Assembly: GCA_020833055.1 (NCBI GenBank)
Contig: JAJHQZ010000011.1
Location: 1-32,342, forward strand
DNA: 32,342 nucleotides
Direction of reading: 5' to 3'
Source of the DNA: Candidatus Korarchaeum sp.
Lineage (GTDB): Archaea; Korarchaeota; Korarchaeia; Korarchaeales; Korarchaeaceae
Part shown: one piece after another, positions 1 through 32,342 of the stretch
Layout: each line of letters starts with the position of its first letter
Numbering within the stretch: the stretch's first letter is position 1
Translations under genes and position numbers: made by a program
Notes under the pieces: generated by a model
What the model saw: only the letters and a program-made list of their open reading frames with translations
The model's database searches: none
What the model was told of the DNA's origin: nothing

Positions 1-1116
1 GAGAACGGGGGAGATGGTGAGATAAGGAAAGCTGAGTTCATAGAGAGGCTAGCGAGGGGCATGGGGCTTCATGTGGAGAGAGTCGATGCTGAGGATAGCA
101 GAGTCCCCTCCGGGATCAGGCCGAACATAATAGTGAGGTATGAGGGGAGGAGCGGGAGGAACATATGGATAGTCAGCCACATGGACGTAGTCCCACCTGG
201 GAAGGGCTGGAGCTCCGATCCCTTCAAGCCCATAATCAAGGAAGGGAAGATATATGGGAGGGGGACTGAGGACGATGGGCAGGCCATAATATCCTCTCTT
301 TACGCTGTGAAGGCTCTAGCGGATCTCAAGGTAAGGGCGGATTACGGCCTGAACCTGGCTATAGTATCCGATGAGGAGACTGGGAGTAGGTACGGGATAT
401 TGCACTTGATATCCGAGGGGATATTCTCCAAGGAAGATCTAATACTAGTCCCCGACGCCGGCAATAAGGACGGGACTATGATAGAGGTAGCTGAGAAAGG
501 CATACTCTGGATCAGGGTGACTGTGAGGGGAAAGCAGGCTCACGCGAGCACTCCGGAGAAGGGATTGAACGCCCATAGGATAGGGATGAAGCTCGCTCTA
601 GCAATAGATGATGCCCTCCACTCTAAGTTCAATGAAGTAGATGAGCTCTTCGATCCCCCTGTGAGCACATTCGAGCCCACGAAGAGGGAAGGGGGTGTGG
701 AGAACGTGAACACGGTTCCCGGGACCGATATAGTATACTTCGATTGCAGGATCCTCCCTAGATACGATATAGATGAAGTCCTGGAGACTGCTAAGAAAAT
801 AGCGAAGGCTTTCGAGGTTTACGGAGCCGATATAACTGTGGAGGAAGTTGAGAGGAGCGAGCCCTCATTCACGGACCCGGAATCGGAGATAGTCAGGAGG
901 ATAAAGAGAGCGGTGAAACTATTGAGGGGGAAGGAAGCCAAGCCGATGGGAATAGGAGGAGGTACGTGTGCTGCTTATCTTAGGAGAGCCGGTCTCCAAG
1001 CTGTTGTCTGGATGACGACTGAGGAGACAGCTCATCAACCCGATGAGTATTGCGTAATAGATAATATGGTCGAGGACGCTAAGGTGATGGCATCCCTGGT
1101 CCTCGATGAGCTATGA
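1..1116 (+). CDS. M20-family metallopeptidase/deacylase, 5' end cut by the window
   Basis: This is a zinc-dependent amidohydrolase of the M20 family (ArgE/DapE/carboxypeptidase group), which cleaves peptide or N-acyl amide bonds in the cytoplasm. The reading frame is open from base 1 and continues in frame into the ATG at 61, so the true start lies upstream and the apparent start is internal. Visible motifs, numbered from the internal Met: SHMDVVP (His40, Asp42, first metal ligand and partner), GRGTEDDG (Asp71/72, bridging metal ligand), SDEETGS (Glu105 general base and Glu106 ligand) and a C-terminal EETAHQPDE His ligand. The dimerisation lid lies between them. About 371 residues are present against roughly 400-410 usual for the family. 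All catalytic residues are kept, so it should be active. The exact substrate cannot be read from sequence. Confidence 0.9.
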   Translation, partial: ENGGDGEIRKAEFIERLARGMGLHVERVDAEDSRVPSGIRPNIIVRYEGRSGRNIWIVSHMDVVPPGKGWSSDPFKPIIKEGKIYGRGTEDDGQAIISSLYAVKALADLKVRADYGLNLAIVSDEETGSRYGILHLISEGIFSKEDLILVPDAGNKDGTMIEVAEKGILWIRVTVRGKQAHASTPEKGLNAHRIGMKLALAIDDALHSKFNEVDELFDPPVSTFEPTKREGGVENVNTVPGTDIVYFDCRILPRYDIDEVLETAKKIAKAFEVYGADITVEEVERSEPSFTDPESEIVRRIKRAVKLLRGKEAKPMGIGGGTCAAYLRRAGLQAVVWMTTEETAHQPDEYCVIDNMVEDAKVMASLVLDEL

Positions 1117-1146
1117 AGCTCCTCAATGAGACCTTTCAATGCTCAA

Positions 1147-1154
1147 CTTTTTAT
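1147..1154 (+). promoter_or_regulatory. TATA box for the small membrane protein at 1173
   Basis: The stretch TTTTTATT lies about 22 bases before the ATG at 1173. This is the spacing expected for leaderless archaeal transcription and it supports 1173 as the real start of the gene that follows. Confidence 0.45.
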
Positions 1155-1172
1155 TGAGGGATCCCTGAGTAA

Positions 1173-1444
1173 ATGTCAGAGCGTCCCAGGAGTAAGGGCT
1201 TCGTGGGTTTCCTGTTCGTAGCTTTCATGTCCTCGGGTTGGGAGTGGGAATCCTAATAGGCGAAGTCGCCCCCGCGTTATTCGTTGGTATGGGGCTCGGT
1301 TTCTTGAGCATGGCTATCCTAGATGCTATTATCAAGGAGCCCGCGGAGGAAGGATCTGAGTATGAGAGAGCTGTAGAATCTTATGTGGGGAGAGGTGGAT
1401 CCATAGGATTCGTCAGCAGCTCCCAAAAAGTTAACTATATATGA
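1173..1444 (+). CDS. small two-helix membrane protein with an apparent -1 frameshift
   Basis: I do not recognise the family. Two frames join into one plausible protein of about 90 residues. The first runs from ATG 1173 (MSERPRSKG, then hydrophobic FVGFLFVAFM). It hits a stop at 1254, but the continuation GVGILIGEVAPALFVGMGLGF lies in the next frame and reads on to 1444. The join falls near 1231-1241 (TCGGGTTGGG), and one extra base there would restore a single frame. The restored product has a short basic N-terminus, two closely spaced transmembrane segments and a charged tail. A TATA box sits at the right distance from 1173. Alternatively only the downstream part is used, from the TTG at 1238. 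The break may be a sequencing error, real decay or recoding. Confidence 0.5.
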
Positions 1445-1466
1445 CTCTCGTGTCATACTCGCAATG

Positions 1467-1474
1467 TTTATAAG
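1467..1474 (+). promoter_or_regulatory. TATA box upstream of the second small membrane gene
   Basis: TTTATAAG follows the preceding stop codon by about 22 bases. It would place a transcript start near 1495, ahead of the small membrane-protein gene at about 1527-1576. Confidence 0.4.
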
Positions 1475-1575
1475 TAGGAGATCCTTCATTCTCCCGTGCC
1501 CGGTATGTGGTGGTAAGTAGCACCGAATGGGCACGCTCAGGATGAGGGGAGCCCCGTTGCCCCTGAAAGCCATCG

Positions 1576-1805
1576 ATGAGGATAGCAACAGTGTTATCCG
1601 AGATGGAACGGGTAGTAAATGCTATACCCGACAACGGAATATAATCCTGGCCCTGCTCGGTATAGGTTTCATCCTAGGGGGATTATCCATCCTCACAGGC
1701 TTCGAGATAGAATGGAGGATCCTCGGTGGAGCCCTCATAATATTGCTCGGTATCTGGTTCATAATATTAGCTATGAGAGCTATTGTGAGCTCGAAGTCTA
1801 GTTGA
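1576..1805 (+). CDS. small two-helix membrane protein, probable frameshift near 1630
   Basis: The family is not recognised. The C-terminal part is clear: two transmembrane helices (NIILALLGIGFILGGLSIL and ILGGALIILLGIWFIILAM) joined by a short polar loop, ending at 1805. In the helix frame the only ATG is at 1527, which gives an unconvincing N-terminus. In the neighbouring frame, ATG 1576 starts MRIATVLSEMERVVNAIPDNGI, which reads like a normal amphipathic N-terminus and runs straight up to the helices before stopping. One missing base near 1625-1640 would join them into a protein of about 77 residues. It follows another small membrane gene with the same kind of break. If the frame is intact, the gene is 1527-1805 (92 residues). 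Confidence 0.45.
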
Positions 1806-1951
1806 TCTCATCGAACTTCGTGCTAAGCTTTTAGATTCGTCTGCGATAGCTTGAGCTCTGATCATCGAGATCCGCTGGGAGGTCATATTAGTGGCATGCA
1901 CTGGATGACCTGCTCAACGATCTAGCGAAAGATCCTAAAAATTATCGGGGA

Positions 1952-3223
1952 GTGGGGGACAAAACTTTATTATATTTTACCTCTTCAGTCCATATGCCCA
2001 TCGAGGATATAGTGAGTGGTAAGCTCCCGAAGGGCTCTCAAGTGGAGCTGGAGGGCACGATAACCGAGCTTTTACCGATATTCCTGATGGGAGGATCCTC
2101 ATATGAGAGGTTCTCGCTGGAGGATGGTACTGCTAGAATAACGGTAATCATGCCATCATCAGATATCTACCTCCTCCCGGGTGATAGGGTCAGAGTGGTT
2201 GGGAGAGTCAGGCCGTGCCCTTACGCTCCAGCTGTGAATTGCATCGAGACCGAGAGCGAGTACGTGGAGATAAAGGAGTGGAAGTGGATAGAGCCGAGTG
2301 AGAGGAGGAGTGAGAACAGGAAGGGCCCCTTCAATATTAGCGTGCTCCTCCACATGACTAGGCTGGATGAGGAAGTGATAAGGGGGATAGTTGAGACAGA
2401 TCTAGATCCCGTTAGGATAAGGGAGAGGTTTGAAAGCTGTATAAATTCAGGGGAGAGTTGCGATCACTTGCTAGATATGCTCTCCGCTATGACGATGTAC
2501 TCCATATTCCTGAGGGATTTGGATGCAGCGAGCTCAGTTAGGATGACCCTGAAATTATTGGAAACTCTGCCTATAGGTAAAATACTGAACTTACTGTCCG
2601 ATATGGTGGAGACTCTAGTGAGTAGGGAGGGCCTGGCCCCCTATCTATCCGGAGAGGGTAAGGGGATCGTCGAGAGGTATCCTGTAGCTGATGAATCGAG
2701 CTTGAAGGAAGTAATTGAGCTCAGAGGCCTAGCTGATCGCCTAATAAATGATTTAAGGGAGGGAAAGAAGGAATTCATCGTTCTTGAATTCTCGAGGGGC
2801 GAGGAACTGGAGAAGATAAGGAAGGTCGTTGAGATAGTCGCTGGGATAACTGGGTCCAGATTGCTCCTACTATATGCATCCTCAGTGGCTGAGGATACCC
2901 ATAATATCCTCTCCGAGATAAAGGAGACTTCTAAAAACTTGAGGGAGGATGAGAGAGCTATCCTATACTTAGAAGCCCCTGAGCTCCTATTTCCGAATGA
3001 GAAGATGCTCGGTCTGCTGAAATTACCCGCTGAGGCTCTTGAAGGAGTATCCGATCTCAAATCGGAGTTCTCTAAGGTATTCAGGGAGCTCTCCAGCAAG
3101 ATATTGATAGTGGCAGCGACTGTCTCTAGCTCTATGATAGATGGGAACTCCATAGGGAGGCCCGTGGTAATACCGCTTGAGACCGGCGTTGAGATCGCTA
3201 GCGATATGGAGTACAGCATCTAA
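1952..3223 (+). CDS. OB-fold protein with a degenerate AAA+-like C-terminal domain
   Basis: No close family is recognised. Residues about 29-110 look like a nucleic-acid-type OB fold (GSQVELEGTITELL, then SLEDGTARITVIMP, then GDRVRVVGRVRP). A helical stretch follows. Residues about 250-415 resemble the core of a Cdc48/PAN-type AAA+ domain: FIVLEFSRGEEL at the P-loop position, RAILYLEAPELLF at the Walker B position, and ILIVAATVSSSMID followed by GRPVVIPLE, matching the sensor-1 and IAATN..id..R.PLP region. There is no GxxGxGK and the Walker B DE is replaced by EA, so ATP binding is unlikely. The GTG start at 1952 is uncertain. ATG 1994 lies about 22 bases after the AT-rich stretch TTATTATATTTTA (leaderless option), and the frame is also open upstream to 1892. 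The AAA+ resemblance is my reading, not a search result. Confidence 0.75.
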   Translation: MGDKTLLYFTSSVHMPIEDIVSGKLPKGSQVELEGTITELLPIFLMGGSSYERFSLEDGTARITVIMPSSDIYLLPGDRVRVVGRVRPCPYAPAVNCIETESEYVEIKEWKWIEPSERRSENRKGPFNISVLLHMTRLDEEVIRGIVETDLDPVRIRERFESCINSGESCDHLLDMLSAMTMYSIFLRDLDAASSVRMTLKLLETLPIGKILNLLSDMVETLVSREGLAPYLSGEGKGIVERYPVADESSLKEVIELRGLADRLINDLREGKKEFIVLEFSRGEELEKIRKVVEIVAGITGSRLLLLYASSVAEDTHNILSEIKETSKNLREDERAILYLEAPELLFPNEKMLGLLKLPAEALEGVSDLKSEFSKVFRELSSKILIVAATVSSSMIDGNSIGRPVVIPLETGVEIASDMEYSI

Positions 3224-3324
3224 AAATTTTGTATAACTTTTTCAATCTTTAATCATTAATGGGCTCATATCTTTAATATTATCCCCATGGGGCTCATCCT
3301 ACGCTGGGCGCTTCTTTAAGAGCA

Positions 3325-3357
3325 AGTTACCCCCCTAACTAACTTAGGGGGGTAACT
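3325..3357. promoter_or_regulatory. perfect palindrome over the predicted transcript start of the ATPase gene
   Basis: AGTTACCCCCCTAA (3325-3338) and TTAGGGGGGTAACT (3344-3357) are exact reverse complements separated by 5 bases. The right arm ends 2 bases before the ATG at 3360. A TATA-like TTCTTTAAG lies at 3312-3320, which would put the transcript start close to the centre of symmetry. The site could be a dimeric repressor operator. As RNA, a 14-bp hairpin would hide the G-rich stretch that could serve as ribosome binding site. Confidence 0.6.
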
Positions 3358-3359
3358 AG

Positions 3360-4403
3360 ATGTACTTCGACCCCGAGCCTAAGACCAAGAGGGAAGACCT
3401 CTTCGATATGGAGGCGGAGCTAAGGGAACTCTCAGATGGCCTCAAGTGGGGGAAGCTTGTTATAGTGACTGGTCTAAGGAGATATGGGAAGACATCGCTC
3501 ATATTGACATACCTGAATGAGGAGAAGCTCGACAATATCTTCCTCGACTGCAGGCTCCTCCCTCCGGGGATGATAAGCATGGGCTCCTTCCTCGAACTAT
3601 TGGAAGCTGAGCTCACTAGGAAGTCATGGGCTAGAAGGATATTGAGCAGAGTTGAGGGCATAAGCATATCCGAGATAGGGATAAGATTCAAGGAGAGGGA
3701 TCTCAACTCCCTAGTAAGTGTCTTACATGCATTGGAGGGGAAGATCTTAGTCATAGATGAAGCCCAGGAGCTGAGGAGATCGAGGCATAGGTTCGATTCT
3801 ATAATAGCTTACGCTTACGATCACCTCGACCTCAAGATAATCTTATCGGGCTCTCAAGTCGGCTTATTATATAGGTTCCTCAGGGTGGACGATCCCGAAG
3901 CCCCTCTTTACGGCAGACCCTTCAAGGAGGTGAGGATGAGGAAGCTGAGCGATGAAGAAGCCATTGATTTTCTGAGGAAGGGATTTGAGCAGGCTGGAAT
4001 GAAAGTAAGTGATGATATAATAGAGGAAGCGAGGAGGAGGTTCGATGGGATAATAGGATGGCTCACTTACTTCGGCTTCTCGATGATCAGCAACAGGGAG
4101 CCTGTAGAGATTATAGAGAGGAGGGCCTCTAAGCTCGCCATAAGCGAGCTCGAGCATGCCCTGAGGATATACGGGTTGGCTGAGGCGAGGTATAGGGAAG
4201 CGCTGAAAGTGATAGCTACTTTAGAGCGTGCGAGGTGGACCCAGATAAAGAGGGGGATCGAGGCAAGGATAGGTAAGATACCCAGCAATACGCTATCCTC
4301 CATCTTGAGCAACTTAGTGGATTCCGGATTCCTGGAGAAGACGGAGGAGGGATACAAGATAGCTGATCCAGTTTTGAGGAGCGGAATTTTGAGATATTGG
4401 TGA
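3360..4403 (+). CDS. archaeal-type P-loop ATPase (Arch_ATPase family)
   Basis: This is a STAND-like P-loop ATPase of the family expanded in archaea, whose members are mostly of unknown function. Walker A is GLRRYGKTSL (about residues 39-48) and Walker B is KILVIDEAQEL (about 128-138). The sensor stretch KIILSGSQVGLL and the PLYGRPFKEV motif are characteristic of the family. The last 90 or so residues form a winged-helix-like domain (YREALKVIATLERARWTQIKRG, then LSNLVDSGFLEKTEEGYKIADPVLRSGIL). The 347-residue length is normal for the family. The gene stands alone, with a palindrome directly before the start codon. Its 3' end is overlapped by a minus-strand frame that I consider a decayed gene's readthrough. 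Roles proposed for relatives (signalling, toxin-like ATPases, mobile-element maintenance) are unproven. Confidence 0.9.
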   Translation: MYFDPEPKTKREDLFDMEAELRELSDGLKWGKLVIVTGLRRYGKTSLILTYLNEEKLDNIFLDCRLLPPGMISMGSFLELLEAELTRKSWARRILSRVEGISISEIGIRFKERDLNSLVSVLHALEGKILVIDEAQELRRSRHRFDSIIAYAYDHLDLKIILSGSQVGLLYRFLRVDDPEAPLYGRPFKEVRMRKLSDEEAIDFLRKGFEQAGMKVSDDIIEEARRRFDGIIGWLTYFGFSMISNREPVEIIERRASKLAISELEHALRIYGLAEARYREALKVIATLERARWTQIKRGIEARIGKIPSNTLSSILSNLVDSGFLEKTEEGYKIADPVLRSGILRYW

Positions 4404-4884
4404 ATTCAGCCCTCCAATAACTGTTGCTTCCAATACTGCCCGGGCTACTGAAATAAAAAAATAAGTTGTGCTGCCCCTCCTTATCTTCATGAAGATTAGT
4501 AAGAGCACCGCTATCGCTAAAGCCAATGCGATAGCTCCTAAGGCGAGCAAGATAGTCGATACTCCTGTGGGTTCGATGACAGTGACCGTCTGCGTCGTGA
4601 CCGTTTGGGTCTCAGTCTTGAGACTCGTTGTCCTCTGTTCCTCCGTCGTCCGTATTGCTGGGCTGGTTTCAGTAGCAGTCCGAGTAGTCTGAGTCGAAGT
4701 AGTGTGCGTTGGAGTCTGAGAGCCGGAAGCACTGTTATTAGCGGGCGATTAAGAGGATCGCTCTCCGAGAGCTTGTAATTTTTCTTCCGTATCTCGAATG
4801 ATAGGTGGTAGGTCCCCGGCCTCATGTTCTTAGGTATATCCACGTAGAACTTCGTCTCCCTGTTCGGGTGTAAATTGAGATTAA
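4314..4884 (-). pseudogene. C-terminal remnant of a secreted, membrane-anchored protein
   Basis: These bases continue the secreted protein at 4885-5439 in two other frames. After the upstream stop, the next frame reads KIQVINLNLHPNRETKFYVD, then IPKNMRPGTYHLSFEIRKKN (to about 4745), a typical beta-sandwich ending. Near 4740 the sense moves again to a Thr/Ser-rich stalk (TPTHTTSTQTTRTATETSP, with TVTTQTVTVIEP near its end) and a transmembrane anchor (ILLALGAIALALAIAVLLLI) followed by KIRR. Both joins need one extra base. The reconstructed product is signal peptide, ectodomain, likely glycosylated stalk and membrane anchor, which is a common archaeal surface layout. The last frame then runs through a T-rich stretch (4455-4461 on this strand) to a stop at 4314 inside the ATPase gene, which is probably not native. 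Confidence 0.6.
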
Positions 4885-5439
4885 TTACCTGGATCTTCGT
4901 GGCGGTTCTGCATCGGTGCTCAGAAGTGCTATCACATCGTACATAGAATTGACGACATCCTCAGATGCTTTAATGCCGACGAGCAATTTCCCTCCAGCTT
5001 CAACAGTGTTATTGAAGGTCCTAACGAATATGCTGAATTCAGGGAAGACCAATACGCTCAGCTTGGGGAGCTCGATCACGGGAGTGTAAGCGCTCCCCAC
5101 CATCTGATAGATGACGACATAGAATTGGAGTGCCTTATCCTCATAATAGGAGGGAACTGATATCCTCATCTTAGCGATCTTCCCCTCGCCCGGGTTCAGG
5201 TATACGGGGGTCTCAAAATCGTTCCCGGGATCACCATCGAGTGTGATCACTTTGGCGATCAGATTGACGGGATATGAGCAATAATTAATCAAATTAACAT
5301 CTAAGAGACCGGATTCGCCGGGCCTTACCCTCTCGGTGTATGAAACGTAGGATGCCGCGATGCATGAGCTCTGCCCGAGGGAGGGGGTCAGCAGGATGAC
5401 CGATAGCATCAGGATAGCGATCCACCTGAAGGAATTCAT
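4885..5439 (-). CDS. secreted beta-sandwich protein, N-terminal fragment of a broken gene
   Basis: The ATG at 5439 opens a signal peptide (MNSFRWIAILMLSVILLTPSLG), followed by a CARDB/NEW3-like extracellular beta-sandwich: polar strands, a GESGLLDVNLINYCSYPVNL segment and the NPGEGKIAKMRISVP motif typical of such domains. A second domain starts near FPEFSIFVRTFNNTVEAGGK. The frame ends abruptly at RRSR just as a beta-strand pattern continues in the next frame, so this is very likely the front part of a longer surface protein whose stalk and membrane anchor lie in 4314-4884. The minus-strand stretch TTTATTTTATA at 5456-5466 is a good TATA box for a leaderless start. Function is unknown; binding or adhesion at the cell surface is a guess. 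Confidence 0.65.
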   Translation of the reverse strand: MNSFRWIAILMLSVILLTPSLGQSSCIAASYVSYTERVRPGESGLLDVNLINYCSYPVNLIAKVITLDGDPGNDFETPVYLNPGEGKIAKMRISVPSYYEDKALQFYVVIYQMVGSAYTPVIELPKLSVLVFPEFSIFVRTFNNTVEAGGKLLVGIKASEDVVNSMYDVIALLSTDAEPPRRSR

Positions 5440-5455
5440 GATATTTTTCTAGCAG

Positions 5456-5466
5456 TATAAAATAAA
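5456..5466 (-). promoter_or_regulatory. TATA box for the secreted protein gene
   Basis: On the minus strand this reads TTTATTTTATA, ending 17 bases before the ATG at 5439. This is consistent with a leaderless or very short-leader transcript. Confidence 0.45.
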
Positions 5467-5552
5467 GCTTTTTCCCAACGATCGGTCAGCTAATAAAAAT
5501 TGAACATTTTTTAGATCCTCCTCGAATCAAGTGATGCTTCGCAGCTGTAGCC

Positions 5553-5813
5553 CTAGGATCCCGCGATATCCCATATGGCACTTATTATATCGTCCTCGGT
5601 TATCCCGACTAGCTCGGCTTTCCTCAGGACTTCTCTAACTACCTCCTCATGCTCCCCCAGGGCCCTACCTCTCAGCTTCCTCTCCAGTTCCTCGATAGCA
5701 TCGCTCGGGAAAACCATGAAATCTCCCGAGATCTCCACCTCCTTTATCAAATTCCCATCTAGCTCCAGCCTTATCTCAAGAGTTTTTCCAGCCTTGGATC
5801 TGATCACTTTCAT
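5553..5813 (-). CDS. lplB: lipoate-protein ligase accessory subunit
   Basis: This 86-residue protein matches the small lipoate-protein ligase C-terminal domain family (LplB). In archaea such as Thermoplasma it is encoded apart from LplA and is needed with it to activate lipoate to lipoyl-AMP and transfer it to protein. The fold signature is visible: KAGKTLEIRLELDGNLIKEVEISGDF beta-strands, FPSDAIEELERKLRG, and the C-terminal VGITEDDIISAIWDI helix. It starts at ATG 5813, preceded by a strong AGGAGGTGAT ribosome site that overlaps the last codons of lplA, so the two are translationally linked. The target is probably the glycine-cleavage H protein or a 2-oxoacid dehydrogenase E2; neither is in the window. 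Confidence 0.88.
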   Translation of the reverse strand: MKVIRSKAGKTLEIRLELDGNLIKEVEISGDFMVFPSDAIEELERKLRGRALGEHEEVVREVLRKAELVGITEDDIISAIWDIAGS

Positions 5814-5817
5814 AAGA

Positions 5818-6549
5818 TCACCTCCTGAAGTTCCAGGAATCGCTCGAGTACTTCTCGACTAGGATATCGACGAGCTTCCACTCCTCCTCACTCAAATCAC
5901 CCTCTTGAAATTCCCCTAAGAATGAGAAACCCTCTATAGCTGCATCTAGGACTTCATTGAAGCTCAAGTCCCTATTCACCTCCCTGGAGATCGTAGTAAC
6001 TCTCTCGAGGATGCTCTTCAGGCCTTTATCCTCTAACTTCTCCCTGGGGACCCATAAGAGGGAAGCTAGCCTCTCCAGATCTGTCGCATACATTATAGTC
6101 CCGTGCTGCAACAAGTTTCCTCCCTCCCTAGCTTGAGCGCTCCCAGATACCTTCTTATTAGATATCACAACATCGTTTATCCCCGAGAACTCAGCATCAG
6201 CTCCCAGTATCCTCACAGTCCTCACTACCCCCTCGCATATGTACTTCATGCTCTCCAGAACCCCCCTGGGGAAGAGATCCTCCCCTCCAGCTACTGAGTA
6301 AGTCAGCTCGCCATTCTCATCGTGATATACTGAGCCCCCGCCAGTTATCCTCCTAACCACCCTCACATTAGCCTTCCTCACTTCCTCCAAGTTAACTGAT
6401 GAACTGACCCTCTGGAAGTAGCCTATAGTTATAGCGCTCGGGGAGAACCTGTAGAACCTGACAGTCGGTATTCCGAACCTCATTAGAGCTTCATCTATCG
6501 CCATATTCAACGCGGCATCCCCGCTCTCGAGCAGGAGCCTCCACCTCAT
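5818..6549 (-). CDS. lplA: lipoate-protein ligase catalytic subunit
   Basis: This is the adenylating and transferase part of bipartite lipoate-protein ligase (biotin/lipoate A/B ligase fold). Diagnostic motifs are RRITGGGSVYHDENGELTYS (lipoate/ATP loop) and NDVVISNKKVSGSAQ with the catalytic lysine, followed by LQHGTIMYATDLE. The frame is open to ATG 6576, but the ATG at 6549 gives the family N-terminus MRWRLLLESGDAALNMAIDE, sits behind a GAGGTGAGGGGG ribosome site and avoids overlap with the upstream gene, so I choose it. At 243 residues it is the usual size for the archaeal LplA that lacks the C-terminal domain, which lplB supplies 5 bases downstream. It forms an operon with the unknown gene upstream. 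Confidence 0.92.
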   Translation of the reverse strand: MRWRLLLESGDAALNMAIDEALMRFGIPTVRFYRFSPSAITIGYFQRVSSSVNLEEVRKANVRVVRRITGGGSVYHDENGELTYSVAGGEDLFPRGVLESMKYICEGVVRTVRILGADAEFSGINDVVISNKKVSGSAQAREGGNLLQHGTIMYATDLERLASLLWVPREKLEDKGLKSILERVTTISREVNRDLSFNEVLDAAIEGFSFLGEFQEGDLSEEEWKLVDILVEKYSSDSWNFRR

Positions 6550-6554
6550 CCCCC

Positions 6555-7283
6555 TCACCTCCTCATCAAGTGCCAACCCATGTACTTTATCCTCCTCAAC
6601 TCACCCTCTATTAACCTCATGAAGAACTCGTGCTGGCTCATCCCGCTCATCGACTCCAGATCGCCCTCAGTTATGAGTTCCTCTATAGTGGGGGATGAGG
6701 CCAGTAGCCCTAGCATCAAGATTATAGCCTCACTTGGTTCCAGGACGAAGAGCCTCCCCCATATCCTACCCCAGAGTCCGGATATCCCGCCCTTAAGTCC
6801 TGCCAGCTCGAGCCATCTCTCTGAGAGGAGGTAGCCGCTATCCGGGAACTCCCCCATCCCCGAGTAGTAAATCCCCTCCTTTAGCACGTTCTCAGCTACT
6901 ATTAGGTAGCCATCCTTAACTCTCTCGATCGGAGTCACCCCCCTCCTCCCTATTATCCCCTTTATCTCCTCATCTATCCCCCTCACTTCATCATAGCTCA
7001 GCGGACTGTAGGAGGAGTAAGCATCGCTCAGCGTCGTGGCCGTAGCCATGACCCTGCCTATAGAGACTAATCTAGCCAATCCTCCCCTAGTTGGAGCTAA
7101 TATAGCTAATATAGATCCTCTAGGAACTTCGAAGACCCCTGCTCTCTTCAGTCTCCTGTCGCATGCCACTAGTTCATCTTGATTCAATCCTAGTAGAGTT
7201 ATAGATCCTAATATCAGGGGATCCAGCCTCTCCTCATCCCCCTCTCTCTGAGCCTCGGGAAGGAGCGAGCTCAATATAACCAT
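6555..7283 (-). CDS. unknown protein, first gene of the lplA-lplB operon
   Basis: I do not recognise this 242-residue protein. The N-terminal half is mixed alpha/beta with small hydrophobic strands (GSILAILAPTRGGLARLVSIG). The middle is GRRGVTPIERVKDGYLIVAENVLKEG and the C-terminal half is helical, with LWGRIWGRLFVLEPSEAIILMLGLLASSPTIEELI and a basic end. There is no signal peptide, metal-binding Cys cluster or P-loop. Start ATG 7283 is the first in frame, and a GAGGAGG stretch lies about 16 bases upstream. Its stop is 5 bases from the preferred lplA start, so it should be co-transcribed. A role in lipoate or lipoyl-protein metabolism is an inference from position only. Confidence 0.7.
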   Translation of the reverse strand: MVILSSLLPEAQREGDEERLDPLILGSITLLGLNQDELVACDRRLKRAGVFEVPRGSILAILAPTRGGLARLVSIGRVMATATTLSDAYSSYSPLSYDEVRGIDEEIKGIIGRRGVTPIERVKDGYLIVAENVLKEGIYYSGMGEFPDSGYLLSERWLELAGLKGGISGLWGRIWGRLFVLEPSEAIILMLGLLASSPTIEELITEGDLESMSGMSQHEFFMRLIEGELRRIKYMGWHLMRR

Positions 7284-7368
7284 CTGGTCGATGATCCGAC
7301 CTCCTCTTATTGTCCCAAGTTAGTAATAAACACTTTCCTCACACACAGACGGCGGGCGTATGCGAAAG

Positions 7369-7376
7369 TTTATATT
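7369..7376 (+). promoter_or_regulatory. TATA box of the ferritin-like gene
   Basis: TTTATATT at 7369-7376 predicts a transcript start near 7398, about 10 bases before ATG 7409. This argues against a translation start at any of the upstream in-frame codons back to 7310. Confidence 0.5.
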
Positions 7377-7408
7377 CCTATAGTTTTATGTTTCCATGGT
7401 GTACCTAT

Positions 7409-7849
7409 ATGGTTATGGTCGGGAAAGCTAGTGAGAGGCTCAAGTCAATGTTGAATCAAGCTATAGCCAGGGAGCTACAGGTCTCGATCCAGTACATGTG
7501 GCAGCATGTCCAGACAGTGGGGCCCATGCATGTGCTCCTATCCGGGGAGCTCAGGAGAATAGCGATAGAGGAGATGAAGCACGCTGAGGAGATAGCTGAG
7601 AGGCTCTGGTACTTAGGAGGGACCCCCACGACAGTACCGGATCCTATAAAAGTCGGGGAGGATCTGAGGGAGATGATAGAGCAGGATGTTAAGGATGAGG
7701 AGAAGGCGATAACTCTCTACAAGCAGATAATAGAAGTAGCGAATGAGGAAGGCGATATCACTACAGCTGAGATATTCAAAAAGATACTGAAAGATGAAGA
7801 GGAACATCATGACTTTTTCACGGCAGTACTCGAGGGATTGCCATCTTGA
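7409..7849 (+). CDS. ferritin-like (bacterioferritin-type) four-helix diiron protein
   Basis: This is a 146-residue four-helix bundle with carboxylate-bridged diiron ligands: Glu22 in AIARELQVSIQYM, Glu55/His58 in EEMKHAEEI, a Glu in DVKDEEKAITLY, and a final ExxH in DEEEHHDFF. Members oxidise and store iron or remove peroxide. No rubredoxin-like Cys pairs are present, so it is not a full rubrerythrin. The frame is open from 7310, but the upstream stretch lies before the predicted transcript start and has no helical character. ATG 7409 (or 7415) gives the family N-terminus. It is a single gene, divergent from the lplA cluster and 67 bases before an Lrp-type regulator. It is distinct from the ferritin domain fused to encapsulin at 17921. 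Confidence 0.88.
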   Translation: MVMVGKASERLKSMLNQAIARELQVSIQYMWQHVQTVGPMHVLLSGELRRIAIEEMKHAEEIAERLWYLGGTPTTVPDPIKVGEDLREMIEQDVKDEEKAITLYKQIIEVANEEGDITTAEIFKKILKDEEEHHDFFTAVLEGLPS

Positions 7850-7916
7850 GCTTTTCATCACGATTATCTTTCCTCATATATGGGAAACTTTTTTATGAAG
7901 GGGTGGTGCATGCCTT

Positions 7917-8363
7917 ATGATAGAAAGGGCCGCGAGAGTAATCGATGAGAGGGATAGGAAGATACTCGAGATGATCTCCAGGGACGGCAGGGTCTCCTTC
8001 AGGAGGATAGCTGATGAGCTGAAGATAAGCGATGTAGCTGTTAGGAAGAGGATAAGGAGGCTGGAGAGGATGGGGATAATAGAGGGATTCACGGCGAAGA
8101 TAAACCCGGCCTCCCTGGGCTATTCAATAATCTCCTTGACGGGAATAGATGTAGCCCCGGGCGATATAGTGAGAGTAGCAAGGGAACTAACTGAAAAGGA
8201 GTACGCTAGATCGGTCTACATAACTGCGGGGGACCACTCGATAATGGCTGAGATATGGGCCAGGGATGAGGAGGAGTTCGGGAGGATACTGAAGGAGATA
8301 GAGGGGATGGGGGGAGTCAATAGGATCTGCCCCGCTATAGTGACTCAGAGGATCAAGTCATGA
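7917..8363 (+). CDS. Lrp/AsnC-family transcriptional regulator
   Basis: A DNA-binding helix-turn-helix at residues about 12-58 (LEMISRDGRVSFRRIADELK, then ISDVAVRKRIRRLERMGII) is followed by a RAM ligand-binding and oligomerisation domain (about 70-140, with GDHSIMAEIWARDEEEFGRIL). The 148-residue length is typical. Archaeal members control amino-acid metabolism, transport or redox genes as dimers or octamers. ATG 7917 lies about 25 bases after a CTTTTTTAT element and behind GGGGTGG. The gene ends in a 6-base tail-to-tail overlap with the convergent winged-helix gene. It follows the ferritin-like gene, so regulation of that gene is possible but unproven. Confidence 0.93.
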   Translation: MIERAARVIDERDRKILEMISRDGRVSFRRIADELKISDVAVRKRIRRLERMGIIEGFTAKINPASLGYSIISLTGIDVAPGDIVRVARELTEKEYARSVYITAGDHSIMAEIWARDEEEFGRILKEIEGMGGVNRICPAIVTQRIKS

Positions 8364-9212
8364 GGATACACCGACTTCCACAGATTGATTGAGAGAGCTC
8401 AAGTCCACGTAATCTTCTATCCTCAAGCCCTGGCTCTTGAAGTGAGCTTCAACTAATCTAGCGACATCTATCCCCTTCTTAGTGAGCTTGTAAGAGACAC
8501 CTCTCTTGCTCTCAGGATCCCTCTCCTTCTGAAGGAGACCTTCCCTCTCCAAGTACTTCTTTATGTGATAATCTAGGCTAACCACTTTAGATCTGATATC
8601 CCTCCTCTCCCCCTTCTCCTTCAGCTTCACGTACCTCGCTAAGGAGTGGGGCGTGACTCTCTCACCCATTGCCTCGAGTTTCATAGCTACGTAGAGTATT
8701 GAGAGCGATACTTCATTCAGTTTCCACGTCGGGTAGCTTATCAACTCCCTGAACCCCTCCTCCGTCAGCTCTATAGCCCTAGCATCTAGGTAGAGGGAGA
8801 GGTGGAAGAGGTCCAATTTGTAAGGACCTGAGCACACTATGAGAGCCCTCAATCCCAGCTCTCCACTCTTATACTCTCTTATGAAACTCGATAGCTCTGA
8901 GAACCTAGATATAATCTCTATCTGATCTATTTTCTCGAAGATCTCCTCTATCACATGATCCTTACCGTTTATAAATGCCAACCTATCTCTGAACTCCCTG
9001 AAACCATCCCCCTCGCTGCCATCGTTTATGAAGATAGAGGAGATTATCATCCTCACTTCGCTCGACAGTATCTTAGACAATAAGTGGAAATTGAGGGAAG
9101 TCGGGGCTATTAAGATGTACCAGGAGTCGGATAAGTCCAGTACTTTCTCATATCGCGTTAGAGCTCTCTCTATCCCCTTGAGAGTTACCCCGACCCCCCT
9201 CGCTGACATCAT
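8358..9212 (-). CDS. two-domain regulator: alpha/beta sensor-like domain plus winged helix
   Basis: Residues about 1-155 alternate strands and helices like a Rossmann-type sensor (WYILIAPTSLNFHLLSKIL, later LRALIVCSGPYKLDLFHLSLY). Residues about 175-265 form a MarR/ArsR-like winged helix (WKLNEVSLSILYVAMKLEAM, ...HIKKYLEREGLLQKERD, ...YKLTKKGIDVARLVEAHF). The arrangement recalls CARF-wHTH regulators such as Csa3, but I see no clear CARF signature and no CRISPR locus here. ATG 9212 (or 9209) is preferred over the in-frame TTG at 9215. The start codon overlaps a palindrome (9211-9228), which suggests autoregulation. It is divergent from nurA-herA. Confidence 0.75.
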   Translation of the reverse strand: MMSARGVGVTLKGIERALTRYEKVLDLSDSWYILIAPTSLNFHLLSKILSSEVRMIISSIFINDGSEGDGFREFRDRLAFINGKDHVIEEIFEKIDQIEIISRFSELSSFIREYKSGELGLRALIVCSGPYKLDLFHLSLYLDARAIELTEEGFRELISYPTWKLNEVSLSILYVAMKLEAMGERVTPHSLARYVKLKEKGERRDIRSKVVSLDYHIKKYLEREGLLQKERDPESKRGVSYKLTKKGIDVARLVEAHFKSQGLRIEDYVDLSSLNQSVEVGVSS

Positions 9213-9314
9213 CAAAATACATTTTGATTAGCTTATAATCTTTTTGATCAGCTCAATCGCCTTTGATCCTCTGATATCTTTCTTCATATATGAAGGAATT
9301 TTTATTATCAAAAA
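9211..9314. promoter_or_regulatory. cluster of ATCAAAA/TTTTGAT half-sites and two palindromes between divergent genes
   Basis: The exact palindrome ATCAAAAT-AC-ATTTTGAT (9211-9228) overlaps the start of the winged-helix regulator. Further half-sites are TTTTTGAT at 9241-9248, TTTGAT at 9262-9267 and ATCAAAAA at 9307-9314. A separate perfect 14-bp palindrome, CTTCATATATGAAG, is at 9282-9295. The region separates the regulator (minus) from nurA-herA (plus), so it is a good candidate for an operator region. Confidence 0.45.
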
Positions 9315-9369
9315 GGTTAATTGCTCGACTTGAATGTGACATCATCACCTTTTATTAAGCAATAAATAT

Positions 9370-10449
9370 GTGAGTATCGGGAAAGTTATGAAAAAGAGAG
9401 ATGGAGGGATCAACGATACAGATCTCGCTAAGCTATCCCCCAGAATAATACCTTATAGTAAATATAATGAAGTCCTGGAGGGACTTTCCAAGGACTTATT
9501 TTCAAATATAATAGAGATCGTGGAGAGAGCTGAGCTCTACATCCCGAAGCTGAGGGAGATATTACCTATAACCCCACTGAGTAATGAGCTCATAAGCTTG
9601 AGGGTCGCCGCTGTCGATGCTGGAGCCAATGGGAAGGACCTCATAATAGGCTATCAGCCGATAAGCATAGCTGTAGGGGCTGCTTTCAAGGACGGAATCA
9701 GGATATGCGATCCCCTCTTAGCTACTCTCAAGCCCCCATCATCCAGCTCGGATGATGAGGAGGGCATTAAGCTCTCCTCTATGATAGGGTATTATTTGAT
9801 GTACAATTTAGCATCAATACTCCTCGAGAAGAGCGATCTAATACTAATAGATGGGCCCCTCTTCCTGCCCAAGTCCTATTACGCGCCGAGGGGCAGGAGT
9901 TACTCTAACTCCTACTTAGAGGTATACGAAGCCACTCTACGCTCCCTCTCATCCCTGCTGAAAGAAGCTGAAGCATCCGGTAAATACGTTTTGGGCGTTG
10001 TAAAGAGGATAAGGAGCCATTATATCTCCCAATGGCTCGGGATAGATAGTCTCTCAGACTCACTGATCTCATCGCTCTTGATAAGAGAGGGGGAGGCCTT
10101 AGGCCCCATACCGATGAGCGGGGGATGGGAGGAAGTCGCTAGTTATTTGGGGGATGCTAGTAGCTTCAGACCATGGGCTATATTCTTGAGGAGGGGGAGG
10201 GCTCCTATAAGGCTCGATCTCCCCGAATATTCAGTGGATAAAGCGTACACTCTAGCTTCTTACATATACTCAATATCCGAGCCGAGCACTGGTCTCCCGA
10301 TGCCTATATTAGCTGTAGATAGGCTCTCGAAAGTCACTGATAAGCAGAGCTCCCTCGTATACAGGATGATACTGAGGGAAGCTAGGAGGAGGGGGATCAG
10401 TTCTGAGAAATTGACCTTATTCTCGATTCAGAGAGGTGAAATTGATTGA
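9370..10449 (+). CDS. nurA: NurA 5'-3' nuclease
   Basis: NurA is the Mn-dependent nuclease that works with the HerA translocase to resect DNA ends in archaeal recombination. The NurA domain shows VAAVDAGANGKD (Asp83, first metal ligand), DLILIDGPLFLP (Asp161) and PILAVDRLSKVT near the C-terminus, all conserved acidic positions. The 359-residue length is in the family range. GTG 9370 is the first start; ATG 9388 (MKKRDGG) is an alternative, with TTTATTAA at 9351-9358 as a possible TATA box. The stop overlaps the TTG start of herA by four bases, so the two are translationally coupled. No mre11 or rad50 gene is in the window. Confidence 0.93.
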   Translation: MSIGKVMKKRDGGINDTDLAKLSPRIIPYSKYNEVLEGLSKDLFSNIIEIVERAELYIPKLREILPITPLSNELISLRVAAVDAGANGKDLIIGYQPISIAVGAAFKDGIRICDPLLATLKPPSSSSDDEEGIKLSSMIGYYLMYNLASILLEKSDLILIDGPLFLPKSYYAPRGRSYSNSYLEVYEATLRSLSSLLKEAEASGKYVLGVVKRIRSHYISQWLGIDSLSDSLISSLLIREGEALGPIPMSGGWEEVASYLGDASSFRPWAIFLRRGRAPIRLDLPEYSVDKAYTLASYIYSISEPSTGLPMPILAVDRLSKVTDKQSSLVYRMILREARRRGISSEKLTLFSIQRGEID

Positions 10450-12944
10450 GGGAGATCGTAGGGCACGTGATATCTAGGTCGACGCCCAAGAGGATATTAT
10501 TCGTAGTACTGAAGAATGCTAAAGTATCTCTAGGAGATTTCTACGTCATAGACCACCCTTGGGAGAGCGTCCCCGTCTTCATAAGGGTTAAGGATATTCA
10601 GACTATAAATGAGGAAGTTGACCTAGGGAAAGCCGGTCTCTTAGCGAGTAGTTCAGGGTTGATATCTGATTATAGTAGCGATCTAGAGTACATGGTAGCT
10701 GAATGTGAGGTACTGGGCTACAGGTCCGAATCTGGGATAAGGGGATTGGAAGCCCCTCCCTCAACTCTCTCACCAGTTATGAAGCCAGATCCTAGGGAAC
10801 TGAGCTCCTTCCTGACCCCCAGGTTCTCTCAAGGGCTCCCGCTGACGATAGGTAGGGTGAAGGGGACTAGGGTCCCCTTCACAATAGATGTAGCAGCTAT
10901 AGCGAGAGGCCACATGTTCGTCACTGGGATGACTAGGAGTGGGAAGAGCGTGACAGGGGATGCTGTGATAGTGGTGTACGACTCATTGAGGAGGAGATAT
11001 TTCATAGGTCCGATAGAGAAGTTCTTCAATAGTTTGTTAACAAAAGAAGCTCCAGATGAAGTCCTCTTGGATTTAAGGGGACTGGGATATGAGACACTAT
11101 CCCTCTTGCCGGACTTCATGCCCAAGTGGTCTAAGGTGATCGGTATATACAGGCACAAACTGGATAAGGATATTTACGAAGTGGAGACGTCCACGGGGAG
11201 GAAGGTGAGGGTAACTGAAGATCACAGCCTCCTAGTCTCAGACGGGACTAGCTTACTCAAGGCCACTCCCAAGAAACTTATCGGATCGAGCGACATTTAC
11301 TTAATAGTACCTAGAGGGGCTCCATTGAGGCCGGCTGGCTATCCAGCACATCTAGATAGGCTCATCGGCATCAGCTTAGCTTCGGGGGTCGCTCTGAAGG
11401 ACGGGGTCCTGATAATGGATCCCGATATAGCTGAAGTGAAGTTAGCATGCTTAGAGGCTGGAGTAGATTTCATAACGCTCAAGAACAGGGGTATCTTCGT
11501 CAGATCACCGGAATTAGCTAAAATAGTTTCTTCAGGCTTGAGTTCCCTCCTGAACCTCCCTGAGGAGATCGAGGAGCTCGGAGTGAGGTTCCATCCCCTA
11601 GCTAGGGCCCTGAGGGAGCTCCTACTCAGGACGACTGTGCACGAAGCGAGAGGGGATGCGTGTCTCATAATGTCCGAGGACCAGAGGGCCATGATCCTAT
11701 CGACAATATTATCTATATTAGGCGTATCCACGGTCAGGTTCTGCCCTAAGGGCTTCTTAGTCGATTCTATCTCATTCAAGATGTTAATGGACCGGTTGGA
11801 GAGTTGGAATGGGAAGCTGGGGATGGACGGCGGTACTGTACTGAGGGAAGCTAAGAGAGTGGAGGGGCTCATCTACAGGGCATCTGTCAACTTAGAGAGA
11901 GTAGTGAGGGTCAGGAAAGTTTATACGAACGCTAAATACGTTTACGATCTGGACGTACCTGAAGCTCAGAACTTCTTAGCTAACGGTACCTTCGTCCACA
12001 ACAGTAGCTTCGTCTCTAGCTTGATAGCGAAGTCCTCAGAGCTGAGACCCAGGCCCAGGTTCCTCGTCCTAGATAGGAGGGGCGAGTACGAGAGGCTCTC
12101 TAGCAGGGGAGGAGTGATATACGATTACTCAGCTTTCCTCCCGAGGAGCATGAGCCCAGAGGCCCTAGCTAAGAGACTGGGGTATAAACCCGGTACCCTA
12201 TCTTATCGAGTGCTCCTCTCAGCTCTTAGGGAAGCTGATAGCGATGCCTCAGAGGCTCTGAAGAAGCTCAGGCAAGTGGCTAGGGAGATGAGAGTCAGGC
12301 CCTCGATAGTAGGGGAGATAGAGTCGAGATTGAAGAGGGAGATACAAAAGCTAGGGGATGGAGAGGGGCTCAGTATAGTGGATGAAGTCAAGAAGAGCCC
12401 TATAGTAATAGTGGATTTCTCATCGGATAGGAAGTACGATGACCAGTTCCTAGCTATCAAGAACATGATAGAAGAACTGTCTAATTACGCTGTTTCCAGG
12501 AGGAGGGAGGGTGATTTCGCTCTGATAGTTGTAGTCGAGGAAGCTCAGTATATCGTCCCAGAGAGGGGCTTCTCAATAGTCGGGGACCCCTACGATTCGG
12601 GTGTAGCTCAGACGTTGATAGAAGCGATAAGTCAAGCTGGGGGCTACAACTTAGGGTTCGTGATCGTGACGCAGAGACCTGCTTACGTGAGCAAGAGCGT
12701 CATAAGCCAGGCGAATACTGTCGTAGCCTTCAGGCTGAGGAACGGGAACGATCAGGAGGCTATATCTAAGTACACGGAAGTTGAGGACGTGTCATCTTAC
12801 CTCCCTATGCTCTCGGATCACGAAGCCCTGATATGGGGGATGGGGAGTTGCGTCCCCTTCCCAGTCCAAGTGGAAGTCGAAGTAGTCTCCCTACCGTCTA
12901 AGTCATCTAGCTCACCAGAGAGAGCTTGGGAGAAGATGTTATAA
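10446..12944 (+). CDS. herA: HerA bipolar DNA helicase/translocase containing an intein
   Basis: HerA is a hexameric FtsK-like ATPase that moves DNA for NurA. The precursor has 832 residues: an N-terminal HAS-barrel domain (about 1-100), the start of the ATPase core with GMTRSGK (161-167), a 352-residue intein (168-519), then the rest of the core from SSFVSSLIAKS. Splicing would rebuild Walker A as GMTRSGKSS and give a mature protein of 480 residues, normal for HerA. Downstream are the Walker B motif ALIVVVEEAQYIVPE and the sensor stretch VTQRPAYVSKS. It starts at TTG 10446 within the nurA stop region. The unspliced protein cannot bind ATP, so activity depends on splicing. Confidence 0.95.
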   Translation: MREIVGHVISRSTPKRILFVVLKNAKVSLGDFYVIDHPWESVPVFIRVKDIQTINEEVDLGKAGLLASSSGLISDYSSDLEYMVAECEVLGYRSESGIRGLEAPPSTLSPVMKPDPRELSSFLTPRFSQGLPLTIGRVKGTRVPFTIDVAAIARGHMFVTGMTRSGKSVTGDAVIVVYDSLRRRYFIGPIEKFFNSLLTKEAPDEVLLDLRGLGYETLSLLPDFMPKWSKVIGIYRHKLDKDIYEVETSTGRKVRVTEDHSLLVSDGTSLLKATPKKLIGSSDIYLIVPRGAPLRPAGYPAHLDRLIGISLASGVALKDGVLIMDPDIAEVKLACLEAGVDFITLKNRGIFVRSPELAKIVSSGLSSLLNLPEEIEELGVRFHPLARALRELLLRTTVHEARGDACLIMSEDQRAMILSTILSILGVSTVRFCPKGFLVDSISFKMLMDRLESWNGKLGMDGGTVLREAKRVEGLIYRASVNLERVVRVRKVYTNAKYVYDLDVPEAQNFLANGTFVHNSSFVSSLIAKSSELRPRPRFLVLDRRGEYERLSSRGGVIYDYSAFLPRSMSPEALAKRLGYKPGTLSYRVLLSALREADSDASEALKKLRQVAREMRVRPSIVGEIESRLKREIQKLGDGEGLSIVDEVKKSPIVIVDFSSDRKYDDQFLAIKNMIEELSNYAVSRRREGDFALIVVVEEAQYIVPERGFSIVGDPYDSGVAQTLIEAISQAGGYNLGFVIVTQRPAYVSKSVISQANTVVAFRLRNGNDQEAISKYTEVEDVSSYLPMLSDHEALIWGMGSCVPFPVQVEVEVVSLPSKSSSSPERAWEKML
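10947..12002 (+). mobile_element. intein inserted in the HerA P-loop, homing endonuclease degenerate
   Basis: The element interrupts Walker A exactly between Lys167 and the following Ser. Block A begins with Ser1 (SVTGDAVIVVYDS) and block B carries TEDH (His260 of the precursor). Blocks F and G read YVYDLDVPEAQNFLANG and FVHN, with His518-Asn519 and Ser520 as the +1 nucleophile, so all splicing residues are present. At 352 residues it is longer than a mini-intein, and a LAGLIDADG-like motif, RLIGISLASG (305-314), is recognisable. Its catalytic acidic residue is replaced by Ser313 and no second motif is clear, so homing activity is probably lost while splicing is retained. Confidence 0.9.
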
Positions 12945-12965
12945 GCTCAGTGAGCAACTAGCCTT

Positions 12966-14453
12966 ATGGTCAGGATATTCGATTCCACCCTCACCCTAGG
13001 TGAGATGGTGCCCGGCGTCTCCTTCGGCCTAGAGGGGAAGCTAGAGATAGCCTCGCACCTAGATACGCTAGGGGTCGATGTGATTGAAGCTGGCTTCCCG
13101 GCATCTTCAGAGGGGGAGAAGAGGATAGTCAGGGAAGTAGTTAGGAATGTGAAGAGGCTTTCCAGATCGGGCCCCTCACCCGAGGTATGCGCGTTAGCGA
13201 GAGCTATAAAGGAGGATGTAGAAGCTGCTGTAGAGACTGGAGTAGATAGCGTCAACATATTCATACCGGCTAGCAGGCTGTTGCTAGAGAGAGCTTACGG
13301 GATGAGTGAGGAGGAAGCTAGGGAGAGGGTCAGGGAAGCGGTGAGCTTAGCTAAATCACATGATCTCACTGTCGAATTCACAGCCGAGGATATCGGGAGA
13401 TCTGATGAACTCCTCTGGGACCTCTGCAGAATAGCTGAGGACTGCGGAGCTGATAGGATAAATCTGAGCGATCCAGTCGGAGCTATGCTCCCTGATGATG
13501 CTAAGAGGATAGTTTTAGAGGCTAAGAGGAAGATAAGGAAGCCTATAAGTGTGACTTTCTCCAACGATTTCGGGATGGCGACAGCTAATTCTATATCAGC
13601 TGCTATAGCCGGGGCAGACCAGATACACGTATCCGTCAACGGACTCGGCCCTAAAGCTGGTATAGCGCCCCTAGAACAAGTAGTAGTCGGGTTGAAGAAA
13701 CTAGCTGGTATCGAGACCAATGTGAAGATGGAACTCCTGCCCAGCGTGAGCGAAGTTGTAGAGAGGATAAGCGGTATCCCAATTAGCGAGATATCCCCTA
13801 TAGTAGGTCCCCTAGTCTTCACTTATGAAGCAGGTGTCCACGTCAGCGCTATATCTAATGAGCCCTCCAGTTATGAGATAGTGAGCCCCGGGGAAGTTGG
13901 GAGGACTAGGAGATTCTGGGTCGGGACCCACTCGGGGAGGAAGGCGGTCAAAGAAGTGCTCAAGGAGATGGGATATTCAGCGAGCGATTCGGATGTGGAG
14001 AGGATATTAGCTAAAGTGAAGGAGCTCTCTCAAGAGGGGGTCAGGATCACTGAAGCTATATTCAGATCAGTGGTAGAGGAAGTCCTGGGGGAGGGGCCGA
14101 GGCTCTTCAAGGTGAAGGAGTGGGTGGCCGTGACCGGGAGCGGGATAACTCCCACAGCCACGATAAGGGCATTTGTGAGTGGGAGGGAAGTGATATCATC
14201 CTCCACTGGAGTGGGTCCAGTGGATGCGATAACTAAGGCTATAAGATCCATCCGAGGAATACCGAGTTTCAACTTGAGGAGGTTCAGGCTGGTAGCTGTC
14301 TCATCTGGATCTGAGGCGATAGCTGAACTTAAGATAAGGGTTGTAGGACCGAGAGGGGAGGTTGAAGCCACTGGGACCAGTAGGGATATAATAGATGCTT
14401 CAGTTAAGGCCATTGAGGAAGCAGTGAATAAGATCATTCCCAGGGAAAGCTGA
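12966..14453 (+). CDS. 2-isopropylmalate synthase-like protein lacking the metal site
   Basis: The overall sequence is that of the LeuA/CimA/AksA family: an N-terminal TIM barrel (1 to about 270), a linker and subdomain with GTHSGRKAV (320-328), and a C-terminal LeuA dimerisation/regulatory domain (about 360-495). The usual N-terminal signature DTTLRDGEQxPGV is here DSTLTLGEMVPGV, so the catalytic Arg is Thr10 and the metal-binding Asp is Leu11. The HCHND motif is TFSND (Thr197, Ser199), and the metal Asn of GERAGN is Ile233 (GPKAGI). All four canonical metal ligands are gone, although neighbouring residues, length (495) and the regulatory domain are intact. Normal Claisen-condensation activity is therefore unlikely. 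It lies 21 bases after herA, and its end overlaps the convergent dehydrogenase by 20 bases. Confidence 0.88.
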   Translation: MVRIFDSTLTLGEMVPGVSFGLEGKLEIASHLDTLGVDVIEAGFPASSEGEKRIVREVVRNVKRLSRSGPSPEVCALARAIKEDVEAAVETGVDSVNIFIPASRLLLERAYGMSEEEARERVREAVSLAKSHDLTVEFTAEDIGRSDELLWDLCRIAEDCGADRINLSDPVGAMLPDDAKRIVLEAKRKIRKPISVTFSNDFGMATANSISAAIAGADQIHVSVNGLGPKAGIAPLEQVVVGLKKLAGIETNVKMELLPSVSEVVERISGIPISEISPIVGPLVFTYEAGVHVSAISNEPSSYEIVSPGEVGRTRRFWVGTHSGRKAVKEVLKEMGYSASDSDVERILAKVKELSQEGVRITEAIFRSVVEEVLGEGPRLFKVKEWVAVTGSGITPTATIRAFVSGREVISSSTGVGPVDAITKAIRSIRGIPSFNLRRFRLVAVSSGSEAIAELKIRVVGPRGEVEATGTSRDIIDASVKAIEEAVNKIIPRES

Positions 14454-15537
14454 TCCCTAGCTCCATAGCTATAGATCTCATCTCCTCGAACACCTTCTTA
14501 TATATCGGTATCCCCTCCCTCTTCCTCTTGATAGAGGTCAGGTAACTCTTCTCACCGTGTACCCATATCCTATCGAACTGAGGGTGCAGCGGAGCGTTCT
14601 TGAGCTCAGCCCTAAGCTTCTCAATCCTATCCTTGAACTCATCCAGAGGCATGAACCTCGATACATCTATCGCCATGAAGAAGTGGCCCACATTAGCCGG
14701 CTTAGGTGCCTCAGTCTGGCCCACTTCCCTCAACATAGCTGCTCCGCTCAGCACACCAGTGAAGATCTCCACGAGTAAAGCTAAACCGTATCCCTTATGC
14801 CCTCCCATTAACTCACCCAATCCTCCAAGTGGGAGAAGGGCGCCTTCCTTCATTATCTTGTCTGGATCTTCGCATAGATTCCCTTCAGAATCTATCCCCC
14901 AGCCTAGCGGAGCTTTCTTCCCCAGCCTGGAGTACTCCTCCATCTTCCCTATTGGGGCTACGCTAGTCGCCATATCTATGACTAAGGGCGGAGGCACCTT
15001 CGTGGGGGCAGCTAGAGCTATCGGATTCGTCCCCAGCCACTTCCCCAGGGCTCCGGTATGAGCGACTAGGGGCCTAGCGTTCGTCATGGAGACCCCTATC
15101 ATATCGTGCTCTAAAGCCATCATAGCGTAATAACCGGCTATCCCATAATGATTGCTCATCCTAGTCGTGACGAAGCCTATCCCACTCTCCTTAGCTTTCT
15201 TTATCGCTAATTTCATCGAGAAGCTCCCTACTACTTGTCCAAGCCCTGAGTCACCGTCCACGAGGGCGAAGGAGGGTCCTTCACTCACTACCCTTATGTT
15301 CGGCCTCGCCTTCACAGCACCCTTCCTCAGCCCGTCTACGTACCTCCTCAGCCTCGCGACACCGTGAGAACCTATCCCCCTCAAGTCAGCAGTGACTAGA
15401 TTATCTGCTACTATGAAAGCGTCTTCCTCAGGTACCCCGAGCTTAACGAAGATAGATTTAACGAACGATAATAGCTCCTCGTACCTCAATATCTTGAAAT
15501 CCTCGGGCGGCTCCGGTGGGGACTTATCGTAAGACAT
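14434..15537 (-). CDS. malate/L-lactate dehydrogenase (Ldh2/MDH2 family)
   Basis: This is an NAD(P)-dependent 2-hydroxyacid (malate, L-lactate, sulfolactate or ureidoglycolate type) dehydrogenase of the non-Rossmann Ldh2 family. Recognised segments are ADLRGIGSHGVARLRRYVDG (with the conserved SHG), SNHYGIAGYYAMMA (catalytic His), LVAHTGALGKWLGTNPIALAAPT, the VIDMATSVAPIGK cofactor loop and the GGHKGYGLALLVEIFTGVLSGA C-terminal signature. The 367-residue length is typical. It starts at ATG 15537, divergent from the Mth938-like gene, and ends convergent with the LeuA-like gene. The substrate cannot be assigned within the family. Confidence 0.92.
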   Translation of the reverse strand: MSYDKSPPEPPEDFKILRYEELLSFVKSIFVKLGVPEEDAFIVADNLVTADLRGIGSHGVARLRRYVDGLRKGAVKARPNIRVVSEGPSFALVDGDSGLGQVVGSFSMKLAIKKAKESGIGFVTTRMSNHYGIAGYYAMMALEHDMIGVSMTNARPLVAHTGALGKWLGTNPIALAAPTKVPPPLVIDMATSVAPIGKMEEYSRLGKKAPLGWGIDSEGNLCEDPDKIMKEGALLPLGGLGELMGGHKGYGLALLVEIFTGVLSGAAMLREVGQTEAPKPANVGHFFMAIDVSRFMPLDEFKDRIEKLRAELKNAPLHPQFDRIWVHGEKSYLTSIKRKREGIPIYKKVFEEMRSIAMELGISFPWE

Positions 15538-15586
15538 ATGTTTTTACGATCCCATAACTTTTAAGCTTTGCCATTAGTCATCATAG

Positions 15587-15594
15587 CTTTTTAA
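15587..15594 (+). promoter_or_regulatory. TATA box of the Mth938-like gene
   Basis: CTTTTTAA lies 22-29 bases before ATG 15616, the spacing expected of a leaderless transcript. Confidence 0.4.
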
Positions 15595-15615
15595 TTAGTC
15601 CCTCCTGTCGATCTT

Positions 15616-15972
15616 ATGAGAGTCGATGGGACGGGCTTCGGCTATATAATAGTTGATGGCGTCAGGTACGATTATGATGTGGTGATAACTGACCGTGTCA
15701 TGAAGAGGAAGAAGGAGCTATCGGCTGTGGGGAGTGGGCATACCCCTCTCACGGGAGAGGAGGTACTCCACTACTTCTCCGAGAGGCCTCCAGAGGTGCT
15801 AGTAGTTGGCACTGGGCAGAGCGGTCTCATGCCCCTGTCGGGCGTTAAGGAAGCCTGTGAGAAGTTGAATATAGAGCTAATAGTTGAGAGGACCCCGGAT
15901 GCCGTGAGGACTTTCAATAAATTGAGGGAGAGCGGTAGGAATGTTAACGCGATATTTCACGTCACATGCTGA
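15616..15972 (+). CDS. Mth938-like (DUF498/NDUFAF3-type) protein
   Basis: This 118-residue single-domain protein has the Mth938 fold: GFGYIIVDGVRYDYDVVIT, EEVLHYFSERPPEVLVVGTG, the GLMPLSGVKEACEKLNIELI block, and TPDAVRTFNKLRESGRNVNAIFH, which closes the family signature. Relatives include archaeal proteins of unknown role and the mitochondrial complex I assembly factor NDUFAF3. The biochemical function is not established. ATG 15616 follows a TATA box by about 25 bases. The C-terminal 16 bases overlap the end of convergent tatC. Confidence 0.9.
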   Translation: MRVDGTGFGYIIVDGVRYDYDVVITDRVMKRKKELSAVGSGHTPLTGEEVLHYFSERPPEVLVVGTGQSGLMPLSGVKEACEKLNIELIVERTPDAVRTFNKLRESGRNVNAIFHVTC

Positions 15973-16769
15973 CCGAACTTCCTCGCTAGCAAGTAGGAGA
16001 GGTAGTAGAGTATTAAGAAAGGTACTGAGAGGGCTATCATAGAGACTGGAGTTGGATCCGGAGTAACGATAGCTAGTATTACGAGGACTACGAAGAAAAT
16101 ATAACTGAACTTCTTCCTGAGGGCCTCTGGCCTGAGGATGTCTAAGTAAGATAGCAATGCTACTATCAATGGGAAGGTGAAGAAGAGCCCCACGATCACC
16201 AAGCCCGTTATTATGAATGAGAAGAACTGCTCGATCGAGAATATGAGCTTTATACCGCTCGCTAAATATATCAACGAGAGGAAGAATATAGTCAGGGGCA
16301 TGACGACGAAATAAGCGTAAATCACACCTGATGAGAAGAGGATGGAAAATCCTAAGACGAATGGAATTATTATCCTCTTCTCCCTCTCCTCCAAAGCTGG
16401 CTCAATGAAATCGTAGATCTGCTTCGCTATATAGGGGGAGGATATGACTGAGCCGAAGAGGAGGGAGAGCATCAAGATTACTTCTATAGAATCTATCCAG
16501 CTGTAAGCTATGAGATCTATACTTATCTCCTTTATCCCGAATATATTGGCTAGGGGCCTCAGTATCGGGTTATTCAAGTCAGTCATATCCCTCCTCACTC
16601 TATCCATTATCGAGAAGATGAGGGGCCTGTAACTATGGGATGATGGATCTGGGAAAACGGAGACAGCTATAGATGATACTATGACTGAGATCAATGCCCT
16701 CCTCAGCCTCTCTAAGAGCTCTATTATGTGATCCTGAACTGGGAGCTCTTTATCCTTGCTCATATCCAT
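15957..16769 (-). CDS. tatC: Sec-independent translocase subunit TatC
   Basis: TatC is the membrane receptor for twin-arginine signal peptides, exporting folded proteins. The sequence predicts six transmembrane segments. Family landmarks are the N-terminal amphipathic HIIELLERLRRALI, the SPYIAKQIYDFIEPALEERE cytoplasmic loop, and ILRPEALRKKFSYIFFVVL leading into the conserved AIVTPDPTPVSM. The 270-residue length is normal, with an extended first periplasmic loop. It starts at ATG 16769, overlapping the methyltransferase end by 10 bases. No tatA-like gene lies nearby in this window. Confidence 0.93.
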   Translation of the reverse strand: MDMSKDKELPVQDHIIELLERLRRALISVIVSSIAVSVFPDPSSHSYRPLIFSIMDRVRRDMTDLNNPILRPLANIFGIKEISIDLIAYSWIDSIEVILMLSLLFGSVISSPYIAKQIYDFIEPALEEREKRIIIPFVLGFSILFSSGVIYAYFVVMPLTIFFLSLIYLASGIKLIFSIEQFFSFIITGLVIVGLFFTFPLIVALLSYLDILRPEALRKKFSYIFFVVLVILAIVTPDPTPVSMIALSVPFLILYYLSYLLARKFGQHVT

Positions 16770-17538
16770 CCCATCAACTCCTCATGCGAAGCTTTAGCTA
16801 TTACTACCATCTCGGGGCTGCTCCCTGAGAAAGGAGCTATCTCATAGCCCGGGTAGATCTCGCATACTGAGAAACCGCAGCTCCTCAATATATGCCTTAT
16901 CTCCCTAGGGGCGAAGAGCCTCAGCTTTATCTCATGATCCAGTACTTCCACGCTCCCCCTCGGTAGATCTACTATAGACCAACTTATATCGAGATCTGCT
17001 ATCTGATCCTCGAGATCTATCTTCCATGAGCTCTCCTTTATAGCTAGAGAGCTCCCGGATTTCCTTAGCTCGGGGGTCGGCATCTCGTAGTAGACCCTCT
17101 TCTCTATCACTCCCAAGATATTCCAAGTGTCGAATATGAAGAGACCTCCGTCCACTAAGCTCCTCCTCACAGCTCCTAGTAACTTCACGAGCGATTCATC
17201 CTCAGTGAAGTAACTTATCACACCGTACATAGCTATAGCTACATCGAACCCTCTCAATTCCATGCTAGAGGCATCTCCTACTAAGAATTTTACGTTCTCC
17301 ATCCCCTTAGCTTTTTCCCTCGCTCTATCGATCATATCCTCAGATACATCTATGCCTACTACTTCATATCCCCTCCTACCGAACTCTATGCTGTGCATCC
17401 CAGTCCCGCATCCCACGTCTAGGACCCTCCTCGCCCCCCCTTGTAAAATTTTTTAATTACTTCCTCCAAAAAATCGACCTCTTCACTCACGTTTCTATTT
17501 GCATAAAGCAGATCGTAGTATTGAGCGTATCGATCCAT
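16760..17538 (-). CDS. class I SAM-dependent methyltransferase, frameshifted in a G7 tract
   Basis: The intact part (from 17416) shows the SAM-binding motif DVGCGTGMHSIEFGRRG, the acidic end of beta 2 GIDVSEDM, VGDASSME (motif II), and FDVAIAMYGVISYF (motif III/IV). The upstream in-frame start would cut off motif I. The missing N-terminus lies in the adjacent frame: ATG 17538 reads MDRYAQYYDLLYANRNVSEE and VDFLEEVIKKFYKGG up to a run of seven Gs (17434-17440 on the plus strand as C7). With eight Gs the frame would continue as ARRVLDVGCGTG. Full length would be about 259 residues. The substrate is unknown. It sits between a small gene and tatC. The break could be a homopolymer sequencing error, a phase-variable tract or decay. 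Confidence 0.8.
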
Positions 17539-17583
17539 GAGAGGTCTCGGGCTCACTGAATTTGCCCTTAAAAAATTTGGTAC

Positions 17584-17817
17584 TCAACCCACCATCATAT
17601 CGGCTAGCGGATCGTCCCCCCTCAGCATGGCCCTAACGATATCCATGAAGTCCTCGCTCAGATCGATGTTATCCTCCTTGAGCACATCCACTATAGTGGA
17701 AGCGACTAGGAGAAGGGCTAGCATTATCCTATGGAGAGGTTGCGATTTCAGGAGATCGTCCCCCTTTATCAACTCGACTATCCTCTTAGCGACATCTCCT
17801 ACCGAGGCCTCTTCCAA
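17584..17817 (-). CDS. small helical protein of unknown function, divergent from encapsulin
   Basis: This 77-residue protein is all-helical in appearance (VGDVAKRIVELIKGDDLL, HRIMLALLLVASTIVDVLKE, LSEDFMDIVRAMLRGDDPLA) and acidic overall. Codon use (AGG, ATA, GAG) matches the neighbouring genes. The start is TTG 17817, preceded by GAGGTGG at good spacing. It heads the minus-strand cluster with the methyltransferase and tatC and shares its upstream region with the encapsulin gene. I do not recognise the family. The plus-strand frame across it is only an upstream extension of the encapsulin reading frame and has no coding character. Confidence 0.6.
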   Translation of the reverse strand: MEEASVGDVAKRIVELIKGDDLLKSQPLHRIMLALLLVASTIVDVLKEDNIDLSEDFMDIVRAMLRGDDPLADMMVG

Positions 17818-17892
17818 TGGACCACCTCAACGAATAGCAGCTTCAATAATTAAAATTTTCCATGGGAAGCCCCCTGCCGAGGTTATGGAACA

Positions 17893-17900
17893 TTTATATT
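17893..17900 (+). promoter_or_regulatory. TATA box of the encapsulin gene
   Basis: TTTATATT lies 21-28 bases before ATG 17921. This predicts a leaderless transcript beginning at or next to that codon and rules out the long upstream extension of the frame. Confidence 0.55.
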
Positions 17901-17920
17901 ATCTCGCTGTCATTCAGCTC

Positions 17921-18964
17921 ATGCTCAGCAAGAACCCCATCGAGCTCCCGGAGGGGAGGAAGTTCTCCAAGGATGAGGTAGCCCAAGCACTCAGGCTCGG
18001 CATAATAGCTGAACTAGATGCCATAAATCTCTACCTGCAGTTAGCTAAGAGCATAGATGACGAGGCAGTTAAGAGGGTCTTCGGGGATATAGCTAAGGAG
18101 GAGAAGACGCACGTAGGGGAGTTCCTCGCTTTACTTAAGAGTTTGGATGAGGAGCAAGCCTTGGAGATAGTTAAGGGTGCTGAAGAAGTTTCTAAGCTCA
18201 CTGGAATAAAAGTAGAGGACCCATCAGGTCCTAGAGAGGATTCTGAGGGCTGGGAGGAGCTCCAGAATTTAGTCAAGGATTACGCGAATTCCATCAGGAG
18301 GGTCAGGCCCAGCCTCCCCGTCACTCCACTAGGCAGGGGGATCGATGCAGTGCCAGTCGAGGAGGTATCCTTAGATGGGAGCATAAAATCGAGGAGGTAC
18401 ATAGTACAACTGAGGGAGATATCCCAGACTTTTGAGATAGCTCAAGCCTCCCTAGATTACTCGAAATCCATAGGGAAGCTTGAGGTACCTCAAGCCCTTA
18501 CTGCAGCGAGCAAACTGGTTTTCGAGGAGGAGAAAGCAATTTTAGATGGGATAAAGGAGAAAGCGGGGATGAAGGTGGGAATATCTTCTTGGGATGAGCC
18601 CGGATCCGCTGTCAATGAGGTCGCATCAGCTCTATCCAAACTACTCTCCAACGGGTTCCCCGGGCCTTTTCTATTATTCCTCAGCCCCCCTAGGTACGCG
18701 AAACTAGTCTCAGTCCATGAGAGGACCGGTATAATGGAGCTTCATAGGCTCAAGGCCCTGATAAAGGATGTGATAGCCTCTCCAGCTATCAGCGATGAGG
18801 AAGCGGTCCTAATATCATCGAATCAGCAAGTGCTAGATGTAGTAATAGGCGCCGATACGGTCCTGGATTACATAGGGCCTATAGATGGATCTCACGCTTT
18901 CAGGCTCTGGGAGACACTGGCAGTCAGGGTGAAGGATCCCAGGGGCATTGTTTTAATGAGATGA
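17921..18964 (+). CDS. encapsulin shell protein with fused N-terminal ferritin-like domain
   Basis: Residues about 1-100 are an encapsulated-ferritin-like domain: LRLGIIAELDAINLYLQLAK (Glu31) and IAKEEKTHVGEFLALL (Glu61, His64), which forms a ferroxidase site by pairing two chains. After a linker, residues about 125-347 are an HK97-fold encapsulin (LPVTPLGRGIDAVPVEEVSL, RRYIVQLREISQTFEIAQ, PGPFLLFLSPPRYAKLV, LDVVIGADTVLDYIGPIDG, RLWETLAVRV). The order and the 347-residue length match the Pyrococcus furiosus virus-like particle subunit (about 345 residues), which also begins MLS.NP. The product should assemble into an iron-storing protein nanocompartment. The start at 17921 is set by the TATA box and this homology. 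It ends 2 bases before rnpB, which is transcribed toward it. Confidence 0.95.
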   Translation: MLSKNPIELPEGRKFSKDEVAQALRLGIIAELDAINLYLQLAKSIDDEAVKRVFGDIAKEEKTHVGEFLALLKSLDEEQALEIVKGAEEVSKLTGIKVEDPSGPREDSEGWEELQNLVKDYANSIRRVRPSLPVTPLGRGIDAVPVEEVSLDGSIKSRRYIVQLREISQTFEIAQASLDYSKSIGKLEVPQALTAASKLVFEEEKAILDGIKEKAGMKVGISSWDEPGSAVNEVASALSKLLSNGFPGPFLLFLSPPRYAKLVSVHERTGIMELHRLKALIKDVIASPAISDEEAVLISSNQQVLDVVIGADTVLDYIGPIDGSHAFRLWETLAVRVKDPRGIVLMR

Positions 18965-18965
18965 G

Positions 18966-19256
18966 GGGAGTGGGGGCCATAGTCCGCCTTCTGTACTGGG
19001 GGGATTTGGCTAAGCGCCTACCTCCCGCTCGCCCCAGCTCCTCATAGCGGGAATCGGCTTGCACGCCGCCGGGGCCCCGTTTCACCGGTCCCTCGGGGAT
19101 TCTCAGCCTCACCGGCATCACAGTCATCCCCCCGAGGACGTGTCGTTTCTGTGGGCCTCCCCACCCCTCTCGAGGTGCCTCCTTGCGGAGGGGCGGCGCT
19201 GGGGGCGTGGGCGGACCTTCCCCAGCTTAGAGCCGTAACCCCCGGCCCCCTCTCCC
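18966..19256 (-). ncRNA. rnpB: RNase P RNA (archaeal type)
   Basis: The GC-rich minus-strand sequence contains the archaeal RNase P core: GGGGAAGGTCCGCCC (CR-I), ACAGAAACGACACGTCC, CCGGTGAAACGGGGCCCCG and the 3' CAGAAGGCGGACTATGG (CR-V region). Helix P1 pairs the 5' strand GGGAGAGGGGGCC (19256-19244) with GGCCCCCACTCCC at the 3' end (18978-18966), 12 of 13 bases complementary, which sets the ends at about 291 nt. It cleaves the 5' leader of tRNA precursors. A TATA box at 19276-19283 is correctly spaced. No open frame here looks coding. Confidence 0.93.
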
Positions 19257-19275
19257 AGGATAGAGGGATCACTCA

Positions 19276-19283
19276 TTATTAAA
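19276..19283 (-). promoter_or_regulatory. TATA box of rnpB
   Basis: On the minus strand this reads TTTAATAA, 20-27 bases before the predicted 5' end of RNase P RNA at about 19256. It lies just past the stop codon of the upstream regulator gene. Confidence 0.5.
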
Positions 19284-19284
19284 G

Positions 19285-19656
19285 TTACTTGAATATCTCC
19301 GGGCATATATTACAGCTGCGGTCGATCCCATCGATTGAACGATGGAACTCGCAAAGGAGCTTCCTCGATAGCAGCTCGGATGCTATCTTATAGATGCTGA
19401 AATTTATGTCCACTCTCTTCCCAGCTATTACCGATTCAGCTAGCTCATCAGTGAACTTCAACGCCTCTTCTAAATCCTCGAGCCTCAATATAGCTCCTCT
19501 CTTCATATTCAAGTATCTTGAGACATTTGAAACAGAAATACCTAAGATTTCCGCTATCTCAACCTCCAGGAGGCCCCTACTCCTCAAGTTCATTACTAAG
19601 AGCCTGTAGAGACTGGGGATTAAGTACCTATCAGCTAAGAAGAATGGGCTCTTCAT
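19285..19656 (-). CDS. helix-turn-helix regulator with C-terminal cysteines (COG2522-like)
   Basis: This is a 123-residue archaeal transcriptional regulator. The N-terminus (ADRYLIPSLYRLLVMNLRSRG) leads to an XRE-type helix-turn-helix, LLEVEIAEILGISVSNVSRY followed by LNMKRGAIL (about residues 29-60). A helical region and a Cys-containing end (CEFHR, then CNIC) may bind metal or sense redox state, as in COG2522 proteins. Its ATG directly follows the stop codon of the DUF438 sensor gene, so the two form an operon and may work together. It ends 28 bases upstream of rnpB. Confidence 0.82.
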   Translation of the reverse strand: MKSPFFLADRYLIPSLYRLLVMNLRSRGLLEVEIAEILGISVSNVSRYLNMKRGAILRLEDLEEALKFTDELAESVIAGKRVDINFSIYKIASELLSRKLLCEFHRSIDGIDRSCNICPEIFK

Positions 19657-20931
19657 TTAGAGCACCATTATCCTCTTCTTTATTTCCTCAGGGTTCTCCA
19701 ATATTTCCGTGAGGTCCTCAACTATCTCCAGAGTACCCAGATATTTCCCATCATCGTCCCTGATGCCAACTACTATCACCCTCATTATCCTGTCACCGAC
19801 CCTAGTCCAGAACTCCCTGCGGGGGAACTCCCCTCCCTTTATCTTCTTGACGTTGAGCATCACGTAACCCTCCAACCTGGGCGGGTGGCAGAAGTTCAAC
19901 CTCCTCCCTATTATAGTCTTAGTCCTCACGAAGCCTCTCATGGTGGATTCTGTGTAGAACCTGACTCTATCGTTCTCATCAGCGAAAGTCAGCTCGATGG
20001 GCAAGTTCCTCAGGATCTTCTCCAGTTCCTTGACGCTCAAGAAACCAGTCTCCATCTCAATATCCCCTTCCTTCCTTATCTCATATTCATCGGGAGTCGC
20101 TGATGAAGCTAGAGCCCTGAACTCCATGGGCAATGCCGATAAATCCTTAACCTCCGGTACCAATTGATACGGATAGATGGGCTCTGCTTCAGGTGACCAC
20201 TTCCCCAGCTCAACTCCCATATCCCCGAGGGTCTCATAGATCGCTGCCCACTCCCCCTCTGAGAATAGAGTCCAGCAAGCTGGGTAAAGTATCTTATTCT
20301 CCCTGAACACAAGATCTATGATCTCCTCCGATATTTCCTCAGAGAGGGAGGCTACTTTTTCCTTAGCATCTTCTTTCCCACTCTTAAACTCCTCTAAAGC
20401 CTCTCTCAATTCCCTCATCTTCACTATGATTTGATCCTCCCTCCCCCAGAGGACTCTTGGGACGGCCGTTATCCCTCTCCTCTCTAAATAGGGGAATATC
20501 AGCATCTGATTCTTCCTGTAATGGGATCTCAACTTCCTCAACTCACCTACGAGCTCCTCTATGGAATTAAGGACATCCTTCCCCTCCTTCAGAGCTCTAG
20601 CATAGAGCCCCAGCGCCTCAGCGTCCTTGATTAGCTCATCGTTCTCCCTCATGAGTATGTCTAGCGGATGCCCTTCTGGGACACCCTTGAGCTCTCTCTT
20701 AGCTAAAGAATCCCTGAAGAGTGCTACATGCAGATCGCATAGGCTCAGTATCTCCCTCACACTTACCCCCTCCTTGACGAGCTCTTGTTCTATCAGTGGG
20801 ATCTCAAATGGCGATATATCAGATAATAAATCACCATACTTCTCCTTAAGCTCCTCAACGCTAGATCCACTGTGGAGGAGCTTTATCACATTCTTCAAGA
20901 GCTCCTTCCTCTCATCGAAACTACTCATCAT
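19657..20931 (-). CDS. DUF438-hemerythrin-PAS domain protein
   Basis: The layout is an N-terminal DUF438 domain (about residues 5-75, with LLHSGSSVEELKEKYGDLL and SPFEIPLIEQELVKEGVSV), a hemerythrin-like helical bundle (about 95-235; HPLDILMRENDELI, LRSHYRKNQMLIFPYLERRG, FRENKILYPACW), and a C-terminal PAS domain (about 310-420; LPIELTFADENDRVRFY, GRRLNFCHPP, EFWTRVGDRIMRVIVVGIRD). The hemerythrin His/Glu residues suggest a diiron site sensing O2, NO or redox state, with signal output through the PAS domain. ATG 20931 or 20928 (MMSSFDERK) is preferred to the frame's first codon at 20958, which lies within the TATA box. It is co-transcribed with the COG2522-like regulator. Confidence 0.88.
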   Translation of the reverse strand: MMSSFDERKELLKNVIKLLHSGSSVEELKEKYGDLLSDISPFEIPLIEQELVKEGVSVREILSLCDLHVALFRDSLAKRELKGVPEGHPLDILMRENDELIKDAEALGLYARALKEGKDVLNSIEELVGELRKLRSHYRKNQMLIFPYLERRGITAVPRVLWGREDQIIVKMRELREALEEFKSGKEDAKEKVASLSEEISEEIIDLVFRENKILYPACWTLFSEGEWAAIYETLGDMGVELGKWSPEAEPIYPYQLVPEVKDLSALPMEFRALASSATPDEYEIRKEGDIEMETGFLSVKELEKILRNLPIELTFADENDRVRFYTESTMRGFVRTKTIIGRRLNFCHPPRLEGYVMLNVKKIKGGEFPRREFWTRVGDRIMRVIVVGIRDDDGKYLGTLEIVEDLTEILENPEEIKKRIMVL

Positions 20932-20957
20932 ATCACCATAGTTATAATAAGCTCGCA

Positions 20958-20981
20958 CTTTATAAACTTGCCATATGGCAA
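20958..20981 (-). promoter_or_regulatory. TATA box with adjacent 14-bp palindrome before the DUF438 gene
   Basis: On the minus strand a TTTATAAA element (about 20958-20965) lies 27-34 bases before ATG 20931. Directly upstream of it, where the BRE would be, is the perfect palindrome TTGCCATATGGCAA (20968-20981). A dimeric regulator bound there would block or recruit TFB/TBP; the co-encoded COG2522-like protein is a candidate. Confidence 0.5.
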
Positions 20982-21146
20982 ATCGATCATTAAATGAGAT
21001 ATTTATTACAGTATTATCAACAATGTTTGAAAATTAACATGAAATTTATTTTTATGGATTATTTTTATTGACGCTATGAAAGCTCATCTCAGCTCAACTG
21101 AGCATGGCATGGTAAACTTTTTCAGTTATCGCTGGGGCTATGGAAG

Positions 21147-21854
21147 ATGCCCGGAAGTAACTTCTACCCTTTGCCCCTCAAGAACCTCTACAAGCTCGCT
21201 ACATCCATGAGGGAGCCCGATGTCAGCAGCATAATGTCCCTACTGAAGGTCAGTAAGAGGAGAGCTGAACAGTACGAGAAAACCTTGAACTGGATCTTGG
21301 GAAGAGTTAAAGATGCGAAATCCATGGATGAGTTCTTTGAAAGGGTAGCGGAGGCTCTCCTGAACGAATATAAGCTGGATAAGGCCTTCGCCCTCCTGAT
21401 GGATAGGAGCATCCCCCTCTCCCCATCGAGCCTCTCGTCAGCGATCAAGGGGAACGGCATAAATATCAACGATACCGAGGCCAAAGCCATAATCTCATGG
21501 CTCAAGGAAGGAGGGTTCCTAAAGGAGAGGAGAGTCCCCATCTTAGCCCTCTCCTTAGAGGAGAGAGTGCTCGAGGATATAAGGAGCAAGGGCTCTTTGA
21601 CATATTCAAGCCTCAGGAAGGTCTATGGTGATTCTGCGAGGCGAATAATATTCTCCCTATGGAAGAAGGGTCTCGTGAATGTCCCATCATTCGAGAAGTA
21701 CAGGAAATTGCTTGAGAGCATCGATGATATCGATAAGATACCTGGAAACGTTTCGGGGAAGATATTCTCGAAATGGCAGGATAGGATAAGCGGGGAAGTT
21801 TACAGCGAGCTCGTGATACCTCTGAGGGAGAGGATATCGGCAAGGTGGCATTGA
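21147..21854 (+). CDS. unknown protein with winged-helix segments, partner of the AAA+ gene
   Basis: This 235-residue protein has no recognised family. It is helical and basic. Residues about 90-125 (SSAIKGNGININDTEAKAII, then SWLKEGGFLKERR) and about 130-175 (LALSLEERVLEDIRSKGSL, SSLRKVYGDSARRIIFSLWK, KGLVNVPS) each resemble a winged-helix repeat, which suggests DNA or protein binding. ATG 21147 is the first in frame, behind a GGGGC-rich leader; the nearby ATG 21140 opens only a six-codon frame. Its stop overlaps the ATG of the AAA+ ATPase gene by one base (TGATG), so the two proteins are probably made together and may form a complex. Confidence 0.75.
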   Translation: MPGSNFYPLPLKNLYKLATSMREPDVSSIMSLLKVSKRRAEQYEKTLNWILGRVKDAKSMDEFFERVAEALLNEYKLDKAFALLMDRSIPLSPSSLSSAIKGNGININDTEAKAIISWLKEGGFLKERRVPILALSLEERVLEDIRSKGSLTYSSLRKVYGDSARRIIFSLWKKGLVNVPSFEKYRKLLESIDDIDKIPGNVSGKIFSKWQDRISGEVYSELVIPLRERISARWH

Positions 21855-23629
21855 TGAGCCCCGAACACTGGGAGGAGATAAGGCCAATTTATGAGAGCTT
21901 CAGGAAGCTTGAGAGCTCGACTATAAGATCGATATTCGAATTTTGGTCGGATAGGAGGCCCTTAGAAATCAAGCTGAGCTTAATGCATGAGATATTGGTG
22001 AACTCGAAGCGTCTGAAGGAGACTATGGAAAGTATAATCAGGTACTTGAGTGAGAGGGATTGGAGGGGGACGATAATAAGCATAGTTGGGGAATATGGAT
22101 CAGGGAAGACGCAATTTGGCCATATTCTCATGAGAAGGCTGAGGGAAGAGGGAGTATTCTCGAAGATAATAACGATAAGCCCTCTGAGGGATGTTAAGGA
22201 GCTTCTACTGGAGGACCTGAGTTACGAGGGGCCCGCAGTCCTCATAATAGATGAGATAGATCAGCTCCTGGACGAGTTCGAGAGGGGGGAGAGGAGGGAT
22301 ATCGAATACTTAGCTGATCTGATCAGGGGAATAACTGAGGGAAGCTACGGGAACCCTCCAAGGGGATCCGTGATAATGCTGCTATCCAAGAGGGCTAGCG
22401 ATACTATGAAGAGGGATAGGGCCCTGGGAAGCAGGCTAATGGACAGATCCAGGGAGTTCAGTCTCTCAATGAGCGATGATGAGAGGGAGAGAGCTAGTAA
22501 AGAGGCATTAAAGAAGATAATTGCCCTCTGGCTGGCCTATTTTGAGCAAAACGATGATATGAGGTATGCTATAAAGAGATCGCTTGATAAGATATACCCT
22601 TTCATGGAGAGGTTCGCCTCAGAGCTCTCGAGGACTAGGGAGATAGGTGGAGTTGTTAAGGGCCTCACAGATCTCTCATCAGAGATAATTAAAAATTTGG
22701 GGAGATTCGAGGATATGGGAAAGATAGAGGAGGGGAAGTTCGCTGAGGATCTCCTGAAGAAGTTCTTATTGAGCGAGGTGAGGAACATACAACTCAAGGT
22801 GAGGATAGGGGAAGTCACTAAGGATTACATAGCTGTATTCTCCGATGAGCCCCTCAGCGTTCCAGGGGCGAGGACTGATGCTCATTTCGATGTGTGGACC
22901 TTCGATCCAAATATAGGAATAAGGGGTGACTTACTAGTAGCTAGAGTAGGGATCGAGATAAAATATGGGAAGTATTGGATGGAGAAGTCCGATCAACTCC
23001 TTAAAATCGTGGAGAAGTATCCTCTTCTCCTGATATCGATAGCCGAGCTGGATGACGATGAGAGAACCGAGATCCGCGCTAAAATGGGTAGGAGGTTCGA
23101 TATCATAGATATAAACCCGGATCTCTTCGAGTTACTTCATGTGCTGAAGGAAGATGCCACTCTGTGGTTTCTCAAGAAGTACTCGGTACTTGAGAGGGAC
23201 CTGAAGGAATCCCTGGAGATCCTAATGGGGAGCTCCGTCAAGGTCAAGGAGGAAGTCAGCGAGAGGGATATCCTATCCGAAGCCTCTGTCAACATCTTAA
23301 GCTCCATTTTGAGGGAGTTGAGGAAAGCTAAAAGCTCTAAGAGGTATGATACTCTCTCGAACCTCATAGTTAGGACTATAGAGGATACCTTCAGGAAGTA
23401 CGGAGCTAGCACCCCGCCCCTCTCGAGTAACGTGATCCTAGGGATAGTTAAAATACTTGAGAGGGAGGGGATGGGGAGGATAAGCCAGAGCGGGAAGAGC
23501 TTCAATATAGATAAAGATTGCAGGCTCAGGATAGAGGAGATAGAGCAGGATATGGAGAGAAGGAGGAGGATAGAGAGGGTGATATTCGACACCATATCGA
23601 AGCCCCTGGGTGCCACTCTTGAGCTCTGA
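21854..23629 (+). CDS. AAA+ ATPase with probable PD-(D/E)XK nuclease-like domain and winged helix
   Basis: Walker A is GEYGSGKT (residues 79-86) and Walker B is VLIIDEIDQLLDE (129-141), followed by a sensor-like GSVIMLLSKRA and helical lid. Residues about 338-420 look like a restriction-endonuclease fold: RTDAHFDVWTFD, then RGDLLVARVGIEIKYGKYW, giving an Asp (343/346 or 359) plus Glu368-x-Lys370, then strands LLLISIAEL and FDIIDINPDLFELL. Residues about 500-560 form a C-terminal winged helix. ATG 21854 overlaps the upstream stop, and an in-frame GTG lies 9 bases earlier. No exact family is recognised. The layout fits a DNA-acting machine (defence, plasmid or chromosome maintenance, or repair). 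The nuclease assignment is from motif reading only. Confidence 0.8.
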   Translation: MSPEHWEEIRPIYESFRKLESSTIRSIFEFWSDRRPLEIKLSLMHEILVNSKRLKETMESIIRYLSERDWRGTIISIVGEYGSGKTQFGHILMRRLREEGVFSKIITISPLRDVKELLLEDLSYEGPAVLIIDEIDQLLDEFERGERRDIEYLADLIRGITEGSYGNPPRGSVIMLLSKRASDTMKRDRALGSRLMDRSREFSLSMSDDERERASKEALKKIIALWLAYFEQNDDMRYAIKRSLDKIYPFMERFASELSRTREIGGVVKGLTDLSSEIIKNLGRFEDMGKIEEGKFAEDLLKKFLLSEVRNIQLKVRIGEVTKDYIAVFSDEPLSVPGARTDAHFDVWTFDPNIGIRGDLLVARVGIEIKYGKYWMEKSDQLLKIVEKYPLLLISIAELDDDERTEIRAKMGRRFDIIDINPDLFELLHVLKEDATLWFLKKYSVLERDLKESLEILMGSSVKVKEEVSERDILSEASVNILSSILRELRKAKSSKRYDTLSNLIVRTIEDTFRKYGASTPPLSSNVILGIVKILEREGMGRISQSGKSFNIDKDCRLRIEEIEQDMERRRRIERVIFDTISKPLGATLEL

Positions 23630-24932
23630 AAAGTTAGAGGGGCTGAGATCAAGGGTCCTAATTTCCTGCGCTATAGCTTCCTTCCTAACTCCCTTTTCAT
23701 CTTCCTCAATAGCCTTCCTCCTCCCCGAGATCTCCTCTCATTTCGGGGTAGAGGTAGCACTATCCAACTGGTCAGCTACAGCTTATCTCCTGGCCCTAGC
23801 ATCCTCGATGGTCCCCTTCGGGAGGATCGCTGACTGGAAAGGTAGAGCGAAGGTCTTCCGGGCTGGCCTCGTCATATTCACGATATCCTCTATCGCAACT
23901 ATCTTAGTTAGGGATTTCGGGTCCTTCATAGCCCTGAGGGTCCTGCATGGCCTGGGCTCATCTATGATATCAGCTACGAGCGTGGCTCTCATCTCCTCTA
24001 TCTTTAGGGAGGGAAGGGGGAAAGCTATCGGGATAAATACAGCGGCAGTTTACATAGGACTGAGCTTAGGGCCACTCTCAGCTGGCTTATTATCAGATCT
24101 CATATCCTGGATCTCAATATTCCCTCTCACGGGCACATTATCCGGGGTCTCTCTTCTCCTCTCCGTGAACCTCCCCGAGCTCGGGGAGGGGGGATCGGGG
24201 CCCAGTTACTCCTCTTCCCTCCTCTTCTCAGCTTCAATGATCTGCCTGATCTACGGAATTTCGAATCTCGATAATATACTGGTTCTAGGATTCATATTAA
24301 TGATCTCATGGCTCCTCTTGGAGCTGAGAAGGGGAGGGCTCATAGATCCCGAGCTCCTGAGGAATAGGAGCTACATGGCTTCCTCAACGGCTGCCCTGCT
24401 GAATTACAGCGCCACCTATGCGATTACCATAATCCTGAGTAACTACCTGCACGGCTTCCTCTCGCCGAGTGAAGCGGGGCTAATCCTCACAATACAGCCA
24501 GTCATTCAAGCTGCTCTCTCCCCGATAGCCGGTCAGGCTTCCGATAGGAGGTCCCCCCACTTGATAGCTTCCCTCGGGATGATCTTGATAGCCCTGGGGA
24601 TTGCCCTCCTCATCCCCCTCGGGTCCGAGGGCTTATCGAGGGTGGAGATATCCTTAGTTATCCTCGGAGCTGGATTCGCGCTCTTCGCATCCCCTAATAC
24701 AGTGGCCGCGCTGAACTCATCCCCTCCAAAGCTCTACGGATCTGCGACAGCGTTCTTAGGATCGATGAGGTTCATGGGCCAGGCGATAAGCAGCTCTATA
24801 ATAACGGCTTTAATGATGATAGAGGAGCCCCTTCAAGCTATGAACTCAGCTTTGGTCATATACGTCGCGATAAGTATCTCAGGCGCTATCCTCTCAATTA
24901 TCGCTAGGTTTTGGAGGGCTCAAGTGATTTAG
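23619..24932 (+). CDS. MFS transporter, drug/H+ antiporter type
   Basis: This is a major facilitator superfamily exporter, most like the EmrB/QacA (DHA2) group. It has about 12-14 predicted membrane helices. Motif A is PFGRIADWKGRAKVF, and motif C, the antiporter signature, is AVYIGLSLGPLSAGLLSDL. The conserved acidic N-terminal helix reads FLTPFSSSSIAFLLPEIS, followed by the LSNWSATAYLLALASSM helix. Near 440 residues it is shorter than typical 14-helix members. The frame opens at GTG 23610, overlapping the AAA+ gene by 20 bases; TTG 23619 is chosen here but is not certain. Close overlap suggests co-transcription with the AAA+ gene, though a functional link is not obvious. Substrate unknown. 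Confidence 0.9.
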   Translation: MSSEKLEGLRSRVLISCAIASFLTPFSSSSIAFLLPEISSHFGVEVALSNWSATAYLLALASSMVPFGRIADWKGRAKVFRAGLVIFTISSIATILVRDFGSFIALRVLHGLGSSMISATSVALISSIFREGRGKAIGINTAAVYIGLSLGPLSAGLLSDLISWISIFPLTGTLSGVSLLLSVNLPELGEGGSGPSYSSSLLFSASMICLIYGISNLDNILVLGFILMISWLLLELRRGGLIDPELLRNRSYMASSTAALLNYSATYAITIILSNYLHGFLSPSEAGLILTIQPVIQAALSPIAGQASDRRSPHLIASLGMILIALGIALLIPLGSEGLSRVEISLVILGAGFALFASPNTVAALNSSPPKLYGSATAFLGSMRFMGQAISSSIITALMMIEEPLQAMNSALVIYVAISISGAILSIIARFWRAQVI

Positions 24933-25103
24933 AGAGATCCTGAGGGCGGGGATTTTTTATAAGCTTTGAGTAGAGGGACCAGTTGCCTACGGAGATGGAG
25001 TTAGGATATCTGTAGTAAATCAAGTAAATATCCCGAGTTCTTTGATAATCCTAACAATGAAAATGCCTTTGAAAAAATTAATTTATTCTCTCAGGGTCTC
25101 CTG

Positions 25104-25111
25104 CTTATAAT
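25104..25111 (+). promoter_or_regulatory. TATA box of the SDR-gcvP operon
   Basis: CTTATAAT is followed by further AT-rich sequence and lies 23-30 bases before ATG 25134, predicting a leaderless transcript. The rest of the gap 24933-25133 is AT-rich with no gene visible. Confidence 0.5.
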
Positions 25112-25133
25112 TTTACCGTAAAACTTTTTTATT

Positions 25134-25916
25134 ATGGGCCCAGCTGTCCTTATGAGTTCCTACCCCCAGATCTCATTATCAGGCAAAGTGGCCCTAATTA
25201 CAGGAGGTTCCTCCGGTATAGGAAGAGCTATAGCCCTCAAGCTCTCTCAAGCGGGGGCTAAAATAGCTATTTTGGATATAAAGGAGTGCGAAGACTTGCT
25301 GGATGAGATAGGGAGGGATAAGGCTAGATTTTACAAGTGCGATGTCACATCAGCTGATGAGGTCAGGGAAGTCATTAGGAGGGTTTATGAGGAATTCGGC
25401 AGGATAGATATTGTTGTAAATTCTGCTGGTGTAATAGTCAGGAAGGATGCTGTTGAAACCAGTGAGGATGAGTGGGATAAGGTCTTGAACGTCAACCTGA
25501 AGGGTCCCTTCCTTGTCTCAAAATACTCGATACCTTACATGATCAGGGGAGGTGGTGGCAGCATAGTCAACGTAGCCTCGGGATGGGGGCTGAAGGGAGG
25601 CCCCAGGGCAGTGGCTTACTGCGCCTCCAAGGGAGGCCTAATCAATATGACTAGAGCCATGGCCATAGACCACGGTAAGGACGGGATAAGGGTCAACTGC
25701 GTCGCTCCGGGGGATGTGGATACCCCTATGCTCAGGAGCGAGGCCGAGCAGCTCGGTATGAAATGGGAGGATTTCCTGAGGGAGGCCTCTAACAGGCCTC
25801 TAGCCAGGATAGGGAAGCCTGAGGATATAGCTAATGCTGTCCTCTTCTTAGTGAGCGATATGGCCAGTTGGATAACTGGAGCTACTTTAGTAGTGGATGG
25901 AGGTGGTACTGCATGA
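25134..25916 (+). CDS. short-chain dehydrogenase/reductase (FabG-like)
   Basis: This is a classical SDR oxidoreductase. The cofactor motif is TGGSSGIGRA (residues 23-32). Asp48 at the end of beta 2 points to NAD(H) rather than NADP(H). Also visible are VNSAG (95-99), the active-site Asn121, Ser149 (NVASGWG), Tyr162 and Lys166 (YCASK), and the C-terminal GATLVVDGGG. All four catalytic residues are present and the 260-residue length is normal. ATG 25134 is favoured by the TATA spacing (ATG 25152 is possible). It is the first gene of the operon; its stop overlaps the gcvPA start (ATGA). The substrate is unknown; the context suggests a small hydroxy or keto compound linked to glycine/one-carbon metabolism. 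Confidence 0.92.
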   Translation: MGPAVLMSSYPQISLSGKVALITGGSSGIGRAIALKLSQAGAKIAILDIKECEDLLDEIGRDKARFYKCDVTSADEVREVIRRVYEEFGRIDIVVNSAGVIVRKDAVETSEDEWDKVLNVNLKGPFLVSKYSIPYMIRGGGGSIVNVASGWGLKGGPRAVAYCASKGGLINMTRAMAIDHGKDGIRVNCVAPGDVDTPMLRSEAEQLGMKWEDFLREASNRPLARIGKPEDIANAVLFLVSDMASWITGATLVVDGGGTA

Positions 25917-27286
25917 GCCATCCCTACATCCCGAACTCAGTCGAGAGGGTTAAGAGGGAGATGCTCTCCTATATAGGGGTATCGAGCGTAGAGGAGCTCT
26001 ACGCGAGCATACCTGAGGAGATAAGGTTCAAGGGGAGGATGAACCTGCCAGAGCCACTCAGATCTGAGTACGAGCTCTACAAGCATATGAGGGAGATCCT
26101 CTCTAAGAACGTGAGTTGCGAGGATTATTTATGCTTCAAGGGAGGGGGGACTTGGCCCCATTACGTCCCAGCGATATGCGATGAGATAGCTGGAAGGGCC
26201 GAGTTCCTCACCGCATATGCTGGGGATCCCTACGAGGACCACGGGAGGTGGCAGGCTCTCTTCGAGTTCGAGAGCTTGATGGCGGAGCTAGTAGATATGG
26301 ATGTAGTAACAGTCCCCATTTACTCCTGGGGGCACGCTGCCGGCACGGCGATGAGGATGGCCCACAGGATAAACGGGAGGAGGGAAGTCCTCATACCCAG
26401 GACCATATCGCCGGAGAGGTTCTTAGTGGTAAATAACTACGTTGACCCGGCCCTCAAGCTGATCGAAGTGGATTACGATAGGGAGAGAGGGATGATGGAT
26501 TTAGAGGACCTTGAGAGGAAGATATCGAGGGAGACAGCGGCCGTATACTTCGAGAACCCATCTTACTTAGGTTTCATAGAGACTAGAGGGAAGGAGATTT
26601 GCGAGATAGCTCATGAAATGGGGGCTATATGCATAGTAGGTGTGGATCCGAGTTCCCTGGGCGTGTTGGAGCCTCCTAGCCACTACGGGGCTGATATAAC
26701 AGTGGGGGATCTTCAGCCTCTGGGGATACATATGAACTTCGGGGGAGGGCTGGGTGGCTTCCTAGCCACTAGGGATGAGGAGGAGTTCGTTAGGGAGATC
26801 CCGTACAGGATATTCGGTCTAGCTAAGACTGTGAAAGAGGGAGAATACGGTTTCGGAGACGTCTTATTCGAGAGGACATCCTTCGAGAAGAGGGAGAAGG
26901 CTAAGGAATTCGTTGGGACAGCTGCAGCTTCTCACGGAATAATTGCAGCCGTTTACCTATCCCTCCTAGGACCTAAGGGTATGAGAGAGCTCGGAGAAGC
27001 GATACTCCAGAGGTCCGCTTACGCTATGAAAGCCCTCTCGAGCATAGGCCTCAAGGCTCCCAAGTTCAAGGCCCCTCACTTCAAGGAGTTCGTCGTGGAA
27101 TTCCCAGGGAGGAAGAGCGTCGAGGAGATAAACAAGGAGCTCCTGAAGGAGGGGATATTCGGAGGCATAGATCTCAGGAAGCACTTCCCGGAGCTAGGGA
27201 ACTCAGCCCTTTACTGCTTCACTGAAGTCCACACTAAGGAGGACATAGACAGGCTAGCTGATGCCCTCAAGAGGATACTGGGGTGA
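25913..27286 (+). CDS. gcvPA: glycine dehydrogenase (decarboxylating) subunit 1
   Basis: This is the alpha subunit of the two-subunit P protein of the glycine cleavage system, which decarboxylates glycine with PLP and passes the aminomethyl group to lipoylated H protein. Family features are HPYIPNSVERVKREMLSYIG, CFKGGGTWPHYVPAI, FLTAYAGDPYEDHGRWQALF (Y/QPE equivalent), and GGGLGGFLATRDE. At 457 residues it is normal for GcvPA. ATG 25913 overlaps the SDR stop and gives the conserved N-terminus; the frame's earlier codon at 25868 lies inside the SDR gene. gcvPB follows directly. Confidence 0.95.
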   Translation: MSHPYIPNSVERVKREMLSYIGVSSVEELYASIPEEIRFKGRMNLPEPLRSEYELYKHMREILSKNVSCEDYLCFKGGGTWPHYVPAICDEIAGRAEFLTAYAGDPYEDHGRWQALFEFESLMAELVDMDVVTVPIYSWGHAAGTAMRMAHRINGRREVLIPRTISPERFLVVNNYVDPALKLIEVDYDRERGMMDLEDLERKISRETAAVYFENPSYLGFIETRGKEICEIAHEMGAICIVGVDPSSLGVLEPPSHYGADITVGDLQPLGIHMNFGGGLGGFLATRDEEEFVREIPYRIFGLAKTVKEGEYGFGDVLFERTSFEKREKAKEFVGTAAASHGIIAAVYLSLLGPKGMRELGEAILQRSAYAMKALSSIGLKAPKFKAPHFKEFVVEFPGRKSVEEINKELLKEGIFGGIDLRKHFPELGNSALYCFTEVHTKEDIDRLADALKRILG

Positions 27287-27291
27287 GGAGT

Positions 27292-28848
27292 ATGGGGGTA
27301 GTGAGAGTGAGGAAGGGGTTCCACGAGGCGAGATGGGAGGAGCCCATAATATTCGAGTTGAGCAATGAGGGGGAGAGGGGCATTCTGATACCCCTCGATG
27401 ATAAAATAAGGAGGGAAGTTGGTGACGTCCTATCCTCGATACCAGAGCACATGAGGAGGAAGGATCCGCCGAAGCTACCCGAGGTATCTCAGATGAGGGT
27501 CTTAAGGCACTACCTGAGGTTATCCCAGGAGACCCTGGGGGCCGATCTGAACATAGACATAGGGCAGGGAACTTGCACTATGAAGTACAGCCCTAAAGTG
27601 AATGAGAGGTTCGTGGCAATGGTCAGAGAGCTTCATCCATATCAAGATGAGGAAACTGTCCAGGGAGCTCTAGAAATAATGTACAAGCTCGATCTCTTCC
27701 TCAGGGAGATATCTGGACTAGATAGGTTCAGCTTCCAGCCCGGTGGAGGATCTCAGGCTATATTCGCTATGGCCTCCATAATAAGGGCTTACCACAAGAA
27801 GAGGGGCGAGGAGAGGGATGAGATAATAACTACGATATTCTCCCACCCATCTGATGCGGCAGCCCCAGCTGTGAAGGGATTCAAGGTGATAACTATATAT
27901 CCAGACCCGGAGACTGGCATACCGGATATAGAAGCCCTGAAGGCTGCCGTATCCAAGAGGACAGCTGGCATGATAGTAGCGAATCCCGAGGACACTGGGA
28001 TATTCAATCCGAGGATAAAGGAGTTCTGCGATATAGTCCATGAAGCTGGAGGGCTCTGCGGTTACGATCAAGCGAACGCTAACGGCATAATAGGGATAGT
28101 CAGGGCTAAGGAGTGCGGCTTCGATATGGGCTTCTTCAACCTCCATAAGACCTTCTCATCCCCCCACGGATGCGGAGGACCAGCTGTAGGGGCCCTGGGG
28201 GTGAGGAAGGAACTTGAGAGCTTCCTACCGGTCCCTGTAGTCGATTACGATCCAGAGAGGAAGCTCTATTACCTGAATTACGACCTCCCGGATACGATAG
28301 GGAAGGTCAGAGAGTTCTACGGTGTATTCCCAGTAGTAGTGAGAGCTTACGCTTGGATAATGGCTTTAGGGGAGGAGGGACTGAAGGAAGTCGCTAGAGT
28401 GGCTGTCCTGAATAATAATTACGTGATGCACAGGATACTGAGGGAGGTCAGGGGAGCCGATATATCTTATCCAGCCAATAAGAACAGGATAGAGCAAGTT
28501 AGGTATAGCCTCAAGAAGCTGAAGGATGAGACCGGAGTCGGAGCCGAGGATGTTATAAGGAGGATGGCTGACTTCGGGTTCCATCTATGGACGAGCCACC
28601 ACCCATGGATAGTACCTGAGCCCTTAACTATAGAGCCGACTGAATCCTACTCCAAGGAGGAGCTTGATGAGTACATAGAGGCCCTGAAGGAAGTAGTGAG
28701 GGAGGCTTATGAGGAGCCGGAGACCGTGATAAATGCCCCGCATAGGAGCGTGATCCATAAGATAGAGGATAACAGCTGGTTCTCAGATCCGAAGAAGTGG
28801 TCCATAACCTGGAGGCTCTTCCTGAAGAAGCACGGTGGTAAGCTTTGA
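27292..28848 (+). CDS. gcvPB: glycine dehydrogenase (decarboxylating) subunit 2
   Basis: This is the PLP-binding beta subunit of glycine decarboxylase. The PLP lysine lies in NLHKTFSSPHGCGGPAVGAL (Lys286 from this start). Other hallmarks are FSFQPGGGSQA, TIFSHPSDAAAPAVKGF, MIVANPEDTGIF and GGLCGYDQANANGI (the Asp that contacts the PLP ring nitrogen). About 518 residues is typical. ATG 27292 has GGTGAGGA upstream; the in-frame GTG at 27283, overlapping the gcvPA stop, is an equal alternative. It works as an alpha2beta2 complex with GcvPA. The following COG3199 gene overlaps its stop, so all four genes are one operon. Confidence 0.95.
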   Translation: MGVVRVRKGFHEARWEEPIIFELSNEGERGILIPLDDKIRREVGDVLSSIPEHMRRKDPPKLPEVSQMRVLRHYLRLSQETLGADLNIDIGQGTCTMKYSPKVNERFVAMVRELHPYQDEETVQGALEIMYKLDLFLREISGLDRFSFQPGGGSQAIFAMASIIRAYHKKRGEERDEIITTIFSHPSDAAAPAVKGFKVITIYPDPETGIPDIEALKAAVSKRTAGMIVANPEDTGIFNPRIKEFCDIVHEAGGLCGYDQANANGIIGIVRAKECGFDMGFFNLHKTFSSPHGCGGPAVGALGVRKELESFLPVPVVDYDPERKLYYLNYDLPDTIGKVREFYGVFPVVVRAYAWIMALGEEGLKEVARVAVLNNNYVMHRILREVRGADISYPANKNRIEQVRYSLKKLKDETGVGAEDVIRRMADFGFHLWTSHHPWIVPEPLTIEPTESYSKEELDEYIEALKEVVREAYEEPETVINAPHRSVIHKIEDNSWFSDPKKWSITWRLFLKKHGGKL

Positions 28849-29972
28849 AATTGGGGCTCATAGTGAATCCGATAGCTGGAATGGGAGGGAGGGTGGGCCT
28901 AAAGGGCACTGACGGGCCTGAGATGCTGAAGAAAGCTATAGAGTTGGGAGCGAAACCTTGGGCTGAGGATAGGGCTGTGGATGCATTGAAAGCGCTCCTG
29001 CCAATCAGGGATTCCCTCACCATTTACACTTACCCGCACAAGATGGGGGAGAATGCCGCTAAGAGGGCTGGCTTCAATCCGGAGGTCTTGGGGAGCGTAG
29101 GGGAGGAGACGACTGCCGAGGATACCGTTAGAGCTGCTGAGGATATGAGGAGAGTGGGAGTAGATATACTCCTCTTCGTGGGAGGGGATGGCACAGCGAG
29201 GGATGTCTGTAGAGCTATAGGGACTAGCTTAGTCACGCTCGGCATACCCGCTGGAGTCAAAGTCTACTCCTCAGTATTCTCAGCTAGCCCTAAAGCTGGA
29301 GGGGAGTTAGCTCTCAAGTTCCTGAGGGGGGAAGTGAGCGAGGTAATAGAAGCCGAAGTCCTGGACATAGATGAGGATTCATTCAGGGAGGGAAGATTAT
29401 CTGTGAAGCTATATGGCTACCTCAAGATACCTTACGATTCCAATTATATCCCGGGAGGCAAGGTGCCGTCATCCCATTCCGAGAGTTACGATAGGGAGGC
29501 CATAGCGGCTGAGCTCCTCGAGGTAATGGAGAGAGATGTCATATATCTCATAGGGCCAGGGAGCACGACTAAGGAAGTGATGAGAGCGCTCAACTTAGAT
29601 TTCAGTCCTCTCGGCGTTGATGCGATCTTGAACGGTGAGTTAATTGGGAAGGACCTCAATGAGAGGCAGATAATCGAGCTAATCTCGGGGAGGAAGGTTA
29701 AAGTAGTAGTCACTCCCATAGGAGGCCAGGGATATGTGTTCGGGAGGGGGAATCAGCAGATAAGCCCAGAAGTCCTGAGGAGAGTGGGGAGGAACAATAT
29801 CATAATAGTGGCTACGAGGGGGAAGCTAGAATCCCTAAGGGGGAGGCCCCTCCTCTTAGATACTGGAGACGAAGCCCTCGATGTCGAGCTCTCGGGCTAC
29901 TACAAGGTGATGACTGGATATAGGGAGTACACAGTGTACAAAGTAGTTCCAGCATCTATTCTCGAGAGCTGA
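28845..29972 (+). CDS. ATP-NAD kinase-like protein (COG3199/AcoX-like)
   Basis: This is a 375-residue member of the NAD kinase/diacylglycerol kinase superfamily. The N-terminal MKLGLIVNPIAGMGGRVGLK and the nucleotide motif LLFVGGDGTARDV (near residue 110) are clear, followed by a conserved TLGIPAGVKVYSSVFS and a C-terminal GGQGYVFGRGNQQISPEVL. This group includes the poorly understood AcoX-type proteins rather than canonical NadK. It starts at TTG 28845, overlapping the gcvPB stop (TTGA). Its place in the gcvP operon suggests a role in supplying a cofactor or handling a product of the pathway, but substrate and reaction are not known. Confidence 0.88.
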   Translation: MKLGLIVNPIAGMGGRVGLKGTDGPEMLKKAIELGAKPWAEDRAVDALKALLPIRDSLTIYTYPHKMGENAAKRAGFNPEVLGSVGEETTAEDTVRAAEDMRRVGVDILLFVGGDGTARDVCRAIGTSLVTLGIPAGVKVYSSVFSASPKAGGELALKFLRGEVSEVIEAEVLDIDEDSFREGRLSVKLYGYLKIPYDSNYIPGGKVPSSHSESYDREAIAAELLEVMERDVIYLIGPGSTTKEVMRALNLDFSPLGVDAILNGELIGKDLNERQIIELISGRKVKVVVTPIGGQGYVFGRGNQQISPEVLRRVGRNNIIIVATRGKLESLRGRPLLLDTGDEALDVELSGYYKVMTGYREYTVYKVVPASILES

Positions 29973-30136
29973 CTCAAGATCTCCTCAATTTTAATTCTAT
30001 CTTTCAGATGAGCCTCAGGAGGATAAGAGCGTTCTCTCAGTGCTTGAGCGTTACCCCTCAGCAGTCCGGAGATCTCAGTTAGATCAAATACTGGATGAGC
30101 TGCTCAATATCTATTCAGGAGTACATCGAATCCGGA

Positions 30137-30778
30137 TCACCACTCGCAACTCACTTCAGCCCTCCTGAAGTTAGCTGAGATCGCGACGCTCTGCTCCAGC
30201 ACTTTCGCTGTTCTACCGCTCAATGAGCCGGCATCTATCCTAATGATGTTGATCGGGCCGCTCTCACCGTAAAGAGTTAGTATGACCCTGACGTTTTCAG
30301 CGGTCTCATAGCCGGCGTTGAAGAGGACTATATGGAACTTAACGTTAGCTGTGCCGCAGGGCACGCAACCGGAACTATCGTACCACCAATGAACTACGTA
30401 AACTCTAGCCCTCCTGAGGGATGAGAGCTCATTCCTGCAGCTCGCTAACTCCCTCTCGCATATAGATTCGTTCTCTACCTTAATCTCAACTGGTTGAGCT
30501 TCCTTAGAGAGGCATGATGATAGTTCATCCTGCTTCGCTTTCAGTTCTTCTCGCAACCTCGCTATCTCCTCCTCAGCCTCACTCAACTCCTCCCTCAGGG
30601 CAGCTAGATTCTCCGTAGCATCTGAGAGGAGGATCTCTTTCTCACTAATATCCCTTTTGAGCTCCTTCAAGCTCTTCTCATACTCAGATATCTTTGCTCG
30701 GAGCTCTTCAGCTTTATTGTAATAGTAAGCGAGCCCCAATATTGAGAGGAAGAGGAGGGCCAAGAGGAGGTACCTCAT
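30137..30778 (-). CDS. membrane-anchored coiled-coil protein with extracellular beta domain
   Basis: The N-terminal helix MRYLLLALLFLSILGLAYYY is a signal anchor. Residues about 22-90 form a long heptad-type coiled coil (ELRAKISEYEKSLKELKRDI, and so on). Residues about 125-213 form a CARDB-like beta-sandwich (RARVYVVHWWYDSSGC, then VKFHIVLFNAGYETAENVRV). Several cysteines, among them the CVPC pair and a final Cys near the C-terminus, could form disulfides outside the cell. No enzyme motif is seen. The start at ATG 30778 is supported by a TATA box (30799-30808). The gene lies downstream of another surface protein on the same strand. Function unknown. Confidence 0.75.
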   Translation of the reverse strand: MRYLLLALLFLSILGLAYYYNKAEELRAKISEYEKSLKELKRDISEKEILLSDATENLAALREELSEAEEEIARLREELKAKQDELSSCLSKEAQPVEIKVENESICERELASCRNELSSLRRARVYVVHWWYDSSGCVPCGTANVKFHIVLFNAGYETAENVRVILTLYGESGPINIIRIDAGSLSGRTAKVLEQSVAISANFRRAEVSCEW

Positions 30779-30798
30779 AATCGGATCTTACTCAGACA

Positions 30799-30808
30799 GC
30801 TTATAAGG
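30799..30808 (-). promoter_or_regulatory. TATA box of the coiled-coil surface protein
   Basis: The minus strand reads CCTTATAAGC, 21-30 bases before ATG 30778. The gene therefore has its own promoter and is not only read through from the gene at 30878-32266. Confidence 0.45.
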
Positions 30809-30877
30809 AGCTCTCCATGGGGGGTCTGCCCTCGTAAGTCGGCCCCAAAAGTGGATTTGGGATAGTCAAGACATAGG

Positions 30878-32266
30878 CTAGCCCCTACCCTCCCTTCCCC
30901 TCTCCTTGATCCTCCTCAGCTCCATCATGTACTCCCTCTTGAGCCTCATATACACACCTTCCGGGATCTCCCCCCTCCTCCTCATCTCCTCCAGCTTCGA
31001 TATCTTCTCCCTTATCCTCCTAACCCTCTCATCAGATGGCTTCTTTTCCCTCCTGGCCCTGTATTTGAGCGAGAGGTAGAGCGTAGTGAGCCCGAATATT
31101 ACCGCTAAGGAGACGCTCGCTATCGTGACTATGTAGAGGGGATTCAGAGTCCTCTCCCACTTCGCTAAAGCCACCTTCGGCCTATCCATCAGTATTGGAT
31201 TGGATAGGAGCTCGGTCCCATCAGCATCCCCTCCCCATCCCTTGAATACGTAGACCCATGGGAACTCCTCTACCCTGCCCGTCTTGAGCTTAGCCCTCGC
31301 GTAGCTCCCAACATCGTACCATCCCGAGCCCTCCGCCTCCCCGAACTCTGATGCGACATTTAAATAGTACTGGACTCTGTACTCAGCCACATAAGAGCCA
31401 GGCTCCGCTCTAACTGAGATGGAAGTCGAGTTGCTCAAGCCCCTCCATCCCTTGAAGACGTATCTCCTCCCATCCTCAGTCCTCTGAGCATCAGCGGATA
31501 GGCTGTGAATACTCCCCTCCTCCCACTCGAAATCCCCTCCCCCAGGATAGGTCTTCCCATCAACGTAGACAGTCAATCCCGGTGGATCCGTCCTCACGCT
31601 CACTTTCAACGGACCTTTCGCGACTTCCACATCTATCCAATCGCTAGAGGATCCGGAGAAATCCTTATTCCCGCTCCAGAGAGCTCTGAACCTCCAAGTC
31701 CCGCTCACGTTAAGGAGGAGCGATTTAGAGAAGTTCCCATTCTCGACGATAAGAGTCAAGTTCCTCCTAGCTCCATCAGGACTCACTACTTCGAGGCTCA
31801 GATTAGCTCTCTCAGGTTTCATAGAGCCGAATATCGTGACCTCCTCCCCTACTCTCACTTCCCTCGGGGAGGCGTTCAATTGTATTTGGGAGACCCCTCT
31901 AGTTACATTTACTTTAACATCTTTACTCTTAGCTATTAAAGTGGTCCCACAATATAACTCGATCCTGAAAGCGTGAGTACCCACTCCCTCAGCTCTGAAG
32001 ACCCTCTTGATACCCAGCGGTCCGGGGGCTTTCAGGGGATCCCCGTATCCCTCCGCCGGATATCTAGCTACCTCCCCGCTCGGGTAAGTCCTGTAGATGA
32101 CCAGATGATACTCCTTGCAACCGACGTCCCTCCAGATTATGTTAAGCTCTATCTCCTCCCCAGCTCTAACGGATCCCTTGGATGCCCATACTATCAGATC
32201 CTCAGCTGAGGCCACTTGAGCAAATATCAAGAGCATCAAGAGTATCAGAGATTCCTCCCTTCTCAT
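30878..32266 (-). CDS. cell-surface protein with Ig-like and repeat domains, membrane anchor and SHOCT-like tail
   Basis: A signal peptide (MRREESLILLMLLIFAQVASA) is followed by extracellular beta-sandwich domains: about 22-125, then about 130-220 with a REVRVGEEVTIFGSM Ig-like start. A PEGA-like stretch (LKVSVRTDPPGLTVYVDG) comes next, then two repeats ending in YVFKGWRG and YVFKGWGG, as in bacterial surface repeat proteins. A transmembrane helix (YIVTIASVSLAVIFGLTTLYL, about 385-405) leads to a basic cytoplasmic tail carrying a SHOCT-like motif (ISKLEEMRRRGEIPEGVYMR). Several N-glycosylation sequons (NLS, NLT, NFS, NVS) are present. The start is ATG 32266, with a TATA box at 32287-32296. 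Function unknown; a structural or binding role at the envelope is inferred. Confidence 0.8.
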   Translation of the reverse strand: MRREESLILLMLLIFAQVASAEDLIVWASKGSVRAGEEIELNIIWRDVGCKEYHLVIYRTYPSGEVARYPAEGYGDPLKAPGPLGIKRVFRAEGVGTHAFRIELYCGTTLIAKSKDVKVNVTRGVSQIQLNASPREVRVGEEVTIFGSMKPERANLSLEVVSPDGARRNLTLIVENGNFSKSLLLNVSGTWRFRALWSGNKDFSGSSSDWIDVEVAKGPLKVSVRTDPPGLTVYVDGKTYPGGGDFEWEEGSIHSLSADAQRTEDGRRYVFKGWRGLSNSTSISVRAEPGSYVAEYRVQYYLNVASEFGEAEGSGWYDVGSYARAKLKTGRVEEFPWVYVFKGWGGDADGTELLSNPILMDRPKVALAKWERTLNPLYIVTIASVSLAVIFGLTTLYLSLKYRARREKKPSDERVRRIREKISKLEEMRRRGEIPEGVYMRLKREYMMELRRIKERGREGRG

Positions 32267-32286
32267 CTCTCGATCCGGGCTCTTGG

Positions 32287-32296
32287 ATATAATAAA
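32287..32296 (-). promoter_or_regulatory. TATA box of the surface-protein gene
   Basis: The minus strand reads TTTATTATAT, 21-30 bases before ATG 32266, giving a leaderless or short-leader transcript. Confidence 0.45.
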
Positions 32297-32342
32297 CGTT
32301 ACCTCAGCACAGCTAGTTGAATTAGGGGATCAGCTTTTTAAG

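Follow-up and report, generated by a model that had tools for sequence, protein, structure and literature searches.

The window, by which we mean the whole stretch of 32,342 nucleotides analysed here, comes from a korarchaeon close to Ca. Korarchaeum, in line with the korarchaeal host suspected in a preliminary description of this DNA, and carries a gene that joins a ferritin-like protein (Flp) domain and an encapsulin shell in one chain. Its product is very probably the subunit of a self-loading nanocompartment that derives from an old archaeal fusion, the shell part of which has been deleted repeatedly while the free Flp was kept. The interest lies in this recurrent loss of the shell, and the window gene and its shell-less relatives provide one of several natural experiments, in which close relatives with and without a shell at the same site bear on the purpose that an encapsulin shell serves.

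The gene and its domains are as follows.

17921..18964, + strand: Flp-encapsulin fusion gene, 347 aa (single open frame, PF04454 and encap_f1 above cut-off, full-length match to 2e0z)
17921..18205, + strand: ferritin-like (EncFtn/Flp) domain, residues 1-95 (5n5e alignment, residue conservation, predicted helices)
18011-18013, 18101-18103 and 18110-18112, + strand: codons of Glu31, Glu61 and His64, respectively
18206..18241, + strand: linker, residues 96-107 (lowest model confidence; length varies among fused proteins)
18242..18961, + strand: HK97-fold encapsulin shell domain, residues 108-347 (PF04454 over residues 108-334; top Foldseek matches are encapsulins)

The shell is recognised by Pfam Linocin_M18 (PF04454; residues 108-334) with 105.5 bits against a cut-off of 24.3, and by NCBIfam encap_f1 (residues 109-345) with 116.3 bits against a curated cut-off of 100, which places it in family 1, the classical encapsulins. 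The N-terminal domain scores below the curated NCBIfam cut-offs for EncB_fam (80.5 against 90 bits) and TIGR04535 (57.3 against 125 bits), so the protein is not filed under either, but it aligns end to end with the solved EncFtn domain of Pyrococcus furiosus, 5n5e (E 6e-25). Over its full length, the protein is most similar to the P. furiosus particle 2e0z (residues 1-346 against 1-344, E 4e-56), and the similarity in length pointed out earlier holds, at 347 aa against 345 aa. A structure model built on 31 fused proteins (mean pLDDT 88.9, pTM 0.67) predicts a confident shell, Flp helices at residues 17-44, 48-75 and 77-94, and a flexible linker at residues 96-107, within which confidence falls below 50 in segment 102-106. 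When this model is compared with the PDB by Foldseek, every one of the top 50 matches is an encapsulin or an encapsulin-derived nanocage; 2e0z is among them, with a TM-score of 0.90 by target length over 242 columns. The preliminary description had named a different HK97 family, for example a phage capsid, as the reading that would overturn the assignment; PF04454, encap_f1 and Foldseek all identify the shell as an encapsulin, the fold being nearest to encapsulins rather than to phage capsids. Sequence, Pfam and NCBIfam families and predicted structure thus agree on an Flp domain followed by a family 1 encapsulin shell, and the claim that one chain holds both is borne out by the single frame, the Linocin_M18 and encap_f1 matches, the full-length alignment to 2e0z and the predicted structure.

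As in other Flp fusions, the Flp domain is N-terminal to the shell and bears Glu31, Glu61 and His64 (EXXH motif), the three ferroxidase residues that had been singled out in the window protein. They are present and invariant among fused proteins (37/37 domains), remain intact in the orthologues, where their absence would have spoken against the assignment, and are kept in every free or bacterial relative with data at the position. The closest orthologue, in the congener G010, is 96% identical, and those in G011 and G012 are ~64% identical. A longer mechanical ORF that opens at 17537 was rejected as the gene, the in-frame extension being stopped 24 codons upstream in the 96%-identical congener. 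Because the extension is interrupted there and a conserved TTTATATT(A/G) box lies 19-20 nt 5′ of the ATG in each of the four korarchaeal fused genes that are complete, a start at ATG 17921 is supported. In the window this box takes the following form.

17893..17901, + strand: TATA-like box TTTATATTA, putative promoter, 19 nt 5′ of the ATG, at a position common to the four korarchaeal fused genes

Its spacing is compatible with a leaderless transcript, and it may act as a promoter. Several neighbours deserve mention in their own right. An archaeal RNase P RNA gene (18968-19254, - strand; RF00373, 173.6 bits) is convergent with the fused gene and ends 4 bases from its stop codon. A small helix-turn-helix-like protein (19285-19656), named by eye, adjoins the gene of a DUF438-hemerythrin-PAS protein (19657-20958, - strand), probably a di-iron sensor, near the fused gene. 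Further away, a HerA-like helicase frame (10446-12944, + strand), which adjoins NurA, contains an intein splicing domain (PF14890, residues 227-519).

It was also proposed that two iron systems coexist in this DNA, which is correct at the level of genes, the second iron protein of the window being the following.

7409..7849, + strand: free cage-type ferritin, bacterioferritin-like (PF00210, 110 bits; nearest solved proteins are bacterioferritins)

The wider distribution of the fusion is less novel than first thought. The gene had been presented as extending fused encapsulins well outside Thermococci, but a 2021 census already found all Flp-fusion systems to be archaeal and mostly crenarchaeal (PMC8346489), so a fusion beyond Thermococci is not new, and about 30 fused loci were recovered here from Thermoproteota orders, Thermococci and Archaeoglobi. 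A scan of genome contigs found fused single-frame genes in Ignisphaera, Desulfurococcales, Sulfolobales, Thermofilales, Pyrodictiaceae, Acidilobaceae, Fervidicoccus, Thermococci and Archaeoglobi. In a second phylum, 152 of the 397 genomes searched match the fused protein and 77 have PF04454, nearly all of these 77 being accounted for by fused genes. The window gene widens the sampling of an already known architecture, and a search of one literature library for encapsulins together with Korarchaeota or Korarchaeum returned no paper. Broken fused genes, with stops or split frames, occur at L202 (G428) and L203 (G439), in relatives within one genus. A viral origin was considered and rejected, since two scans of viral contigs found no relative of the fused protein and only distant Flp matches; the Flp-like domains encoded on contigs L136-L149 are 45-64% identical to the window Flp domain over parts of its length.

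Within the host phylum, the shell is the rarer half. PF04454 is found in 5/29 genomes, all from the genus of the window and all with a fused gene (one of them, in G005, is cut by a contig end), 16/29 have a free Flp without shell, and 8/29 have neither. The free-Flp genomes contain no PF04454 protein anywhere; several are at least 95% complete, and bins may be incomplete. Among the matches listed, no genome has both a fused gene and an independent free Flp; where a fused genome gives additional matches, these are pieces of that one gene.

In the shell tree, the 38 archaeal fused shells group together (100/99) to the exclusion of 25 bacterial shells. Two branches make up this clade, one of Thermococci/Archaeoglobi (100/100) and one of Thermoproteota together with Korarchaeia (98/94), and the five korarchaeal shells form a deep clade of their own (100/99). 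The main splits, including the Thermococci/Archaeoglobi and korarchaeal clades, recur in a tree built from only the fused Flp domains, so that separate trees of shell and Flp, the check proposed at the outset, give the same main groups. Whether the fusion is ancestral or transferred, as asked in the preliminary description, has an answer in part: for the shell, the AU test rejects a grouping of the korarchaeal sequences with Thermococci (p 3e-144) and hence a recent transfer from there. A position alongside the Thermococci/Archaeoglobi clade as a whole is not rejected (p 0.20), with which a deep origin and old transfers are both compatible. Four free archaeal PF04454 proteins were considered as split encapsulins and rejected, for they branch outside the fused-shell clade and match phage major head proteins. 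In other archaeal families, the free PF04454 proteins L195-L200 have their matches among phage major head proteins (phrog_264) and are likely to belong to proviruses; a search with PF04454 alone would label them encapsulins.

Free proteins do not stand apart from fused ones in the Flp tree but are interspersed with them across archaea. A tree that unites every fused Flp in a single clade is rejected (p 2.5e-9), and well-supported branches force at least 8 changes between the free and fused states by parsimony, a count that gives no direction of change. The alignment has only ~100 columns, so that many forks are unresolved and the bootstrap is not settled. A grouping of every korarchaeal Flp, whether fused or free, in a single clade is not rejected (p 0.46), a result with which vertical descent of the Flp within Korarchaeia is compatible.

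Further evidence comes from sites at which a fused and a free gene occupy the same place. In Korarchaeia, the positional anchor for comparing them is a gene cluster that is also present in the window.

25134..29972, + strand: cluster of SDR, GcvP subunit 1, GcvP subunit 2 and NAD kinase (Pfam, synteny)

In G012, the fused gene stands directly before this cluster and points away from it, and in Methanodesulfokora (G023) a free Flp takes the same place and direction; the Flps of the two genomes fall in one supported group (99/92). The fused gene of the window lies ~6 kb from the G012 site, so the window shares its position with G023 only via G012, and within the genus of the window the free Flps mostly occupy other, unrelated genome sites. 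In genus g34 of family f28, the gene is fused in G053 and G148 and free in G154, within a gene block that is collinear on both sides, and a rubrerythrin-like gene comes next in G148 and G154. Among Thermococcaceae, two fused loci (L082, L084) and a free one (L022) share genes on both sides at 57-88% identity, and the next gene is ~700 nt nearer to the free Flp than in the fused loci. In Archaeoglobaceae, a fused locus (L086) and two free ones (L122, L125) share only the next downstream gene. The free and fused genes of Thermofilum (g83) are at different places and offer no in-place case.

These pairs, from Korarchaeia, g34, Thermococcaceae and Archaeoglobaceae, give position only, and the direction is given by a shell stub in a Thermoprotei bin. 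At L099 (1858-2268, + strand), an intact Flp and the linker are followed by three in-frame stops through ~40 shell-like residues, after which a different gene begins in the opposite direction. Shell remnants were looked for beside the other free Flps, and L099 was the only positive. The shared positions, the L099 stub and the single clade of fused shells together favour loss of the shell. Repeated shell loss with the ferroxidase retained is the best reading of these sequences, and it appears that the shell was lost rather than gained. Its extension to the whole domain, namely that archaeal free Flps are largely former fused encapsulins, derived from one ancient fusion by many independent in-place deletions of a dispensable shell, seems to us somewhat better than an even proposition.

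Altogether, these findings suggest a model, built largely on homology, in which the window gene would encode a self-loading subunit. Because each chain carries its own ferroxidase domain, shell assembly would enclose the Flp domains; Fe(II) that entered the particle would meet, on its inner face, centres of Glu31, Glu61 and His64, each formed where two Flp chains come together, and once oxidised there it would be deposited in the shell lumen. Flp-fusion encapsulins of P. furiosus and Sulfolobus assemble as T=3 shells (PMC8346489), and by analogy assembly and T number may be similar here. The korarchaeal gene would have been inherited from an old fusion common to all archaeal fused encapsulins, the Flp being the more durable half and the shell being deleted in many archaea, including most sampled Korarchaeia, with a free Flp of ~95-105 aa remaining. 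Isolated EncFtn is a ferroxidase that oxidises iron but cannot mineralise it, storage requiring the shell (PMC5012862, PMC11202242). The literature thus ties storage by this ferroxidase to the shell, yet archaea from Thermococcaceae to Korarchaeia would have kept the enzyme after losing the shell. Compartments of 35-40 nm are reported from Tardisphaera, which lacks an encapsulin gene (PMC12542729). If the shell is the dispensable half, iron storage cannot be the sole function for which the fused particle was selected.

It is accordingly worth asking whether the main task of the fused particle is to detoxify Fe(II), peroxide or oxygen rather than to store iron, the shell being dispensable under some conditions, a proposal that we regard as plausible but short of probable. 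It would account for repeated shell loss with retained ferroxidase residues, and it agrees with the Thermococcaceae context, which includes ferritin-like and rubrerythrin-like genes and a Fur-like regulator (the last named by eye); Flp-fusion genes are often found beside ferritin-like or rubrerythrin genes (PMC8346489). Outside the phylum, a strong PF00210 match (at least 60 bits) is found in 19/30 genomes with a fused gene and in 9/30 with a free Flp, counts that ignore the relatedness of the genomes and weigh less for that reason. The possibility that a cage ferritin took the place of the lost shell was considered and is not borne out, PF00210 being rarer in the free-Flp genomes. The counts are compatible with an Flp that may consume Fe(II) and oxidants, with storage as an optional extra. 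However, the shell of Rhodospirillum rubrum is needed for storage and prevents aggregation (PMC5012862).

Repeated gain, in which a mobile shell domain joined free Flps already in place on several occasions, each time at the same junction, and the free form is ancestral in each lineage, is unlikely. Free Flps are indeed more widespread than fused ones, and the parsimony count is silent on direction, but no free encapsulin falls within the single clade of fused shells, the main splits among fused proteins are common to their Flp and shell trees, and a decaying shell stub is kept at L099. We consider it very unlikely that the gene is left over from an HK97-type provirus and encodes a capsid, domesticated or in decay, that plays no part in a compartment. 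Such a reading was reportedly once proposed for Sulfolobus, and the HK97 fold and the broken fused genes of the congeneric Sulfolobales-like genomes G428 and G439 are in its favour. Against it, neither the window protein nor six neighbouring unknowns have a match in PHROG, the neighbours are metabolic rather than viral and the shell matches no viral capsid family, an intact and conserved shell is found in five korarchaeal genomes, and the virus-like PF04454 proteins found in other archaea branch apart as a clade of their own. That the entire fusion was acquired recently from Thermococci, as its P. furiosus-like architecture and length might suggest, is scarcely credible given the rejected joint clade, the low shell identity, the deep korarchaeal clade and the free Flp at the corresponding Methanodesulfokora site.

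Among the closest known systems, the P. furiosus protein, whose fused particle has been solved (2e0z, 5n5e; PMC5012862, PMC11202242), has the same N-terminal Flp, short linker and shell in one chain and the same Glu/Glu/His residues; it differs in sequence (37% identity over the chain) and in gene neighbourhood, and its shell belongs to the Thermococci/Archaeoglobi branch, whereas that of the window belongs to the Thermoproteota/Korarchaeia branch. The crenarchaeal Flp-fusions of Desulfurococcales, Sulfolobales and Thermofilales (PMC8346489) share the architecture at 40-55% identity and the same shell clade, within which the korarchaeal proteins stand apart as a clade of their own. In bacterial EncFtn systems (Clostridia, Brachyspira and others), the same two domains are encoded by separate neighbouring genes, the Flp gene directly before the shell gene as in the order of the fusion, and the cargo carries a targeting peptide (PMC11202242). 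A related group without encapsulin, the free EncFtn-like proteins termed 'Non-EncFtn' or s-FLP, had already been noted (PMC5012862, PMC11202242); these have the same ferroxidase residues as the window Flp, to which the free Flps of other Korarchaeia are 56-73% identical, and differ from the window protein in that the shell is absent from the gene.
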